64,000 bases of DNA. It comes from Betaproteobacteria bacterium (GTDB taxonomy: Bacteria; Pseudomonadota; Gammaproteobacteria; Burkholderiales; Burkholderiaceae_C). The DNA is taken from NCBI GenBank assembly GCA_009921265.1, contig RFYV01000007.1:1-64000 (forward strand), in the 5' to 3' direction. Shown piece after piece: positions 1 to 64,000 of this stretch. Below the pieces are notes generated by a model, which was given only the letters and a program-made list of their open reading frames with translations, was not told the DNA's origin and ran no database searches. Within the stretch, counting starts at the first letter, position 1, and each line of letters opens with the position of its first letter. Position numbers and translations under genes: made by a program.

Positions 1-461
1 CCTCTTCGAAAAATCATCATGGTTCGTTTGAAATGAATCACCACCAAACCATTTTGATTAAAACCACACGTAGTTACTTTGACAATTCCCACATCTGGGC
101 GCGATTGGGAGTCGCGCAAATCTAAAATTTCCGATTGCGAGTAAATCGTATCGCCTTCAAACACAGGTTTGGGCAATTTCACTTCATCCCATCCCAAATT
201 TGCAAAAACATTTTGCGATAAATCAGTAACGCTTTGACCGGTAACCAACGCCAAAATAAAAGCAGAATTAACAATGGGCTGCTTCCAAGTGGTTTGGGAT
301 GAGTAATGATGATCGAAGTGAATAGGCGAAGGAGCCTGAGTTAACAAAGTAAACCATGTGTTATCAGCGGATAGCACCGTACGTCCCAAGGGGTGTCGAT
401 ACACGTCTCCAATTTCAAAGTCTTCAAAAAATCGTCCATTCCATCCTGTTTTTTCACTCAT
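1..461 (-). CDS. MaoC-family (hot-dog) dehydratase, C-terminus cut by window edge
   Basis: The first 153 residues are in the window and the reading frame runs open off base 1. The start ATG (459-461) has a good GGAG ribosome site 6 bases upstream. The protein opens MSEKTGWNGRFFEDF, then GRTVLSADNTWFTLLTQ and PSPIHFD, the order seen in MaoC-type enoyl-CoA hydratases that act on short branched or dicarboxylic acyl-CoAs. The family's usual D-x4-H catalytic dyad is altered: the His of PIH is kept but the Asp position reads Ala (LTQAPSPIH). It is the last visible gene of the operon starting at 5622, directly behind a CoA-transferase, so it probably hydrates the acyl-CoA that enzyme makes. A mesaconyl-CoA-hydratase-like role is only an inference. 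Confidence 0.85.
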   Translation of the reverse strand, partial: MSEKTGWNGRFFEDFEIGDVYRHPLGRTVLSADNTWFTLLTQAPSPIHFDHHYSSQTTWKQPIVNSAFILALVTGQSVTDLSQNVFANLGWDEVKLPKPVFEGDTIYSQSEILDLRDSQSRPDVGIVKVTTCGFNQNGLVVIHFKRTMMIFRR

Positions 462-503
462 GATTTCTCCTTTGGTTTTTGAGATTAAAAATTAGTTGAT
501 TCA

Positions 504-1763
504 TCAAGTGTCGCCGTCCTTGATTCGATGACCCGATACAGCGCCGCTTTTAAATAATTCGTTAATTTGTTTTTCGTCATACTTAAGTTCTTTCAAAATT
601 GATTCAGTGTGTTCACCCAACTCAGGTACGGGCCCCATTTGAGCTTCAACGTCCGAAAAAATAACGGGTGGCAACACGGCGCGTATTTTTTCTTGATTGG
701 GCAAGGTCACCTCTCTCCATTTGTCACGCGCACTCAATTGCGGGTGATGCCATAAATCTTTGGCATCGTTGAGTCGGCCATTGGCGATTCCTGCAGCGTC
801 CAATAAACCCACCACTTCAGCGGTAGATTTGTCTGAAAAGTGAGATTCAATCAACTGCGTCAACGCATCCGCATGAATGATTCGCATGCTGTTGCTTTCA
901 TAATCTTTGTGATTGCAAAGCAATGGTTGCCCCAGTGTTATCTCACAAAAAGATTGCCATTCGCGTTCGTTTTGAATACTAAAAATAACGATACCGTCGC
1001 GTGTTGCGTGTCCACCATAAGGCGCAATATTGGGGTTTTTCATGGCATTGCGCGGAACAATCGTACCGTTGTATGCGTATCGATACATGGGGTACATCAT
1101 CCATTCGGCCATAGCATCAAACATAGCGATTTGCAAATGCGCGCCCAACCCTGTTTGAGCGCGACGAAACAAAGCGGCGAGCACCGCATTTTGTGTGTAC
1201 ATACCTGTGGCCATATCTACCAACGACAAACCCACGCGCGCAGGCGTCTCAGGCGTTCCATTGATGCTCATCACACCCGCTTCGGCTTGAATGAGCATAT
1301 CGTATGCTTTTTTTCCTGACAAAGGGCCACCTTCACCATAACCCGTGATATCGGCAACAATAATTTGTGGATTAATTTTTTTTAGTGTTTCGTAGTCGAG
1401 GTGCATGCGTTTGCTCACACCTGGTGCTAGATTTTGAATCAGTACATCGGTGTGCGCCATCAAGCGATGCATAACGTCTTGAGCATCCTTTTTTTTAAGA
1501 TCGATACCTAAACTTTTTTTGGTGCGATTAAGCCAAACAAAATAGGTGGATTGCCCATAAACAAATTGGTCGTAGCCTCTGGAAAAATCACCTTCACCAG
1601 GTCTCTCAATTTTGATGACCTGCGCGCCTAAATCGGCCAAATTGCGTGAACAAACAGGGCCCGCTAATGCATGCTCCATTGATACGACACGAATACCCTG
1701 AAGAGGCAACAGGGACGATGCTGACGTTGACTCTTGGGGTGGCACGGCTTTCTTCAATGACAA
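504..1763 (-). CDS. CaiB/BaiF class III CoA-transferase
   Basis: A 419-residue protein of normal family length. It shows the class III pattern: GIRVVSMEHALAGPVCSRNL near the N-terminus, ADLGAQVIKIERPGEGD around 43-59, and VGLSLVDMATGMY around 177-189, where Asp183 aligns with the aspartate that forms the acyl-anhydride intermediate in formyl-CoA transferase. It should move CoA from a donor thioester to a free carboxylic acid in the cytoplasm. It lies between a Bug receptor and a MaoC hydratase on the same strand, so the likely order is uptake, CoA activation, hydration. The acid it activates cannot be read from sequence. An alternative upstream start in another frame (to 1797) has no family match. 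Confidence 0.93.
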   Translation of the reverse strand: MSLKKAVPPQESTSASSLLPLQGIRVVSMEHALAGPVCSRNLADLGAQVIKIERPGEGDFSRGYDQFVYGQSTYFVWLNRTKKSLGIDLKKKDAQDVMHRLMAHTDVLIQNLAPGVSKRMHLDYETLKKINPQIIVADITGYGEGGPLSGKKAYDMLIQAEAGVMSINGTPETPARVGLSLVDMATGMYTQNAVLAALFRRAQTGLGAHLQIAMFDAMAEWMMYPMYRYAYNGTIVPRNAMKNPNIAPYGGHATRDGIVIFSIQNEREWQSFCEITLGQPLLCNHKDYESNSMRIIHADALTQLIESHFSDKSTAEVVGLLDAAGIANGRLNDAKDLWHHPQLSARDKWREVTLPNQEKIRAVLPPVIFSDVEAQMGPVPELGEHTESILKELKYDEKQINELFKSGAVSGHRIKDGDT

Positions 1764-1855
1764 CTTTCAAAAACTTCTGATCAATTGCAACGCTCAACCA
1801 TAGGTCTTAGCACGTGGATTGTCAACCCGTAAATACCCAAGGATATGGATTGAAA

Positions 1856-2866
1856 TCACTCTGCTTTAATTTTTGCATCCTTAATAATTTTTCCATAACG
1901 CATGTAATTGACCTTGGTTAATTCATTCGTCTCAACGGGACTCAATCCTCTGGGCGTGAGTCCAAGTACTTGTAATTTTTCGACGGTTTCTTTATCTGAT
2001 AAAGCCAATTGAATTTCTTTGTGCAACTGCTTCAGAATTTCGGGACTTGTATTGCTAGGTGCTGCCAGTACAAACCAAGTACTGAATTCAAAATCAGGTA
2101 AACCCGACTCTGCAAAAGTGGGCACATCTGGAAATTGTGGATGCCGCAACTTCATTGGAACACCGATTAAATTTAATTTGCCGCCCTTGACCATACCAGC
2201 TGCAGTTGCCAAGCCTAAAAGCGTAAAGTCAACTTGTCCTGCTGCTACATCCTGTACGGCTTGCGTCGCGCCTTTGTAGGGGATGTGAAACATTTTGATG
2301 CCTGTTTGTGCTTCAATCATCGCCACGCCGATGTGTTGCGGGCTGCCATTCCCGCCCGAGGAATAATTAATTTTTCCAGGCGATTGATTGGCGGCTTTGA
2401 GTAACTGACCAATATTTTTATAAGGTGAATTGGCAGGAACCACGAGACCCGCTTCAACAGTTGTGACCAAAGAAATATATGCAAAATCTTTTAATGAGTC
2501 ATAGGGCATATTTGAATTTAAATTGGGTGCCATCGTAATAATGCCATCATTAAAACCACCCAATGTGTACCCATCAGGAACGGCCTTGGCGACTTTTTCT
2601 GCGCCAATCAACCCTGCTGCACCGGGCATATTTTCGATAACAAATGACTGCCCCATATTGGCAGACATTTTTTGCGTCACAATGCGTGCGGCAAGATCAA
2701 CCGCGCTACCCACAGCAAGAGGCAATATCAACTTAATCGGTTTGGAAGGATAAGCTGCTTGTGATTGTGCTTGTGATGTAATAGCGTGCAATGGCATCAG
2801 ACACACGAACAATAATTTCATAATCGCAAAACGATTTGGTTTTATATCATGAGGTACTTGTCGCAT
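1856..2866 (-). CDS. Bug/TctC-type periplasmic solute receptor (tandem copy 1)
   Basis: 336 residues from the ATG at 2864-2866, chosen because GAGGAAG lies just upstream; the frame stays open to 2956 but that would run into the preceding gene. After a short positively charged leader comes a signal peptide ending near SQAQSQA, then the Bug signature YPSKPIKL, the PLAVGSAVD loop, a PYDSLKDF segment and IPYKGATQAV around residues 195-205. Bug proteins bind organic acids in the periplasm and hand them to a tripartite tricarboxylate carrier. It closely resembles the gene directly upstream (2886-3860), including the unusual GGFND stretch, so this is a tandem duplication. No membrane partner is nearby. 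Confidence 0.93.
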   Translation of the reverse strand: MRQVPHDIKPNRFAIMKLLFVCLMPLHAITSQAQSQAAYPSKPIKLILPLAVGSAVDLAARIVTQKMSANMGQSFVIENMPGAAGLIGAEKVAKAVPDGYTLGGFNDGIITMAPNLNSNMPYDSLKDFAYISLVTTVEAGLVVPANSPYKNIGQLLKAANQSPGKINYSSGGNGSPQHIGVAMIEAQTGIKMFHIPYKGATQAVQDVAAGQVDFTLLGLATAAGMVKGGKLNLIGVPMKLRHPQFPDVPTFAESGLPDFEFSTWFVLAAPSNTSPEILKQLHKEIQLALSDKETVEKLQVLGLTPRGLSPVETNELTKVNYMRYGKIIKDAKIKAE

Positions 2867-2885
2867 CGATCTTCCTCTGTGTGAG

Positions 2886-3860
2886 TTATTCGGCTTTGAT
2901 GCCTGCTTGAATAATGACTTTTCGATAATGCTCCAACTGAGAACGCACCAAAGCACTCATCTCATCAGCACTTGATCCAACTGGAATCAAGCCCAATGTA
3001 ATCAAGCGCTCTTTTACACCGGGATCAGCCAAGGCTTTTGAAACTTCTCTGTTGAGAAAAAAAATGATGTCTTTGGGTGTACCTGCAGGCGCCATGAGTC
3101 CAAACCATGAGTTCAATTTAAAACCAGGCAATCCCGATTCGGAAACAGTCGGGACATCTGGAAATTGCGACATTCGTTGCGGAGTGCAAACTGCGATAAG
3201 TCTGGCTTTGTTAGATTGAGTCAAAGGAACAATCGTTGATATGCCTTGAAAAGTTGCATCGACCTCGCCCGCAGCAGCGCCCACTGCAGCTTGTGTTGCC
3301 CCCTTGTAAGGCACATGCGTCATGGTGACGCCCGCTTGGTGAGCAAACATCGCCATACCAATATGCTGCGGCCCTCCATTACCACCCGAGCTGTAGTTGA
3401 TTTTTCCAGGTGATTTTTTGGCGGCTTCAATCAAATCATTCACGTTGCGATAAGTTGAACTCGAGGCTACCATCAAACCCCATTCAATCGTTGCAACTTG
3501 TGAGATTGATTCAAAATCTTTCAAGATATCCCAAGGCATTTTGGCATATAGATTAGGAATCATCGTGATGATGCTGTCATTGAATCCACCCAAGGTATAA
3601 CCATCAGCAGGTGATTTAGCAACTTGTTCGGCACCAATAATTCCTGCAGCACCCAATTTATTTTCAATAAAAATTGATTGACCGATGTTTTGTGACATCT
3701 TTTGCATAACGATGCGCGCTGCTGTATCGACAGAGCTACCCGCTGCCAATGGAACAATGAGTTTGATCGGTTTACTGGGATATTTGTCGCTTATCGCTTG
3801 CCCCCAACCTAGCGCATGAAAAAGAAACAATGAAATAAAAATAATCTTTGCTTTAGTCAT
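2886..3860 (-). CDS. Bug/TctC-type periplasmic solute receptor (tandem copy 2)
   Basis: 324 residues; the start has AAAGGAGT 9 bases upstream. A signal peptide (MTKAKIIFISLFLFHALG onward) ends near GWGQA and is followed by YPSKPIKLIVPLAAGSSVD. GGNGGPQHIGMAMF and HVPYKGATQA mark the two lobes that close on the ligand. It sits between the 2-oxo-acid dehydrogenase and the second receptor copy in one transcription unit. The neighbours (racemase, hydroxy-acid dehydrogenase) suggest a chiral hydroxy or amino acid ligand, which is inference. Confidence 0.93.
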   Translation of the reverse strand: MTKAKIIFISLFLFHALGWGQAISDKYPSKPIKLIVPLAAGSSVDTAARIVMQKMSQNIGQSIFIENKLGAAGIIGAEQVAKSPADGYTLGGFNDSIITMIPNLYAKMPWDILKDFESISQVATIEWGLMVASSSTYRNVNDLIEAAKKSPGKINYSSGGNGGPQHIGMAMFAHQAGVTMTHVPYKGATQAAVGAAAGEVDATFQGISTIVPLTQSNKARLIAVCTPQRMSQFPDVPTVSESGLPGFKLNSWFGLMAPAGTPKDIIFFLNREVSKALADPGVKERLITLGLIPVGSSADEMSALVRSQLEHYRKVIIQAGIKAE

Positions 3861-3881
3861 GGCGGACTCCTTTAAAAATGG

Positions 3882-4949
3882 TTAAGTCGATGCGGTTTGC
3901 AACACGGTTGGCATCTGATGGGCTATGGAAAATTCATCCAACTGCGAAAGCAAATTGGGATGCAAATAAATACCATCGCGCTCTTGGGTTTTTCGTTTTT
4001 CATAACTTTGCTCACCAGGTACCCAAATGCGTTTGACGTTGGGCATTTTTTTACCGGTACGCATTTCGCGTGACAACTTATCGATACGCAATTTGAATTC
4101 ATCAACATCACCAAATGCATCTAAATCAATCGCTAGGATAGCCTGACCCGTATTCGCTCTGCTGGTGAAATCTGCATTGCCATCAATCACATCCGACCCC
4201 ATGGCTGCACCATTCAATGTGCCAGCTAACACACCCACCATCAATTGAAGGCCATAACCTTTGTAACCACCGATCGGCAACATAATGCCACCGTCGGTTT
4301 TGTGAGGATCCAAAATAGGATTACCGTTTTCATCGATCATCCAACCTTCGGGCATGGATTCACCTTTTTGTGCTTTGACTTTGATCTTTCCGTAAGAAGT
4401 CACCGTTGTGGCCATATCCAACACCATAGGCGGTTCATTTTTTGCTGGTACCGCAATTGCAATCGGATTGGTTGACAACAACATATCCAAGCCACCCCAA
4501 GGTGATGTATGGTTAGCCCCCCCCACCGCGTAATAAATTCCAACCATGTTTTTTTCCATTGGCATTCGTGCATAAAGAGACGCAGGGCCTGCATGGTTAC
4601 TGAATCGTGAACCCACCCATGCAACGCCACAATTTCTTGCTTTTTCAATTGCAATTTCAGCAGCACGCTTCATCACCAAATGACCCATGGCGTTGTCCCC
4701 GTCAAGAATTGCCATTCCCGCTTTTTCTTTGACAAGCCTCATCGATGGGTTTAAATTAATTCCACCCGCCTTGATTCTTTTGGCATAACTGGGCAATCGA
4801 ATCACTCCATGACCATCGGAGCCTTGAAGATCAGCCTCGGCCATGATGTGCCCGACTTTGGACGCATCGTCAGGTGGCATACCGAGTTTGATCATTGAGT
4901 TGGTAATGTAGCGATACAATTGTTCGAATGAAACACAATTAGCTTTCAT
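3882..4949 (-). CDS. Malate/L-lactate dehydrogenase family (Ldh2/COG2055) oxidoreductase
   Basis: 355 residues from the ATG at 4947-4949 (AAAAGGA upstream); the longer frame to 5066 adds sequence foreign to the family and overlaps the racemase. The family uses NAD(P)H to interconvert 2-oxo acids and 2-hydroxy acids (malate, sulfolactate, ureidoglycolate and others). Visible landmarks are SDGHGVIRLPSYAKRI, the SNHAGPASLYA segment with the conserved His, SPWGGLDMLLSTNP and IGGYKGYGLQLMVG. It starts 11 bases inside the end of the racemase gene, so the two are translationally coupled. Substrate not determinable; a paralogue lies at 28434-29483. Confidence 0.9.
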   Translation of the reverse strand: MKANCVSFEQLYRYITNSMIKLGMPPDDASKVGHIMAEADLQGSDGHGVIRLPSYAKRIKAGGINLNPSMRLVKEKAGMAILDGDNAMGHLVMKRAAEIAIEKARNCGVAWVGSRFSNHAGPASLYARMPMEKNMVGIYYAVGGANHTSPWGGLDMLLSTNPIAIAVPAKNEPPMVLDMATTVTSYGKIKVKAQKGESMPEGWMIDENGNPILDPHKTDGGIMLPIGGYKGYGLQLMVGVLAGTLNGAAMGSDVIDGNADFTSRANTGQAILAIDLDAFGDVDEFKLRIDKLSREMRTGKKMPNVKRIWVPGEQSYEKRKTQERDGIYLHPNLLSQLDEFSIAHQMPTVLQTAST

Positions 4950-5622
4950 GAAAAATCCTTTTTTGAATAGTTTGAACGGCAATAACTGGTGCGCTAAAAA
5001 TAGGCACTGAAGAAACTTGACTGCATCGTTGATAGGCACTGGCCATCGAAAATTGTGTAAATACAATTAAATTAATCGATTGATTTTTTTGAACGGCCTC
5101 AACGATCAATGCGTCGTGAACATCCGCTTGGCCTTTGCAGAGCAACTCAAAAGCCTGATCCACCGCATATTTTTTTATCTTGATCGACACATGATGGTTG
5201 TTGGCCCATTCGTCAATCTCATGGCTCAATGAATCGACCGACAATTGTGCGGTGCCCATCACAACAATCGCCAATTCTTTTTTTTCTTGTGCCAATTGGT
5301 AAATTGATTCAATCATCGCTTCGTTGGGTTTGTAGACAGGTAAAGCCAAGGCTTCTTTCACAGAATCAATGGCGTCACCAAAAACCGAACATGTAAATAA
5401 AATAGCCTCGCATCCCGTTGATACTGCGTAATTTGCCAGCGAACGAAATCGCTGATTCATTTGCTGCGAACTTAATAAATCGATATCTTTTAATAAACCC
5501 TCGTCCAACAAATTAAATATATTTGCACTGGGCCAAAGATCTTTAAACGTATTTTCAATAGGTGCAATAGCCAAACGTGTAGCGTGTATAAGTGCTATTT
5601 TAGGTCGCATTTGAAAATTCAT
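4939..5622 (-). CDS. Asp/Glu/hydantoin racemase superfamily protein
   Basis: 227 residues, first gene of the minus-strand operon. The first catalytic cysteine of the superfamily is present in ILFTCSVFGDAI, while the second-half position reads IVFTQFSMA, with Gln where two-Cys racemases have Cys. Single-cysteine members include arylmalonate-decarboxylase-like and maleate-isomerase-like enzymes as well as many proteins of unknown substrate. It should act in the cytoplasm on a small carboxylic or amino acid and supply the dehydrogenase encoded next. The start is the first of two nearby ATGs (5622 and 5610); neither has a clear ribosome site. A strong promoter-like sequence lies at 5699-5726. Confidence 0.8.
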   Translation of the reverse strand: MNFQMRPKIALIHATRLAIAPIENTFKDLWPSANIFNLLDEGLLKDIDLLSSQQMNQRFRSLANYAVSTGCEAILFTCSVFGDAIDSVKEALALPVYKPNEAMIESIYQLAQEKKELAIVVMGTAQLSVDSLSHEIDEWANNHHVSIKIKKYAVDQAFELLCKGQADVHDALIVEAVQKNQSINLIVFTQFSMASAYQRCSQVSSVPIFSAPVIAVQTIQKRIFHES

Positions 5623-5698
5623 TTGAATTTCAAACGATGGATTAGTAAATTCACAACATCACACTCATCAAACAACAGACAACTCATCATAAAAAATC

Positions 5699-5726
5699 AT
5701 CATAAATCGCCATTCTGTGATGTCAA
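5699..5726 (-). promoter_or_regulatory. sigma70-type promoter for the racemase-to-MaoC operon
   Basis: On the minus strand TTGACA (5726-5721) is followed after 16 bases by TATGAT (5704-5699). The -35 box is a perfect match and the -10 box matches at five of six positions. It lies about 77 bases upstream of the racemase start, in the only sizeable gap before that operon. Confidence 0.6.
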
Positions 5727-5736
5727 GTCAAATGAT

Positions 5737-5751
5737 TAGGGTTAAACCCTA
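5737..5751. promoter_or_regulatory. 15-bp perfect palindrome, candidate operator
   Basis: TAGGGTT-A-AACCCTA: two 7-base arms with one central base. Its near edge is 10 bases upstream of the -35 box at 5721-5726, the place expected for an activator or upstream repressor site. The regulator is not encoded in the window. Confidence 0.45.
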
Positions 5752-5765
5752 GCCCGTTGCAAAAC

Positions 5766-7649
5766 TCATTCAATCACATAGGGCGTCGAATAAGCGGAGA
5801 GTATTTTTTCTGCTTGATTTCTATCAGTGGATGACGCATTTTTTAGATGAACAGTCATGGCAAGTCCACTACCACCCGTATTCACAATATCCAAATTCCA
5901 TTGGCAAGCCAAGGGCTTTAACGCACCTTCAAATTCGCGCTTGGCCGCGTCCATTTGAAGGACATGCTTCATGGGTTTGCCAACAGACGTAAGTGGCAGT
6001 TTGTCGAGAATCACTATCTCTTTGGGGACAGCAGGTCGCTCTGGAATACGCTCGGTTGCAAATGCAAGCAACTCTTGTGCACTGATTTTTACGCCTGGAT
6101 GCAACTCTACATAAGCAATCGGCAATTCACCCGAATGGGTGTCGGGCTTTCCAACGGCCGCAGCAATTGCTACCGATGGCGATTGCATGAGTGCTTCTTC
6201 AATCAATCCAGGTTCAATGTTGTGACCTCCACGAATAATTAAATCTTTTTGTCTTCCACTGATTCGCAAATAACCGTCGGAGTCCAAACTTCCAAGGTCG
6301 CCCGTGACAAAAAATCCATTATCTAAAAACGCACCTTTGTTTTGCGATGGATCTAAGTAACCCCCTGCTACACCTGGGCCACCTACCAAGATCATGCCGA
6401 TTTCATCAATTGCACAATCGCGTTCAATTTCACCGCCCTCTTTCATTTTTACAATTCGAATTTTCATGTAGGGCACGCGAATTCCCGAACAACGCGTACG
6501 CACTTCACCATCGCGTGGATCAAGAGATACATGGCTGGTGTTTTCAGTTAAACCATAACTTTGCATCACCTGCGCACCGGTGATTTGTGTGAGACGTTCT
6601 TGAATCGCTGGTGCCATTGCGGTTGAGCCTGTTGCAAAGTAAGGTCGCAAAGATGAAATGTTTTCTGTGGTGGGTGGATTTTTGGCAAGAACAGATAAGG
6701 TTGTCGGCACACCCGATACTTGTGTGATGCCAAAGCGTTCGATATAACGCCAATAGTTCAACATATAGATTTTGTCACGCGCACCAAAAATACTCGGAAT
6801 CACTGCTGTGTTGGCGTTCGCAGTACTCACCAATCCACGCACGAGCAATCCACCGATATGAAATAGAGGTGTATCCGATAGAACAACATCATGGCGCGTA
6901 AATGCCAAACCATTATTGGCCCCCCATTGCCGATACACCATGCCACCATGCAAGATCTTGACAATTTTGGGATGCCCTGTTGTACCGCCCGAATGCACAT
7001 AGCATGCAACGGTGTCACGCTTTGCAGTGGGTCGATCAAACGTCAATCGATCACCCGAATGTTTTTCTGCTTGCGTTAATAAGTCATGCGCTGCAGGTGA
7101 GATAAAAGCCTCGTGCAACGTCAACAATTGAGGCGGCTTTTCTAAGCTTTGAATAGCCGCATTCACATTTTCCCAAATCGTAAATCCAGGCGTTGGGCCT
7201 AATGCGATCACTAATTTAACTTCTGCGCGTTGCATCAAGTCACTTAAAGCATGTGCATCTAACATCCAATTGATGGGAAACAAACGTACAGCAAGCAAGC
7301 CACCAATCATGGTTGCAAACAATCCTGGAACAGTAGGTGTGATAACCGCAACGACATCATCGGCACCGAGTCCACTTGCACGTAATAAATTGGCGCATTG
7401 AATCGAGCGTCTCTCGAGTTCTGCAAATGTCCATGTTTTAATTTCACCATCGATATTGCCGTTATGTGTGATGTGCAATGCAATGCGATTGGGATCATCA
7501 CGGCAACCATCTAACAAATTCAATGCAAAGTCCCATCGCGTGACGCGCTCTTCGAGAGGAATTTTTTCGATGGCTTCAATATCTGCCAGATTACGAAGCG
7601 GTTCGTAGTGTTCTTTGATGACACCTGAACTGAAAAGATTTGAATTCAT
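5766..7649 (-). CDS. AMP-forming acyl-CoA synthetase (ANL superfamily), copy A
   Basis: 627 residues. The P-loop-like AMP motif reads YVHSGGTTGHPKI, followed by the MQSYGLTENTSH adenylate motif, FFVTGDLGSLDSDGYL and the hinge SGRQKDLIIRGGHNIEP; the catalytic Lys sits in LPLTSVGKPMKHVL. These activate a carboxylic acid as acyl-AMP and then acyl-CoA. About 60 residues follow the catalytic Lys, more than in most members. The start has TGGAGTC upstream and overlaps the lyase stop by four bases (ATGA). It ends an operon with a hydratase and a CitE-like lyase. Similar to the synthetase at 13758-15716, so the pair are paralogues. Confidence 0.93.
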   Translation of the reverse strand: MNSNLFSSGVIKEHYEPLRNLADIEAIEKIPLEERVTRWDFALNLLDGCRDDPNRIALHITHNGNIDGEIKTWTFAELERRSIQCANLLRASGLGADDVVAVITPTVPGLFATMIGGLLAVRLFPINWMLDAHALSDLMQRAEVKLVIALGPTPGFTIWENVNAAIQSLEKPPQLLTLHEAFISPAAHDLLTQAEKHSGDRLTFDRPTAKRDTVACYVHSGGTTGHPKIVKILHGGMVYRQWGANNGLAFTRHDVVLSDTPLFHIGGLLVRGLVSTANANTAVIPSIFGARDKIYMLNYWRYIERFGITQVSGVPTTLSVLAKNPPTTENISSLRPYFATGSTAMAPAIQERLTQITGAQVMQSYGLTENTSHVSLDPRDGEVRTRCSGIRVPYMKIRIVKMKEGGEIERDCAIDEIGMILVGGPGVAGGYLDPSQNKGAFLDNGFFVTGDLGSLDSDGYLRISGRQKDLIIRGGHNIEPGLIEEALMQSPSVAIAAAVGKPDTHSGELPIAYVELHPGVKISAQELLAFATERIPERPAVPKEIVILDKLPLTSVGKPMKHVLQMDAAKREFEGALKPLACQWNLDIVNTGGSGLAMTVHLKNASSTDRNQAEKILSAYSTPYVIE

Positions 7650-8539
7650 AAAGACTCCACCAATGCCAAGGTGCGTTCTGCCAATCGCACATTCGCGTAA
7701 TCAACCATCATGCCCTCGTATTTCACAGCGCCGACACCTCGTGCCTCGCCTTCACGAAACGCTGCAATCAAGCCGCGTGCGTATTCAATTTCTTCTGCGC
7801 TTGGAGAAAAAACCTCGTGCATCACATCCACTTGCGTGGGATGAATCGCCATCTTGCCCACAAACCCCAATTCGCGTGCAATCAAACATTCTTCACGCAG
7901 CATCTGCGTGTCTTTGAGATTCATGAACACGCCATCTACAATCCACTCAACACCCGCCGCGCGTGAATCCACTACCAATTTGCTACGTGGATAGGTCAAT
8001 GCCAAACTGCGAGGCGTCCAGTGTCCACCCAAGTCCACCATAAAGTCGCCTTGTTCGGCACTGGCCAATGCCATTCCACTCACACGCTTTGAAGACTTTG
8101 CGATATCAAATGAATTGCGCAAACCCAAACAAGTTTCAATCATCGGCAGGATCGATAAACTTCCAACGGCAACACCCGCTTTTATTTCAATAACTTGCAA
8201 GGCCTTGGAAACAGTTTCAATATCGTGCGCGTCATCAGCTTTGGGCAATGCAACACCCGCCACATTGAATAACGAATGATTGTGAAAGACGCCCAAATCG
8301 GCCACGTAGTCTCCAGCGCGTGGATTACTGATTCTCAAGTACATCGGTTTTTTTAAACCCAATCCAAGTACCTGTTGTATATTTTTTCTGGCTTCATCTT
8401 TTGCATTCAATGGAACTGAATCTTCCAAATCAAAAATCATCGCGTCAGCCGCGCCGAGTTGCGCCTTTGTTAATAATTCAGTTCGACTTCCTGGTGCAAA
8501 CAACAAAGTTCGATGCATTTTTTTTGCTTGAGATGACAT
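7646..8539 (-). CDS. HpcH/HpaI aldolase / CitE-like acyl-CoA lyase
   Basis: 297 residues of the CitE family, which cleaves or hydrolyses malyl-CoA-type 3-hydroxyacyl-CoAs with Mg. Visible landmarks are RTLLFAPGSRTELL, MIFDLEDSVPLNAKDEAR with the acidic substrate/metal region, PMIETCLGLRN, GDFMVDLGGHW and GKMAIHPTQVDVMHEVFSP. The start ATG follows GGAAGGG. It lies three bases after the upstream hydratase and overlaps the following synthetase start, so the three are translated together. The order hydratase, lyase, ligase suggests degradation of a branched or aryl short-chain acid through a 3-hydroxyacyl-CoA. Confidence 0.9.
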   Translation of the reverse strand: MSSQAKKMHRTLLFAPGSRTELLTKAQLGAADAMIFDLEDSVPLNAKDEARKNIQQVLGLGLKKPMYLRISNPRAGDYVADLGVFHNHSLFNVAGVALPKADDAHDIETVSKALQVIEIKAGVAVGSLSILPMIETCLGLRNSFDIAKSSKRVSGMALASAEQGDFMVDLGGHWTPRSLALTYPRSKLVVDSRAAGVEWIVDGVFMNLKDTQMLREECLIARELGFVGKMAIHPTQVDVMHEVFSPSAEEIEYARGLIAAFREGEARGVGAVKYEGMMVDYANVRLAERTLALVESL

Positions 8540-8542
8540 GAT

Positions 8543-9337
8543 TTATTTTCCCTTCCAAAAGGCTGGACGTTTTTCTAAAAATGCCTGTGGACCTTCTTTT
8601 GAATCTTCTGTTGTATAAAGAAAAGCCGCCATATCTTGCTCTAATCGCAAACCATCAGCAAGCGTCAAATCTGCTCCTCGATGAATCGCTGCTTTGGCCG
8701 AGCGCACAGCAACAGGCGCATTGGCAGCCATCATCTCTGCCAACTTCAAAGCTTGTTCTATCAATTCGTTTTGAGGCACCACGTATTGAACCAATCCAAT
8801 CGATAAGGCTTCGCTCGCTGAAACAGTACGCCCCGTCAAAATCATGTCTAATGCACGCGCACTACCAATACATCGAGATAAGCGTTGAGTGCCGCCATTG
8901 CCTGGCATCAAACCTCGCTTGACTTCACCAAATGCAAAACTCGATGTATCAGCAGCAAACGCGAGATCGCACAACAAAGTCAATTCGACACCACCACCGA
9001 TAGCAGGTCCATTGACTGCAGCAATGATGGGTTTATCAAATGCGGCGATGCCTTCGCCTTGCTCCCAACGATACCGTTTCATTTCTGCAATTGGAATATT
9101 TGCATTCATCGCAGAAAACTCACGCAAATCCATTCCTGCTGAAAATGCTTTCTCGCCCTCGCCTGTCAAGATCACTGCGCCGACTTGCGCGTCACGTCTC
9201 AGTTCATCCAATGCCGTGCGCAATTCGCCACGCATTTTCATGTTGATGGCGTTCATGGCTTCGGGCCTATTGAGTGTCAAGATGGCGACACGTCCGCGAA
9301 GTTCTTGTTTGATTGTTTCAAAAGTGTGTGTGTTCAT
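8543..9337 (-). CDS. Enoyl-CoA hydratase/isomerase (crotonase fold)
   Basis: 264 residues, normal family size. The oxyanion-hole segments are AFSAGMDLREF and NGPAIGGGVELTLLCD; the first catalytic Glu is in FGEVKRGLMPGNGGTQRL. The second Glu of classical hydratases is replaced by Asp in ARALDMILTG, so hydratase activity may be weak or the reaction may differ. It heads the three-gene minus operon and faces the acyl-CoA dehydrogenase at 9415, the natural supplier of a 2-enoyl-CoA. Confidence 0.92.
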   Translation of the reverse strand: MNTHTFETIKQELRGRVAILTLNRPEAMNAINMKMRGELRTALDELRRDAQVGAVILTGEGEKAFSAGMDLREFSAMNANIPIAEMKRYRWEQGEGIAAFDKPIIAAVNGPAIGGGVELTLLCDLAFAADTSSFAFGEVKRGLMPGNGGTQRLSRCIGSARALDMILTGRTVSASEALSIGLVQYVVPQNELIEQALKLAEMMAANAPVAVRSAKAAIHRGADLTLADGLRLEQDMAAFLYTTEDSKEGPQAFLEKRPAFWKGK

Positions 9338-9372
9338 GACAGTGATTTTTTTAATTGAATGTAGAATAACTT

Positions 9373-9401
9373 AAACACGCCCGTCTCTGTGTAGCGTGTT
9401 T
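9373..9401. promoter_or_regulatory. Inverted repeat in divergent promoter region
   Basis: AAACACGC (9373-9380) and GCGTGTTT (9394-9401) are perfect 8-base arms whose centres lie 21 bases apart, two helical turns. The site lies in the 77-base gap between the hydratase operon (minus) and the acyl-CoA dehydrogenase (plus), so one regulator could control both. Confidence 0.45.
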
Positions 9402-9414
9402 GTCATCTCATCCT

Positions 9415-10557
9415 ATGAACTTCGGAAATACAAGCGATCAGGAGCTCATGCTCCAATCTGTACAAACATTGCTCGGCGATGTTTGCACCATGGAATACGC
9501 CTCCAAGTGCGATCTTAACCATACTGCACCTCGAGAAGCCTTCAACGCCATGGCCCAAAATGGCTGGCTGGGGCTCATTGCCCCCGAGTCTTTTGGTGGC
9601 GCAGCAGGTTCCCCCACCGATTTGGCCTTGCTTCTCGAAGAAACAGGCCATCATTTTGAAGAACTCGGACTGTGGTTGTTCAGAAATTTTACTTATGGTT
9701 GCTATGCGGTGCTCAAGCACGGCACCGAAGAACAAAAGCAACGCATCGTGCCTCGCACCGCAAAGGGTGAACTTTCTTTTGCATTTGCATTGTCTGAACC
9801 CGATTCGGGCTCGGACGCTGCAGCGCTCAGAACCCGCGCATTTGCCGACGGCGATGGATTCATTATCAATGGTCGCAAACAGTGGACATCGGGAATGGAT
9901 ATCTCCGACTATGTGTTGCTGGCACTTCGCACCAACGACTTGGGCAAAAAACAATTAGGCATTAGTACTTTTTTGGTCGATACCAAACTCCCTGGCATCG
10001 AAGTTCGCAAGATCCCAACACTGGGCCAACACGCCATTGGAACCACTGAAGTTACTTTTACCGACGTGTGGGTCTCCAATACAGCGGTGCTGGGTCAACT
10101 CGATCACGGATGGGCTGTTTGCGAAGACACTTTGCGTTATGAACGCCTTTGTTTATCTGCTGTGCGCATTGGTGCGGCGCGACGTGCATTCGAATACGCG
10201 TTAGATTACGCAAAAACACGCCATCAATTTGGCAAGCCCATTGGTAGCTTTCAAGTCACGCAACACAAATTTGCAGACATGAAAGTGATGTTAGACACTT
10301 CCTTCACCATGATCCGACGTTATGCGTGGCTCATGGAAAACGGCAAAGCAGAACGCGCCGATACAGCAGTCATCAAGTATTACATCGGTGAGTCATACAA
10401 AACAATTGCAGATATGTGTTTGCAAATATTGGGGGGCTATGGATACAGCATGGAATACCCGATGCAACGTTTCTTTAGAGACTCACGCCTTGCAACCATT
10501 GGTGGCGGCACTTCAGAAATTCAAAAAAATATCATTGCAGCCACATTAGGGCTTTGA
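9415..10557 (+). CDS. Acyl-CoA dehydrogenase, copy A
   Basis: 380 residues from the ATG at 9415. A TTG at 9400 would add five residues but lies inside the inverted repeat; neither start has a clear ribosome site. FAD-linked alpha,beta-dehydrogenation of an acyl-CoA. Landmarks: FALSEPDSGSDAAAL, the FAD/substrate segment GRKQWTSGMDISDY, RHQFGKPIGSFQ, and QILGGYGYSMEYPMQRFFRD with the catalytic Glu in the MEYP position, ending GGGTSEIQKN. It is divergent from the hydratase-lyase-synthetase operon and completes a short beta-oxidation-like set. Electron-transfer flavoprotein is not in the window. Confidence 0.92.
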   Translation: MNFGNTSDQELMLQSVQTLLGDVCTMEYASKCDLNHTAPREAFNAMAQNGWLGLIAPESFGGAAGSPTDLALLLEETGHHFEELGLWLFRNFTYGCYAVLKHGTEEQKQRIVPRTAKGELSFAFALSEPDSGSDAAALRTRAFADGDGFIINGRKQWTSGMDISDYVLLALRTNDLGKKQLGISTFLVDTKLPGIEVRKIPTLGQHAIGTTEVTFTDVWVSNTAVLGQLDHGWAVCEDTLRYERLCLSAVRIGAARRAFEYALDYAKTRHQFGKPIGSFQVTQHKFADMKVMLDTSFTMIRRYAWLMENGKAERADTAVIKYYIGESYKTIADMCLQILGGYGYSMEYPMQRFFRDSRLATIGGGTSEIQKNIIAATLGL

Positions 10558-10563
10558 TTTTTT

Positions 10564-11730
10564 TTAAGCAATTAATTCGCTCATGATGCGATACAAAAGG
10601 GCTTGACCTTCAAAGCCAATGCCAGGTCGTTTGGGTAAATTAAGCATACCCGAATCAAGTTTGGCATTATCTGCAAAGCCACCAAAATCTCCAAATACGC
10701 CTGGATAAGACTCGGCACCGCCCAAACCAAAACCAGCGGCAATTTGCAAAGACATTTGATTGCCTCCGTGCGGAAACAAGCCACTTCGTCTCCATTGATG
10801 TGAATCGAGCATGCTCAATGTTCGCGCGTATTGCGCAATGCCATAAGCTTGCGGTGGATCGACTTGAATAACATCACGATCACCTCGCAGTCCACCAAAC
10901 TTCACGAGATTGGCAACATCTTGTGTTGAAAATAAATTTTCACCCGTGGCCAACGGACTTTCGTAATGTTGTGCAAGTTCTGACATTAAACCATAGTCCA
11001 ATGGATCACAAGGTTCTTCAAACCAACGCAATTTAAAAGGCGCAAGTGCTTTAGCATATGCAAATGCGTTAGCACGATCAAATTTGCAATTGGCGTCCAC
11101 TGCCAAATGCTCACCAGAACCCACCACTTTCATCACCGCCTCCAACCGTTTTAAATCTTCTGATAATGGCAGTCCACCCACCTTCATCTTGACCATCGTA
11201 TAACCTGCATCCAAATGGCGACGCATTTCATCTTGTAAATTTTGAATGGTTTGGCCAGGAAAATACCAGCCGCCACCGACATAACAAAATACGCGATCGG
11301 CAATTTTTCCGTTGTTGTAACGCTGAGCCAGCAACTCATGCAAAGGAAGATTTGCAATTTTGGCCACAGCATCCCATAGCGCCACTTCAATCGTTCCAAT
11401 GGCAATAGAACGCTCACTGTGCCCGCCTGCTTTTTCGCGCTGCATCATGCATGCAACTATTTTTTCTGGATCTAAATTATTGCCCGTGTGATCCAACAAT
11501 GATGAGGGATCCGCACGCAAAATTCTGGGGATAAACCGCTCACGCATTTGTGCGCCACACGCATAACGACCTGTTGAATTGAATGCAAACCCAATAACAG
11601 GCATGCCGTCACGAATACAGTCAGTGATAACAGCAACCACTGATGTGGTCATTTCAGAAAAATCAAAACTCGAATTGCTGAGCCTTGAATTGAGCGCAAC
11701 GGCGCGCTCTCGAATATCAACAATACGCAT
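10564..11730 (-). CDS. Enolase-superfamily sugar-acid dehydratase, D-tartrate dehydratase-like
   Basis: 388 residues. From the opening MRIVDIRE to the end IGFEGQALLY it follows the D(-)-tartrate dehydratase of Bradyrhizobium very closely. The mechanistic set is complete: KMK (Lys181, Lys183), metal ligands Asp212 (VDANCKF), Glu238/239 (WFEEP) and Glu264 (ATGENL), and His321 in FPHGGNQMSL. These enzymes remove water from a sugar diacid to give a 2-oxo acid (oxaloacetate from tartrate). A Bug receptor is encoded immediately upstream (22-base gap), forming a two-gene uptake-plus-dehydration unit. Tartrate is the best substrate guess; a related aldarate is possible. Confidence 0.9.
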   Translation of the reverse strand: MRIVDIRERAVALNSRLSNSSFDFSEMTTSVVAVITDCIRDGMPVIGFAFNSTGRYACGAQMRERFIPRILRADPSSLLDHTGNNLDPEKIVACMMQREKAGGHSERSIAIGTIEVALWDAVAKIANLPLHELLAQRYNNGKIADRVFCYVGGGWYFPGQTIQNLQDEMRRHLDAGYTMVKMKVGGLPLSEDLKRLEAVMKVVGSGEHLAVDANCKFDRANAFAYAKALAPFKLRWFEEPCDPLDYGLMSELAQHYESPLATGENLFSTQDVANLVKFGGLRGDRDVIQVDPPQAYGIAQYARTLSMLDSHQWRRSGLFPHGGNQMSLQIAAGFGLGGAESYPGVFGDFGGFADNAKLDSGMLNLPKRPGIGFEGQALLYRIMSELIA

Positions 11731-11752
11731 AGTGATGGGGACTTATATTTTT

Positions 11753-12718
11753 TTAATCGAGTTTGAGTTTTGCATCGCGAACTACTTTGCTCCAACGTGA
11801 AAGCTCAGCGTTGATGTAGGCAGTGAATTGTTCAGGTGTGTTTCCAACAGTATCAAATCCCATACCCATTAATTTTTCACGGGTATCAGGCTGCGCCACA
11901 ATTTTTACAATTTCACGATGCAAGCGATCAATGATGGCCTTGGGTGTTCCTGCAGGCGCTAAAAGTCCTTGCATTGTCTCCGCATCTTGTCCGCTCACAC
12001 CCGCTTCTGCCAAGGTAGGGACATTGGGCAACTCGGGGTTGCGTTTAGCACTCGTAATGGCCAATGCACGCAAGGTTCCTGCCTTGACATGCGACATGGC
12101 GGGGGGCAATGCAGTCACGCTCACAGGTGTATGACCCGCAAGAACAGAAGTCGTGGCAGGCCCTGCTCCACCAAATGGCGCACTCACCAAATCTAAATTG
12201 TAGGAAAGACGCAGTAATTCGCCCGATAGATGCGGAGTCGTTCCAACACCAGGATGAGCATAACTGTACTTGCCTGGATTGGCACGTATCAAGGCAACGA
12301 GTTCTTGAATCGTTTTAGCGGGGACAGAAGGATGCACAACAATCAAATTAGGAGAAGCACCAACCAACGAGATGGGTAAGAAGTCTTTGTTAGCGTCGTA
12401 AGGCACATTGCTATACAAACCAGGATTGACTACAAAACTACTACTCACCATGGTGAGCGTATAGCCGTCAGGTGCAGCTTTGGCACCCAAGCCCATACCG
12501 ATATTGCCACCTGCGCCTGCGCGGTTTTCAACAACAAAAGACTGCCCAAGATTTTCAGAAAGTTTTTGCGCCACAATTCGCGCCATTGCGTCTGTGGGAC
12601 CGCCTGTTGCAAAGGGCACAATGATTCTAACGGCGCGGCTGGGATAGTCTTGCGCAAAAGAGGCGAGCGAAAAAAGCAACGCCATCAAAAAAGTAGCAAA
12701 GCGAATAGTGGGGGTCAT
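11753..12718 (-). CDS. Bug/TctC-type periplasmic receptor, partner of the tartrate dehydratase-like enzyme
   Basis: 321 residues with CAGGAGAG upstream of the ATG. Signal peptide MTPTIRFATFLMALLFSLAS ends at SFAQ, then DYPSRAVRIIVPFATGGPTD. The second-lobe motif usually read as PYKG is changed to SAPFGGAGPATTSVL. First gene of a two-gene unit with the dehydratase, so its ligand is probably the same sugar diacid. Confidence 0.92.
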   Translation of the reverse strand: MTPTIRFATFLMALLFSLASFAQDYPSRAVRIIVPFATGGPTDAMARIVAQKLSENLGQSFVVENRAGAGGNIGMGLGAKAAPDGYTLTMVSSSFVVNPGLYSNVPYDANKDFLPISLVGASPNLIVVHPSVPAKTIQELVALIRANPGKYSYAHPGVGTTPHLSGELLRLSYNLDLVSAPFGGAGPATTSVLAGHTPVSVTALPPAMSHVKAGTLRALAITSAKRNPELPNVPTLAEAGVSGQDAETMQGLLAPAGTPKAIIDRLHREIVKIVAQPDTREKLMGMGFDTVGNTPEQFTAYINAELSRWSKVVRDAKLKLD

Positions 12719-12776
12719 GAATCTCTCCTGCTTGTTTAATGCGATGCTAACATTTTGCAGTATCCTTTAAGACAGA

Positions 12777-13703
12777 TCAGAAGTACGTGCCTGACAAGGT
12801 CAAGAGTTGCCCACCCGTACTCAGTTTGAATCGAGCGATACCCGCGCTTCGCGCTGTATTAACACCGCCCAAATCAAGCATTTGTACACCTCGCGCTTGC
12901 AATTCTTCGATACCCTTCCAAAGAATCAGATTGTGCGCATGCGAATCTCTACCTTGATCCGATGTCCAACCGACCTGATAGGTTGCGGCACGACCATGAA
13001 TCAAAAACATCATGGCAGCAATTCGATCTTTGCCCAAATCTGCACGCAAAGTCAAAATACTTTCACTGGCAGTCTTTCTGAATTGTGTGTAATGCTCATA
13101 AAAAGAACTAGGCAGGCCTTGAAGATTTTTTTCTTTTTGCTGCTGCAAATCTAAATCCAACAACCATCGAAATTGTCCATGCTTGGTACCGACTTGGTGA
13201 ATTTTCATATCCGATGATTCACCGGTCACCAAACGATGTCGCCAACGACGATCGAGTTGAGCACGCAAATTTTCAAGCGATGGAGTCAAGTCCAACATGA
13301 CGGTGGACAGGCCTGACATCACTCTTCGCCAGCGACTGAGTCCATGGGATTGACCCTTGGCGACTTCAGGCGTCATGGTCATGAATCGAAGTCCTCTCAA
13401 AGGTAAAGATTTCTTAAGCGCTTGATAGACCTTGGCTTGAGTTTCAGAAGGTAATGGTTGAAGCCACAAAGGACCACGACTGCACAGTGCAATGCCGCCC
13501 CAATCGCCCCATTTTCGAATAATGAATTGCGCCAGTGCAACCACTTCGCCATTGATCTCTACACGTGCGCGGCACACTTCAACGCCAATTTTTTGCAATG
13601 AAGCGCCATAGGCCCAGTCTTGCTGCAAAGCAGCATTTAAACCTTGATGAGTTGAATCCCACAATGACATGTCACTGTTGTTCCAATGTATTTGAGGGAG
13701 CAT
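12777..13703 (-). CDS. FemAB/GNAT-like aminoacyl- or acyltransferase
   Basis: About 308 residues. The region LQQDWAYGASLQ near the start, then a second GNAT-like half with YQVGWTSDQGRDSHAHNLI, LILWKGIEELQARGVQMLDLGG and GIARFKLSTGG, is the pattern of the FemX/lipid II:glycine glycyltransferase-like family found widely in Gram-negative bacteria, often of unknown target. I chose the ATG at 13701-13703, which places IHWNNSD at the N-terminus; starts at 13736 and 13670 are possible and none has a clear ribosome site. The frame stays open to 13799, overlapping the divergent synthetase. No catabolic link to neighbours is evident. Confidence 0.7.
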   Translation of the reverse strand: MLPQIHWNNSDMSLWDSTHQGLNAALQQDWAYGASLQKIGVEVCRARVEINGEVVALAQFIIRKWGDWGGIALCSRGPLWLQPLPSETQAKVYQALKKSLPLRGLRFMTMTPEVAKGQSHGLSRWRRVMSGLSTVMLDLTPSLENLRAQLDRRWRHRLVTGESSDMKIHQVGTKHGQFRWLLDLDLQQQKEKNLQGLPSSFYEHYTQFRKTASESILTLRADLGKDRIAAMMFLIHGRAATYQVGWTSDQGRDSHAHNLILWKGIEELQARGVQMLDLGGVNTARSAGIARFKLSTGGQLLTLSGTYF

Positions 13704-13757
13704 CGTGTATAAAGATGTAATGAAATAAAGTCTCATCTTAAGGCCTACAATCAAATC

Positions 13758-15716
13758 ATGATTTCTCGCGCTCCAAACAGTGATGCTCATAAAAAACAAT
13801 ACGCGTTGCTACCAACGATTGATTACTCACTTCATGATCAAACGCTCTCTTGCTTGAACGACGTAAAAGAGATAGAAAAATTTCCACTTTCCAAGTGGTT
13901 ACAGCACGAAAATTTTGCCCAACGCATTGATATTGCTTTGTCCTCGCGTGACCCACAAGACACCGCTGTTTATTTTGTTCCAAATGGCGATATACAAGCG
14001 AAAGCCGTCGAAGTTTCATTTCAAACACTCAGGCAGTGGATTCAAAAAACTGCGCAATTAATTCTTGCAAATAACAATCATGACAAGCCTGTGATTGCGG
14101 TGCTGATGCCTGCGATTCCAGAAATCTATCCAGCCATTCTTGGTGCCATGCAAGTGGGCACAGTCTTTCCTATCAATTGGATGCTTGAGCCTCAACATTT
14201 ATTGCATCTCTTAATCGAGTCCCGATCAACGCACATGATCACGCTGGGTCCAACGCCGGGTTTTCGTATTTGGGAAACGTTTCAAAGTATTCAAGATCAA
14301 TTGCCCAAAGATATTTGCATATGGACAATACCTGGCATCGATGGAACACGCATTGCAACCAACGATTGGAAAACTCAAATCGATGCATTGCCAACGCAAC
14401 AAAACCCCAACGTTGCTTGGCATCCTGGTGAATCCATCGGCGCATACATTCATTCAGGTGGTACCACAGGCGTTCCTAAGATTGTAAAAATCACGCATCG
14501 CAATATGTCTTTTAGACATTGGACTTTGCAACTCGCCTACAAAGGCACGCCTGGTGAAATTATTTTTCACGACACCCCTTTGTTTCATGTGGGTGGATTA
14601 TTGGGGCGATGCCTTCCCGCTGTTGCAAGTGGTGCCAGTGTATTGATACCGAGCTTGTTAGGTGCACGCGATAAATCATACATCACCAACTATTGGAAAT
14701 TTGTCGAGATATACAAACTCACGCGACTCTCGGGCGTGCCCACCACATTAGCCGTCTTATCCAAATCGCCGCCAGTTGGTGTTGATTTAAGTTCGCTCAA
14801 ACCCTACTTTGTCACAGGCTCAACCGCAATGCCGATTGCAGTGCGAGAAGAGTTCGAGCGCGTTTGCGGTGTGCGTGTTCTCAATTCGTACGGCATGACC
14901 GAAAACGCATCGAGCATGGCCATTGATCCGCGCGATGGCCCATCCAAAGAAGGCAGCTCAGGCATCCGCTTGCCCTATACCGAATTGCGTGCGGTTGAAC
15001 TCGACGAACATCAAAAAGTAATCAAGCAATGTGGTCCCAAAGAAATTGGTATGTTGGTTATTCGAAGTCCGGGATTAACACCTGGATACCTCAACCCTGA
15101 ACACAATGCCAAATCATGGACGCAAGACGGTTGGTTTATCACAGGTGACTTAGGAAGAATCGACGACGACGGATATGTTTTTGTAACGGGACGATTAAAA
15201 GATGTAATTATTCGAGGGGGACACAACATCGATCCTGGCTTAATTGAAGAGCCGCTTGTTCAATCAGAAGATGTTTTGTTGGTTGCCGCTGTTGGCAAAC
15301 CCGATGCGTATGCGGGAGAGTTACCCATTGCCTATGTTCAACTCACCCAAGGCTCAAAAGCGACAAGTGCTGATTTACTGCAATTTTTGGAACCCCGAAT
15401 TTCTGAGCGTGCGGCCATTCCAAAAGAAATACATATTCTTGAAAAAATGCCATTAACAGATATTGGCAAACCCATGAAAGTGAAGTTGCGTGAAATGACG
15501 ATGGTGAGAGAATTTACTCGATTGATTGAAGATATTTTTAAAAAATTAAAAATCAATAGTCCAGATCCAATCGAAATTATCATCTCACCCGATACATCAA
15601 GAGGCACTTTGATCCGAATTAAACTGGGCCGAGTTGATCAAACCAAGCAAGATTTAATTCACACACAAATCCATCAACTCATGGGCCAGTTTGCTTACGC
15701 TTACGAAATGATTTAA
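13758..15716 (+). CDS. AMP-forming acyl-CoA synthetase (ANL superfamily), copy B
   Basis: 652 residues, paralogous to 5766-7649 along its whole length. Motifs: YIHSGGTTGVPKI, VLNSYGMTENASSMA, FITGDLGRIDDDGYVF, TGRLKDVIIRGGHNIDP and catalytic Lys in MPLTDIGKPMKVKL. An extra C-terminal piece of roughly 75 residues follows the catalytic Lys, with an alternating beta/alpha look (RGTLIRIKLG, then a helix). It overlaps the convergent Bug gene by four bases. With the downstream acyl-CoA dehydrogenase and hydratase it gives a second activation and oxidation set. Confidence 0.92.
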   Translation: MISRAPNSDAHKKQYALLPTIDYSLHDQTLSCLNDVKEIEKFPLSKWLQHENFAQRIDIALSSRDPQDTAVYFVPNGDIQAKAVEVSFQTLRQWIQKTAQLILANNNHDKPVIAVLMPAIPEIYPAILGAMQVGTVFPINWMLEPQHLLHLLIESRSTHMITLGPTPGFRIWETFQSIQDQLPKDICIWTIPGIDGTRIATNDWKTQIDALPTQQNPNVAWHPGESIGAYIHSGGTTGVPKIVKITHRNMSFRHWTLQLAYKGTPGEIIFHDTPLFHVGGLLGRCLPAVASGASVLIPSLLGARDKSYITNYWKFVEIYKLTRLSGVPTTLAVLSKSPPVGVDLSSLKPYFVTGSTAMPIAVREEFERVCGVRVLNSYGMTENASSMAIDPRDGPSKEGSSGIRLPYTELRAVELDEHQKVIKQCGPKEIGMLVIRSPGLTPGYLNPEHNAKSWTQDGWFITGDLGRIDDDGYVFVTGRLKDVIIRGGHNIDPGLIEEPLVQSEDVLLVAAVGKPDAYAGELPIAYVQLTQGSKATSADLLQFLEPRISERAAIPKEIHILEKMPLTDIGKPMKVKLREMTMVREFTRLIEDIFKKLKINSPDPIEIIISPDTSRGTLIRIKLGRVDQTKQDLIHTQIHQLMGQFAYAYEMI

Positions 15717-16702
15717 TCCAAACTGATTCCCGCTGCTTTTGCAACTTCATTCCATTTTTTAAAATCAGCTGCAATCATGTGTCCAAATTCTTCGCTCGAA
15801 TTGGGCTTTGCATCGCCACCTATTTTTCGCATCGCGTTTTGATACTCGGGCATTTTCAAAATTTCGTTGAATGCATTTTCAAGTCGCTTGACAACCGCAG
15901 GTGGTGTTGCTGCTGGAACTGCTGCACCCGTCCAGTTGCGCAAAACCATGTCAGGATATCCCGCTTCAATCATGGTGGGGATATTGGGGAAATCGAATGA
16001 GCGTGTAATTCCTGTCACGGCCAAAGCTTTGAGTTTTCCCTCTCGAATTTGACCAATCGATGCGGACAAATCGGTCATGGCAAACTGAACCTGTCCACTC
16101 AAAACAGCCATACTCATTTCTGCACCACTGCGATAGGGAATGTGAACCATATTGAGCTGCGCTTTGGTTTGAAGCAATTCACCCAACAGATGAGCAGAAT
16201 TACCGATGCCCGCAGAGCCGTAAGAAATTTTTCCAGGATTGGCACGCGCATAGTTCACAAATTCTTGAACTGTATTGGCTGGAAAAGATGGGCTTGTCAC
16301 CATCACCGAACCCATATCTGACGTTTGAATAATCGGTGCAAATGATTTGACAGGATCGTAGCCAGGGGTTTTCATCGTTGCGGGTGCAATCGCATATGTG
16401 GAAATATTTCCAATCAGAATGGTGTTGCCATCAGGCGGAGAAATAGAAACAAAACGTGCACCAATGGCACTGCCCGCGCCTGGTTTGTTTTCAACCACAA
16501 CCGTTTGTTTGAGTACCGCTTGTAAATGCGTTGACACCAATCGTGCAACCACGTCAGTGGGGCCACCCGCACCATAGGGAACGATCAACTTAATCACACC
16601 CGACGTTTGCGCCATCAAAAAAGTGGGGCTTAAAGTAAGAGCGCCAACTGCGCCGATAAACTGTCGTTTTGATAGTGTAATGGACTTAGATGTTTGCTTC
16701 AT
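15713..16702 (-). CDS. Bug/TctC-type periplasmic receptor with Tat-like leader
   Basis: 329 residues with CAGGAGAC before the ATG. The leader has SKRQFIGAVGALTLS, a lysine-arginine variant of the twin-arginine motif, so export as a folded protein is possible, though Sec cannot be excluded. The mature part opens GVIKLIVPYGAGGPTDVVARL and carries MVHIPYRSGAEMSMAVL, with Arg in place of the usual Lys of PYKG. A promoter-like sequence sits at 16729-16757. Its tail meets the synthetase tail, and its head faces the acyl-CoA dehydrogenase gene. Confidence 0.92.
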   Translation of the reverse strand: MKQTSKSITLSKRQFIGAVGALTLSPTFLMAQTSGVIKLIVPYGAGGPTDVVARLVSTHLQAVLKQTVVVENKPGAGSAIGARFVSISPPDGNTILIGNISTYAIAPATMKTPGYDPVKSFAPIIQTSDMGSVMVTSPSFPANTVQEFVNYARANPGKISYGSAGIGNSAHLLGELLQTKAQLNMVHIPYRSGAEMSMAVLSGQVQFAMTDLSASIGQIREGKLKALAVTGITRSFDFPNIPTMIEAGYPDMVLRNWTGAAVPAATPPAVVKRLENAFNEILKMPEYQNAMRKIGGDAKPNSSEEFGHMIAADFKKWNEVAKAAGISLD

Positions 16703-16728
16703 AATTGTCTCCTGATTTATTTTTTTTT

Positions 16729-16757
16729 AGTATAGGCACTAATGTGATGGAAAGTAA
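16729..16757 (-). promoter_or_regulatory. sigma70-type promoter for the Bug gene at 15713-16702
   Basis: Minus strand TTACTT (16757-16752), 17-base spacer, TATACT (16734-16729). The -10 box matches at five of six positions and the -35 at four. It lies 27 bases upstream of the Bug start codon. Confidence 0.5.
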
Positions 16758-16786
16758 AGCCTTTGATGAAATGAAGCACCCATATC

Positions 16787-16808
16787 CTTTGTCGCGGTGG
16801 GGACAAAG
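16787..16808. promoter_or_regulatory. Inverted repeat in divergent promoter region
   Basis: CTTTGTC (16787-16793) and GACAAAG (16802-16808) are perfect 7-base arms around GCGGTGGG. The site is about 75 bases upstream of the acyl-CoA dehydrogenase start and about 30 upstream of the minus-strand promoter, consistent with a shared operator. Confidence 0.35.
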
Positions 16809-16883
16809 CATTACCCCTTCAATTGCGGGCTTGATTCAATAGAGATATATTCAACCGATCAATATCTAACGAGCAATTATTTT

Positions 16884-18026
16884 ATGGATTTCACTTTCCC
16901 CGAAGAACTGATCTTGTTGCGTGAAACCGTTAAACGCTATGTCGACAAAGAGCTCAGGCCTCTCGAAAAAGGAATTGAGGAAGCAGGCAAGGCAGACCCA
17001 AATGTGCTTCGCTCGTTGCGTCTCAAAGCTGCCAAGGTCGGCATCTATGCGCACAACTTGCCAACTGAAATTGGCGGCGGTGGTTTGAACTGCTTGGGGC
17101 AAGTGGTTGTTGCAGAAGAATTAGGTCGCACCACCATGCCGCTGAGTCGATCGGCGGGTTACCTACCTGCATTGCTGGCTTACTGCAATCCAGAGCAACA
17201 ATCTTGGTTTGTTGATCCGTTGGTGAGTGGTGAAAAATTTGTTACATATGCCGTGACCGAACCCGATGCGGGATCGGACGTGGGTTCGACAAAAACGCGT
17301 GCAAGCAAAGAGAACGACGGTTGGGTCCTGAACGGTGGCAAATGTTTTGTCTCCAATGTTGATATCGCCGATTGGGTGATCGTCGTGGCTGTGACCGATG
17401 CCCAAGCGTCGATTAACAATCGATTCACGTTATTCATTGTTGAAAAATCCAATCCTGGTTTTCACTTCATTCGTAACATCCGAAAAATTGGATGGCATGG
17501 TGCAGAGTTTTGTCAGTTTTCATTGGATGACTGTCATGTGAGCGATGATTGCATAATTGGAGAAGTCAATGTTGGCTTTGAACTCATCATGCTCGCAATC
17601 AACCTCACGCGCATTCATTTGGGTGGCATTTATGTGGGCATGGGACTTGAATTGCGAGATCTCGCCATCGGTTATGCAAAGCAAAGAAAAACTTTTGGCA
17701 AGCGACTCGGAGACCATCAAGCGATTCAATTCATGCTCGCTGATATCGATTGCGAACTCGAAGCCTGTCGACTCTTGGTTTACGCGGCGGCCGATGCTTA
17801 CGACAAAGGCCATTCGGACATGCGTATCGCCGCGTCGCGAGCCAAATTAATGGGCAGTGAGATGGCATTTAGAACAGCCGATCGCGTATTGCAAATTTTT
17901 GGAGCGGCAGGCGTGAGTTGTGATTACCCCATTGAACGCATGTTTCGTGACTCGCGTGCTTTTCGAATTGGCGAAGGAACATCGGAGATTCAACGAACAC
18001 AAATTGCACGTCACTTACTGCGATAA
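16884..18026 (+). CDS. Acyl-CoA dehydrogenase, copy B
   Basis: 380 residues from the ATG at 16884 (MDFTFPEELILLRETV); the GTG at 16797 would add 29 residues unlike the family. Landmarks: YAVTEPDAGSDVGST, NGGKCFVSNVDIADW, RKTFGKRLGDHQAIQFMLAD, and GVSCDYPIERMFRDSRAFRIGEGTSEIQR. The catalytic Glu position is Asp (CDYP rather than xEYP), as in the ACAD10/11-like branch, so this is probably a working enzyme of a different subgroup from copy A. The hydratase start follows within 31 bases, making a two-gene operon. Confidence 0.9.
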   Translation: MDFTFPEELILLRETVKRYVDKELRPLEKGIEEAGKADPNVLRSLRLKAAKVGIYAHNLPTEIGGGGLNCLGQVVVAEELGRTTMPLSRSAGYLPALLAYCNPEQQSWFVDPLVSGEKFVTYAVTEPDAGSDVGSTKTRASKENDGWVLNGGKCFVSNVDIADWVIVVAVTDAQASINNRFTLFIVEKSNPGFHFIRNIRKIGWHGAEFCQFSLDDCHVSDDCIIGEVNVGFELIMLAINLTRIHLGGIYVGMGLELRDLAIGYAKQRKTFGKRLGDHQAIQFMLADIDCELEACRLLVYAAADAYDKGHSDMRIAASRAKLMGSEMAFRTADRVLQIFGAAGVSCDYPIERMFRDSRAFRIGEGTSEIQRTQIARHLLR

Positions 18027-18056
18027 TGAGTGAGTTACACCGCACCCTTGCGCATT

Positions 18057-18767
18057 ATGAACACCACCACTGGCCTTTTTCACACCATCGATGACGGTTT
18101 ATTAACGCTCACGATTGATCGTCCGCATGCTGCTAATGCCATTGATTCAAGCGTTGCGCAAGGCTTGGCACACTGGATTCAAAAGGCGCAACAAGACTCA
18201 TCAATCCATGCGGTTGTTTTAACAGGAACAGGCGAGCGAGCATTTTGTGCAGGTCGCGATACCAAAGTACCTGCTGGTGAAGACCCCGTGCAACTCGATA
18301 TGCAACGTCGCAACGAACTCTGGACATACACAGACGCCTTGCTCACATTCGATAAACCCTTGGTCGTTGCTGTTAACGCAAGCGCCATTGGTGCAGGTTT
18401 TATGTTGTGTTTGCATGCTGATCAAGTTTTATCTGTTCCCAATGCAGTCTTTTCATTGCCAGAAATTAATATTGGTATATCGTCATGGTTGGGTCACTGT
18501 TTGGTCGCCGAAACTGCTGGCAATGCATTGGCCAATGACATGTCAATCACAGGTCGAAAAGTTGATGCCAACGAAGCATTATCCAAGGGATTGATTCACG
18601 CCATTGTTCCTGCAGTAACATTGCAAGCAGACGCTGTTGCTTGGGCACGTACGCTGATTGAGAAACCACGCTATACATTTCGCGATATCAAACAATGGAT
18701 TTTAAAAAGACGACAGCAGTCGATTGACATCGCACGTCAACGTCATCAACTCAACAATCAGGCTTGA
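18057..18767 (+). CDS. Enoyl-CoA hydratase/isomerase family protein
   Basis: 236 residues from the ATG at 18057; a GTG at 18030, three bases after the dehydrogenase stop, would add nine residues and cannot be excluded because neither has a ribosome site. Crotonase features: LTIDRPHAANAID, AFCAGRDTK, AIGAGFMLCLHAD and LPEINIGISSWLGH with the first catalytic Glu; the second position is Asp (NDMSITG). It is shorter than the usual 255-265 residues, missing part of the C-terminal helices. It overlaps the convergent CoA-transferase by 10 bases. Confidence 0.87.
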   Translation: MNTTTGLFHTIDDGLLTLTIDRPHAANAIDSSVAQGLAHWIQKAQQDSSIHAVVLTGTGERAFCAGRDTKVPAGEDPVQLDMQRRNELWTYTDALLTFDKPLVVAVNASAIGAGFMLCLHADQVLSVPNAVFSLPEINIGISSWLGHCLVAETAGNALANDMSITGRKVDANEALSKGLIHAIVPAVTLQADAVAWARTLIEKPRYTFRDIKQWILKRRQQSIDIARQRHQLNNQA

Positions 18768-20011
18768 ATACAAGCTCCAGAATCAATCAAACTATCTAAA
18801 GTTTGATCATCCAACCCAGCCCAGTCTTTTAAAATTTCTCGCGTATGCTGGCCCAGCAGTGGCGCGGGTGTTTGTCGACGTTCTTTCTTTTGATCAAAGT
18901 GAAATGGCAATCCTTGATAGCGATGTGTGCCCGCTTCAGGATGTTCAACATCAATCATAAATTGATTGGCAATTAGGTGCGAATCTTCAAAAATATCTTT
19001 TCCGTTATTAACGGGTGCCGCGCAGACACCCGCTTTTTGCAGACTAAAAGCCAACTTCAATTTATTGTGTTGCTTTATAACTGAAGTGATCATTTCGTTC
19101 AATGCATCTGAATTTTTAATTCGAGACTCTGCATTTACAAATCGAGCATCTTGTATCCACTCGGTTTTTTGCAAAACTTCACATAATGCAATCCACTGTG
19201 CGTTGGTCGATACAGCAATGGCAATCCATTCATCATCACCCATGGTTTTAAACGCATCATGCGGTGCAACAACCGATGATTGATTGCCATTCGGTGCGAT
19301 TTCAATACCATCAACAGCGGCCAAAATAAAACGCTCGCCATACCAATTCATCAAACTTTCGCGTTGGGCCAACTCAATGCGCTGACCTTCACCTGTTTGT
19401 TGCCGATGACGCGCCGCCAAGAGCATGGCCATAGCGCCATTCAGAGCGCCAATGGGGTCTACATAGGCAGGGCCAGTTCGTTGCGGAACACCATCGCCAT
19501 ATCCCGTTAAAACAGTCATACCCGCCAGCGCTTCCATCGTTGGGCCAACGCCTCGGGTATTTTCAAGAGGGGCACCCTCACCTGTTACCACCATTTCTAA
19601 CAAAATAATTTGCGGATTGATTTTGATCAAATGCTCGTAATCTAATTTCATACGCTTAAGCGCACCAGCGGCAAAATTACAAATCAATGCATCGCATGAT
19701 TTGACGAGCTCTTCAACAGCCAATCGTGCAATTGGCGATTTCAAATCAATGCCAACCGAGTGCTTACCCATGTTTTGCGTGTTAAACCATGCATTGCGGT
19801 TGTAGGGCCTGAGTCCTGGTTCACCCAAGGGATAACGTTTGCGATCATCTCCTTTGACGGCACCTCGCCAGTTATCAATTGAATCCAATGATTCAAGTTT
19901 GACAACATCGGCGCCAAGATCAGACAAAATTCTGCCCAGCATCGGGCCCGCCCATGCCGTGCTGATTTCAAGCACTCTCCAAGCCGACAAAGGTAATGCA
20001 TCAGTTTTCAT
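18758..20011 (-). CDS. CaiB/BaiF CoA-transferase, probable catalytic subunit of a pair
   Basis: 417 residues. It carries WRVLEISTAWAGPMLGRILS and DLGADVVKLESLDS. The segment GPAYVDPIGALNGAMAM contains Asp185 at the catalytic position. GPTMEALAGMTVLTG places it in a CaiB branch often found in pairs. Its start lies 11 bases inside the end of the upstream CoA-transferase gene, whose own catalytic Asp is lost, so the two may form a heteromer with this one doing the chemistry. It is the last gene of the minus-strand operon from 23801. Confidence 0.92.
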   Translation of the reverse strand: MKTDALPLSAWRVLEISTAWAGPMLGRILSDLGADVVKLESLDSIDNWRGAVKGDDRKRYPLGEPGLRPYNRNAWFNTQNMGKHSVGIDLKSPIARLAVEELVKSCDALICNFAAGALKRMKLDYEHLIKINPQIILLEMVVTGEGAPLENTRGVGPTMEALAGMTVLTGYGDGVPQRTGPAYVDPIGALNGAMAMLLAARHRQQTGEGQRIELAQRESLMNWYGERFILAAVDGIEIAPNGNQSSVVAPHDAFKTMGDDEWIAIAVSTNAQWIALCEVLQKTEWIQDARFVNAESRIKNSDALNEMITSVIKQHNKLKLAFSLQKAGVCAAPVNNGKDIFEDSHLIANQFMIDVEHPEAGTHRYQGLPFHFDQKKERRQTPAPLLGQHTREILKDWAGLDDQTLDSLIDSGACIQA

Positions 20012-21134
20012 GCGATTCCTTGATCCACGTTGAAATAGGTTTTAAATCGGGCGCGCCTTGTTGAATGACGCGCGGTGTTTTTGAAAATCGAAACAAAGGA
20101 CCGAGCACAGGTTTGGAAGTGACGCCATCAGCCAGTGTGTGCCAATAGTTTCGACCCGCCAAATGATTGCAATCAAGAACATCTTTCATCGTGTTCACAC
20201 GCGAAGCCAAACCGCGCGCGATTTCAACAATCGCTAGAAATTGTTCAACCGTTAATTTGTTGACAATAGGCTGTAATAACCGATAAGCAAGCGACCAATT
20301 TTTAACCAAGTTATTAATGGAAGACAGTTGCGGGTGCTCTGCAACTTGTGGTGCGCCAAGCCCTTGACATAAAGCGCTCCAACGATCGCCGCGGCAATAC
20401 ATCGACACCCAACCATCGGTGCATTTAAAAATATCAAATGGTCCAGGATAGGGTCCACGCGCCATCCATGTTGCGTTGTATGCAAATTGCGTCACGGAAT
20501 TTTGCGACATACTCACCGCTGTTTCATGCACACTCACCTCTAGATATTGCCCTTTCGAGTTGTTGTCTCTCATGATTAACGCACCCAATAGACAAGATAC
20601 AGCAATCGCACCTGCAGAGTAATACGCACGATGACCAAACCCATAAAGAGGTTTGTCGTCGGCTCGTCCTGTTGCATACATCAAACCACTCAAGGCTTGA
20701 TGGATCATCTCATTACCCACCCAATTGGCATAGGGCCCTTGCGGAGAAAAATCTCGAATGCGACAAGCGATCAAACGTGGGTTTTGTTGGCACATCACTT
20801 GCAAATCATGCGTTGAATCGCTAATCACCATATCGCATGATTGAATTAAATGCGTCAATGCTTGTTGACCTTGCGTTGAATTCAAATCAAGCGTGATTGA
20901 TTTTTTTCCTGTATTGAGATGCCAAAATAAATATCGATCTTCTATTGCCTTAGGATGGCGCAATTCGCAACCCCCTGGCGGCTCTAGCAACACTACATCG
21001 GCTCCATACTCACCCAATACGCGCGCAGCAAATTGACCCGCGACACCCGTTGACAAATCGATGATTTTGATGCCGTCCAGCACACCCGCAGGAGATGCAT
21101 GAGGTGCTGTATTTGAGGACTGCGTGCTATTCAT
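20001..21134 (-). CDS. CaiB/BaiF CoA-transferase-like subunit lacking the catalytic Asp
   Basis: 377 residues with the family N-terminus (GIKIIDLSTGVAGQFAARVL, EYGADVVLLEPPGGCELR). Aligning the segment before the conserved Gly of the glycine-rich turn, the catalytic Asp position is Tyr171 (RAYYSAGAIAVSCL). It therefore cannot form the usual aspartyl-CoA intermediate and is probably a structural or substrate-binding partner of the next gene, as in heteromeric class III transferases such as benzylsuccinate CoA-transferase (BbsEF). It follows the hydratase by nine bases. Confidence 0.87.
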   Translation of the reverse strand: MNSTQSSNTAPHASPAGVLDGIKIIDLSTGVAGQFAARVLGEYGADVVLLEPPGGCELRHPKAIEDRYLFWHLNTGKKSITLDLNSTQGQQALTHLIQSCDMVISDSTHDLQVMCQQNPRLIACRIRDFSPQGPYANWVGNEMIHQALSGLMYATGRADDKPLYGFGHRAYYSAGAIAVSCLLGALIMRDNNSKGQYLEVSVHETAVSMSQNSVTQFAYNATWMARGPYPGPFDIFKCTDGWVSMYCRGDRWSALCQGLGAPQVAEHPQLSSINNLVKNWSLAYRLLQPIVNKLTVEQFLAIVEIARGLASRVNTMKDVLDCNHLAGRNYWHTLADGVTSKPVLGPLFRFSKTPRVIQQGAPDLKPISTWIKESHEN

Positions 21135-21143
21135 CGCATCGCC

Positions 21144-21929
21144 TTATGTGGTGCGCAGTTGTTTATTAATGAAAGCATTCATTCCTTGATTACGCAAGCC
21201 GTCCGCATCTTTCAATCGCAATTGATCCACTTTGGAATTGACAAAATCATGCGTTTGATCGATGGTCATATGTGACGCGTATCGATAAATTTCTTTCACC
21301 GTTTTTAATGCGGGTGGACTTTTTTCAGCCAACAAGTTAGCAAGTGTCGTTACTTCACTCAAGAGGTCTGCTTGCGCGACCGATCGTGTAATCAAACCTT
21401 CTTCTTCGGCTTTTTTAGGACTCAAACTAATACCTGTCATAGCGTAATAAAGCGCTTTACGATAACCCATGAATTCAATGGTTTTTAAACTCGCCGCTCC
21501 ACCCGGCACATGACCCCAATTGATTTCTGGCAAACCAAAAACCGCTTCATCGCCTGCAATTGCAATATCGCAGGCCATTGCTACCAACAGACCGCCGCCA
21601 AAACAATGACCATTGATCATCGCAACTGTGGCCTTAGGAGAATCGGCCAGCAATTTCCACATCCAATCCCAAGCGGTTGCCAAGATTTGTTCACGTAGTT
21701 GCGGTTTATCTTCCAAGTCTTTAAAAAACTCTTTGATATCTGCGCCTGCACAAAAACTTTTACCAGCACCCCTGATCACAATCACACGCACCTCGGGGTC
21801 TACATTGACACTTTTAAGCAATTCAGACATTTCATTATGCATAGTGGGATTCAACGCGTTACGCTTATCTGGGCGATTAAGCGTGATTGTTGCCACGTGG
21901 TTGTTAAGTTCATAAAGTAAGGTATTCAT
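21144..21929 (-). CDS. Crotonase, feruloyl-/hydroxycinnamoyl-CoA hydratase-lyase-like
   Basis: 261 residues from the ATG at 21927-21929; a longer frame to 22034 overlaps the Bug gene. The core NGHCFGGGLLVAMACDIAIA, GLPEINWGHVPGG and YRKALYYAMTG strongly recalls the p-hydroxycinnamoyl-CoA hydratase/lyase group, which hydrates feruloyl-CoA and cleaves it to an aldehyde and acetyl-CoA. The Glu of PEINWG is kept. With a hydratase-2 and CoA-transferases in the same operon, an aryl-propenoic acid pathway is plausible, but ordinary short-chain hydration remains possible. Confidence 0.85.
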   Translation of the reverse strand: MNTLLYELNNHVATITLNRPDKRNALNPTMHNEMSELLKSVNVDPEVRVIVIRGAGKSFCAGADIKEFFKDLEDKPQLREQILATAWDWMWKLLADSPKATVAMINGHCFGGGLLVAMACDIAIAGDEAVFGLPEINWGHVPGGAASLKTIEFMGYRKALYYAMTGISLSPKKAEEEGLITRSVAQADLLSEVTTLANLLAEKSPPALKTVKEIYRYASHMTIDQTHDFVNSKVDQLRLKDADGLRNQGMNAFINKQLRTT

Positions 21930-21942
21930 ACAATCATTTCCA

Positions 21943-22911
21943 TCAATCGGATTTTTTTCTGCCTTTGAGCGCTTGTGCACCCAATTGCTGTTCGCGCTGC
22001 AAAAACGCGCCAAACTGATCGGGTGAGTTACCAATTAACTCGTAGCCCGTGTCGCCCGCTTTTTGTGCAATCGCTGGTGACTTTAAAATTTCAGCAATAT
22101 CTTTGGCTAATTTTTCGCGCAAATTTTTAGGTGTTCCTGGCGGAGCAATCAAGCCAAACCAAATGCCCGACACGCTTGAGTTGTTAAAACCTGTTTCTGC
22201 AAGTGTGGGGATTTGCGCTTGTTTTTCTAAACGCTTGTCACCCGTTACAAATAAAACCGTACCGCTGCCATTGGCCGTTGCGGACAACACATTCAATGTG
22301 GTGATGAACATCAATTGCACATCGCCCGATAAAAACGCCATGGTTGAATCTGCTGCGCCTTTAAAGGGAATGGCGGTCCACGTCACGCCGTGTTGTTTCA
22401 TGATGGCTTCAACGCCTAAATCGACAGGATTGGCTGCACCCAACGAGATGTAATTGAGTTTGCCTGGATTGGCTTTTGAAAACGAAATCAACTCCGCCAT
22501 ATTTTTGACGGGTACATTTTTTTGCACTGCCAATGCCAATGAGGCCGTCACAATGTGCGTGACAGGTTCAAAATCTTTTAAAGGGTCATAGTTGATTTTG
22601 TTTTGCAAAAATGGGAGCAACACATATTGCGTATTGACCAAACACATGGTGTAACCATCAGGCTTGGCATTGGCACATGCGTTGGTTGCAAGCAATCCAT
22701 TGGCACCAGGCTTGGCGTCAACTACAAAGCCTTGACCATTTTTTTCGGCTAAGGCTGTTCCAATGGCGCGCAGCAATGCGTCGACGCCGCCGCCCACCCC
22801 TTGCGACGACACGACGTGAATCGGTTTGGTGGGATAAGCGCCTTGTGCGTACACGCTCATACTCAGCAGTACACCCATCAACGTTAAAAGCCATTTTTGA
22901 ATTGAAAACAT
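21943..22911 (-). CDS. Bug/TctC-type periplasmic receptor
   Basis: 322 residues from the ATG at 22909-22911, preceded by AAGGAG; this start overlaps the hydratase-2 stop by one base (TGATG). Signal peptide MFSIQKWLLTLMGVLLSMSV ends at VYAQ. It is one of the more divergent Bugs here: the first binding loop reads SSQGVGGGVDALL instead of VPxxxGGxxD, and the first lobe contains two Cys (NACANAKPDGYTMC) that could form a disulfide. The second lobe has AIPFKGAADSTMAFL. It is co-translated with CoA-ester enzymes. Confidence 0.92.
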   Translation of the reverse strand: MFSIQKWLLTLMGVLLSMSVYAQGAYPTKPIHVVSSQGVGGGVDALLRAIGTALAEKNGQGFVVDAKPGANGLLATNACANAKPDGYTMCLVNTQYVLLPFLQNKINYDPLKDFEPVTHIVTASLALAVQKNVPVKNMAELISFSKANPGKLNYISLGAANPVDLGVEAIMKQHGVTWTAIPFKGAADSTMAFLSGDVQLMFITTLNVLSATANGSGTVLFVTGDKRLEKQAQIPTLAETGFNNSSVSGIWFGLIAPPGTPKNLREKLAKDIAEILKSPAIAQKAGDTGYELIGNSPDQFGAFLQREQQLGAQALKGRKKSD

Positions 22912-23801
22912 CACAAGCTCCTTGAAAAATAAATACCCGAATCGAGTACCACCGCGTCTCGCTGTGGCGCTCGCATCCGAAAATGAAATTGATTGAACTC
23001 TTTCCAAATTTCAGTACGCAACGTGTCGCCTGGAAAAACAGGACCGATCAAACTGGCTTGCGCAGTGAACGATTGAAAATTCGAATTTGAAAAAAACGAC
23101 TTGCACTGCATTAAAAGTTGATGCACAGCCATTGAAAAAGTAGCCAAACCATGCAGGATCGGTCGCTCAAATCCGCTATTTTTTGCAAATACAGGATCTG
23201 AGTGAACGCGGTTATGGTCATTCAACATCAAACGATAAAGCAAGGCTTGTTGGGGAGATGTATGGATGTCCGACACCACATCGGCCAATCGATCGGGGAC
23301 TTTTTCTCTGTTGAGTCCACCTTCGGGTTGACCACCAAAACCACCTGCGCCGCGAATAAACATCCACGTGTCAATTGTAGCCAAGAGTTTTTCCGACTCT
23401 TCATACACCTCTCGTCGCACGCAAATGAGAGCGCCTTTGCCTTGGCCTTTATCGACTACAGGACCAAAATGTGTGTGGGTTCGGCCCATGCCCGCGGGCT
23501 TCATAGGTCGATGCAAGGTAAAACTGACTTGCCCCACAACCGCGCGCTCTGGGTCAATTCCCAAACTGGAATCAAAAGATCTTGGGTCACGAATCAGATC
23601 GACCCATCCCATGACAATGGGAGATGTCGGTAACACAAGAGGACTACCCCGTTGATCATCGCAACAAAAACTTAAGGCCTGTTGATTCATGGGGTCCATG
23701 CCCATACCCGTTGCCAGCGCATAAGACATGGCGTATTTGGCATCGTATTGGTAGTGGGACTGCAGACCCGCATGCGACTCGATGCATTGGGGGTCAATCA
23801 T
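22911..23801 (-). CDS. Hydratase-2 type double hot-dog enoyl-CoA hydratase (MaoC superfamily)
   Basis: 296 residues. The C-terminal half holds the R-specific hydratase signature LNDHNRVHSDPVFAKNSGF followed by RPILHGLATFSMAVHQLL; the Asp and His of that signature are the catalytic pair in eukaryotic hydratase 2. The N-terminal half (MKPAGMGRTHTHFGPVVDKG region) is the degenerate hot-dog repeat. It should add water to a trans-2-enoyl-CoA giving the R-3-hydroxy product. First gene of the operon, with GGAGAT before the ATG. Having both this and an S-type crotonase in one operon suggests that they serve different steps. Confidence 0.88.
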   Translation of the reverse strand: MIDPQCIESHAGLQSHYQYDAKYAMSYALATGMGMDPMNQQALSFCCDDQRGSPLVLPTSPIVMGWVDLIRDPRSFDSSLGIDPERAVVGQVSFTLHRPMKPAGMGRTHTHFGPVVDKGQGKGALICVRREVYEESEKLLATIDTWMFIRGAGGFGGQPEGGLNREKVPDRLADVVSDIHTSPQQALLYRLMLNDHNRVHSDPVFAKNSGFERPILHGLATFSMAVHQLLMQCKSFFSNSNFQSFTAQASLIGPVFPGDTLRTEIWKEFNQFHFRMRAPQRDAVVLDSGIYFSRSL

Positions 23802-23922
23802 TGAATATCTCCAATGGGCGGCTCATGTGTGAGGTCCTTTTAATTATTTTGAAAATCTGAATTCATTCTTACATCAAAAGCAAATTCTGTCTGTCTTCTA
23901 GTTGATTAGGCGTTTCTAACGA

Positions 23923-23951
23923 TTGACGTCCATCTTAATCATGGGTAAAAC
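23923..23951 (+). promoter_or_regulatory. sigma70-type promoter for the Bug-TPP enzyme operon
   Basis: TTGACG (23923-23928), 17-base spacer, TAAAAC (23946-23951). Five of six and four of six matches to consensus, ending 36 bases before the ATG at 23988, in a 186-base divergent gap. Confidence 0.5.
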
Positions 23952-23987
23952 TGAAATGTTTTCTACTAAAAATAGACTGGAGCGGTT

Positions 23988-24956
23988 ATGAAACGTCGAT
24001 TTGTAAAAGTGGCAGCACTAATAGGTGTTTTTCTATGGAGCATGGGATCGAGTTGGGCGGCTGACTACCCCACACGTGCCATCAAATGGGTCGTGCCTTA
24101 TCCCCCAGCGGGCACCACTGACGTTTTGGCACGCATTGTTGCGCAATCTTTGAGCGAACGATTGGGTCAACAAGTGATTGTTGAAAATAAGTCGGGCGGC
24201 GGCAACAACATCGGCACCGAGTTTGTGGTGAATTCACCAGCAGACGGCTACACCATGTTATTGGTCAACCCTGCCAACGGTATCAACGCGACGCTTTACA
24301 AAAAGCTCAACTACAACTTTATACGAGACATTGCACCTGTTGCTGGCATTGTTCGAACACCTAACGTGATGGTCATCACCAACTCACTACCCGTTAAAAA
24401 CGTGGCTGAATTTATTGCATATTGCAAGGCCAATCCTACTAAAGTGAATATGGCTTCATCGGGTAGTGGAACCTCTGTTCATTTGTCAGGTGAATTGTTT
24501 AAATATATGACGGGTTGCACCATGGCACACATTCCATACAAAGGCGCAGGCCCTGCATTGACCGATTTGATTGCAGGTCAAGTGCATGTATTGTTTGATA
24601 ACTTGCCCTCTTCAGTACCACACATCAAGTCAGGACGCATTCGTGCGTTAGCCGTTACCTCAAAAGGTAGAGAGCCTTCGATGCCAGATACGCCCACAGT
24701 GGGCGATACGGTTGCAGGATATGAGGCAACCGCATGGTTTGGTATTGGCATGCCCAAGGGCACACCACGCGAAGCCATCGATCGAATCAACAAAGAAATA
24801 AATGCGATTTTGGCTGATCCAAAAATACGTGAACGTTTAGCTGACTTAGGTGGTTTGCCTATTCCTGGTACGCCCGAAGATTTTGGTAAAACCATTGCGC
24901 TTGAGACTGAAAAATGGGGCAAGGCTGTCACGGCATCAGGCGCAACGGCTGAATAA
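23988..24956 (+). CDS. Bug/TctC-type periplasmic receptor
   Basis: 322 residues; GGAGCGG precedes the ATG. Signal peptide ends near SSWAA, then DYPTRAIKWVVPYPPAGTTDVL. It carries SSGSGTSVHLSGELF and MAHIPYKGAGPALTDLIAGQ, both fully canonical, plus one Cys in TGCTMAH. The TPP-enzyme gene follows after 36 bases, so a 2-oxo acid ligand is a reasonable guess. Confidence 0.93.
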   Translation: MKRRFVKVAALIGVFLWSMGSSWAADYPTRAIKWVVPYPPAGTTDVLARIVAQSLSERLGQQVIVENKSGGGNNIGTEFVVNSPADGYTMLLVNPANGINATLYKKLNYNFIRDIAPVAGIVRTPNVMVITNSLPVKNVAEFIAYCKANPTKVNMASSGSGTSVHLSGELFKYMTGCTMAHIPYKGAGPALTDLIAGQVHVLFDNLPSSVPHIKSGRIRALAVTSKGREPSMPDTPTVGDTVAGYEATAWFGIGMPKGTPREAIDRINKEINAILADPKIRERLADLGGLPIPGTPEDFGKTIALETEKWGKAVTASGATAE

Positions 24957-24992
24957 TATTTAAAAATAAGTGTTGATACCAAGGAAGATTCA

Positions 24993-26534
24993 ATGAACGG
25001 TGCGCGCAGTTTAGTAGGAACACTTTTATTGAATGGGATTGACACTTGCTTTGCCAACCCCGGCACCAGCGAAATGCATTTTGTTGCTGCACTTGATCAA
25101 GCTGTTGGTATGCGATGCGTTTTGGGATTACAAGAAAATGTGGTCACGGGCATGGCCGATGGTTATTGGCGCATGGCTGGCAAACCCGCATGCACCCTCT
25201 TGCATTGTGGTCCAGGTCTTGCCAATGGTTTAGCTAATTTACACAACGCAAAACGTGCGCATGCAGGCATTGTTAATATTGTGGGTGATCAAGCCACTTG
25301 GCATAGACCTTTTGATCCACCTCTCAATACAGATACAGAAGGATTGGCTCGCACGGTATCGTCGTGGTTTCATACATGTAACACCGCTCAAGAAGTTGGA
25401 TCATCCGCATCGCAAGCAGTTCAAGTGGCGCGCAATTCACAAGGTCAAATTGCAACTCTGATTCTTCCATCAGATACTTGCTGGGATGAAGGCGGACAAG
25501 TCGGACCCAAACTGACAGATTCTTCATCATCCATCAACATGGATTCGATCAATGAAGCCGCGTTGATTTTAAAAACAAATGGTGAACGCGTGCTTTTGTT
25601 GCTCGCAGGTGCAGCAACATTAGAAGAATCACAAACTTTGCTTTGGCAAATCTCACAAGCCACACAATGTGGTTTGATGGTGGATTATGTGGTGGGACGA
25701 GTTGCACGTGGGCAAGGAAGAATACCGTTGCCACGTGTGCCCTACAACAGCGACGCTGCTGCAAAAGAATTATCCAAATACACACACATTATTTTGGTGA
25801 ACGCAAAAGCACCTATTGGATTTTTTGCATACCCGAATAAGCCCTCTCAACAATATACACCTGGCACTCAAATCAGTATGCTGACCAACGCAGAACAAAA
25901 TCCAATCGAAACATTGCAAGCATTGGTACATGCGCTTAAAGCACCCAAGGCATCCATTCCTTTAACAGGTGAAAAACCCGTTGCATCGAATGGCGCACCG
26001 AGTTCTGAAAAATTAGCGCAAACTGTTGCAGCATTGATGCCAGAAAACGCCATTGTGAGCGATGAAAGCGTCTCTTATGGTCGCGGGTTTTATCCTTTGA
26101 CGTATGCAGCAGCCCCGCACGATTGGTTGCATCTTGCAGGGGGTGCGATAGGTGCAGGCTTGCCAATGGCAACAGGCGCGGCGGTAGGTGCACAAGGAAA
26201 GCGACGTGTGATCAGTTTGCAAGCCGATGGTTCGGCCATGTATTCATTGCAAGCACTTTGGACGCAAGCCAGAGAAAAATTGCCTGTGACAACTATTTTG
26301 CTTAACAATCACAAATACGCAATTCTTATCAATGAGCTCAACGCTGTCGGTGCAACGCCAGGCGTCACTGCCATGAATATGTTGGATCTGGGTAATCCCA
26401 ATTTAAACTGGGTTGATCTTGCCAGAGGGATGGGCGTAGAAGCCGCACGCGCATCCACCATGGAAGAATGCGCCGATTTAATGAAACAGAGTTTTCAAAT
26501 CAATGGACCCTTTTTAATAGAGCTCATGATTTAG
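24993..26534 (+). CDS. Thiamine-pyrophosphate enzyme, acetolactate synthase/benzoylformate decarboxylase-like
   Basis: 513 residues with AAGGAAG before the ATG. The N-terminal PYR domain has NPGTSEMHFVAALD and LGLQENVVTGMADGY, where Glu48 aligns with the Glu that activates the TPP ring. The C-terminal PP domain has SLQADGSAMYSLQALW and, about 25 residues on, LLNNHKYAI: the GDG-x-NN Mg/TPP motif with Ala in place of the first Gly. Length fits decarboxylases and carboligases of the MdlC/IlvB group without an obvious FAD-type insert. It probably decarboxylates a 2-oxo acid taken up via the adjacent Bug. True acetolactate synthase activity is unlikely since no small subunit gene is present. Confidence 0.88.
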   Translation: MNGARSLVGTLLLNGIDTCFANPGTSEMHFVAALDQAVGMRCVLGLQENVVTGMADGYWRMAGKPACTLLHCGPGLANGLANLHNAKRAHAGIVNIVGDQATWHRPFDPPLNTDTEGLARTVSSWFHTCNTAQEVGSSASQAVQVARNSQGQIATLILPSDTCWDEGGQVGPKLTDSSSSINMDSINEAALILKTNGERVLLLLAGAATLEESQTLLWQISQATQCGLMVDYVVGRVARGQGRIPLPRVPYNSDAAAKELSKYTHIILVNAKAPIGFFAYPNKPSQQYTPGTQISMLTNAEQNPIETLQALVHALKAPKASIPLTGEKPVASNGAPSSEKLAQTVAALMPENAIVSDESVSYGRGFYPLTYAAAPHDWLHLAGGAIGAGLPMATGAAVGAQGKRRVISLQADGSAMYSLQALWTQAREKLPVTTILLNNHKYAILINELNAVGATPGVTAMNMLDLGNPNLNWVDLARGMGVEAARASTMEECADLMKQSFQINGPFLIELMI

Positions 26535-26538
26535 CAAT

Positions 26539-26562
26539 CGATTGATTAAGTTCAATCAATCG
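26539..26562. terminator. Hairpin after the TPP enzyme gene, possible terminator
   Basis: CGATTGATT (26539-26547), loop AAGTTC, AATCAATCG (26554-26562): a perfect 9-bp stem starting five bases after the stop codon, in a gap between convergent genes. There is no T-run after it on either strand, so it may instead stabilise the mRNA end. Confidence 0.35.
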
Positions 26563-26683
26563 TCATTCAAAAAGGCGTAAGATTCACCGATGACTGCAAG
26601 GAATCGAGATGAAAACTGCCCCCTTATCCAAAGAAAATATTTTATGAAATATGACTTTACAATTCAGAATAATTCTTAATGCA

Positions 26684-27436
26684 TTAATGCTTGGCGCATA
26701 AATCAAACGTCGTGGCCTCAGTTAAGGTTTCAGAAAACCAAGCCACAATGGATGCTTCACGTTTACCGATATATTGGGGTTGTCCTTGCGCATCGAGCAC
26801 CATGGTGAGATCGTGTCCAGGTATTAACAAGGTCCCCGGCTTTGCACGCCAACATTTCCAAATGAGTTTGAGCGTTTCAATGCTTTCTTCATGGTCTTCT
26901 GTATCACCCACATCAAGAGATAACAACTCAGCGCGGTTTTTGGCAGCGTCACCCGTAAAAACAACGGGTACTTCGTTGCCGTCCATCACAAAAATCAAAT
27001 GTCCAGGGGTGTGTCCAGGAGAGGCCAACGCTACAAAGCCTGGCAGGAATCGATCCCCATCGCGAATTCTTTTAACACGCGAAGATTGCACCAATTCACG
27101 CACATACAACTCGGGTAATGGATTAAATCCTGGCGGTTCGTTAGCAGCCCAGTTGAGTTCTACATCACCAATCCAAATTGTTGCGCTGGGAAATAAAGTA
27201 AAGTTAATCGAGTGATCGTAGTGTGCATGTGTGAGGATGACATCGGTCACATCACTGGGATCAACACCATGAATTTTTAATTGTTTGGCCAAAGGTTTAC
27301 GTACACCAAACGCACCCACATCTAACAAGATCACGCGATCTTTGCTTCGCATCAACGTGATGGTGCTCCAACCCAAGCCCCCATGACAAACCGCACGACC
27401 TGGAAAACCTTGAATGAGCACATCGACTTGGTACAT
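26684..27436 (-). CDS. MBL-fold metallo-hydrolase, lactonase-like
   Basis: 250 residues from the ATG at 27434-27436, which has AGGAA upstream; a TTG at 27451 is less likely. The zinc-binding HxHxDH motif is THAHYDH (His70 to His75), followed by SPGHTPGHLIFV, FTGDAAKNR and IPGHDLTMV, giving a complete two-zinc site. This arrangement is shared by N-acyl-homoserine lactonase-like and other esterase or lactonase members. It ends the minus operon after a Bug and a hydroxy-acid dehydrogenase, so opening of a lactone or ester in that pathway fits better than quorum quenching. Confidence 0.87.
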   Translation of the reverse strand: MYQVDVLIQGFPGRAVCHGGLGWSTITLMRSKDRVILLDVGAFGVRKPLAKQLKIHGVDPSDVTDVILTHAHYDHSINFTLFPSATIWIGDVELNWAANEPPGFNPLPELYVRELVQSSRVKRIRDGDRFLPGFVALASPGHTPGHLIFVMDGNEVPVVFTGDAAKNRAELLSLDVGDTEDHEESIETLKLIWKCWRAKPGTLLIPGHDLTMVLDAQGQPQYIGKREASIVAWFSETLTEATTFDLCAKH

Positions 27437-27454
27437 CTTTATTCCTGTCAATAA

Positions 27455-28423
27455 TTATTCGGGCTTGATGGCTGCATCTTTGATTAACTTACCATACAAA
27501 GCCAAATCAGATTTAATTTGACGCGCAAACTCTGCGGGTGAGCTTGCAATGATTTCATTGCCGCCCTCATCCACCAAACGTCGACCCGCTTCCATGGATT
27601 TGCTGGCCTTGACAATTTCTTGATGCAATCGCGCAATGATGGCAGGATCTGTTTTTGCCGGCACCAATACACCTTGAAATTGCGTGATATTGAATCCTGT
27701 AAAACCTAATTCATTAAGCGTTGGTAATTGCGGCAAACTTGATGCACGCTTAGGGCCAGATACAGCAAACACACGCAACTTGCCTGCTTTGACTAATGGG
27801 CCTGCAGTCACAATCGGTTCAAACGTGAACGTAAGTTGACCCCCTAATAAATCTGCCAATGCGGGCGCAGCCCCTTTGTATGGAATGTGCGTTAGTTGCG
27901 CGCCTGTGATTTGACTGAGCAACTCTCCCGCCAAATGTCCACCACCACCAATTCCTGTTGAGCCATAACTCACTTGTTTAGGCTTGGCCTTAGCCATTGC
28001 AATCAATTCATTCATACTTTGAATGGGTGAAGACGTAGTCACAACCACCGCATATTGAAAACTAGTGATTTGACTCACAGGTGCTAAATCATTGACCGCG
28101 TCATAAGGCACCTTGGCATAGAGCACAGGATTAACAACAATAGGCCCGCTTGCAGCAAGAAGCAATGTATATCCATCGGGCGCAGATTTCGAGACGATAT
28201 CGGTACCTAGCATGCCATTGGCACCTGGTTTGTTTTCAACCACAACCGATTGCCCCATGCTCTCTGTCATTTTTTGTGCAACCACACGCGCAGTGATATC
28301 AGCCGCACCGCCCGCCACATAGGGCACAATTAAGCGAATGGGTTTATTGGGATAGTCCGATTGCGCTTGAGCACCCATGCACATCACAACAAGCGTTGCA
28401 AATAACAAAATCAAACGTAACAT
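27455..28423 (-). CDS. Bug/TctC-type periplasmic receptor
   Basis: 322 residues from the ATG at 28421-28423, chosen for the AAGGAGAC upstream and the signal peptide MLRLILLFATLVVMCMGAQA; the frame is open to 28486 but would overlap the dehydrogenase. The mature protein opens SDYPNKPIRLIVPYVAGGAAD; second lobe LTHIPYKGAAPALADLLGGQ. The dehydrogenase stop lies 10 bases upstream of this start, inside its ribosome-site region. Confidence 0.93.
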   Translation of the reverse strand: MLRLILLFATLVVMCMGAQAQSDYPNKPIRLIVPYVAGGAADITARVVAQKMTESMGQSVVVENKPGANGMLGTDIVSKSAPDGYTLLLAASGPIVVNPVLYAKVPYDAVNDLAPVSQITSFQYAVVVTTSSPIQSMNELIAMAKAKPKQVSYGSTGIGGGGHLAGELLSQITGAQLTHIPYKGAAPALADLLGGQLTFTFEPIVTAGPLVKAGKLRVFAVSGPKRASSLPQLPTLNELGFTGFNITQFQGVLVPAKTDPAIIARLHQEIVKASKSMEAGRRLVDEGGNEIIASSPAEFARQIKSDLALYGKLIKDAAIKPE

Positions 28424-28433
28424 AACCGTCTCC

Positions 28434-29483
28434 TTATGTTGCCAATGCGGCGTATTGGTGAAGCAATGCAAGTGTGTTGTCATCAATTACCACTCCATCG
28501 CGTCGTTGTCTCTCCATCTTAGCCAATTCAATTTGACCTGGAACAATCACGGGTTGATTGGAATCAACGGGTGGACTGTCATGCAAAATAGATGCAAAGT
28601 CTGACATGCGGTCGGCTAGCCATTGACTAGATCCCAAACGTTGGGTGTCAATCAAAATAAAAAAGTGACCTAAATTTTGCGGCTCATCGGGCGCATCTAT
28701 CCAAGACTTTACATGCGTGAGATAAGCCGCGTTCGATAACAGACCAGCAAACAAATCAACCAACAATGCCAAACCATAACCCTTGTGCCCACCCACAGGT
28801 TGCAAAAAACCATCGAGTGCGGCTTTGGGATCAGTTGTTGCACGACCGTGTTTGTCGGTGGCCCAAGTATCAGGAATTGATTCGCCATGTTTGAATGCAT
28901 TGCGAATTTTTGCGCGTGCAACAACACTCATTGCCATATCCAACATAAAGGGTTGCCCGTTGGGGTGTGGCACTGCAAAACCAATCGGACTGTTACCTAA
29001 TCGCGCGTCGCTTCCACCCCAAGGTGCAATGGTGGTGGTGGCGTTACTGCCAATAACGCTGGCAAAGCCTTGTTGTGCGGCGATGTAACCATAAGGAGAG
29101 ATAGGACCGAAATGATTGCTTCCACGAACAAACGAAGCACCTATGCCACACTCTTTGGCAGCGGCCAAAGCAGCACGCAAACCATGCATACCTACCAATG
29201 GACCGATACCGTTATCACCATCAACCGTTGCCAATGCAGGCGCTACTTTTTTAACGGTGACGTTAGGTGTTTTTGAAATGCCATTGACATTGAGTCGCTC
29301 ACCATAAGACTCCACACGACTCAAACCATGAGTTGACAGTCCAAATAAATCAGCCATCACCAAAATATCGACCACATCTTTGGCGTGCTCTGCACTCAGT
29401 CCCAAGCCTCTAAACGCACGCAGTCCCAAATCGTGAAGTTGAGTTTCACTGATGGCTTTTGGATTATTAGCACTAGCGTTCAT
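28434..29483 (-). CDS. Malate/L-lactate dehydrogenase family (Ldh2/COG2055) oxidoreductase
   Basis: 349 residues, AAAAGGATA before the ATG. Family marks: LFGLSTHGLSRVESYGERL, FVRGSNHFGPISPYGY with the conserved His, APWGGSDARLGNSPIGFAVP and VGGHKGYGLALLVDLFAG. It is only moderately similar to the copy at 3882-4949 and has the more common SNHFGP form of the His motif, so different substrates are likely. It lies between an MFS transporter and a Bug in one minus-strand run. Confidence 0.9.
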   Translation of the reverse strand: MNASANNPKAISETQLHDLGLRAFRGLGLSAEHAKDVVDILVMADLFGLSTHGLSRVESYGERLNVNGISKTPNVTVKKVAPALATVDGDNGIGPLVGMHGLRAALAAAKECGIGASFVRGSNHFGPISPYGYIAAQQGFASVIGSNATTTIAPWGGSDARLGNSPIGFAVPHPNGQPFMLDMAMSVVARAKIRNAFKHGESIPDTWATDKHGRATTDPKAALDGFLQPVGGHKGYGLALLVDLFAGLLSNAAYLTHVKSWIDAPDEPQNLGHFFILIDTQRLGSSQWLADRMSDFASILHDSPPVDSNQPVIVPGQIELAKMERQRRDGVVIDDNTLALLHQYAALAT

Positions 29484-29510
29484 TCGTATCCTTTTGTTGA
29501 TTGAATTATT

Positions 29511-30758
29511 TTAAGTAATTTTTAAATCTTTATAGAGTGGCAAAACGTCTTGCCTGATGCGAGGCAAATATCTTGAATAAATAATAGATGCACACAAGCC
29601 CACAAATGCACAAAAGGCCAAGGCCAGTTGACCATCCAAATAATGAGCGAGCCATCCCGAAAAAAGAGAACCCAATGGCGTCATGCCTAAAAAGGCCATC
29701 ACGTAGAGCGCCGATACACGGCCTCTTAATTCGTCAGGAACAATGCTTTGAAGAACGGTGTTGGTTGACGCAGCGTTGAGCATCATGCACAAGGCTGAAA
29801 TAAAAAGCACGGGCATTGCGAGCCATAAAGAATCGCAAAATGAAAATGCAATTAAAGCAACACTCCCAATGCCTGCAGTCCAACCCAAAACTCTAAACAA
29901 ACCTCTGACTTGGGATCGTGACGCCAAATACAACATACCAAACACGGCGCCTAAACCCGCAGAACTATAAAGCCAACCCAATGTTTTGGAGTCCCCATGA
30001 AATTGTTGGCTGGCAAACCAAGGCAAGAGAGAGTTGTAGGACTGCAAACAAAAACTGGTGACCGCTAACAAAAACAATGCGGAACGACTGGGAAAGAATC
30101 CATACGCATATCTAAAACCCGCAATAAATTGCTGATACATACCCGCAGTGGAGTGATCTGACTTGTGTTGTCGAATTTGAGTGGCAAACAGTGCGGATAA
30201 AACAGCAAAACGCATCACACAATTGGTTGCAAAACTCCATACCTCACCAAATGTCGCCGTAATGATGCCACCCAACATCGGCCCAATGAATCGACCTGCA
30301 TTCATCACCGTTGAATTGAGTGCAATCGCATTGATCAAATCTTCTCGATCAGGCAACAACTTAGAAATCATGGCTTGGCGAGCAGGCGCATCGAAGGAAT
30401 TTCCGATACCCAAAACAAGATTTCCAATGACGACATGCCAAGCTTCGATTAAATGAAGCTGTAGCAAGACCAACATCACAATTGATTGAGCCATGGCTAA
30501 CGCATTGGTTGCAAATAAAATTTTCCTGACATTGAGTCGATCAATTAAAACGCCAGCAAATGGCGTGATGATGAGCAATGGAATTTGCAAAGTAAAAGCG
30601 GATAAGCCCACCATTAACGTAGATTCCGAGAGCCGAAAGACCAACCAACTGGTTGCGATTAATTGAACCCAGTTTCCAATCTGCGAGGTGCCCTGCCCCA
30701 TAATAAACAAACGAAAATTGCGGTGTCGAAGTGCTCGCAGGCTATGGGGAAGATTCAC
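29511..30758 (-). CDS. MFS transporter, EntS/MFS_3-type
   Basis: 415 residues with 11-12 predicted hydrophobic helices. Opening ALRHRNFRLFIMGQGTSQIG and the loop GVLIDRLNVRKILF are the usual start and first MFS loop of this family, whose members mostly export small molecules. The start is a GTG at 30756-30758, 12 bases after the monooxygenase stop; an ATG overlapping it is out of frame. Next to a flavin monooxygenase it may export or import the aromatic substrate or product; direction cannot be told. Confidence 0.87.
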   Translation of the reverse strand: MNLPHSLRALRHRNFRLFIMGQGTSQIGNWVQLIATSWLVFRLSESTLMVGLSAFTLQIPLLIITPFAGVLIDRLNVRKILFATNALAMAQSIVMLVLLQLHLIEAWHVVIGNLVLGIGNSFDAPARQAMISKLLPDREDLINAIALNSTVMNAGRFIGPMLGGIITATFGEVWSFATNCVMRFAVLSALFATQIRQHKSDHSTAGMYQQFIAGFRYAYGFFPSRSALFLLAVTSFCLQSYNSLLPWFASQQFHGDSKTLGWLYSSAGLGAVFGMLYLASRSQVRGLFRVLGWTAGIGSVALIAFSFCDSLWLAMPVLFISALCMMLNAASTNTVLQSIVPDELRGRVSALYVMAFLGMTPLGSLFSGWLAHYLDGQLALAFCAFVGLCASIIYSRYLPRIRQDVLPLYKDLKIT

Positions 30759-30770
30759 ATCAATAATGCT

Positions 30771-32402
30771 TCAAGCACCCCTCACACGATCAACAATTTC
30801 CAAAGCATTCGCAGGCATTGCACCACCATGCCAAGCCAAATGTCGATCGGGCCGAACCAATGCAAGCTTACATTGATACAAATGCAAGGGTGGCGAGCAC
30901 TTCACAATTTTGAGTGGCATACCGCGACTCGCTGTAGCATCGACAAAAGGTTTTGCATCGATGTCATTGCTAAAAATAGCCAAGGAATATGAGTCGCCCA
31001 GTTGATCGTGAAATGTTTCTGTTTCTGTGATTTTAAAATCTGGCACTCGCGCGCCAGGGTGATCAATCGGTATGTAGTTGTCCCATGTGTCAGCGATCGG
31101 AGCCGCACCTTGATGGAAAATAATCGGTGAATTTTCATACAGCTCGCCAAACTGCATGCCCGAGGTGTTGTACTCTTCTAAATCATCCACCACTGCAAAT
31201 TCACCAAACACACGACGCGCTTGTTCACCCGCCTCATCGGCATCTTCAATATTAGCTGGCAATTGCCATGCGCCTTTTCGTTGCGAACATTTCACACCGA
31301 GTCGTGAATTTCGAAGTCCCATAGGGCGACGCTCCACACCATAGGTATCAAGCAATGATGCACCGCCCCACCCCTCATAAATAGCAGCCAATTTCCAACT
31401 CACATTGATCGCGTCGCCAATTCCCGTATTCATTCCAAAACCACCCAGCGGTGTAAATAAATGTGCGGCATCGCCTACAAAGAAAACACGCTCGGCTTGG
31501 TATTGATCGGCGACGAGTGCGAGTCCGCCCGCCCAAGGACCCGAAGTAATAATTTCATAAGGAACGGGTTTGCCAAAAACAGCGTTTAAAACTTTTTCAT
31601 GATTGACTGTTTTCCAATCAACACCTTCAGGGATTCTGTAGTGAACAATCCAACGCTCACCACCATCTTGTGAAAACACAAAAGCTCGAATCTCGTGATT
31701 GAGAATCCAAGTGAGATTGGCGGGCTTGCGTCCACTCTCTGAAATCAAAGACGGTGCTCTTATGAAATACGTGAGCATGCTGCCCGCAACAAATGCATTT
31801 TCAATTTGTCCATCTTCACCACTCATACCAATACCGAATTGACGCCTTGCAGGACTGCGCGCGCCATCGGCTGCAATCATGTAAGACGCAGATATTTGAA
31901 AGCGTTCACCCGTTTGAATATTTTCAACATCAACCAACACACCGTCGGTCACACTGACAAATCCAATCATTCGAAAACCAAAACGAACGGATACCGATTT
32001 TTTTAATTCTGCATTGCGTTTTAATATCGGTTCAAGAAATAATTGTGAAATCGTGATGCTTCGCTCTGAGGATTGAAATTCAGTCCCCGCCACATTGGTA
32101 GTCGATCTGTATTTGCTTAAATCGATACGACCAATTTCATGACCACAAAAACGAGTCACAAATGCAACTTGCGGTGCATATTTTGCCAACGGCGCATTAG
32201 CTCGGATTTCTTCTGAAATGCCCAACCGACGAAAGTGTTCCATCGACCTTGCATTGGTGTTGTTGCACCGTGGGTGTTTGGCGGTTTCCAGGTTTTCTGT
32301 AATTAAAATTGCAGGCACATTGCGGTGTCCTAATTCAATCGCTGCGCTGAGTCCTACGGGGCCTCCGCCGACGATGATGACAAATGTATTTTCTTTTTTC
32401 AT
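30771..32402 (-). CDS. FAD-dependent aromatic monooxygenase (phenol hydroxylase/TfdB class)
   Basis: 543 residues from the ATG at 32400-32402; a TTG at 32417 is an alternative. Group A flavoprotein pattern: IIVGGGPVGLSAAIELG at the N-terminus, the DG motif in MIAADGARSPARRQFG, and GDAAHLFTPLGGFGMNTGIG, which binds FAD ribose. The C-terminal about 170 residues match the thioredoxin-like tail of TfdB/PheA-type hydroxylases. It should hydroxylate a phenolic or similar ring using NAD(P)H and O2. It is followed by the MFS transporter and preceded by a Bug receptor on the same strand. Confidence 0.9.
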   Translation of the reverse strand: MKKENTFVIIVGGGPVGLSAAIELGHRNVPAILITENLETAKHPRCNNTNARSMEHFRRLGISEEIRANAPLAKYAPQVAFVTRFCGHEIGRIDLSKYRSTTNVAGTEFQSSERSITISQLFLEPILKRNAELKKSVSVRFGFRMIGFVSVTDGVLVDVENIQTGERFQISASYMIAADGARSPARRQFGIGMSGEDGQIENAFVAGSMLTYFIRAPSLISESGRKPANLTWILNHEIRAFVFSQDGGERWIVHYRIPEGVDWKTVNHEKVLNAVFGKPVPYEIITSGPWAGGLALVADQYQAERVFFVGDAAHLFTPLGGFGMNTGIGDAINVSWKLAAIYEGWGGASLLDTYGVERRPMGLRNSRLGVKCSQRKGAWQLPANIEDADEAGEQARRVFGEFAVVDDLEEYNTSGMQFGELYENSPIIFHQGAAPIADTWDNYIPIDHPGARVPDFKITETETFHDQLGDSYSLAIFSNDIDAKPFVDATASRGMPLKIVKCSPPLHLYQCKLALVRPDRHLAWHGGAMPANALEIVDRVRGA

Positions 32403-32443
32403 GTGTTCCAAATTCAATCAATCAAACTTTTTCAATGACAACA

Positions 32444-33418
32444 TCATTCAAACTTGATATTGGATTGCTTAACAACCGCTCCCCATTTTGTTCGCTCTGC
32501 TTCCAAAAATGCGGCAAATTCTTCGGGCGTTCCGCTTGCTGATTCACTTGCAATACCACGTCGATAACTTGTGACTTCGGGTTGTTTACTTACCTGTGCA
32601 ATCGCACTTGCTAATCGATCAATGATAGCTCGCGGTGTACCCGCAGGCGCCAAAATGCCATTCCAAACCTGCGGCTCATAGTCGGGAAACCCTGCTTCTG
32701 TAAAGGTGGGGACATCGGGCATCAGCGGATTACGAGTTTTGCCTGTCACCGCAAGAACTCTTAATTTTCCTGCTTTTACATGCCCTATCACAGCTAACAA
32801 CGAATCAAAAATTGCAGAAGTTTGTCCAGCTAACAAATCATTGAAGGGCGTTGTTGTGTTGTAGTGAATAAATTTAAAATCACTACCCGTTGAAGTTCCA
32901 AACCATGCTCCCGCAAGATGCGTGATTGTGCCTGTTCCATAAGTAGCTACGTTGGAATAAGCAGGATTGGATTTGGCCAGTGTCACATAGGCGGCAGCTG
33001 TTTGTGCAGGTACAGAGGTGTTGACTGTGAGTGCGTAGGCCGTGATGGCCAAAAGACTCACGGGCATGAGGTCGCGTTTGAGCTCATAGGGCCAATTGCT
33101 GTACAGAGATGAAACGGTTGCTAATGTGGGAGTTCCAAATAGCAGGGTGTAGCCATCAGGCGCAGATTTAATAGCGGCTTCGATGGCAATGCGACTCCCA
33201 GCCCCTGGTCGGTTGTCAATAATCACGGGTTGCCCGAGAATAGGCGCCAGACGCGAAGCAATGAAACGTGCATCGGAGTCAGGCCCTGAACCAGCAGGAA
33301 CAGGAACAATCAAACGAATGGGTTTAGCTGAATACGTTTGTGCAAAACTTGATGAGACATGAATACACAAACAAGCAAAAAGAAAAATAAACAACTTGTT
33401 TAGATTGAAATGCTTCAT
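32444..33418 (-). CDS. Bug/TctC-type periplasmic receptor, divergent binding loops
   Basis: 324 residues with GGGAGACAGG before the ATG. Signal peptide ends at SSFAQ. The first loop reads VPAGSGPDSDARF, with acidic and Ser residues in place of GGxxD, and the usual PYKG second-lobe motif is missing (FIHYNTTTPFNDLLAGQ). Ligand specificity is therefore probably unlike the canonical copies. First gene of the monooxygenase transcription unit and divergent from the Bug at 33499. Confidence 0.9.
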   Translation of the reverse strand: MKHFNLNKLFIFLFACLCIHVSSSFAQTYSAKPIRLIVPVPAGSGPDSDARFIASRLAPILGQPVIIDNRPGAGSRIAIEAAIKSAPDGYTLLFGTPTLATVSSLYSNWPYELKRDLMPVSLLAITAYALTVNTSVPAQTAAAYVTLAKSNPAYSNVATYGTGTITHLAGAWFGTSTGSDFKFIHYNTTTPFNDLLAGQTSAIFDSLLAVIGHVKAGKLRVLAVTGKTRNPLMPDVPTFTEAGFPDYEPQVWNGILAPAGTPRAIIDRLASAIAQVSKQPEVTSYRRGIASESASGTPEEFAAFLEAERTKWGAVVKQSNIKFE

Positions 33419-33498
33419 ACCTGTCTCCCATTATTTGATGCCTATGATAATCTGCATTCAAGTTAATTCATCCACTTCAAACAACGAAAAACCATGAC

Positions 33499-34476
33499 AT
33501 GAAAAAACGCAATCTCTTTCCACTCTTTTTTCTTTGCTGTGTCGCAGCATTCTCAACAAATGTAAATGCAGCCGACCCATGGCCTCTCAAAATAGTCACC
33601 TTGGTGGTTCCATTCGCGCCTGGTGGTGGCGTCGACAACGTTGCACGCGCAGTTGCTGCACAAATGTCAGAGTCCTTACCCTTCCCTATGGTGGTTGAAA
33701 ACCGTGTGGGTGCGGGAGGCTTGGTTGGTGCACGATCTGTCGCTCAATCAGCACCTGATGGGCATACGCTACTCATGGGCACACAAACCACCCTAGCGGT
33801 TGCCCCCTTGTTGAGCAAGGCTGCAGCGTTTAATCCAATCAATGTTTTTTCAGGTGTTGGGCAACTGGGCTATTCACCGATGGTATTGGTTGCGCATCCT
33901 AGTTTTCCTGCCAAAACAATTTCTGAATTGATCTCGCGCGCAAAGTCACAACCGGGACAGATCAACTACGCATCAGGTGGAATTGGAACTACTCCGCATA
34001 TGGCAGGCGCATTACTCGAGTTAAGCACGGGCATTCAAATGACTCATGTGGCATACAAAGGCGAACAACCCGCGCTTACTGATGTCATGGGCAATCAGGT
34101 TCAACTGATGTTTTCCAACTTGCCTGCGGCCATGCCTTTGGTCAGAGGTGGCAAATTGCAAGCCTTAGCCATTTCAAGCACCCAACGCTCTCCCACAGCC
34201 CCCGAAATTCCCACATTGATGGAGTCTGGAGTTTTTGGATTTGAAGCTGCCACTTGGTTTGCGATCGTGACCCCAAAGGACACACCCAAAGCTATCGTTG
34301 ACAAAATGAACGCAGAGTTGATCAAAGCTTTAGACAACCTCAAACTCAAACAAAAATTAGAAATGCAAGGCTTGAGCTTACAAAAAAGTTCGCCATCACA
34401 GGCAGACAAATACATCGCGAGTGAATTTGATAAATGGGCGCGTGTGATCAAAGCATCCAACATCTCAACGGATTAA
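33499..34476 (+). CDS. Bug/TctC-type periplasmic receptor
   Basis: 325 residues. Signal peptide MKKRNLFPLFFLCCVAAFST ends near NVNAA; the mature chain starts DPWPLKIVTLVVPFAPGGGVD. Second lobe MTHVAYKGEQPALTDVMGNQ has Ala for Pro in PYKG. The upstream sequence lacks a good ribosome site. It opens the long plus-strand run that reaches 45116, with an 80-base divergent gap behind it. Confidence 0.92.
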   Translation: MKKRNLFPLFFLCCVAAFSTNVNAADPWPLKIVTLVVPFAPGGGVDNVARAVAAQMSESLPFPMVVENRVGAGGLVGARSVAQSAPDGHTLLMGTQTTLAVAPLLSKAAAFNPINVFSGVGQLGYSPMVLVAHPSFPAKTISELISRAKSQPGQINYASGGIGTTPHMAGALLELSTGIQMTHVAYKGEQPALTDVMGNQVQLMFSNLPAAMPLVRGGKLQALAISSTQRSPTAPEIPTLMESGVFGFEAATWFAIVTPKDTPKAIVDKMNAELIKALDNLKLKQKLEMQGLSLQKSSPSQADKYIASEFDKWARVIKASNISTD

Positions 34477-34523
34477 AAACTGTAAAGTCAATCCTTTTCA
34501 ATCACAACACACAGAGAGACACC

Positions 34524-35504
34524 ATGAATTTATCAAGACGTAAACATTTAATGAGCGCAATAGGTGGTTTGTTAGCCGCTACTGGCCTGCAAGCCCAAAC
34601 GGAGGTCTTTCCCTCTAAGCAACCCGTTCGTATATTGGTGCCCTTTCCACCAGGCGGGCCGATTGATCAAACAGCGCGCATCATGTCGCAAAAATTATCT
34701 GAGTTATGGAAACAATCGGTTGTGATTGAAAATCGCACGGGGGCTAGCGGCATCATCGCCGCAGAAACTGCGCTGCGTTCACCTGCTGATGGTTACACAC
34801 TCCTTTTTTCTGTGATTCATCACACAGTGTTACCCAGCATTAAAAATAATCTGACGTACGACATTGAAAAAGATTTTTATCCACTTTCACTCGCTGCTGT
34901 GTATCCGATTATTTTAGTAGTCAATGCAAGTTCGCCCATCAAAACAGTTGCCGATTTAGTTGAACGTGCCAAAGCAGAACCCGGTAAATTAACTTACGGA
35001 CACTCGGGTCAAGGCGGCGGCGCGCATTTAGCAGGGGAACTTTTTGAAATGGATGCAGGCGTCAACTTAATAGACGTACCCTACAAAGGAAACGGTCCTG
35101 CGATTTTGGATGTCATGGGAGGACGCTTGGATTTGATGTTCAGTGATATACCCAGCGCATTGCAACACATTCAATCGGGTCGCTTGCGTGCATTGGCTAT
35201 CTCCACAAAAGTGAAGTCAACACTGTTGCCTAAGCTACCAACAGTGATTGAGTCTGGTGTACCCGGTTATGTGGCACAAACTTGGGGAGGTTTGTCTGTA
35301 CGTGTTGGAACGCCGCGCGATATCGTCAACAAACTCAATGCAGATATTGTCACTGTTCTAAAAGATCCCGATGTGAGTGAAAGATTACTCAAAATTGGCG
35401 CTGAACCCGTTCCACAAACTCAAGCGCAATATGCAGAATTTATTCGCTCAGAAATGAATAAATGGGCACCTGTAGTTAAAAAAGCCAACATCAAAATGGA
35501 TTAA
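34524..35504 (+). CDS. Bug/TctC-type periplasmic receptor with twin-arginine leader
   Basis: 326 residues from the ATG at 34524 (AGAGAGACACC upstream); the frame is open from 34434 but that overlaps the previous gene. The leader MNLSRRKHLMSAIGGLLAA contains SRRKHLM, a credible Tat motif. Mature chain PVRILVPFPPGGPIDQTAR; second lobe IDVPYKGNGPAILDVMGGR. It is followed after six bases by the NicC-like monooxygenase, so its ligand may be that enzyme's aromatic acid. Confidence 0.92.
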   Translation: MNLSRRKHLMSAIGGLLAATGLQAQTEVFPSKQPVRILVPFPPGGPIDQTARIMSQKLSELWKQSVVIENRTGASGIIAAETALRSPADGYTLLFSVIHHTVLPSIKNNLTYDIEKDFYPLSLAAVYPIILVVNASSPIKTVADLVERAKAEPGKLTYGHSGQGGGAHLAGELFEMDAGVNLIDVPYKGNGPAILDVMGGRLDLMFSDIPSALQHIQSGRLRALAISTKVKSTLLPKLPTVIESGVPGYVAQTWGGLSVRVGTPRDIVNKLNADIVTVLKDPDVSERLLKIGAEPVPQTQAQYAEFIRSEMNKWAPVVKKANIKMD

Positions 35505-35510
35505 AAAAAT

Positions 35511-36632
35511 ATGTCAACGATTGCAATCATCGGTGCAGGTATTGGTGGACTCACAGCAGCAGCGCTGTTACAACGAAGGGGGCATGATGTTCATGTGTAT
35601 GAGCAAACTACAAAATTTGCGCGTGTAGGTGCGGGCATTCAACAAAGTGCCAATGCCGTTCGCGTCTTGCGCGAAATTGGACTTGAACCGAAGTTGCGCG
35701 CTATCGCTTTTCAACCGCAATCATGGAATAACCGTGAATGGGATACAGGCGCCGTCAAGTATGAATTGCCATTGGGTGAAACCTTTGAGAGTCGCTATGG
35801 TACGCCCTATTTGTTATTACATAGAGGCGATTTGCACGCCGCTTTGTTTGATGCGGTGGATCCTTCTCGAGTTCATTTAGACAATACGCTTGAAAAAATT
35901 GAACCCCATGATGACAGTGTGACTTTGTATTTTAAAAATGGGCAACAAAAAAAAGTAGATGCTGTCATTGGTGCAGATGGCGTTCATTCTACTGTGCGTG
36001 AGTGGATGTTAGGACGCGACGAGCCACGATTCACAGGTCGAGTTGCTTATAGAACGACGTTTAAAGCAAAATTACTCAATGGTGTCACCATTGACGATTG
36101 CACCAAGTGGTGGGGGCCCGATCGACATATCGTCATCTACTACATCACGCCTTCGCGTGATGAAATTTATTTTGTCACCAGTTTGCCAGAACCAGAGTCG
36201 CGCAATGAATCATGGTCGTCGCGCGGCGATCTGTCCCAACTCAGGCAAGCATTTGCAGGTTTTCATCCACAAGTACAAAGCGTTCTTCAAGCGTGTCCCG
36301 AGGTTTACAAGTGGGCACTTTATGAGAGAGAACCTTTGACACAATGGGCCAAAGGTCGCGTTGTGTTGATGGGAGACGCTTGTCACCCCATGGTGCCGTA
36401 CATGGCGCAAGGGGCTGCCACCGCTATTGAAGACTCTGCAGTACTCGCTCGATGCTTGGATCAAACAAAAGATATCGAACAAGCATTCAAACAGTTTGAA
36501 AAAACACGCATTGAAAGAACTTCAAAGATTCAAATCACTTCCAGACAAAACCAATGGATGAGCAAACGAACCGATCCCGATTGGGTTTATGGATACGACG
36601 CTTGGAACACACCATTGGCCGTGGCGCAATAA
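35511..36632 (+). CDS. FAD-dependent monooxygenase, 6-hydroxynicotinate 3-monooxygenase (NicC)-like
   Basis: 373 residues. Group A flavin hydroxylase: IAIIGAGIGGLTAAALLQRR, DAVIGADGVHSTVRE and RVVLMGDACHPMVPYMAQGA. The substrate region CTKWWGPDRHIVIYY and the C-terminal DWVYGYDAW follow Pseudomonas NicC closely; the NicC residues recalled as Cys202, His211 and Tyr215 correspond to Cys197, His206 and Tyr210. The NicC His47 position is Gln44 here, so a related but different substrate is likely. No other nic genes are clear nearby. Decarboxylative hydroxylation of a pyridine or benzene carboxylate is the working guess. Confidence 0.87.
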   Translation: MSTIAIIGAGIGGLTAAALLQRRGHDVHVYEQTTKFARVGAGIQQSANAVRVLREIGLEPKLRAIAFQPQSWNNREWDTGAVKYELPLGETFESRYGTPYLLLHRGDLHAALFDAVDPSRVHLDNTLEKIEPHDDSVTLYFKNGQQKKVDAVIGADGVHSTVREWMLGRDEPRFTGRVAYRTTFKAKLLNGVTIDDCTKWWGPDRHIVIYYITPSRDEIYFVTSLPEPESRNESWSSRGDLSQLRQAFAGFHPQVQSVLQACPEVYKWALYEREPLTQWAKGRVVLMGDACHPMVPYMAQGAATAIEDSAVLARCLDQTKDIEQAFKQFEKTRIERTSKIQITSRQNQWMSKRTDPDWVYGYDAWNTPLAVAQ

Positions 36633-36661
36633 AAAATCATCAATCATTCGGAGACATTCAC

Positions 36662-37648
36662 TTGACACCATTTATCACTCAACGAGCCAAACTTTTGGCT
36701 CTTGCATCCCTAGCTTGCTTTTCGATGCTTTTTTCAACACTGACACTTGCACAAGCACCCGTCAAAATACTGGTTGGATTTCCGCCAGGAGGTGGAGTCG
36801 ATGCAGTTGCACGAATGCTTGCTGAACGGCTCGAAAAAATCACTGGTCGTGCGCATATTGTTGAAAACCGCTCGGGGGCGGGCGGCAGTTTGCCTGCACG
36901 CGCCCTTCTTACTGTTCCTGCAGATGGCAATACCTTGCTACTGGCGCCCGATACCACGGTGATTGTTTATCCATACACCGTCACCACGGCAGGTTTTAAT
37001 CCTTCAACTGATTTAATGACGATTGCAAGAGTAACGTCATATGACTTTGCACTCACAGTTCGCGGTAACAACGATATTCGCAACTTGGATCAACTGCGTG
37101 AAGCAATCAAAAATAATTCAAAAGCTGCGAGCATTGCCAATCCTGCAGCTGGAAATTTATTGCACTTTTATGCAATCGCACTCACCAAAGCACTGTCACT
37201 CGAAAATATCACACACGTTCCTTATCGAGGTGTTGCACCCGCCATCACTGACACTATAGGCGGCGAAGTCACGGCACTTGTCACACCTGTGGGTCCTGTC
37301 TTACAACAAGCAGTGTCAGGTCGTTTGCAAATTCTTGCGACATCAGGATCAGATCGTGGCGCAAAAACACCCAACATTCCCACGCTCAAAGAATTAGGCT
37401 ATCCACAACTGGTATCGAGTGGATGGTTTGGACTTTTTGCACCTGCAAAAACACCAGCAGACGTGATTCAAAAAATCAACGATTCAGTCAAACAAGCCTT
37501 GCTCGATCCTGCGATGCATTCCAAACTTGCCGCGCTTGATATGGAGGCGGCTTGGAATAGCGCTCAAGACTTTCGCTCCCTCGTCGACTCTGAGGGGAAA
37601 AAATGGGCCGCAGTTGTGAAAGCATCAGGATTCAAAGCCGACCAATAA
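36662..37648 (+). CDS. Bug/TctC-type periplasmic receptor, TTG start
   Basis: 328 residues from the TTG at 36662, which has CGGAGAC 9 bases upstream and gives a clean signal peptide (MTPFITQRAKLLALASLACF) ending at TLAQ; the frame itself is open from 36554 inside the previous gene. The mature chain starts at once with PVKILVGFPPGGGVD, missing the usual YPxKP lead. Other motifs are shifted too (HVPYRGVAPAITDTIGGE, no PYD segment). It lies between the NicC-like enzyme and the SDR. Confidence 0.88.
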   Translation: MTPFITQRAKLLALASLACFSMLFSTLTLAQAPVKILVGFPPGGGVDAVARMLAERLEKITGRAHIVENRSGAGGSLPARALLTVPADGNTLLLAPDTTVIVYPYTVTTAGFNPSTDLMTIARVTSYDFALTVRGNNDIRNLDQLREAIKNNSKAASIANPAAGNLLHFYAIALTKALSLENITHVPYRGVAPAITDTIGGEVTALVTPVGPVLQQAVSGRLQILATSGSDRGAKTPNIPTLKELGYPQLVSSGWFGLFAPAKTPADVIQKINDSVKQALLDPAMHSKLAALDMEAAWNSAQDFRSLVDSEGKKWAAVVKASGFKADQ

Positions 37649-37679
37649 TTAAATTTGCCTTTGGCATCGAAAGAACAAA

Positions 37680-38462
37680 ATGGATCTGGGTATACAAGGA
37701 AAAAAAGCGTTAATCACAGGTGGCAGCAAAGGCATTGGATTTGCAATTGCAAAACAACTGGCTATAGAAGGCTGCGATGTGATTTTGGTTTCTCGATCGA
37801 GAGAAGATTTAGAAACTGCCTCATCCACCATTCAAAAAGAATCAGGACGACGCGTTGAAATTTTTCCAATCGACATGTCTGATCGACAAGCCGCAAAAAA
37901 AATCTGCGATGCATTTCCTGCGATTGATATATTGGTTAACAACGCAGGTGCGATTCCCAGAGGGTCCATTGAACAATTGAGTGATACAGTCGTACGTGAT
38001 TCTTGGGATGTCAAAGTTTTTGGATACATCGATTTATGTAGACACTATCTCCCAGCTATGCGCGCACGTCAACAAGGTGTCATTCTCAATATTATTGGTG
38101 CTGCAGGTGAAATGTGCGACCCCAACTATTTTGCAGGCAGTGTTGGTAACGCCGCATTGATTGCAATGACAAAAACATTAGGATCTGTCAGCATCGAAGA
38201 TGGCGTTCGTGTAAATGGTATCAATCCAGGCCCTGTACTCACCGATCGATTAATGGACAGCATGAAAAAACGCGCAATCGATCGCTTTGGCGATGCAAGC
38301 CGCTGGGCTGAAATTGCTTCGCGCATGCCAGGCGGTCGCGCCGCTACGGTTGAAGAAGTTGCGGCGACTGCAGCACTGCTGTGCTCGCCTCTTTCTGCGT
38401 ACACCAGTGGTGCGCTCATAAATATTGACGGCGGTCTAACCAATCGACGCCCACTCGTTTAA
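37680..38462 (+). CDS. Short-chain dehydrogenase/reductase fold, non-canonical active site
   Basis: 260 residues. The NAD(P) end is normal: ALITGGSKGIGFAIAKQL and LVNNAGAIPRG. The catalytic tetrad is not: the Ser position reads Gly140 in NIIGAAGE, and the YxxxK region reads NYFAGSVGNAALIAMTK, with Tyr150 but Asn157 aligned to the usual Lys. Similar sequences occur in other proteobacteria, so this is a subfamily rather than damage. It may bind a cofactor and substrate without classical hydride-transfer chemistry, or use other residues. Thirteen bases separate it from the isochorismatase-like gene. Confidence 0.85.
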   Translation: MDLGIQGKKALITGGSKGIGFAIAKQLAIEGCDVILVSRSREDLETASSTIQKESGRRVEIFPIDMSDRQAAKKICDAFPAIDILVNNAGAIPRGSIEQLSDTVVRDSWDVKVFGYIDLCRHYLPAMRARQQGVILNIIGAAGEMCDPNYFAGSVGNAALIAMTKTLGSVSIEDGVRVNGINPGPVLTDRLMDSMKKRAIDRFGDASRWAEIASRMPGGRAATVEEVAATAALLCSPLSAYTSGALINIDGGLTNRRPLV

Positions 38463-38475
38463 CCAAAGGCTTGCC

Positions 38476-39123
38476 ATGGAACTTTTTTTACAAAACAAAC
38501 TCAACAGCGACGGCAAACTCGACGCGCGTGGCTTGGCTGTTATCGCTTTGCATTGGCAAAATGATTTGGTGCTGCCCACTGGCAAGTTTGGTTTTTTTGC
38601 AAAAGAAATTGAGAGAAACAATTTGGTGCCTCGCATGGATCGCGTTCTTAAAGCCGTTCGTGCAGCGGGCGGCACTGTGATTTATGTGAACGTTGCGCGC
38701 AGCGCGGATTCACGCGAAGTTATCAAAAACAGTCCCCTCTTTGCCGCGTCTGCTAAGGTTGCTGCGTTTGTGCGTGGCACGCCCGGTGTGCAAGTGATTG
38801 ATGCGCTCAAACCCGAGCCTGAAGATTTTGAAATCGAACATCCGCGAATCAGTGGATTTTTTGGTACTGGACTTGATTTGCTTTTGCGTGCGCGCGGCAT
38901 TCATACCGTTGCAGTTGCTGGCACTGCAACTAATGTGGCTGTTGACACAACCGTGCGAGATTCATTACAACTCGGTTACGAAACAATCTTGATTGAAGAT
39001 TGTTGCTGTTCATCCGACCCCTCATTTCATGAGGCTGCAATGAAAACACTGCGCGTGTTATCGTCTTGGGTTGCAACAACAGAAGAATTTTTGGCGCGGA
39101 TTACACTTCCATCTAAATCCTGA
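38476..39123 (+). CDS. Isochorismatase-fold protein lacking the catalytic triad
   Basis: 215 residues with the cysteine-hydrolase fold, as shown by IALHWQNDLVLP, HPRISGFFGTGLDLLLR and VAVAGTATNVAVDTTVRDSLQ. In active amidases of this family these read D-x-Q, K-x-R-x-S-x-F and N-V-C-V. Here the Asp is His26, the Lys is His122 and the nucleophile Cys is Ala155, so all three triad positions are changed while the rest of the fold is intact. It may be a binding, chaperone or regulatory protein, or may catalyse something else. It lies between an SDR and a ketopantoate-reductase-like gene. Confidence 0.87.
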   Translation: MELFLQNKLNSDGKLDARGLAVIALHWQNDLVLPTGKFGFFAKEIERNNLVPRMDRVLKAVRAAGGTVIYVNVARSADSREVIKNSPLFAASAKVAAFVRGTPGVQVIDALKPEPEDFEIEHPRISGFFGTGLDLLLRARGIHTVAVAGTATNVAVDTTVRDSLQLGYETILIEDCCCSSDPSFHEAAMKTLRVLSSWVATTEEFLARITLPSKS

Positions 39124-39162
39124 GAAAATTCATCTGACTTCTAATTGTTAAAGGACTTCGCC

Positions 39163-40116
39163 TTGAAATATGCTTTCCAAAATATAGCGGTAGTTGGCGC
39201 AGGCGCAGTCGGCAGTTTTTTTGGTGGCATGCTCGCGCGTGCAGGTCATTCGGTTACCCTCATCGGTCGAGCTACTCACGTCGAGGCCATCAATCGTCAT
39301 GGATTGCAAATCGATATGGCGGGCTCCACTGCTACTGAATCGATTCAAACAAAAGCAAGCACCGATTTATCTGCCATTCAAAACGCCGACCTGATTTTGT
39401 TTTGCGTCAAGTCTCCCGACAGTCAATCCGTTGCCAAGCAAATGGCCCCGTATCTTGCGCCCAGCACAGTGGTGATGAGTTTGCAAAATGGTGTCGACAA
39501 TGTCGACGCCATTGCAAAAGAAATCAAGCAAGCAGTCATTCCTGCGGTGGTTTATGTGGCCACTGAAATTGCTGCACCGGGTCTTGTGAAGCATCACGGT
39601 CGTGGCGACTTGGTGATTGGCGCGATGAATCCCTCGCGATTGAATAACGCCAATCAAACGCTTCAAAATATAGTTGAATTGTTTGCACACGCACAAGTGA
39701 CCGTTAAAATTTCTGACAACGTGATGGTCGATTTGTGGTCTAAATTGATGGTCAATTGCGCCTTCAATGCCATATCAGGATTGGCACAACTTCCCTATGG
39801 AAAATTGTCGGTTTTGGAATCGGTTCAACAAACACAAGCGGCCGTAGTGAATGAAGTGATTGCAGTTGCAAAAATAGATGGCGTTACCATGTCTGCACAA
39901 AGTGCGATGCAAACTATTGCACAAATTGCAAAGGCAATGGCAACACAAAAATCATCCACTGCGCAAGACATGGCACGACACAAACTCAGTGAGATCGATC
40001 ACCTCAATGGTTACATCGTTCGACGAGGACTTGAATTGCGCATTCCAACTCCTGTGAATCAAACCTTGCATGCATTAGTTAAGTTGGTTGAATCAACCTA
40101 CCCTTCCCATGCCTAG
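39163..40116 (+). CDS. Ketopantoate reductase (PanE/ApbA) family 2-oxo-acid reductase
   Basis: 317 residues from the TTG at 39163, which has AAGGA eight bases upstream; a TTG at 39145 is less well placed. Rossmann start IAVVGAGAVGSFFGGMLARA, FCVKSPDSQS with a likely cofactor-contacting Lys, SKLMVNCAFNAISGL with the catalytic Lys and Asn, and SEIDHLNGYIVRRG with the substrate Glu are all present, so it should be active. In a catabolic operon it more likely reduces or oxidises a branched 2-oxo/2-hydroxy acid than makes pantoate. Its last eight bases overlap the kinase start. Confidence 0.9.
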   Translation: MKYAFQNIAVVGAGAVGSFFGGMLARAGHSVTLIGRATHVEAINRHGLQIDMAGSTATESIQTKASTDLSAIQNADLILFCVKSPDSQSVAKQMAPYLAPSTVVMSLQNGVDNVDAIAKEIKQAVIPAVVYVATEIAAPGLVKHHGRGDLVIGAMNPSRLNNANQTLQNIVELFAHAQVTVKISDNVMVDLWSKLMVNCAFNAISGLAQLPYGKLSVLESVQQTQAAVVNEVIAVAKIDGVTMSAQSAMQTIAQIAKAMATQKSSTAQDMARHKLSEIDHLNGYIVRRGLELRIPTPVNQTLHALVKLVESTYPSHA

Positions 40117-41116
40117 TCAACAAGTGCCCACAGAATTTGTAAGGGCCTTGCAAGAACTTGATCTCTCATCATCGGATATTTTGTACGGCACGCCCTTAAC
40201 GGGTGGCGTGTCATCCGATATTTGGCGTATCGAAACAGAAAAAGGCATGATTTGTGCCAAGCGTGCATTAGCTAAACTGCGAGTGGCCGCCGATTGGCAA
40301 GCACCTGTGGAGCGCAATCAATACGAAGCACTGTGGTTACAAGTGGCTAACAAAGCCAGCGCAAATTGTGCGCCACAACTTTTAGGGCAACATCCAGAGT
40401 TTGGTGTTCTTATAATGAATTACATGCCGCCCTCAGATTTTCATTTGTGGAAAAAAATGCTTCACGATGGTATTGCTGCTGTCGCAACAGCGCAATCGGT
40501 TGGAATTGTTTTATCGCGAATCCACAGTTATGCGGCAAAGCAAGCAAACTTAGCCGAACAATTTCCAACGGACGATATTTTTTATCAAATCAGACTCGAG
40601 CCTTATTTAGTAGCTACAGCATCGAAGCACCCTGATTTAGCACCTGTGTTACAAGCCTTGGTTTTGCAAACGCAAAGCAATGTAAAAACCTTGGTACACG
40701 GAGATGTAAGTCCTAAAAACATATTGATAGGCAAACAAGGTCCTGTTTTGTTGGACGCCGAATGCGCCACATGGAGCGATCCTGCATTCGACTTGGCGTT
40801 TTGTCTCAACCATTTATTGCTCAAATGTTTATGGACACCCGCATCCACATCTGATTTTTTAAAATGCTTTGGTGTTTTATCTAACACCTATTTGCAAGCC
40901 GTTGATTGGGAATCCAAAGAAGCACTCGAAAAAAGAACTGCGCATTTGTTGCCTGGTTTATTTTTGGCTCGTGTTGACGGCAAGTCGCCCGTTGAATACA
41001 TCACTGACGATCATCAACGCGAACAAGTCAGACGCGTTGGGCGCGCTTTGCTATTAAACCCCGTCGATCAATTGAAACAAATAGCCCTTGCATGGGCCAA
41101 GGAGTTAGCCACATGA
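40109..41116 (+). CDS. APH/choline-kinase-fold small-molecule kinase
   Basis: 335 residues from the ATG at 40109, overlapping the previous gene by eight bases; no clear ribosome site, consistent with coupling. The kinase loop VHGDVSPKNILIG has the catalytic Asp and the Mg-binding Asn, followed by LLDAECATWSDPAFDLAF in the DFG-like position. N-terminal LTGGVSSDIWRIET is the nucleotide loop and ICAKRAL the likely ATP Lys. Family members phosphorylate hydroxyl groups of small molecules. It is coupled by an ATGA overlap to an enolase-like protein, which strongly suggests that it makes the phosphorylated substrate of that enzyme. Antibiotic resistance is unlikely. Confidence 0.87.
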   Translation: MPSQQVPTEFVRALQELDLSSSDILYGTPLTGGVSSDIWRIETEKGMICAKRALAKLRVAADWQAPVERNQYEALWLQVANKASANCAPQLLGQHPEFGVLIMNYMPPSDFHLWKKMLHDGIAAVATAQSVGIVLSRIHSYAAKQANLAEQFPTDDIFYQIRLEPYLVATASKHPDLAPVLQALVLQTQSNVKTLVHGDVSPKNILIGKQGPVLLDAECATWSDPAFDLAFCLNHLLLKCLWTPASTSDFLKCFGVLSNTYLQAVDWESKEALEKRTAHLLPGLFLARVDGKSPVEYITDDHQREQVRRVGRALLLNPVDQLKQIALAWAKELAT

Positions 41117-42393
41117 CTTCATTTGCTATTCAATCCATTGTAGGTCGACGTGTGTGGGACAGTCGAGGTCGTCCAACCGTAGAAGCCGAAGTCACTCTCA
41201 GTGATGGATCGATGGGGCGTGCGATTGCACCTGCAGGTGCATCCAAAGGTAAGCGAGAAGCGTTGGAGTTGCGCGATGGTGGCGCTTCTTTTGGTGGACT
41301 CGATGTCTTAAAAGCAGTGAGTCATATCAATAGTGAAATTGCACGCACACTCATTGGCGCACATGCAGACAATCAATCAAACATCGATCAACGATTGATT
41401 GAACTAGATGGCACACACAACAAATCACGATTAGGTGCCAATGCAACCTTGGCTGTATCGATGGCAACTGCTTATGCGATGGCCTCCTGTTGTAATATGC
41501 CGCTTTATCGTTATTTATCGCCAGACTCAGTAGGTCGCATACCCATGCCACAAATTCAAATTTTTGGTGGCGGTGCGCATGCGGGCAAACGCGTTGATAT
41601 TCAAGATTTTATGATCGTGTGTCCTGGTGCAAAAACTTTTGCACAAGCGCTTGAATGGACCGCCGAGGTTTATCGACATGCGGGTTTACTCATGACACAA
41701 CGCGGATCTCTTTTTGGTGTTGCAGATGAAGGCGGTTGGTGGCCAGACTTCACTAGCAACGAGCAAGCTTTGCAAATGCTTGTGAAATCCATTGAAAGCG
41801 CAGGCTTTATTCCTGGCCAGCAAGTAGCAATAGCTTTGGATATCGCGGCATCTGAATTTGGACAAAACGGCATATATCGACTTGGCCTTGAATCGCGACA
41901 ACTCGATTCGGATGGTTTGATTGAGATGTTGGTTGGTTGGATTAACAAATACCCTATCGTGTCCATTGAAGATCCATTGGCTGAAGATGACCCGCAAGGC
42001 TTTGCGCGTTTTACCAAAGCCATGGGCCATCGCTTGCAAATTGTGGGCGATGATTTTTTGGTATCAGATGCAAAATTAATTCGCGAAGCCGCAAAGCTGG
42101 GGGCGGCAAATTCCGTATTGCTCAAGCCCAATCAGAGGGGTACATTAACCGAGACGCTTGAGGCTTGGACAACGGCCAAAGAACTGGGCTATGCGGCGAT
42201 TGTGTCTGCGCGTTCGGGTGAGACCGAAGACACCACCATCGTCGATTTAGCCATTGGTTGGAATGTAGGACAACTCAAAGTGGGCTCGTTTGCCAGAAGT
42301 GAGCGTATGGCCAAATGGAACCACGCTCTGCGTATCGAAGAGCATTTGGGCCTGCATGCAGGTTTTGCAGGTGGTGCGGTGTTCAATCGGTGA
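41113..42393 (+). CDS. Enolase paralogue with altered active site
   Basis: 426 residues from the ATG at 41113, AAGGAG upstream. The enolase fold is complete: metal ligands Asp243 (ALDIAASEF), Glu286 (IEDPLAEDD) and Asp313 (VGDDFLV), acid Glu206 (VADEGGWWP), base Lys338 (LLKPNQRGTLTET), phosphate-binding Arg367 and Ser368, and Lys389. Three places differ from housekeeping enolase: the His of SHRSGE is Ala366, QEFM is QDFM (Asp165), and the first mobile loop PSGASTG is PAGASKG. It probably eliminates water from a different 2-phospho-3-hydroxy acid supplied by the adjacent kinase. The bacterium's glycolytic enolase should be elsewhere. Confidence 0.92.
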   Translation: MTSFAIQSIVGRRVWDSRGRPTVEAEVTLSDGSMGRAIAPAGASKGKREALELRDGGASFGGLDVLKAVSHINSEIARTLIGAHADNQSNIDQRLIELDGTHNKSRLGANATLAVSMATAYAMASCCNMPLYRYLSPDSVGRIPMPQIQIFGGGAHAGKRVDIQDFMIVCPGAKTFAQALEWTAEVYRHAGLLMTQRGSLFGVADEGGWWPDFTSNEQALQMLVKSIESAGFIPGQQVAIALDIAASEFGQNGIYRLGLESRQLDSDGLIEMLVGWINKYPIVSIEDPLAEDDPQGFARFTKAMGHRLQIVGDDFLVSDAKLIREAAKLGAANSVLLKPNQRGTLTETLEAWTTAKELGYAAIVSARSGETEDTTIVDLAIGWNVGQLKVGSFARSERMAKWNHALRIEEHLGLHAGFAGGAVFNR

Positions 42394-42461
42394 CTGCCCT
42401 TTGTTGACATTTGGCTTATAGTGGGGACGTTGATAAAAAAAAGACAAGATAAGGAATAAAA

Positions 42462-43430
42462 ATGAAACAATATTTCAAGTGGATTTATCTATTGTTAATT
42501 GCCCTGCTGTTTACAAACGCAGCGCACGCCAAATACCCCGAAAAAACCATCAAAATTATTGTGCCATTTACTGCAGGTGGTGCAACTGACATTGCGGGTC
42601 GCCTTTTGGCAGAAGAGCTTTCAAAAGCTTTAAATAATCCAGTGGTTGTTGAAAATCGCGAAGGTGCAGCAGGTGTGATTGGCGTGCAAGCCACCACCAA
42701 AGCCGCGCCTGATGGTTATACATTGCTAATTGCAGGCAATACCTTGATGACCTCGCATAAAACACTCTACAAAAATTTACCCTACGATTCCTTGCGCGAT
42801 TTAGAAACGGTGTCACGCATTTCTGCAGGTTCTCACATCATTGTTGTCAAAGCCAATTCCAACATCAAAGACATGAAGGATCTTTTAAGATTAGCCAGCG
42901 CAAAGCCCGGCGGCATGACTTATGGATCGGGTGGAAGTGGAACAAGTGTTCACTTGGCCGCAGAAATGTTTCAAGTTCAAGCGGGCATCAAACTTTTGCA
43001 CGTCCCCTACCGTGGCACATCTCTCGCGGTGAATGGATTGATGAGCGGCGACACCGATTTGATGTTTGACACAACGCCTTCATCGTTTCCGAAAATTAAA
43101 TCGGGACAATTCAGATCGCTAGGTATTACGTCTCTCAATCGCTCGCCTGATTTACCCGATGTTCCATCGGTTGCCGAACAAGGCTTGCCCAATTATGAAG
43201 TTTTATTTTGGCTCGGCTTGTATGCACCCAAAGGAACGCCCGCAGATGTACTTCAATTATTAGAGTCATCGATTCAAAAAATATTGGCACAAGACAATGT
43301 GAAGAAAAAATTAGCCGATTTAGGCATGTCGTCGTTTTTTGCTTCGCGCGCGGATCTCACCAAACAAATTACCAAAGAAACCGCAGAATGGGCTGATGTG
43401 ATCAAAAAAGCCGGCGTGGTACTTGAGTAA
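42462..43430 (+). CDS. Bug/TctC-type periplasmic receptor
   Basis: 322 residues; AAGGAAT before the ATG. Signal peptide MKQYFKWIYLLLIALLFTNA ends at AHA, then KYPEKTIKIIVPFTAGGATD. Other marks: LYKNLPYDSLRDLET, GSGGSGTSVHLAAEMF and LHVPYRGTSLAVNGLMSGD (Arg in PYRG). It lies 68 bases after the enolase-like gene and 35 before the aldolase-like gene, so it probably captures the substrate of this module. Confidence 0.93.
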   Translation: MKQYFKWIYLLLIALLFTNAAHAKYPEKTIKIIVPFTAGGATDIAGRLLAEELSKALNNPVVVENREGAAGVIGVQATTKAAPDGYTLLIAGNTLMTSHKTLYKNLPYDSLRDLETVSRISAGSHIIVVKANSNIKDMKDLLRLASAKPGGMTYGSGGSGTSVHLAAEMFQVQAGIKLLHVPYRGTSLAVNGLMSGDTDLMFDTTPSSFPKIKSGQFRSLGITSLNRSPDLPDVPSVAEQGLPNYEVLFWLGLYAPKGTPADVLQLLESSIQKILAQDNVKKKLADLGMSSFFASRADLTKQITKETAEWADVIKKAGVVLE

Positions 43431-43465
43431 AAAAAATTTTAAACTAATCAACTGGAGAACACCCA

Positions 43466-44137
43466 ATGTCATTAAATAAAATTGGATTGCGAATTAACAC
43501 GGATTTTCAACGCGTCGAAAAAAAATGGATTGAGCGCGCTAGAAAAATTCAAATTTCAATCGTTGGAGATGTGTGTTACCGCCTCAAAGGTTTTCACGCA
43601 GGATTTAATCAATACGGCAAAAAGAAAAAATTTGCAGGCCCTGCCCTCACAGTGATGGTACGCCCTGGTGACAACTTGATGCTTCACAAAGCCATCGACA
43701 TCGCTCAACCGGGTGACGTGATTGTGATCGACGCAGGCGGAGCACTCAATACTGCAATCTTTGGCGCCATGATGAGTAATCACGCATTAAAGCGTGGTGT
43801 CGAAGCCATGGTCATCAATGGAGCGATTCGTGATGCTGAAGAAATTTCACATTTAGACATGGGCGTTGTTGCATTAGGTGCAACGCCTAATGGTCCATTC
43901 AAAACAGGACCTGGGGAAATCGGATACCCCATTACTTGTGGTGGCGTCGTGATTCATCCGGGCGATTTAATTTTGGGTGACTGGGACGGCGTACAAACCG
44001 TTGATTTAAGCGAAGTGCCTCGCGTAATTGAAGAGGCTGAAGCCATTGCAATAAAAGAACAAGAATGGGAAAAACAAATTCAAAATGGCACATGGGATAG
44101 AAAATGGGTGGACGAGTTTATTAATAAACTTTTGTAA
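43466..44137 (+). CDS. RraA-like / HMG aldolase-type class II aldolase-decarboxylase
   Basis: 223 residues with CTGGAGAA before the ATG. The fold marks are GDVIVIDAGGALNTAIFG, INGAIRDAEEISHLDMGVVA with the Arg-Asp pair that binds substrate and metal, and LGDWDGVQTVD. These fit 4-hydroxy-4-methyl-2-oxoglutarate aldolase / oxaloacetate decarboxylase-type proteins; RNase E inhibitor RraA shares the fold but is shorter and lacks the metal-binding acids. A pyruvate-releasing retro-aldol or oxo-acid decarboxylation is the likely role, downstream of the kinase-enolase pair. Confidence 0.88.
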   Translation: MSLNKIGLRINTDFQRVEKKWIERARKIQISIVGDVCYRLKGFHAGFNQYGKKKKFAGPALTVMVRPGDNLMLHKAIDIAQPGDVIVIDAGGALNTAIFGAMMSNHALKRGVEAMVINGAIRDAEEISHLDMGVVALGATPNGPFKTGPGEIGYPITCGGVVIHPGDLILGDWDGVQTVDLSEVPRVIEEAEAIAIKEQEWEKQIQNGTWDRKWVDEFINKLL

Positions 44138-44150
44138 TTGAAGGTTCATT

Positions 44151-45116
44151 ATGAAATTCATTTTCAAGTATTGCGTTGGATTTTTATTCGTTTTTATTTC
44201 AACCGTGTATGCCCAACAAAAGCTCAAATGGGCTCACGTTTACGAAACCAGTGAACCGTTTCACACGGAAGCTGTTTGGGCTGCTGCTGAGATTAAAAAA
44301 AGAACGCAAGGCAAATACGACATTCAAGTGTTTCCCGCTTCCTCGTTAGGCAAAGAAACTGATATCAATCAAGGTCTCGTATTAGGTACTATCGATATTA
44401 TTCTGACGGGAGCTGGCCGTATAGGCAGTGTCTACCCTCGTTTTAATATTGCGTTTTATCCCTACACATTTCGAGATGCTGAGCATCTGTTGATATTTGC
44501 AAAAAGCCCTTTATTCAAAGAACTCATTACCGAATTTCGAGAAAAAACAGGCATTCAAATGACAGCTTTTGCGTACTATGGAATTCGTCATACAACGGCT
44601 AACAAAGCGTTTAATAACTGCAGTGACATCAAGGGGCTCAAAATTCGTGTTCCTGATATACCCAGTTATACAGCGTTGTGGCAAGCCTGCGGCGCCAATC
44701 CCACACCGATTGCATTTGCAGAAGTTTATTTGGCACTACAAAACGGTACGGTTGATGCTCAAGAAAATCCCTTACCTAGTATTGAAGCCAAAAAATTTGA
44801 TGAAGTTCAAAAAGCAATCATGCTCACTGGACATTTGGTTGACAGTCAGGCCACATTGGTGGGCCCTCATCTCTGGAATAAACTCAACGCAAGCGAGAAA
44901 CAAATATTCTTTGATGTAATGCAAGAAGCAGCCATAAAAGCTACTTATATAACCTTGAAACGCGAGTCTGAACTTGTTGAAGCGTTCAAGAAAAAATCAA
45001 TTATTGTTAAGGATGTTGATAAAAATAGCTTCAAGGAAGCGCTGTTAAAAAACAAGCCCTTAGAGAGTATGGGCTTGAATAAAAACGACTACGCTAGAAT
45101 TCAAACTGCCAAATAG
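44151..45116 (+). CDS. TRAP transporter DctP-type periplasmic receptor
   Basis: 321 residues; GAAGGTT before the ATG. Signal peptide MKFIFKYCVGFLFVFISTVYA, then QQKLKWAHVYETSEPFHTEA. The TRAP signature Arg is in GLKIRVPDIPSY and the ligand-closing segment NGTVDAQENPLPSI is present, so it should bind a carboxylate. No DctQ/DctM follows it; the only such pair in the window is at 61430-63270. It closes the long plus-strand run and meets a convergent CoA-transferase after 18 bases. Confidence 0.92.
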   Translation: MKFIFKYCVGFLFVFISTVYAQQKLKWAHVYETSEPFHTEAVWAAAEIKKRTQGKYDIQVFPASSLGKETDINQGLVLGTIDIILTGAGRIGSVYPRFNIAFYPYTFRDAEHLLIFAKSPLFKELITEFREKTGIQMTAFAYYGIRHTTANKAFNNCSDIKGLKIRVPDIPSYTALWQACGANPTPIAFAEVYLALQNGTVDAQENPLPSIEAKKFDEVQKAIMLTGHLVDSQATLVGPHLWNKLNASEKQIFFDVMQEAAIKATYITLKRESELVEAFKKKSIIVKDVDKNSFKEALLKNKPLESMGLNKNDYARIQTAK

Positions 45117-45134
45117 TTTTTTTACGAATGTAGA

Positions 45135-46334
45135 TTAAGTTTGCAGTGCAATACCCGTATTCACCAATTCTTGAATATCGTGAGCACTGTAACCATACTC
45201 TTTTAATACCTCAAAGGTGTGTTGTCCTAAAACTGGCGCGCCTTTGTTACTTGCAGGTGAGGCCCCCGAAAACTTGATGGGGCAACCAATCGCTTTGATT
45301 TGACCTGCGATCAAGTGATCCACATCCATCACCATTTGTCGATGAAGTACTTGCGGGTTTTGTTGCATTTGAAGCACATTGAGTACGGGGCCCGATGGCA
45401 CACCCGCCTGATCCAATAACGTCATCCATTCTTCAGTTGTTTTTAAAATAAATTTTGTTGAAAGATTTTCAATTAAATCTGCAAGGTGTGCCATGCGAGA
45501 TGCATTATCAATAAATCTTGGATCTTTTAATAACGCATCGTCTTTGAGAACATCCAACAACCTCAGCCACAAAGCCTGTGTTGAGCATCCAATGGTGACC
45601 CAACCATCTTTTGTTTGAAGTGCTTGATAAGGCGCAGCCAAATGATGAGCTGATCCCATAGGTACAGAAAATTTTTCAGTTGCAAAAGAAATAGCGCTTG
45701 CCCAATAGGTATGAATGATGGAGGCTTCTAACAAAGAAGTATCGACATAATCACCCTTGCCTGTTTTAAGTTGTTTGATGTAGGCCGCTAATATGCCATT
45801 GGCAGCCAATATACCTGCGGTGATATCGGCAACAGGAACACCCGCTTTGACGGGGGGACGACCAAAGCCCTCACCAGTCACACTCATCAAACCCGACATC
45901 GCCTGTGCAATCAAATCCAATCCTGCGCGATTGGCATAGGGGCCCGTATTACCAAAACCAGTGATCTGACAATAAATAAGTTTAGGGTTGTGTTCTTTTA
46001 AATGATTCCATCCCAATCCTAATTTATCCATCGTGCCGGGGCGAAAATTTTCAAGAACGACATCGGCTTGTGAAAGTATTTTTAAAAGAACAGCCTTGCC
46101 TTGCGTACTTTTGATATCCAATGCCACACCACGCTTACCGCGATTCAAAATCATGAACGATGCAGGCTCTCCATTGATCGAGGGTGGAATCAATTTTCGA
46201 GTGTCATCGCCACCTTTGGGCTTTTCAAGCTTGATGACATCGGCCCCCATATCTGATAATAGGAGTCCTGCAGTAGGCCCCGCCATCATATGAGCAAGTT
46301 CAACAACCTTCATTCCCTCTAATGGTTTCATCAT
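45135..46334 (-). CDS. CaiB/BaiF class III CoA-transferase
   Basis: 399 residues from the ATG at 46332-46334, which shares one base with the hydratase stop (TGATG) and has AAAGG upstream; a TTG just before and an ATG just after are possible. Marks: MKVVELAHMMAGPTAGLLLS, DMGADVIKLEKPKGGDDTR, and AGVPVADITAGILAANG with catalytic Asp170. The AGLDLIAQAMSGLMSVTG form is typical of dicarboxylate and short-acid transferases. Last gene of the Bug-BKACE-hydratase operon. Confidence 0.93.
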   Translation of the reverse strand: MMKPLEGMKVVELAHMMAGPTAGLLLSDMGADVIKLEKPKGGDDTRKLIPPSINGEPASFMILNRGKRGVALDIKSTQGKAVLLKILSQADVVLENFRPGTMDKLGLGWNHLKEHNPKLIYCQITGFGNTGPYANRAGLDLIAQAMSGLMSVTGEGFGRPPVKAGVPVADITAGILAANGILAAYIKQLKTGKGDYVDTSLLEASIIHTYWASAISFATEKFSVPMGSAHHLAAPYQALQTKDGWVTIGCSTQALWLRLLDVLKDDALLKDPRFIDNASRMAHLADLIENLSTKFILKTTEEWMTLLDQAGVPSGPVLNVLQMQQNPQVLHRQMVMDVDHLIAGQIKAIGCPIKFSGASPASNKGAPVLGQHTFEVLKEYGYSAHDIQELVNTGIALQT

Positions 46335-47131
46335 CAAATGCCTTTAAAAATGGGTTGCTTTTTTTGATCAAAAGCGTCTACACCGATGCGGTAGTCTTCA
46401 GTTGCAAAGCACGCATTGGCTTCGTCAATTTCTCCATCGCTCAATGGTGTGGGATCTAACAATCGGTGTATAAATTTTTTGTGCCATCTTGCAACGAGCG
46501 GCGCACCTTTAACGATGTTTTCTGCGATTTGATTGACTTCGATCTCAACGTTTTCATCTGCTGTGAGATGCGTTATCAAACCTTTTGCAAGCGCTTGATC
46601 GGCTTTGTAAATTTTGCCTTCGAATAAAACTTCTTTTAAAAATGCGGGACCACATTTACGCACGACGCCACGCATTTCTGCATGCGCCATCACCAAACCC
46701 AATCGATTAACAGGCACTCCAAATTTGGAGGATTGACCCGCAACTTGGTAATCGCACAGAGAAGCAACCGCAAGTCCGCCACCGACGCAAATGCCATTAA
46801 TTTTTGCAATCATTGGAACATGACAATACTCCAACGCGTAGAGAGCATTAGAGACGACTTTTCCATACACACGCGCTTGCTCAACATTCGATCGCTTTGA
46901 TTTAAATTCGGTAATGTCTGAACCCGCTGCAAAAGACTGCTTATCTGCGCCACTGAGAATGATGCAACGAACGCCAGAATCTGCTCTTCCTAATTGATTC
47001 ATCAATTGCGTGAGTTGATGCCACATCGGAACACTGAAACTATTTAGTTTTCCAGGATTGCTGATTTGGATTAACGCGATCTGAGGTGAGAGACGTTGCT
47101 CTGTGACGGAACCTGTCGATGTATCGTTCAT
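46334..47131 (-). CDS. Enoyl-CoA hydratase/isomerase family protein
   Basis: 265 residues from the ATG at 47129-47131; a TTG at 47149 would add six. Crotonase marks: SFAAGSDITEFKSK and NGICVGGGLAVASLCDY. The first catalytic Glu position is Asn (GVPVNRLGLV) while the second Glu is kept (FLKEVLFEG). That pattern suggests isomerase, decarboxylase or hydrolase chemistry rather than plain hydration. The same PxxRLGL form is seen in the broken gene at 63301-64000. It is coupled to the CoA-transferase that follows. Confidence 0.88.
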   Translation of the reverse strand: MNDTSTGSVTEQRLSPQIALIQISNPGKLNSFSVPMWHQLTQLMNQLGRADSGVRCIILSGADKQSFAAGSDITEFKSKRSNVEQARVYGKVVSNALYALEYCHVPMIAKINGICVGGGLAVASLCDYQVAGQSSKFGVPVNRLGLVMAHAEMRGVVRKCGPAFLKEVLFEGKIYKADQALAKGLITHLTADENVEIEVNQIAENIVKGAPLVARWHKKFIHRLLDPTPLSDGEIDEANACFATEDYRIGVDAFDQKKQPIFKGI

Positions 47132-47171
47132 AGGAAAACTGGCTTTCAATTTTAAAAAAAATAAATGAAAC

Positions 47172-48047
47172 TTAACCCGCCATGATCATTGCTCTTGTTT
47201 CTTGTGGCGTAGCAACTTCGCGCCCCATCTGACGCGAAAACGTCGCAAATGCATCGGCCAGGTGACCATTATCGGGACTACCCATTTCAGGATAACCATA
47301 GTCGCCCAAACCTGGAGATAAATGTCCGCCGAGTTGAATGGCCATCGCTGCAGCGCTCATGAGGTTGCCTTCTTTTGCGCAAACAAACCATTCAATCTTT
47401 TTATCCAAGGGCATGTGCTCATACATGGACAACATGCCTTGCGGTGTATTGGGATGACCACCCAAAATTCCACCATCGCATAAAACAATTTGTAATGTTG
47501 CAGGAACGGCGAGCACACCACAATCGATGAGTGCATCCGCCGTTCGTAAAAAAGGAATTGTCCAACATGAAATAGAAGGTTGAACACCCCATAACTGCAT
47601 TTTATTAATCAGGTGAATGCACGTATCAACTGAATTGACATATGCACGGTGCGTTGATTTGAATTCTTTTTTGACATAGTCGTAGGCGTCAACGTTGGTG
47701 CTACCCGTATCAACCGCCGCAAAATCAGGTTTTGTTTTTGCAGACTTGGCCATAAATTCAATATGAGCAAGACGTTTGTCATCACCTGCAACATTGACCT
47801 GCCCCAGCGTGACATCAATGAGGATATCGCACTTTTCTCGGATCTTTGCTGCGCATTCAGCGTAAACCTCAGGCGAAAAACAAGCGGCACCGTCATTTTC
47901 TCTGGCATGAAAATGAACAATGGATGCACCTGCTTTTCTAGATTCGAAAGCGGCTTGCGCGATTTCGTCTGGTGTGTAAGGAATATTGGCGTTGGCGCTT
48001 TTGAGTTTGTACTCATTAAGCCGCATTTCTAAAATCAACTTTTTCAT
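47172..48047 (-). CDS. BKACE family beta-keto acid cleavage enzyme
   Basis: 291 residues of the 3-keto-5-aminohexanoate cleavage family. It shows IPYTPDEIAQAAFESRKAGA followed by SIVHFHARENDG, whose two His bind zinc, then ILIDVTLGQ and, near the C-terminus, GGHLSPGLGDYGYP. These enzymes condense a beta-keto acid with acetyl-CoA and split it into acetoacetate and a new acyl-CoA. With a Bug upstream and hydratase plus CoA-transferase downstream it supports degradation of a beta-keto acid; its specific substrate is unknown. No clear ribosome site. Confidence 0.9.
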   Translation of the reverse strand: MKKLILEMRLNEYKLKSANANIPYTPDEIAQAAFESRKAGASIVHFHARENDGAACFSPEVYAECAAKIREKCDILIDVTLGQVNVAGDDKRLAHIEFMAKSAKTKPDFAAVDTGSTNVDAYDYVKKEFKSTHRAYVNSVDTCIHLINKMQLWGVQPSISCWTIPFLRTADALIDCGVLAVPATLQIVLCDGGILGGHPNTPQGMLSMYEHMPLDKKIEWFVCAKEGNLMSAAAMAIQLGGHLSPGLGDYGYPEMGSPDNGHLADAFATFSRQMGREVATPQETRAMIMAG

Positions 48048-48056
48048 AAGCTTTTT

Positions 48057-49025
48057 TTATTCGGCTTTGATATTGGCCACGCGTGCTAAATTTTTTGCTT
48101 TGGCTAAATCATTTTTAATGAAGTCGCCAAAATCTTTAGCACTTTTACCTATGGGCTCAATGCCATTGCTCAACATCCTTTCTCGAACATCTGGCATTGC
48201 CAAAATTTTTGCAATATCTTCGTTGTATTGATTGACGATCGCAGATGGGGTTCCTGCCGCAGCAAAAACACCCCACCACAAATCGTATTCATAACCAGCA
48301 ACGCCACCTTCTGCAATCGTAGGAAGTTCTGGTGCAAGGGGGGAGCGTTTTGCACTAGTGATTCCTAAAACTCTGAGCTTGCCTGACTTTACAAACGGCA
48401 ATGCAGAACTCATTGAACCAAACACAATCGGCACCTGACCTGCGACGGCATCTGCCATTGCAGGGCCTGCACCTTTGTATGCGATATGAACAATATCAAT
48501 GCCCGTTAAATGTTTAAGCAACTCACCTTGAATATGTCCAGGGTTGCCAATTCCACCACTGCCATAACTGTAGGTATTCGGTTTTACTTTGGCCATAGCA
48601 ATGAGTTCTTGAACCGAATTGACTTTGACCGATGGATGTACAGCCAAAACACTGGGACCTTGGCCCACTTGAATGATGGGCACAAAATCTTTTTCGGGAT
48701 CGTAGGGAACCTTGGCATAGATGACAGGATTCACATTGTGATTATTGGCAGTGATGAGCAAGGTATTGCCGTCGGGTGCTGAACGAGCAACAAATTCACT
48801 GGCCACGTTACCTCCAGCACCTGCTCTGTTTTCAACAACGTAAGTACGGCCAGTCATAACGCCCAACTTTTCGGCGATCACACGACCAATCAAGTCAGCA
48901 GATCCACCAGGCGATGTAATGACTTGAATTTTGACGGGGCGCGTGTCTTTGTAGTTATTGACTTGAGCAAATGAAATAGTAGTACTAAATGATGCGATCG
49001 CAAAAATAAAAGAAAGGATTTTCAT
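48057..49025 (-). CDS. Bug/TctC-type periplasmic receptor
   Basis: 322 residues. Signal peptide MKILSFIFAIASFSTTISFA; the mature part has DTRPVKIQVITSPGGSAD, where the first loop is ITSPGGSAD rather than VPFxxGG. Second lobe VHIAYKGAGPAMADAVAGQ (Ala for Pro). First gene of the BKACE operon, nine bases from the next gene, and divergent from the lipoprotein gene at 49217. Confidence 0.92.
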   Translation of the reverse strand: MKILSFIFAIASFSTTISFAQVNNYKDTRPVKIQVITSPGGSADLIGRVIAEKLGVMTGRTYVVENRAGAGGNVASEFVARSAPDGNTLLITANNHNVNPVIYAKVPYDPEKDFVPIIQVGQGPSVLAVHPSVKVNSVQELIAMAKVKPNTYSYGSGGIGNPGHIQGELLKHLTGIDIVHIAYKGAGPAMADAVAGQVPIVFGSMSSALPFVKSGKLRVLGITSAKRSPLAPELPTIAEGGVAGYEYDLWWGVFAAAGTPSAIVNQYNEDIAKILAMPDVRERMLSNGIEPIGKSAKDFGDFIKNDLAKAKNLARVANIKAE

Positions 49026-49216
49026 AGGATTGAATGGTGTTGAATTTTGATGGATAAATGTAGAAGTTATTTTAACCCAACGAGAATTTTAGAGTATTCA
49101 TTCAAATTAAATTTTGAGGCCATCGAAGTTCACTTACATTCTTCACAAGACCACGTACAACTGTTAAAGTCCGATAGTAAATGAAAAAAATAATGTATGC
49201 CATCTCAGGAGACAAC

Positions 49217-50248
49217 ATGAACTCACTTCCATTTCAAAAACATTTTTTAGCAACACTATGCCTTGGTCTTGCTTTGCTATCGGGTTGTAGCAGTTTGGGC
49301 GACTTTGCATCCGCGCATCCGCCAACCAATGATCCAGTTACCTTGCGAGTCAATGTTTTTCGCGGTGCGAGCAATATTCCTGTTTATATGGCGCAAGAGG
49401 TTGGCGCATTCAGTCGTTATGGTATCACCACATCGATGCAATTCACGCCCAACTCCGATCAACAACGCGAAGGTCTTGCTTTGGGTCGATTTGATATTGC
49501 AATTGCAGCTGTTGACAATGCAGTTGCAATGGTTGAAGTTGCCAAACACGACGTGATTATTGTTGCTGGTGGCGATGGTGGTATGAATGAATTGTTGGTA
49601 CGACAAGAAATCAATTCTCCTGCTGATTTGCGTAATCGAACATTTGTTGTCGACGCACCCAATACAGCCTATGCATTGATTGGACGCAAGATTTTTAAAA
49701 ACGCAGGCCTTGTTGATGGCAAGGACTATCGCCTGAGTCCTCTAGGTGGCTCAGAGACTCGCACCAAGGCCTTTGACACGCCTGAAGGTACAGCCACGAT
49801 GCTCAATCCACCTTGGAGTTTTATTGCAAAAGACCGTGGCGCAAAAAGCTTAGGTCGTACGATTGATCTTTATGGTCAATACCAAGCCAGTGGTGTATTT
49901 GTGATGCGCAAATGGGCGACAGCCAATCCTGGTGTCATCGAACGTTTTGTTGGCGCGTACATTGAAGGATGTCGCATTGCTCAAAACCCCGCTAACAAAG
50001 AAAAAACAATTGCGGTATTGCAACGCGAACTCAAACTTGATCGCCGCATCGCAGAACTCACCTATGCAGATTTAATGACACCAGGACACGGTCTTAACAA
50101 AGATTGCGCCTTCAATGCACTAGGCTTTCGCAATTTGCTATCACTGCGTGCTGAGATCGAAGGTCAATGGGGCGGTGTTGCGCCTGCAACAGATAAATTC
50201 ATTGACTTGAGCTTTTATCAACGCGCAATCAAGCACGTTCCAAACTAA
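49217..50248 (+). CDS. ABC-type SsuA/NMT1-like substrate-binding lipoprotein
   Basis: 343 residues from the ATG at 49217 with CAGGAGAC upstream; an earlier ATG at 49181 has no such site. The leader ends in LALLSGCSS, a lipobox, so the protein is anchored to a membrane by Cys. NVFRGASNIPVYMAQEVGAF opens the NMT1/SsuA fold, which binds sulfonates, nitrate, thiamine precursors and many organic compounds. No ABC permease or ATPase is adjacent. It is followed after 15 bases by an N-acyl-D-amino-acid deacylase-like gene, so an acylated amino acid ligand is possible. Confidence 0.87.
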   Translation: MNSLPFQKHFLATLCLGLALLSGCSSLGDFASAHPPTNDPVTLRVNVFRGASNIPVYMAQEVGAFSRYGITTSMQFTPNSDQQREGLALGRFDIAIAAVDNAVAMVEVAKHDVIIVAGGDGGMNELLVRQEINSPADLRNRTFVVDAPNTAYALIGRKIFKNAGLVDGKDYRLSPLGGSETRTKAFDTPEGTATMLNPPWSFIAKDRGAKSLGRTIDLYGQYQASGVFVMRKWATANPGVIERFVGAYIEGCRIAQNPANKEKTIAVLQRELKLDRRIAELTYADLMTPGHGLNKDCAFNALGFRNLLSLRAEIEGQWGGVAPATDKFIDLSFYQRAIKHVPN

Positions 50249-50263
50249 TATTTAACTTAAAAA

Positions 50264-51952
50264 ATGCAAGATATCATCATCAAAAATGCCCATGTGTATG
50301 ACGGATTAGGCAATCCACCCATCCATGCCGATGTGGCAGTGTCACATGGCGTCATCACAGAGATAGGTTCGATCAACGCGTCTGCCAATCAAGTGATTGA
50401 TGCAAAAGGTTTGTCTTTGATGCCAGGCATTGTCGATTTGCACACACACTTTGACGCGCAAATCACGTGGGACTCAACCTTGTCTCCATCTCCTGCATTG
50501 GGCGTAACCACTGCGGTGTTGGGTAATTGTGGATTTGGTATTGCACCCTGCCCTGCACTATTGCGTGAAATCATGCTTAAAAATTTATCCGTGGTTGAAG
50601 GCATGGATCTCAATTCCTTGCTCACTGGCGTCAATTGGGAGTTCGAGTCGTTTGCACAGTACATGGATCAATTGCGACGCATCAAGCCCTACATCAACAC
50701 CGCCGTGTTTGCGGGTCATTCTGTGATTCGTACAGCAGTGATGGGTGAAGAAGGTTCAAAAAACGCTGAGCCCACACCGAAACAACTCAGTGACATGTGT
50801 CAACAAGTGCGCGAAGCCATGCAAGCCGGGGCCATTGGATTTGCATCTTCTTTTTCACCCAATCACAGTGGCTTTGGTGGTTTGCCCATGCCATCAACTA
50901 TTGCACCTGAAGAAGAATTACGCGCACTCACCAATGTGCTGGGCGAAATGGGTCGAGGCGTTTTTATGATGGCCACTGGCTCGCGCGCCACACCCGATGT
51001 CATGGAATCCATTGCTGAGCAAACAAAACGGCCTGCGTATATCTCAACCGTTCTCACCATGTTCAATGAGGCGAATCCTGAACTTTGCAAAACTTATTAC
51101 GAGCGTGCTAATCAAGCATTAGCCCGCGGAAACGAGCTGTATATCCTCACCAGCTGTCAACCCTTGTCTTTTGACTTCACATTGCTCGAACCTTATGTGT
51201 TGCTGAGTCATTCTGCATTTGACGCGGTAAGTGCAGCACAGCTGCATCAACTCAACGCAATTTATGCAGATCCCGAATTTAGACGCGCATTTCGCGCTAA
51301 TTTAGCGAAACCCAAATCGGGTATTTTATTTTTAGGAAATTGGCGACACATTGAAGTTGGACAAACAAGCTTGCCACAAAACCAATCGCTTGAAGGTCTC
51401 ACCATTGAAGCATTGGCCAAAAGCAAAGGTCAAGACCCTGTTGATGCGTTTTTTGATTTGGCATTATCTGAAAATTTACAAACCCATTTTGTGGGTAAAT
51501 TTTTTCAAAACAAAGATGAAGGTGTTGCACCTCTTTTAAAAGATTCTGCAAGCGTTGTTACTTTATCTGACGCAGGTGCGCATTTGGGTTATATGTGTGA
51601 CGCTGGATTTGGTCTGCACTTTTTGGCCCACTGGGTACGTGAAACAGGCCACTTCAATTTAAGCGAAGGTATTCGCAGACTCACCAGCGATCCAGCCCAG
51701 CGATTTCGCATTCCCAATCGCGGCAAGTTGCAGGTAGGCGCGCCCGCCGATCTTTTATTGTTCGACCCTGAAAAAGTGGGCATGTCCAAGCCCCTGCCAC
51801 GCGCCGACTTACCAGGAGGGGCTACTAGAATGATTCGACAGCCTAAAGGTGTACATGGCGTATGGGTGAATGGTGTGATGGTTCATGATGGAAAAAATTA
51901 TGCGACACTGCAAGAAGGTCCAGGCACAGTGATCGATCAATTCGATGTTTGA
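50264..51952 (+). CDS. Amidohydrolase, N-acyl-D-amino-acid deacylase-like
   Basis: 562 residues. The amidohydrolase-3 layout is clear: IIKNAHVYDGLGNPPIHADV, the metal motif DLHTHFDAQITWD, LGNCGFGIAPC with the D-aminoacylase-type Cys, and the C-terminal SDAGAHLGYMCDAG followed by RIPNRGKLQVGAPADLLLFD. It is longer than the second copy at 52986 and lacks its CTHMRDE segment, so it is a separate subfamily. Likely hydrolyses an N-acyl amino acid or related amide in the cytoplasm. No ribosome site is visible. Confidence 0.87.
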   Translation: MQDIIIKNAHVYDGLGNPPIHADVAVSHGVITEIGSINASANQVIDAKGLSLMPGIVDLHTHFDAQITWDSTLSPSPALGVTTAVLGNCGFGIAPCPALLREIMLKNLSVVEGMDLNSLLTGVNWEFESFAQYMDQLRRIKPYINTAVFAGHSVIRTAVMGEEGSKNAEPTPKQLSDMCQQVREAMQAGAIGFASSFSPNHSGFGGLPMPSTIAPEEELRALTNVLGEMGRGVFMMATGSRATPDVMESIAEQTKRPAYISTVLTMFNEANPELCKTYYERANQALARGNELYILTSCQPLSFDFTLLEPYVLLSHSAFDAVSAAQLHQLNAIYADPEFRRAFRANLAKPKSGILFLGNWRHIEVGQTSLPQNQSLEGLTIEALAKSKGQDPVDAFFDLALSENLQTHFVGKFFQNKDEGVAPLLKDSASVVTLSDAGAHLGYMCDAGFGLHFLAHWVRETGHFNLSEGIRRLTSDPAQRFRIPNRGKLQVGAPADLLLFDPEKVGMSKPLPRADLPGGATRMIRQPKGVHGVWVNGVMVHDGKNYATLQEGPGTVIDQFDV

Positions 51953-51963
51953 AGGAATTATTT

Positions 51964-52962
51964 ATGTTTTTCTTTTCTTCTGATTCAACCAAGCGTTTTT
52001 ATTTTGTATTAACTTGGATCACTTTATTTTGTTTAGCCGCTTTGACGCACACAATGTCAATGGCGCAGTCATGGCCCAACAAACCCATTCGCATGGTGAT
52101 TGCGTTTCCTCCAGGCGGCCCCACCGATCAAGTGTCACGCGTTCTTGCACAACAATTAACTCAACAACTGGGCCAACCCGTTGTGGTGGACAACAAGCCA
52201 GGTGCAGGTGGCAACATTGCTGCAGAACTTGCTGCCAAAGCGCCTGCTGACGGCTACACATTGTTTTACAACACATCGGCCATCGTGATTGGCCCTGCTC
52301 TTTATGGCAAAGTTAATTACGACCCAATCAATGATTACGCACCCGTTGCACTCACTGCCAGTGTGCCTTTGGTGTTGGTCGTCAACACACAACAGCCTGT
52401 TAAAAATGTCAAAGAATTCATTGATCTTGCACGATCAAAACCAGGACAACTCAATTACAGCTCTTCTGGCACAGGAACCATCACTCATTTAGCAAGTGCT
52501 ATGCTATCGAGTCAATTCAATTTACAAACACAACACGTGCCCTACAAAGGCAGCGCGCCTGGATTGATTGATTTGGCATCAGGTCAAACACAATTCATGA
52601 TCGACACCATGAACACCATTCTTCCTTATGTGCGCGACGGACGTTTGCGTGCATTGGGTGTGGCCAGCTTAAAGCGCTCGGCTTTGTTACCAGATACCCC
52701 TACATTGGCAGAAACCATTCCTGGATTTGAAGCCGCTGCATGGCAAGGGATTGTAGTTCCTGCAGCGACTCCCGCTGATATCGTTCAACGATTAAACGCA
52801 GAGGTCAACAAGGCTTTACAAAATTCAGAAGTTAAGGCCAAGTTAGCCGCGCAAGGTGCAGATATTTTGGGTGGGACGTCTGCGGAGTACGCCGCTTACA
52901 TTCGAAGTGAAATGCCACGTTGGTCCAAAGCAGTCAAAGATTCTGGTGCCAAAGCAGAATAA
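51964..52962 (+). CDS. Bug/TctC-type periplasmic receptor
   Basis: 332 residues from the ATG at 51964 (GAAGGAATTATTT upstream, the first bases being the previous stop region); a TTG at 51949 is less likely. Signal peptide ends at SMAQ, then SWPNKPIRMVIAFPPGGPTDQ. Second lobe HVPYKGSAPGLIDLASGQ. It lies between the two deacylases, so it probably imports their acylated substrate. Confidence 0.92.
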   Translation: MFFFSSDSTKRFYFVLTWITLFCLAALTHTMSMAQSWPNKPIRMVIAFPPGGPTDQVSRVLAQQLTQQLGQPVVVDNKPGAGGNIAAELAAKAPADGYTLFYNTSAIVIGPALYGKVNYDPINDYAPVALTASVPLVLVVNTQQPVKNVKEFIDLARSKPGQLNYSSSGTGTITHLASAMLSSQFNLQTQHVPYKGSAPGLIDLASGQTQFMIDTMNTILPYVRDGRLRALGVASLKRSALLPDTPTLAETIPGFEAAAWQGIVVPAATPADIVQRLNAEVNKALQNSEVKAKLAAQGADILGGTSAEYAAYIRSEMPRWSKAVKDSGAKAE

Positions 52963-52985
52963 AAAATTTTAGGATAATTACGACA

Positions 52986-54449
52986 TTGAATTCTTCAATC
53001 GATCTTCTTTTTAAAAATGCATGCATTGTTGACGGCACGCAATCTCCTCGATTCATTGGTGACATTGGTGTAACAGGCGATCGCATCACGCATCTGGAGC
53101 ACGCACCACATTCACTCGATCGTGTTAATACCAATCGCACCATCGATTGCACGGGCCTAATTCTCTCTCCTGGTTTTATTGATGCACACACGCACGATGA
53201 TCGATTGATGCTTTCCAACCCCGATATGTCGGCCAAAGTCAGTCAAGGCGTAACTACTGTGATTGCTGGTAACTGCGGTATTTCATTGGCACCCATGCCA
53301 AGGCTCATTCCTGATCCCGTGACCCCTCCACTCAATCTTTTAGATGAACAAGGTGATTGGTTTCGATTCACAACATTTAAATCGTACATTGATCAACTCA
53401 AATCAAATCCACCCGCAACCAATTGTGCTTTGCTAGTGGGTCACACCACCTTGCGCGTTGCAACGATGGATGATTTGGACCTTGCGGCTAATGAATCGCA
53501 AATATCTCAGATGCGCGAAATGGTACGTGAGGCCCTAGATGCGGGAGCTATCGGTGTATCAACAGGACTTTTTTATGAACCGGCAATTGCTTCGCCTACT
53601 GAGGAAGTGATTTCTGTGTGCCAACCCCTTCACGAGTTTGGTGGCGTGTACTGCACGCATATGCGAGACGAAGCCGATGGTTTACTCGACTCTTTAGAAG
53701 AAACATTTCGTGTGGGGCGTGAAGTAGGCGCGCCTGTGGTGATCTCTCATCTCAAAGCAGTGGGCAAACAAAATCACGGTCGCTCGGTTGAAGCCTTAGC
53801 ATCGATTGAAAAAAATATGAAATTTCAATCTATCTGTATGGATTGCTACCCTTACACCGCAGGCTCCACAATTTTGGCGGGCAATCGACTGGCAACATCA
53901 TCGCGCGTGATTGTGAGTTGGTCCAAAAAATTACCTCAATATGCAGGACAAGATTTGAGCGCGATTGCACAGCAACTCGGCGTAACTCAAGAAGAAGCCA
54001 TTGATCAACTCAATCCTGCAGGCGGAATTTACTTTCGCATGGACGAGAACGACGTGCAACGCATTCTTCAAAACGAACATGTGATGATCGGCTCTGATGG
54101 ATTGCCACACGATGACTCGCCTCATCCACGTCTGTGGGGCAGTTTTCCTCGCGTACTCGGTCACTATTGCAGAGAACTCAATTTATTTTCTTTAGAAACA
54201 GCCGTTTATAAGATGACGGGTTTGAGTGCTAAAAATTTTGGTCTTCCAAACAGAGGAACAGTTCAAATTGGCTCTTTTGCAGATTTGGTTTTGTTTGATG
54301 CGCAAACCATTGACGCCGCATCTAGTTATGAATCTCCCATCCAAGCTGCGCATGGTATTCACTCGGTTTTTGTCAATGGTCAGACCGTTTGGGAAGACGG
54401 AAAATCCTCAGGCGCACGCCCCGGACAGGTACTTCAAAGAAAAACATAA
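52986..54449 (+). CDS. D-aminoacylase (N-acyl-D-amino-acid deacylase)
   Basis: 487 residues from a TTG at 52986 (AGGA 11 bases upstream), chosen because the product then opens SIDLLFKNACIVDG as the family does; the frame is open from 52920. Canonical D-aminoacylase residues are visible: GFIDAHTHDDRLML, AGNCGISLAP with the metal-bridging Cys, YCTHMRDEADGLLDSL, VISHLKAVGKQNHG with the zinc His, and MIGSDGLPHDDSPHPRLWG with the catalytic Asp. It should free a D-amino acid from an N-acyl derivative. Followed by the desaturase-like gene after 38 bases. Confidence 0.9.
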   Translation: MNSSIDLLFKNACIVDGTQSPRFIGDIGVTGDRITHLEHAPHSLDRVNTNRTIDCTGLILSPGFIDAHTHDDRLMLSNPDMSAKVSQGVTTVIAGNCGISLAPMPRLIPDPVTPPLNLLDEQGDWFRFTTFKSYIDQLKSNPPATNCALLVGHTTLRVATMDDLDLAANESQISQMREMVREALDAGAIGVSTGLFYEPAIASPTEEVISVCQPLHEFGGVYCTHMRDEADGLLDSLEETFRVGREVGAPVVISHLKAVGKQNHGRSVEALASIEKNMKFQSICMDCYPYTAGSTILAGNRLATSSRVIVSWSKKLPQYAGQDLSAIAQQLGVTQEEAIDQLNPAGGIYFRMDENDVQRILQNEHVMIGSDGLPHDDSPHPRLWGSFPRVLGHYCRELNLFSLETAVYKMTGLSAKNFGLPNRGTVQIGSFADLVLFDAQTIDAASSYESPIQAAHGIHSVFVNGQTVWEDGKSSGARPGQVLQRKT

Positions 54450-54487
54450 AATCAACCCACTGACCTCCAATCAGCAAGGAGACAAAA

Positions 54488-55516
54488 ATGGCTCAATCGC
54501 CACAAACTGCCCCTATTCAAACTGTCAAAGACGCTTGGTGGGAACCCAAAATCGACCGCGCCACACTCAAGGGCTTAATGAAGCGATCCAACGGCCCAGG
54601 ATTCTTTTTTCTTGCGATTTGGTTTTCTCTTTTATTCGTCATGGGTTTGGCCATTCATTTCACGCAAGGCAGTTGGCTTGTGGTTCCCTCTATTCTTTGT
54701 TATGGAATTGTTTTGGGCTTTGCGTATGCCCCATCACACGAATGCGCACACGGCACCGCATTTCGCACGCGTTGGCTCAACGAAGCTGTTTTTTGGTTGA
54801 GTTCTTTTATTTGGGTAGAGTCACCCACGCATCGACGCTTTGCACACTCACACCATCACACCTACACATGGCATTGGAAAGTAGATGCACAAATGGGTTA
54901 CACCAATCCAGTGAAACTCATAACATGGTTTGGAGACATTATTGGTTTGGTTGAATTTTGGCCCCGCGCCAAATTAACAGTTCGTCATGCCAGCGGTCGT
55001 GTTTTGGACCGCGAACGCGTCTACCTTCCCGACAATCAAATCCCCATCATGGTTCGTGAAGCGCGCATTTTGCTTGCAGGATATTTATTACTCATTACAT
55101 GGGCCATTGTGGGTCAAACTTGGGCTCCCTTTCTTTATTTTTTCATTCCACGTTTTACAGGTGCAATCGGTGTCTATTCATTCATCACCACGCAACACAT
55201 GGCTATGCAACAAGATGTCTACGATCATCGACTCTCTACACGATCGATGACCAACTCATGGCTGTCGCGAGTTTTGTATTGGAATATGAATTACCACATC
55301 GAGCATCACTTGTTTCCCACGATTCCGTTTCATGCCCTTCCCGCACTCAACGAAGTCATCAAAGATCAATTGCCCGAACCCAGTCCCAGTTTGTTGGGTG
55401 CGCATATCGAAATCGTTCAAACCATTTTGGCGCAACGTCGCGACCCCAGTACTCACGCTTATCATCCACTACCCCCAGGCACAGGGGGCGCAGCTCCCAT
55501 GAACGTAACATCCTAA
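54488..55516 (+). CDS. Membrane di-iron desaturase/hydroxylase, MocD-like
   Basis: 342 residues, CAAGGAGAC before the ATG. Two pairs of hydrophobic helices and the three His boxes of the fatty-acid desaturase superfamily are present: HECAH (84-88), HRRFAHSHHH (115-124) and NYHIEHHLFP near 272-281. The next gene is a Rieske ferredoxin, the pairing seen for MocD/MocE of rhizopine catabolism, so it is more likely an oxygenase (hydroxylation or demethylation) than a lipid desaturase. No ferredoxin reductase is adjacent; it may borrow one. Confidence 0.88.
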   Translation: MAQSPQTAPIQTVKDAWWEPKIDRATLKGLMKRSNGPGFFFLAIWFSLLFVMGLAIHFTQGSWLVVPSILCYGIVLGFAYAPSHECAHGTAFRTRWLNEAVFWLSSFIWVESPTHRRFAHSHHHTYTWHWKVDAQMGYTNPVKLITWFGDIIGLVEFWPRAKLTVRHASGRVLDRERVYLPDNQIPIMVREARILLAGYLLLITWAIVGQTWAPFLYFFIPRFTGAIGVYSFITTQHMAMQQDVYDHRLSTRSMTNSWLSRVLYWNMNYHIEHHLFPTIPFHALPALNEVIKDQLPEPSPSLLGAHIEIVQTILAQRRDPSTHAYHPLPPGTGGAAPMNVTS

Positions 55517-55527
55517 GGACTGAAACG

Positions 55528-55839
55528 ATGTGGATCAAACTGTGTACAACGCCCGAAGTGCCCGATGAAGACGTGCTTGAAGTGACGTACAACAATCATG
55601 TTTATTGCGCATATCGCATCAGTGGCAAACACTATGTCACCGACGGTATTTGTACGCATCAAGTAGCGCGCCTCTCAGAAGGTTACGTCATTGATGACGT
55701 GATTGAATGCCCCATGCACAATGGGCGCTTTCATATTCCCACTGGGCGTGTGGACGGACCACCCGCTTGCGATCCTTTGCGCGTATATGCTCTCAAGGTC
55801 GAAGGCCAAGTCCTGATGATTGAAGTGAACAATACATAA
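55528..55839 (+). CDS. Rieske-type [2Fe-2S] ferredoxin, MocE-like
   Basis: 103 residues from the ATG at 55528 with AAGGAC upstream; the frame is open further upstream inside the desaturase gene but only this part is real. The Rieske ligands are Cys42 and His44 (CTHQ) and Cys61 and His64 (CPMHNGRF). It should pass electrons to the di-iron enzyme encoded 11 bases upstream. The length fits single-domain soluble Rieske ferredoxins. Confidence 0.92.
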   Translation: MWIKLCTTPEVPDEDVLEVTYNNHVYCAYRISGKHYVTDGICTHQVARLSEGYVIDDVIECPMHNGRFHIPTGRVDGPPACDPLRVYALKVEGQVLMIEVNNT

Positions 55840-55863
55840 GTTAATAAAAAAAGGAGACGCTAC

Positions 55864-56841
55864 TTGTCGATTCGTTACAAACTGATTCGTGCACTCAACA
55901 TCGTTTTTTGCTTATTTGCTTCAACGCTTGCTTTTTCGCAAGCCTATCCGAACAAACCCGTTCGCATCATTGTGCCCTTCGGAACAGGCGGTCCCGATTC
56001 ATTAGCCCGTATCTTAGGCGCACAACTCGGAACACAAATGAATCAAGCCTTTGTAATCGATAACAAACCCGGTGCCAATGGTATTTTGGGAGCAGAAGCA
56101 GTTGCAAAATCTGCCCCCGACGGTTATACGTTGATGATCACTTCCTCTGGTTTTGCAGCTTCTGTGGGTATGTATAAAAAACTCCCCTACGACACCGAAA
56201 AAGACATCGCCCCTGTGACCAATCTGTTAGAAAATCCAGGTGTGTTTGTGGTGGTCAATCCCAACTTGGGCATCAAAACTTTACAAGAGCTGATCGATTT
56301 AGCACGCAAACCCAATAGCAAACTATCGTTTGGTTCTCCAGGCATTGGCAACAATTTGCATTTGTCAGGAGAATTTTTTAATACCAAAGCAAGCACATCG
56401 ATTTTGCATATTCCCTACAAAGGAGCAGGCCCAGCCGTGGCGTCTCTTTTATCAGGTGAAACACAAGTGATGTTTTCCACACCTCCTGCAGTGATGGCAC
56501 AAATAAAGGCAGGCAAATTGATGGCACTGGCCTATAGCGATGTCAAACGCCATCCCCAAATGATGGACGTACCAACGGCCAACGAAGCGGGTTTGCCCTC
56601 GTTTACGCATCATGGTGGATGGTTTGGCATGTTTGCCCCTGCTAACACACCACCCGATATACTGAATCGATTGCACCAAGAAGTTAAAGTCGCATTTGCA
56701 AATCCACAATTTCGTGAGCGCCTGTCTGCTCTAGGCGCCGATCCTGTGGGCAACACACCTGCAGAATTTAGAACTTTTGTGAGTTCAGAAATCAAACGCT
56801 ATTCAGAAATGATTCGATTGGCAAAAATTCAACCTGAATAA
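55864..56841 (+). CDS. Bug/TctC-type periplasmic receptor, TTG start
   Basis: 325 residues from a TTG at 55864 with a strong AAAGGAGAC nine bases ahead and no ATG near. Signal peptide MSIRYKLIRALNIVFCLFAS ends at AFSQ; then AYPNKPVRIIVPFGTGGPDSLAR, in which the loop Asp follows Pro (GGPDS). Second lobe LHIPYKGAGPAVASLLSGE. Encoded 24 bases after the ferredoxin, so it may feed the di-iron oxygenase. Confidence 0.92.
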   Translation: MSIRYKLIRALNIVFCLFASTLAFSQAYPNKPVRIIVPFGTGGPDSLARILGAQLGTQMNQAFVIDNKPGANGILGAEAVAKSAPDGYTLMITSSGFAASVGMYKKLPYDTEKDIAPVTNLLENPGVFVVVNPNLGIKTLQELIDLARKPNSKLSFGSPGIGNNLHLSGEFFNTKASTSILHIPYKGAGPAVASLLSGETQVMFSTPPAVMAQIKAGKLMALAYSDVKRHPQMMDVPTANEAGLPSFTHHGGWFGMFAPANTPPDILNRLHQEVKVAFANPQFRERLSALGADPVGNTPAEFRTFVSSEIKRYSEMIRLAKIQPE

Positions 56842-56875
56842 TTTGTAAGTTTGTGAAAGCAATAAGGAGTTCATT

Positions 56876-57850
56876 ATGATTTCAATTCGTCGATCGATTC
56901 AAATTTCTCTTTTTCTTATTTCAAGCTTGTTTGTTGTCAATAGTTTTACACAAACAACATACCCCAATAAACCCGTTAAATTAATTGTCCCCTTTCCACC
57001 TGGACAAGCCACTGACATTGTGGCCCGATTGGTGGCCGAAGGTCTCACCAAAATGTGGGGACAACAAGTGGTGGTTGATAACCGTGGCAATATGATTCCT
57101 GGCATGATGGCAGGACGCGACTCACCCGCCGATGGCTACACCATTACTTTTGGTACCAGTGGCACGATTGGCGTCAATCCCAGTCTTTACCCCAAACTCC
57201 CCTACGATCCACCCAAAGACTTCATCATGGTCAACGGAGTGTTCATCGTTCCATTGATGATTGTTGCGCATCCTTCCGTACCTTATAACAATATCAAAGA
57301 CTTGATTGATGCCGCCAAAAAAGAACCTGGAAAACTCAATATCGGATACGCAGGAACAGGTACATCACAACACTTAACGGGTGAGCTTTTTAAAACGCGC
57401 GCAGCCATTGATGTAGTCGGTATCAATTACAAAGGCAGTGGTCCAGCGATGACCGATTTATTGGGTGGACAAATCACATTACTCGTTGACAGTCTTGCGT
57501 CTGCATTGCCACATATCAAGTCTGGAAAAATTAAAGCATTGGCAATGACAAGCGCACAACGCGTTCCTCAATTGCCTGATTTACCGACAGTTGCTGAAGC
57601 AGGCTACCCTGCATTTGATGGCAGTGGCTGGGGTGGTTTTTTAGTTCCAAAAGGAACGCCCGCTGATATCGTTGACAAAATCAGTGCCGATGTGCGTCAA
57701 CTGCTCAATGATCCAGCGATGCGTCAAAAAATTATTGATCGCGGCGCCGTACCTGATACACGCGGATCCAAAGAATGGACTGAGTTCATCAATGCTGAAA
57801 TCGTTAAGTGGGGCGAAGTGATTCGCAGAGCCAACCTCAAAGGTGAGTGA
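56876..57850 (+). CDS. Bug/TctC-type periplasmic receptor
   Basis: 324 residues; AAGGAG before the ATG. Signal peptide ends near SFTQ; mature TTYPNKPVKLIVPFPPGQATD (Gln in the GG position of loop 1). The usual GAGG turn after the VVxNR strand is replaced by VVDNRGNMIPGMMAGRDS. The second-lobe motif is INYKGSGPAMTDLLGGQ. Second of two Bugs in tandem, but not specially similar to its neighbour, so not a recent duplicate. Confidence 0.92.
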   Translation: MISIRRSIQISLFLISSLFVVNSFTQTTYPNKPVKLIVPFPPGQATDIVARLVAEGLTKMWGQQVVVDNRGNMIPGMMAGRDSPADGYTITFGTSGTIGVNPSLYPKLPYDPPKDFIMVNGVFIVPLMIVAHPSVPYNNIKDLIDAAKKEPGKLNIGYAGTGTSQHLTGELFKTRAAIDVVGINYKGSGPAMTDLLGGQITLLVDSLASALPHIKSGKIKALAMTSAQRVPQLPDLPTVAEAGYPAFDGSGWGGFLVPKGTPADIVDKISADVRQLLNDPAMRQKIIDRGAVPDTRGSKEWTEFINAEIVKWGEVIRRANLKGE

Positions 57851-57858
57851 GAAATTGC

Positions 57859-58194
57859 ATGACGCTCAAAAATTTAACAACTCTTGCACTTGGATTTTTT
57901 TTGAGCATTCATGCACCCATCATGAATGCTCAAAGCCCTTATCCCAAGGTTAAGTTAAGCGATGTGCCCGAACCTTTGGTTTATTTGTATCGAAAAGAAG
58001 AACCCAACTTTACCGATCAAAGTCATTGTGCAGCCGCATGGGACAGCACCACCGACGGCGAAAAAATGGCGTTCAAGTGTTCAGTTTTTATTAAGATGTC
58101 AGCCGAGGGCGAGCGTCGAGCCATGAACTACTGCGAAGAAATTCGCAAAGAAAAAAAGATATCTGCTGCTTGTCGATTGATTGTCAATCGCTAA
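57859..58194 (+). CDS. Small secreted four-cysteine protein, function unknown
   Basis: 111 residues from the ATG at 57859; a GTG at 57847 overlapping the Bug stop would add four. A clear signal peptide (MTLKNLTTLALGFFLSIHAP to MNAQ) is followed by a mature chain of about 85 residues with four Cys (SHCAA, FKCSV, NYCEE, AACRL), enough for two disulfides in the periplasm. No known domain recognised. It ends the plus-strand operon, so it may be an accessory of the Bug-mediated uptake. It meets a convergent lyase gene after seven bases. Confidence 0.75.
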   Translation: MTLKNLTTLALGFFLSIHAPIMNAQSPYPKVKLSDVPEPLVYLYRKEEPNFTDQSHCAAAWDSTTDGEKMAFKCSVFIKMSAEGERRAMNYCEEIRKEKKISAACRLIVNR

Positions 58195-58201
58195 AAAATT
58201 T

Positions 58202-59059
58202 TTACGTTATTCGCTGTTGCTGAAGTATTTTTCTTGCTTTTTCGGCCACAGGATAATCTAACATTTCACCATCAAGTTGAACTGCTGCAAGCCCTGCTTT
58301 TTCCGCCTCAGTAAAAGCTTTTAATACGCGATGTGCCCAAGAAATATCGGTTTCACTTGGGCTAAAAACAGAATTAACCGTTTGAATTTGACTGGGATGA
58401 ATACATGCCTTGGCGATGTAACCCAATGCACGCGCACGCTCAGTAGTTTTACGCAAACCGTCCAGATTTGTAATTTCCGTATAAGCCGTGTCTGCAGGTG
58501 CAATCAAATTTGCTGCACGTGAAGCGCAAGCAATTGCAAATCTGGCTTGTGAAGTAGCACCCGCATCATCATCGAGCGAAATTGCTAAATCAGCGGCCAA
58601 ATCAACGGCACCAAACATCAAACGACGCAAGCGTGGATTGGAGGCTGCAATGTCATTGACATGAATAAGACCCTTGGCTGTTTCCACAATCGCCATAATT
58701 TCAATCGCACCATGCGAAAGAGATAGTTGCCTCTCCAGGCTGGACATCACCCAATCAACTGCACGCACTTGCTCGGCACTTTCAACTTTGGGCAAGATGA
58801 TGCCGTTCACACCAATGCGAGTAATTGCCAATAAATCTTCGTATCCATACAGTGTGTCCATGGCGTTGACGCGAATCCAAGTGGGCTTGGACCGCTTCAC
58901 ATTTAATATGGCATCCAATGCTGTTCGTGCATTGCCCTTTTCAGACAACGCCACAGAATCCTCTAGATCCACGATCACTGCATCGGCATCCGAGGCATAA
59001 GCCTTGTCGATCTTGCGATCGCTGGTGGCGGGTACAAATAAAAATGATCGTGGGTGCAT
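58202..59059 (-). CDS. HpcH/HpaI aldolase / CitE-like acyl-CoA lyase
   Basis: 285 residues, more canonical than the copy at 7646. RSFLFVPATSDRKIDKAY, AVIVDLEDSVALSEKGNART, ILPKVES, MAIVETAKGL with the metal Glu, MFGAVDLAADLAIS with the metal Asp, and KACIHPSQIQTVNSVFSPSE are present. Such enzymes cleave malyl-, citramalyl- or beta-methylmalyl-CoA. Encoded with a TRAP receptor and a CoA-transferase, so the likely route is TRAP uptake of a hydroxy-dicarboxylate, CoA activation, then cleavage to acetyl-CoA, glyoxylate or pyruvate. Confidence 0.9.
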   Translation of the reverse strand: MHPRSFLFVPATSDRKIDKAYASDADAVIVDLEDSVALSEKGNARTALDAILNVKRSKPTWIRVNAMDTLYGYEDLLAITRIGVNGIILPKVESAEQVRAVDWVMSSLERQLSLSHGAIEIMAIVETAKGLIHVNDIAASNPRLRRLMFGAVDLAADLAISLDDDAGATSQARFAIACASRAANLIAPADTAYTEITNLDGLRKTTERARALGYIAKACIHPSQIQTVNSVFSPSETDISWAHRVLKAFTEAEKAGLAAVQLDGEMLDYPVAEKARKILQQQRIT

Positions 59060-59086
59060 AAGATTCTTTGATAAAGGTTTAAACCA

Positions 59087-60070
59087 TCACTTGGTGTTTT
59101 TAATGCTGGTAATTAAATCAGCAAATTTTTCACCATACTGCTTGTAAACAGGCTCAAGCTTTTTTTGGAAATCGGCTGTATCAATTTCTGTTGTGATTTG
59201 CATACCATTTTTGCGAATCTCATCCAAACCAGATTTTTCAACTTGGTCGATGTATTGGCGATTAGTGGTGCGACCGTTGATTGCAGCTTTGCGCACGATG
59301 TCTTGATCTGAAGGACTGAGTTTAGTAAAGAAAGCGCCTGACATGGTGAATGCAATCGGAGTAAAAACGTGACGTGAAAGTGTCATGTATTTTTGTGTTT
59401 GCCACAACTTGGTCGACACAATAATGGAAATTGGATTTTCTTGTCCATCAATGGTTCCTTGTTGCAATGCGGTCATCACTTCGGTCCAAGCCATGGGCGT
59501 GGGTTGCGCACCCAAGGCACGAAAAGCGGCTAAATGAACAGGATTTTCCATCGTACGAATTTTTAAACCACGCAAATCATCAGCGCTCTTAATCGCCTTT
59601 TTGTTATCGGTGATATGTCTAAAACCAATTTCACCAAAGGTGAGTCCGACTAAATTTTTCTGATTGAATTTGTTCAATAAATCTTTGCCGATTTGTCCAT
59701 CTAAGGTGTTGCGTGCGTGCGCAGAGTCTCTAAATAAAAATGGAATATCCATCACCATCATTTCAGGAACAAAGTTTCCAATAATTGCTGTTCCTGTGAT
59801 GGACATTTGGAGTGTGCCCAATTGCAAACTCTCCACCATTTCTCGCTCGCCGCCCAATGAGCCACCAGGAAAATGCTGAACCTTGAAGCGACCCGGCGCC
59901 AAACGATTGAGCTCTTCTTCAAAGCCTTTGGCACCCGCACCGTGTGGGCCCACCAAAGGTGTGGGGTAACCAATGCCGATCAATATCGGATCGGCTGCTT
60001 GCACAGACCCAGCGATCAGTGCGCCCGTTGCGACCAAGGTCACTGACAATTGTTTCATCCATTTTTTCAT
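59087..60070 (-). CDS. dctP: TRAP transporter DctP-type periplasmic receptor
   Basis: 327 residues. Signal peptide MKKWMKQLSVTLVATGALIA ends at VQAA, then DPILIGIGYPTPLVGPHGAG. The signature Arg is in GLKIRTMENPVHL and the closing segment is QQGTIDGQENPISI. It is probably the partner of the DctQ/DctM pair at 61430-63270, which lies on the other strand beyond the CoA-transferase, completing one TRAP system. Confidence 0.92.
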   Translation of the reverse strand: MKKWMKQLSVTLVATGALIAGSVQAADPILIGIGYPTPLVGPHGAGAKGFEEELNRLAPGRFKVQHFPGGSLGGEREMVESLQLGTLQMSITGTAIIGNFVPEMMVMDIPFLFRDSAHARNTLDGQIGKDLLNKFNQKNLVGLTFGEIGFRHITDNKKAIKSADDLRGLKIRTMENPVHLAAFRALGAQPTPMAWTEVMTALQQGTIDGQENPISIIVSTKLWQTQKYMTLSRHVFTPIAFTMSGAFFTKLSPSDQDIVRKAAINGRTTNRQYIDQVEKSGLDEIRKNGMQITTEIDTADFQKKLEPVYKQYGEKFADLITSIKNTK

Positions 60071-60091
60071 TTGATGTCTCCTGTTTAAAAA

Positions 60092-61309
60092 TTAAATAAT
60101 TCCACTCGAATGCAGTTCTTCGATGGCCTTGTTATCAAGACCCAGACCACTGTAAATTTCTTGATTGTGCTCGCCCAGTTGAGGTGCTGGCATTCGCATC
60201 ACCCCTGGTGTGCCCGACAAACGCGGAACAATGTTGTGCATGGGCAATTGACCCATATCTGGATCAGGCAAATTCAAAAGCACTTCGCGCTCATCGATGT
60301 ATTGATTGGACGCCAAATCACTGGCATCAAATACGGGACCAATCGTCACACCCGCCTCATCACACATCTTGAGCATGTCTGCTTGCGTGTGTTTAACAAT
60401 GAATTGCGCAACGATTGCGTCTATCTGATCGTTGTTATTGACGCGATCTGTATTGGTTTTAAATCGTGAGTCTTCAATCAATTCGGGCTGCCCCATTAAT
60501 CGAAATAATTTTTCAGCCATCGATTGCATCGATGCAGACAAGGCAACAAATTTTCCGTCCTTACACGCATACACGTTGCGAGGCGCCGTATTAGATGCGC
60601 GACTGCCATTGCGAAGTGTCGGCACACCATTTTGTTGCAAATTGGCCGCCTCAGGGCCCAAGATGGAATGAATCGATTCAAACAAAGACAAGTCAACAAT
60701 CTGCCCCTTGCCTTGATTGATTTCTACATTGCGCAATGCAATCATCGCAGCTGACGCACCATAGATGCCGCTGATCATGTCAGCCAAGGCCAATGGCGGC
60801 AATACGGGCGGTCGATCAATAAAACCATTCATGGCGGCAAAGCCACTCGCAGCTTCCACCAAGGTGCCAAAACCTGGCTTGTGCGCAAACGGGCCTGTTT
60901 GCCCCCAACCAGACACACGCACGATCACCAATTTTGGATTTGCCTTGAACAAAACATCGGGGCCTATACCCATGGCCTCTAATTTGCCAGGAATAAAATT
61001 TTCAATCAGAATTTGACTTCCCCGCACCAACTGCAGCAAAAGTTCTTTTCCTTTAGGTTGACGAAAATCTAGGGTGATACTTTTTTTATTTCGCGCATAC
61101 ACCTTCCAATAAGTGGGTACGCCTCCCACCTTCCATGCTCTGAGATCGTCACCGCGACCTGGCGCCTCTAACTTAATCACCTCAGCACCAAAATCTGCAA
61201 GCACATGCGACACCACATTGCCTGCCACCAAGCGTGACATATCGAGAACTCGAACACCATGTAGGGGACCTTGCTTATTAGGGGTGTAGTTGATCGATGT
61301 AGTTGTCAT
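60092..61309 (-). CDS. CaiB/BaiF class III CoA-transferase
   Basis: 405 residues. VRVLDMSRLVAGNVVSHVLA and DFGAEVIKLEAPGRGDDLR are typical, and PPLALADMISGIYGASAAM carries catalytic Asp177. First gene of the unit with the TRAP receptor and the CitE-like lyase, consistent with thioester activation of the imported acid before cleavage. No ribosome site is visible before the ATG at 61307-61309. A weak TATACC box lies only about eight bases upstream, so a very short or absent leader is possible. Confidence 0.92.
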   Translation of the reverse strand: MTTTSINYTPNKQGPLHGVRVLDMSRLVAGNVVSHVLADFGAEVIKLEAPGRGDDLRAWKVGGVPTYWKVYARNKKSITLDFRQPKGKELLLQLVRGSQILIENFIPGKLEAMGIGPDVLFKANPKLVIVRVSGWGQTGPFAHKPGFGTLVEAASGFAAMNGFIDRPPVLPPLALADMISGIYGASAAMIALRNVEINQGKGQIVDLSLFESIHSILGPEAANLQQNGVPTLRNGSRASNTAPRNVYACKDGKFVALSASMQSMAEKLFRLMGQPELIEDSRFKTNTDRVNNNDQIDAIVAQFIVKHTQADMLKMCDEAGVTIGPVFDASDLASNQYIDEREVLLNLPDPDMGQLPMHNIVPRLSGTPGVMRMPAPQLGEHNQEIYSGLGLDNKAIEELHSSGII

Positions 61310-61429
61310 AGGGTAAGGGTATAGGATATAACAGCCATTATCAATTCTTTTAACTCAGCAATTACCCGAAATTCTGTAACCTTGGAGACCCCCAATGAGG
61401 GGTAGTTTGCACGAACATACGACCACTCC

Positions 61430-61987
61430 ATGACACACCCCTACCAATCCATGAATGCATCCCCTCCCTTCGCTCTCAAAAAATTAGATCAATGGATTCT
61501 TTCGGTTAATCGAAGTTTGATGATCACGCTACTTGGCGTGATGTCGGCGATTATTTTTGTGAGCGTGTCGATCCGTTATTTGTCCGACTATTCAATTCCG
61601 TGGGCCGAAGAGGTGTCGCGATACTTGATGGTGTGGTTAATGTTTTTAGGTATTGGGCCTGTGATGAGATTGGGTGGTCACATCGCCATTGATACCTTTC
61701 CAAAAACATTATCAGGAACCAGTGCAATTATTTTGCGAGGCATCATTGCGCTCATCATCGGCGCATTTTTTATGACACTGTTATGGGTGGGATGGTTGTA
61801 CATGCAAAAAACCATTCATCAAAGCACGGCTGTTTTAGAAATTTCATTTGCATGGGTTAGCTCTTCAGTACCCATTGGATTTGCATTATCACTGTGGCAT
61901 GGGGTTGCAGTTGCTGTGCCCTACGTCAAAAATGGCGCTTACGAAACTTCTGATGATCTCAATATTGACGAAGTAGGTGCAATATGA
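61430..61987 (+). CDS. dctQ: TRAP transporter small permease (DctQ family)
   Basis: 185 residues with four hydrophobic helices (about 32-55, 66-85, 101-128 and 140-165). SDYSIPWAEEVSRYLMVW and GGHIAIDTF are the DctQ hallmarks. It forms the small subunit that assembles with DctM in the inner membrane. The ATG at 61430 has no ribosome site; a second ATG at 61451 is possible. The stop overlaps the dctM start (ATGA). Confidence 0.92.
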   Translation: MTHPYQSMNASPPFALKKLDQWILSVNRSLMITLLGVMSAIIFVSVSIRYLSDYSIPWAEEVSRYLMVWLMFLGIGPVMRLGGHIAIDTFPKTLSGTSAIILRGIIALIIGAFFMTLLWVGWLYMQKTIHQSTAVLEISFAWVSSSVPIGFALSLWHGVAVAVPYVKNGAYETSDDLNIDEVGAI

Positions 61988-63270
61988 CCACAGCTGTTTT
62001 ATTTTTAAGTCTTTTGTTTTTTATGTTCATTGGTGTGCCAGTGGCTTTTTCAATTGGCGTTGCAACTCTTTGCGCCATGCTGGTTCAGGATTTACCTGTC
62101 ATTGCACTTGCGCAAAAAATTCTCACAGGTGTGGATAGTTTTCCATTAATGGCCTTGCCATTTTTTCTTTTCGCAGCAGAACTCATGACAGGTGGTTCTT
62201 TATCGGATGTACTCTTGCGACTCGCATCTGTATTGGTTGGACACCGCAGAGGTGGATTGGGGTACACCAATATCTTGGGTTTAACTTTTTTCTCAGGGCT
62301 GAGTGGTTCTGCATTGGCCGATGCGGCAGGACCAGGTGCCGTACTCATTCGCATGATGCGACAGTCAGGCTATCCACCGAGTTATGCAGCAGCGCTGACA
62401 GCGACCACTGCAGTGGTGGGTCCAATTATTCCGCCATCCATCATCATGATTATTTATGCACTACAAGATCCCAGAGTTTCTGTGCTCGGACTTTTTTGGG
62501 CGGGTATCTTGCCGGGCTTGTTGATATCGGGTAGCTTATTGATTTACAACGGATGGGCGAGTTGGAGAAGAAATTTTCGTGCCGATGGTGAACCTGCTAC
62601 CTTAGCCATTATTCTGAGCAGCACTTTCAAAGCATTGCCCGCATTGGGATTGCCCGTATTGATCATTGGTGGCATTCATTCTGGCGCATTCACCCCCACC
62701 GAAGCATCGGTGATGGCAGTGGCTTATTCGTTATTGGTGGGTCGATTTGTTTACGGCACATTAACAATGGCCATGGTTCCAAAGTTGCTCGCACGATCAG
62801 CCTACACCACCGCTTCTATTTTGTTGATTATTTCTGTGTCATCGGGATTTGCTTGGGTGCTTAATGTGGTGCAAATTCCTCAAGCACTTGCAATGTGGGT
62901 GGGAACATTAGAGTTAGGACCGATTGGATTTTTATTTGTCGTTAATATTTTGTTGTTATTGTTTGGAATTTTTATTGAACCATTGCCTGGTGTACTCATC
63001 TTGGTACCCATACTCGCGCCCATGGCATTTGCGTTAGGTATTGATCCCACACACTTTGCAATCGTCGTGATCGTCAACCTCACCTTGGGAATGATCACAC
63101 CACCCGTTGGAAGCTTGTTATTTGTAACAGGTATGGTGGCCAAAGTATCCATGAGTGAACTCAACAAAGAACTTTGGCCTATGCTTGCAATTCAGATGGT
63201 CGTATTGGCCATCATTACAATGGTGCCCGCAATCAGTTTAATCTTGCCGCAATGGGTGGGAAGAATTTAA
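61984..63270 (+). CDS. dctM: TRAP transporter large permease (DctM family)
   Basis: 428 residues with 11-12 membrane segments. FFSGLSGSALADAAGPGAVL, VGPIIPPSIIMIIYA and NLTLGMITPPVGSLLFV are the conserved ion- and substrate-site stretches of the large subunit. It drives sodium-coupled import of the carboxylate delivered by DctP. Translationally coupled to DctQ. A full-length, normal gene, and the only complete secondary carboxylate permease in the window. Confidence 0.95.
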   Translation: MTTAVLFLSLLFFMFIGVPVAFSIGVATLCAMLVQDLPVIALAQKILTGVDSFPLMALPFFLFAAELMTGGSLSDVLLRLASVLVGHRRGGLGYTNILGLTFFSGLSGSALADAAGPGAVLIRMMRQSGYPPSYAAALTATTAVVGPIIPPSIIMIIYALQDPRVSVLGLFWAGILPGLLISGSLLIYNGWASWRRNFRADGEPATLAIILSSTFKALPALGLPVLIIGGIHSGAFTPTEASVMAVAYSLLVGRFVYGTLTMAMVPKLLARSAYTTASILLIISVSSGFAWVLNVVQIPQALAMWVGTLELGPIGFLFVVNILLLLFGIFIEPLPGVLILVPILAPMAFALGIDPTHFAIVVIVNLTLGMITPPVGSLLFVTGMVAKVSMSELNKELWPMLAIQMVVLAIITMVPAISLILPQWVGRI

Positions 63271-63300
63271 AAAAATAAAGATAAACGTCTCCGCTTTGCG

Positions 63301-64000
63301 TTAATGACCTTTAAATACAGGCGTTCGCTTCTCTGCAAATGCTTTGCGACCTTCCTTGTAATCTTCACTGGCAAAACACGACTCAACCATTTGATTTGCT
63401 AAATTTAAATTGCGATCAGCTGAGTGGCGCATTCTCACAAACTTGTTGCGAATACGCTTTAACAGTCACATCAAATTCTTCAACAGAAACCACTTGCTTC
63501 ACCAACCCCATGTGATGCGCATCATCTGCACCAAAAATTCGCGCGCTAAAAAATAAATCAGAGGTATTAGCCACACCGAGCACTTCGATGAAACGTTGAA
63601 CGCCTTCATAGCCATAACCCAAACCGAGTCGACCCGCTGGCATGCGAAAACGCGCATCGCTGGCACAAATCCTCACATCGCAATTGAGTGCAAGACCCAA
63701 TCCACCACCCATACAAATACCACGCACCTTGGCCAATGTGGGTTTGGGGCAATCGAGCACACTGTTGTACGCTGCTTCTGTCACTCTGTTGTAGGCCTCG
63801 GCTGCGTCCCCACCATTTCGTTGTTGGTCAAACTGTGAAATATCAGCGCCTGATACAAAAGCTTTATCACCCGCACCTGCGAGCACAATTAAACGAATAT
63901 CTGAATCATCCACAAACGATTGAATCGCCGATGGCAAGGCCTGCCACATATTGAAATTCATCGCATTAAATTTGGCTTGATTATTAAAAATCACATAACC
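63301..64000 (-). pseudogene. Enoyl-CoA hydratase broken by a frameshifting internal deletion, 5' end off window
   Basis: The frame entering from base 64000 reads VIFNNQAKFNAMNFNMWQAL, then FVSGADISQFD and GICMGGGLGLALNCDVRI, an ordinary crotonase, but stops at 63416 right after ENAPLS. The expected C-terminus continues one base out of frame just beyond: ADRNLNLANQMVESCF, ASEDYKEGRKAF and EKRTPVFKGH, ending in TAA at 63301-63303. Family members carry roughly 15-20 more residues between these blocks, so about 50 bases seem to be deleted with a shift of frame. The shortened protein lacks the C-terminal helices and is probably inactive. A sequence error cannot be excluded. Confidence 0.75.

Follow-up and report, generated by a model that had tools for sequence, protein, structure and literature searches.

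The locus considered here occupies positions 39163-44137 of the window, by which is meant the whole 64,000-nucleotide stretch of betaproteobacterial DNA that was analysed. Five genes and, within the third of them, three codons that matter to the argument were recognized:

39163..40116, + strand: PanE/ApbA-family 2-oxo acid reductase with a TTG start (PF02558/PF08546; TIGR00745, 262.8 bits)
40109..41116, + strand: APH-fold small-molecule kinase (PF01636; nearest solved fold 5-methylthioribose kinase)
41113..42393, + strand: enolase paralogue of the kinase-paired 'D-A-A' subfamily, placed by signature and clade (PF03952/PF00113; TIGR01060, 499.7 bits)
41605..41607, + strand: codon gat, encoding Asp where yeast enolase has E168 (alignment)
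41722..41724, + strand: codon gca, Ala (canonically Gly) preceding the D-E(211) pair (alignment)
42208..42210, + strand: codon gcg, encoding Ala where yeast enolase has H373 (alignment)
42462..43430, + strand: Bug/TctC solute-binding protein, a neighbour and no conserved partner (PF03401)
43466..44137, + strand: RraA-like putative aldolase or oxaloacetate decarboxylase, a neighbour and no conserved partner (PF03737; NF004850, 252.2 bits)

The reductase, kinase and enolase genes overlap to form one translational chain (39163-42393), which is followed by the Bug gene and then by the RraA-like gene. A possible TTG start of PanE at 39163 is preceded by AAAGGA at 39150-39155, and its stop codon lies at 40114-40116, so that the kinase ATG at 40109 gives an overlap of 8 bases; the kinase stop codon (41114-41116) and the enolase ATG (41113) share the bases ATGA. 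The gene order and overlaps described in an earlier, sequence-only reading of this DNA are borne out by these coordinates, and its statement that the catalytic residues of the kinase are intact holds as well, the motifs HGDxSPKN and DAECA being present here and, except at x, identical across an alignment of 35 kinases.

The kinase and the enolase are conserved together as a unit, and the pair recurs in a wide range of unrelated bacteria as well as in some archaea. Ninety-four of 104 kinase-enolase pairs are co-directional and within 200 bp of each other in the DNA examined, and among the 80 best of 94 loci retrieved with only the enolase as query, 76 also have the kinase in the DNA examined. 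In a phylum sample of 398 genomes the same nine contain both the kinase (E <= 1e-20) and an enolase with 52% identity or more, and all nine show the altered enolase residues described below. Likewise, in a family sample of 150 genomes the same seven contain the kinase together with an enolase that reaches 61% identity or more; an eighth kinase match was weak (27% identity) and came from a genome in which no enolase reaches that identity. Chance neighbourhood can be rejected on these co-occurrence and adjacency counts, and the sequence-only reading, which would have fallen had the two genes not been neighbours in relatives, has survived this one of its own tests. Three D-A-A enolases (L044, L053 and L072) have no kinase in the DNA examined; the idea that they adjoin some other kinase was discarded, the upstream gene being an FMN reductase in L044 and L053 and a transporter in L072.

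The enolases of these pairs form a distinct subfamily. At the positions of yeast E168, of the residue before the D-E211 pair and of H373, the residues D, A and A occur in 103 of 104 kinase-linked rows, whereas E, G and H occur in 33 of 36 unlinked rows, and the two types part at a single branch of the tree with a support of 100/100. Loci from Actinomycetota, Bacteroidota, Sphingobium and haloarchaea, retrieved through kinase matches, also carry D-A-A. It is not a general mark of duplicated enolases: E-G-H is what all 11 further copies show, including second copies in kinase-less genomes (eight in this set, from all of which the kinase is absent) and the third copies of two carriers. The window paralogue scores 499.7 bits against TIGR01060, above the cut-off of 300, and has D and A where a canonical enolase has Glu168 and His373. 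A second, better-scoring enolase lies elsewhere in the host genome (contig C47; 446 vs 302 bits), and each of the 14 carriers checked owns a further, stronger-scoring enolase of at least 422 bits.

The enolase residues that bind the metals, the carboxylate and the phosphate and the one that acts as the base are kept in 105 or 106 of the 106 D-A-A rows. These are the equivalents of the metal ligands, Lys345, Lys396, Arg374, Ser375, Glu211, Ser39 and His159, with one X at each lysine; Glu211, the acid that protonates the leaving hydroxyl, is kept in all 106. In the yeast enzyme E168 and H373 lie near C3 of the substrate and are important for catalysis, and it is on this side that the D-A-A enolases have smaller residues. 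Altered residues on the C3 side together with a preserved site for the 2-phospho-carboxylate head point to a substrate that is probably a 2-phospho-3-hydroxy acid other than 2-phosphoglycerate.

The AlphaFold model of the kinase (pLDDT 95.8) has 2pyw, 2pun and 2pul as its top Foldseek matches, and its only Pfam matches at E <= 0.001 are to APH, TCAD9 and fructosamine kinase.

The remaining neighbours vary with lineage. PanE scores 262.8 bits against TIGR00745 (cut-off 141.35), and four more PF02558 matches above cut-off in the host genome suggest that the pantothenate enzyme may lie elsewhere. A PanE homologue is found near the enolase in 15 of the 108 other loci; those that carry a name, 11 in number, are all titled as Burkholderiales or Betaproteobacteria. 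Small Burkholderiales clusters consist of a TRAP transporter, PanE, kinase and enolase. A CtBP-like 2-hydroxyacid dehydrogenase is found in 23 loci, and never together with PanE (0/108). PanE fits a step from a 2-oxo to a 2-hydroxy acid ahead of the kinase. With the query panel used, 41 of the 108 loci, some on short contigs, gave no PanE, CtBP or FAH, so the upstream step does not appear to be uniform. The conserved block once proposed to include the Bug receptor and the RraA aldolase has to be shortened, and both were rejected as module parts: 5 of 80 loci gave Bug-family matches, positioned differently from the gene in the window, and the panel detected RraA in none of the 108 other loci, having missed an RraA-family gene that is annotated some 4 kb away from a haloarchaeal pair (L103). 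A diverged kinase, an enolase-like gene, a D-2-hydroxyacid dehydrogenase and an aminotransferase were also observed together in a biosynthetic-looking cluster.

Alphaproteobacterial relatives carry a sugar transporter, a xylose-dehydrogenase-like SDR, further SDRs and a diketo-acid-hydrolase-like FAH protein. The FAH protein adjoins many of these loci and has L-2,4-diketo-3-deoxyrhamnonate hydrolase (8gsr) as its nearest relative, an enzyme assigned, in the available text of one source, to a route running from dehydratase through 4-dehydrogenase to hydrolase (PMC11199699). When 31 FAH-type loci were searched with IlvD, mandelate-racemase-type and UxaA queries (tblastn, E <= 1e-5), a sugar-acid dehydratase homologue was found in 14 and none in 17 in the DNA examined. 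The suggestion that the module is an alternative to Fe-S dihydroxy-acid dehydratases thus gains from the 17 loci and loses from the 14 that have such a homologue.

Taken together, these observations suggest a hitherto undescribed removal of water from small acids after the addition of phosphate. In the mechanism that we propose, a 2-oxo-3-hydroxy acid would be reduced at C2 to a 2-hydroxy acid, by PanE here and in other lineages by the CtBP-like D-2-hydroxyacid dehydrogenase; in the sugar-type clusters the hydroxy acid may instead come from sugar oxidation. The kinase would phosphorylate the 2-hydroxyl, and the altered enolase, with the usual lysine base, Glu211 acid and metals, would take the proton from C2 and the hydroxyl from C3 of a substrate bigger at C3 than 2-phosphoglycerate. 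The product would be a PEP-like enol phosphate, leading to a 2-oxo-3-deoxy acid and on to pyruvate-level metabolism. That this sequence of reduction, 2-phosphorylation and dehydration operates, with the PanE, kinase and enolase genes of the window as one local form of a widely distributed catabolic module, seems to us somewhat probable. Least certain in it are the identity of the substrate and the way in which the phosphate is lost. No E. coli PykF homologue was found in any locus examined, and no gene annotated as a phosphatase in two annotated sugar-type stretches, one of which (L096) does carry a gene resembling sulfatases some 5 kb upstream; a HAD-IIA hydrolase lies about 5 kb away in one haloarchaeal stretch. 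In clusters with an SDR and the diketo-acid hydrolase, oxidation at C4 could conceivably make the phosphate labile.

An alternative that we consider unlikely, though deserving of weight, takes the kinase for a D-glycerate 2-kinase of a new, APH-fold type, with the paralogue as a dedicated isozyme forming ordinary PEP, so that hydroxypyruvate would be converted through D-glycerate and 2-phosphoglycerate to PEP. Both the PanE and the CtBP types would suit it as the 2-oxo acid reductase, PEP requires no further special enzyme, and the paralogue does exceed the TIGR01060 cut-off. A PEP product would also fit four Rhizobium-type loci (L092, L107, L149 and L150) in which a PEP carboxylase gene stands next to kinase and CtBP; the enzyme of Rhizobium sp. 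N324 matched four of eight hand-written motif patterns (TAHPTE, GYSDSxKDxG, GRGGxxGRGG and WxQxR) and failed the other four, so nothing certain follows about the substrate. This alternative is harder to reconcile with three substitutions in 103 of 104 linked rows, two of them at residues catalytically important in yeast, and with enolase duplicates that stay E-G-H where the kinase is absent. A kinase product usable by an ordinary enolase would presumably need no enolase of its own, yet kinase and paralogue co-occur, at the cut-offs used, despite another enolase in all 14 carriers checked. Nor did searches of Pfam and NCBIfam (E <= 0.001) place the kinase in any glycerate kinase family, and the three glycerate kinase classes described in the available text of one source are mutually unrelated in structure, with APH-fold assigned to none (PMC2063504).

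Less probable still is a paralogue that makes true PEP from a 2-phospho acid whose leaving group at C3 is something other than water (e.g. alkoxy), so that the module would strip a 3-substituted lactate to PEP. The smaller residues on the C3 side, the PEP carboxylase neighbour and the small TRAP-PanE-kinase-enolase clusters, which would yield a central metabolite without more enzymes, are in keeping with it; the retention in 106 of 106 rows of Glu211, the acid for the leaving hydroxyl, is not, and there is no evident candidate substrate. That the paralogue is catalytically idle, or regulatory or structural, with the pair kept for another reason, might be read from the loss of His373 and is very improbable given the kept metal ligands and the other conserved equivalents listed above.

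If the dehydration mechanism is right, enolase would acquire a second metabolic role through a clade whose members share three fixed active-site changes and a tie to a kinase, and the module would probably constitute an Fe-S-free alternative to dihydroxy-acid dehydratases. More broadly, and with a probability just short of even, a second widespread reaction of true enolases may be envisaged, namely the phosphorylation-dependent dehydration of 2,3-dihydroxy (sugar) acids: activation of the 2-hydroxyl would fall to the dedicated kinase, and formation of a substituted PEP to the D-A-A enolase. This reaction might serve catabolic routes of the sugar-acid, extradiol-cleavage and TRAP-fed kinds, in organisms ranging from Pseudomonadota to haloarchaea, and have been borrowed in at least one biosynthetic-looking cluster. 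Enolase is commonly viewed as single-purpose. The available text of a 2025 review gives 2PG to PEP as its sole reaction (PMC12965863). No matching module was found in open PMC texts, among the titles and abstract openings listed. Annotated records name the genes of the pair 'phosphopyruvate hydratase' and 'aminoglycoside phosphotransferase', and such misleading names may hide a catabolic route in many bacteria.

Among known systems, the canonical enolase (phosphopyruvate hydratase, TIGR01060) shares with the window paralogue its fold, metal ligands, base and phosphate-binding residues, with 49% identity to the host's other enolase; the paralogue differs in having D, A and A for E, G and H, in being paired with a kinase and in being additional to another enolase in 14 of 14 carriers checked. 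Carboxyphosphonoenolpyruvate synthase of phosphinothricin biosynthesis is likewise an enolase relative with another substrate; it differs in being biosynthetic and phosphonate-specific. 5-Methylthioribose kinase, of the APH fold, provides both the nearest solved fold (2pyw, 2pun, 2pul) and the best NCBIfam model for the kinase, but is only 14-16% identical to it, and the TIGR01767 score of 45.2 bits falls far below the cut-off of 275. Non-phosphorylating sugar-acid route 3 (FucF/FucG, LRA5/LRA6), as given in the available text of its source (PMC11199699), resembles the relatives' clusters in the sugar transporter, SDRs and FAH protein, whereas those clusters add a kinase and an enolase, and 17 of 31 have no known dehydratase homologue in the DNA examined.

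The noted order of PanE-like reductase, APH-fold kinase and enolase paralogue, with its two overlaps, was confirmed by the overlap coordinates and by Pfam matches across the block (PF02558/PF08546, PF01636, PF03952/PF00113, PF03401 and PF03737):

39163, possible TTG start: PanE, with AAAGGA ahead at 39150-39155
40109, ATG start: kinase, 8-base overlap with the PanE stop
41113, ATG start: enolase paralogue, ATGA overlap with the kinase stop

A single additional PF00113 match is present in the host genome (3.56 Mb in 267 contigs); it is on contig C47 and, at 446 bits, outscores the paralogue (302 bits). The AlphaFold model of the kinase (pLDDT 95.8) is closest among solved structures to 5-methylthioribose kinases, at 14-16% identity; no NCBIfam model's cut-off was reached by the kinase, and 43 columns are invariant in an alignment of 35 kinases. 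The paralogue model has a pLDDT of 88.6. Bug/TctC-like receptor genes crowd positions 1856-57850 (about 16 by eye from translations, the Pfam match being checked for 42462-43430 alone), interspersed with CoA-transferase, dehydrogenase and hydrolase genes.

The kinase and enolase genes are linked and co-occur in relatives, and the paired enolase carries fixed active-site differences, namely Asp, Ala and Ala (D-A-A) in place of the canonical Glu, Gly and His (E-G-H) at E168, the G before D-E211 and H373 (yeast-type numbering). An enolase-only scan of GTDB genomes gave 94 relatives, and 76 of the best 80 of these 94 loci encode the kinase. Among the other four, the L029 sequence starts within the enolase, and L044, L053 and L072 show no kinase in the locus DNA examined. 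Counting loci of at least 4.5 kb plus the window, 94 of 104 pairs lie on the same strand less than 200 bp apart, so the two genes are indeed neighbours in relatives, a check proposed in the sequence-only reading; three further pairs are spaced 206 to 537 bp and seven 4.4 to 7.9 kb.

The phylum sample was an even draw of 398 genomes, the host among them. Nine had the kinase (E up to 1e-20), and those nine were also the ones with an enolase at 52% identity or more, each showing the altered residues; the cut-offs of this sample are blind to more distant D-A-A enolases without a kinase. In the family sample of 150 genomes, kinase and enolase (here at 61% identity or more) again coincided, in seven genomes. 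One family genome (G103) had a weak kinase match (27% identity) and no enolase of at least 61% identity. A further enolase of at least 422 bits was present in 14/14 carrier genomes checked, the kinase-paired copies scoring 200-314 bits. Two carriers have a third, E-G-H copy (G133, C1:697206-698054; G101, C313:5858-6706). In genome G017 (C1:3053516-3054637; loci L006 and L159) the paralogue keeps D and the first A, its match covers residues 6-378 only and no RSGE motif was found in the locus DNA examined; its end is therefore broken or missing, through a broken gene or a sequencing error.

The enolase alignment comprised 140 rows, 104 from kinase-positive loci and 36 without a kinase match. D-A-A was found in 103 of the 104; the rows without a kinase match, most E-G-H ones having only about 4 kb of flanking DNA in which to detect it, were E-G-H in 33 and D-A-A in three (L044, L053, L072). 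Eleven additional control copies (the closest-scoring enolases with no kinase, second copies from genomes that lack the kinase, and the third copies of G133 and G101) were all E-G-H, and the kinase was absent from all eight kinase-less genomes of this set. A single branch with support 100/100 separates D-A-A from E-G-H in a 70-row tree, whose canonical rows are almost all Pseudomonadota and in which L104 and L106 form long branches. Loci retrieved through the kinase (Rhodococcus, Methylobacterium, Embleya, Persicobacter, Sphingobium and haloarchaea) also have D-A-A; the signature is therefore not merely an artefact of the enolase-based search. By this alignment and tree, the kinase-paired enolases form a distinct subfamily.

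In the 106 D-A-A rows the equivalents of S39, H159, Q167, E211, the metal ligands, K345, R374, S375 and K396 are kept (one X at each lysine). In yeast enolase, E168, E211 and H373 lie around the substrate C3 and its hydroxyl; the kept and changed residues thus suggest that the C3 side of the substrate is altered, whereas the head, a 2-phospho-carboxylate with an alpha-hydrogen, would be unchanged. An NADPH-dependent FMN reductase gene lies directly upstream of the kinase-less enolases of L044 (1319-1981) and L053 (9022-9951), and occurs also in extradiol-type clusters.

The one kinase-linked exception, L104, is on an Enterobacter chuandaensis plasmid:

8274-9542 (-): highly diverged enolase-like gene
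9941-10993 (+): APH kinase
12766-13734 (+): D-2-hydroxyacid dehydrogenase

Its enolase-like gene has D-C-G, and CEKGG replaces the D-E211-G-G stretch. With aminotransferase and haem-oxygenase-like neighbours, the cluster looks biosynthetic.

Partner genes were surveyed in 108 loci, the window excluded. RraA, which had been read as a block member, was found in none of them with the search panel used. Within 9 kb, PanE occurred in 15 and a CtBP-like D-2-hydroxyacid dehydrogenase in 23, never together; a fumarylacetoacetate-hydrolase-family (FAH) gene occurred in 39, and 41 loci lacked all three. Two Burkholderiales loci (L016 and L021) have TRAP genes (TAtT, DctP, fused DctQM) immediately upstream of PanE-kinase-enolase, L016 with a GntR/FCD regulator as well. 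Many Rhodobacterales and Roseibium loci combine LacI, kinase, enolase, FAH, SDRs (one D-xylose-dehydrogenase-like) and a sugar ABC transporter, the nearest solved structure to this FAH being L-2,4-diketo-3-deoxyrhamnonate hydrolase. The known route passes through sugar dehydrogenase, lactonase, dehydratase, 4-dehydrogenase and hydrolase (PMC11199699). An IlvD, MR-type or UxaA homologue was absent from the locus DNA examined in 17 of 31 loci with a diketo-acid-hydrolase-like FAH (present in 14), and in eight of the 14 with FAH and a CUT1 sugar-binding protein (present in six), the CUT1 protein occurring in 14 of the 108. An HpaD-like extradiol dioxygenase occurred in seven loci, and clusters of the extradiol type are found on plasmids of Rhizobium, Cupriavidus, Rhodococcus and Sphingobium. 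Two haloarchaeal plasmids carry kinase-enolase together with mandelate-racemase-type genes, IlvC and cupins. PEP carboxylase was found in three loci, with a fourth case (L149) slightly past the 9 kb; it adjoins CtBP and kinase in the Rhizobium-type clusters L092 (8124-12945), L107 (6133-10963), L149 and L150, its place beside CtBP being taken by an FAH-family gene in Cupriavidus (L099) and Rhodococcus (L094).

On balance we lean towards a new substrate for the kinase-paired enolase, a weighting that the eleven control copies left as it was. Reduction would give a 2-hydroxy acid, which may be phosphorylated at C2 and then undergo an enolase-type elimination, the substrate being bulkier at C3. 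That the kinase acts on glycerate seems unlikely, since there would be little point in a dedicated enolase if the cell's own could handle the kinase product, which argues against 2-phosphoglycerate. Formation of PEP through another leaving group is more doubtful still. That the product is PEP, or a compound closely related to it, is favoured by the PEP carboxylase of the Rhizobium-type loci, by the absence of PykF homologues from every locus and by the absence of genes annotated as a phosphatase from the two annotated sugar-type stretches.

As to known systems, no paper pairing an APH kinase with an enolase was found among the papers listed in searches of open PMC texts, and within that scope neither this gene pair nor the D-A-A subfamily seems to have been described; the folds of the individual parts are already known.
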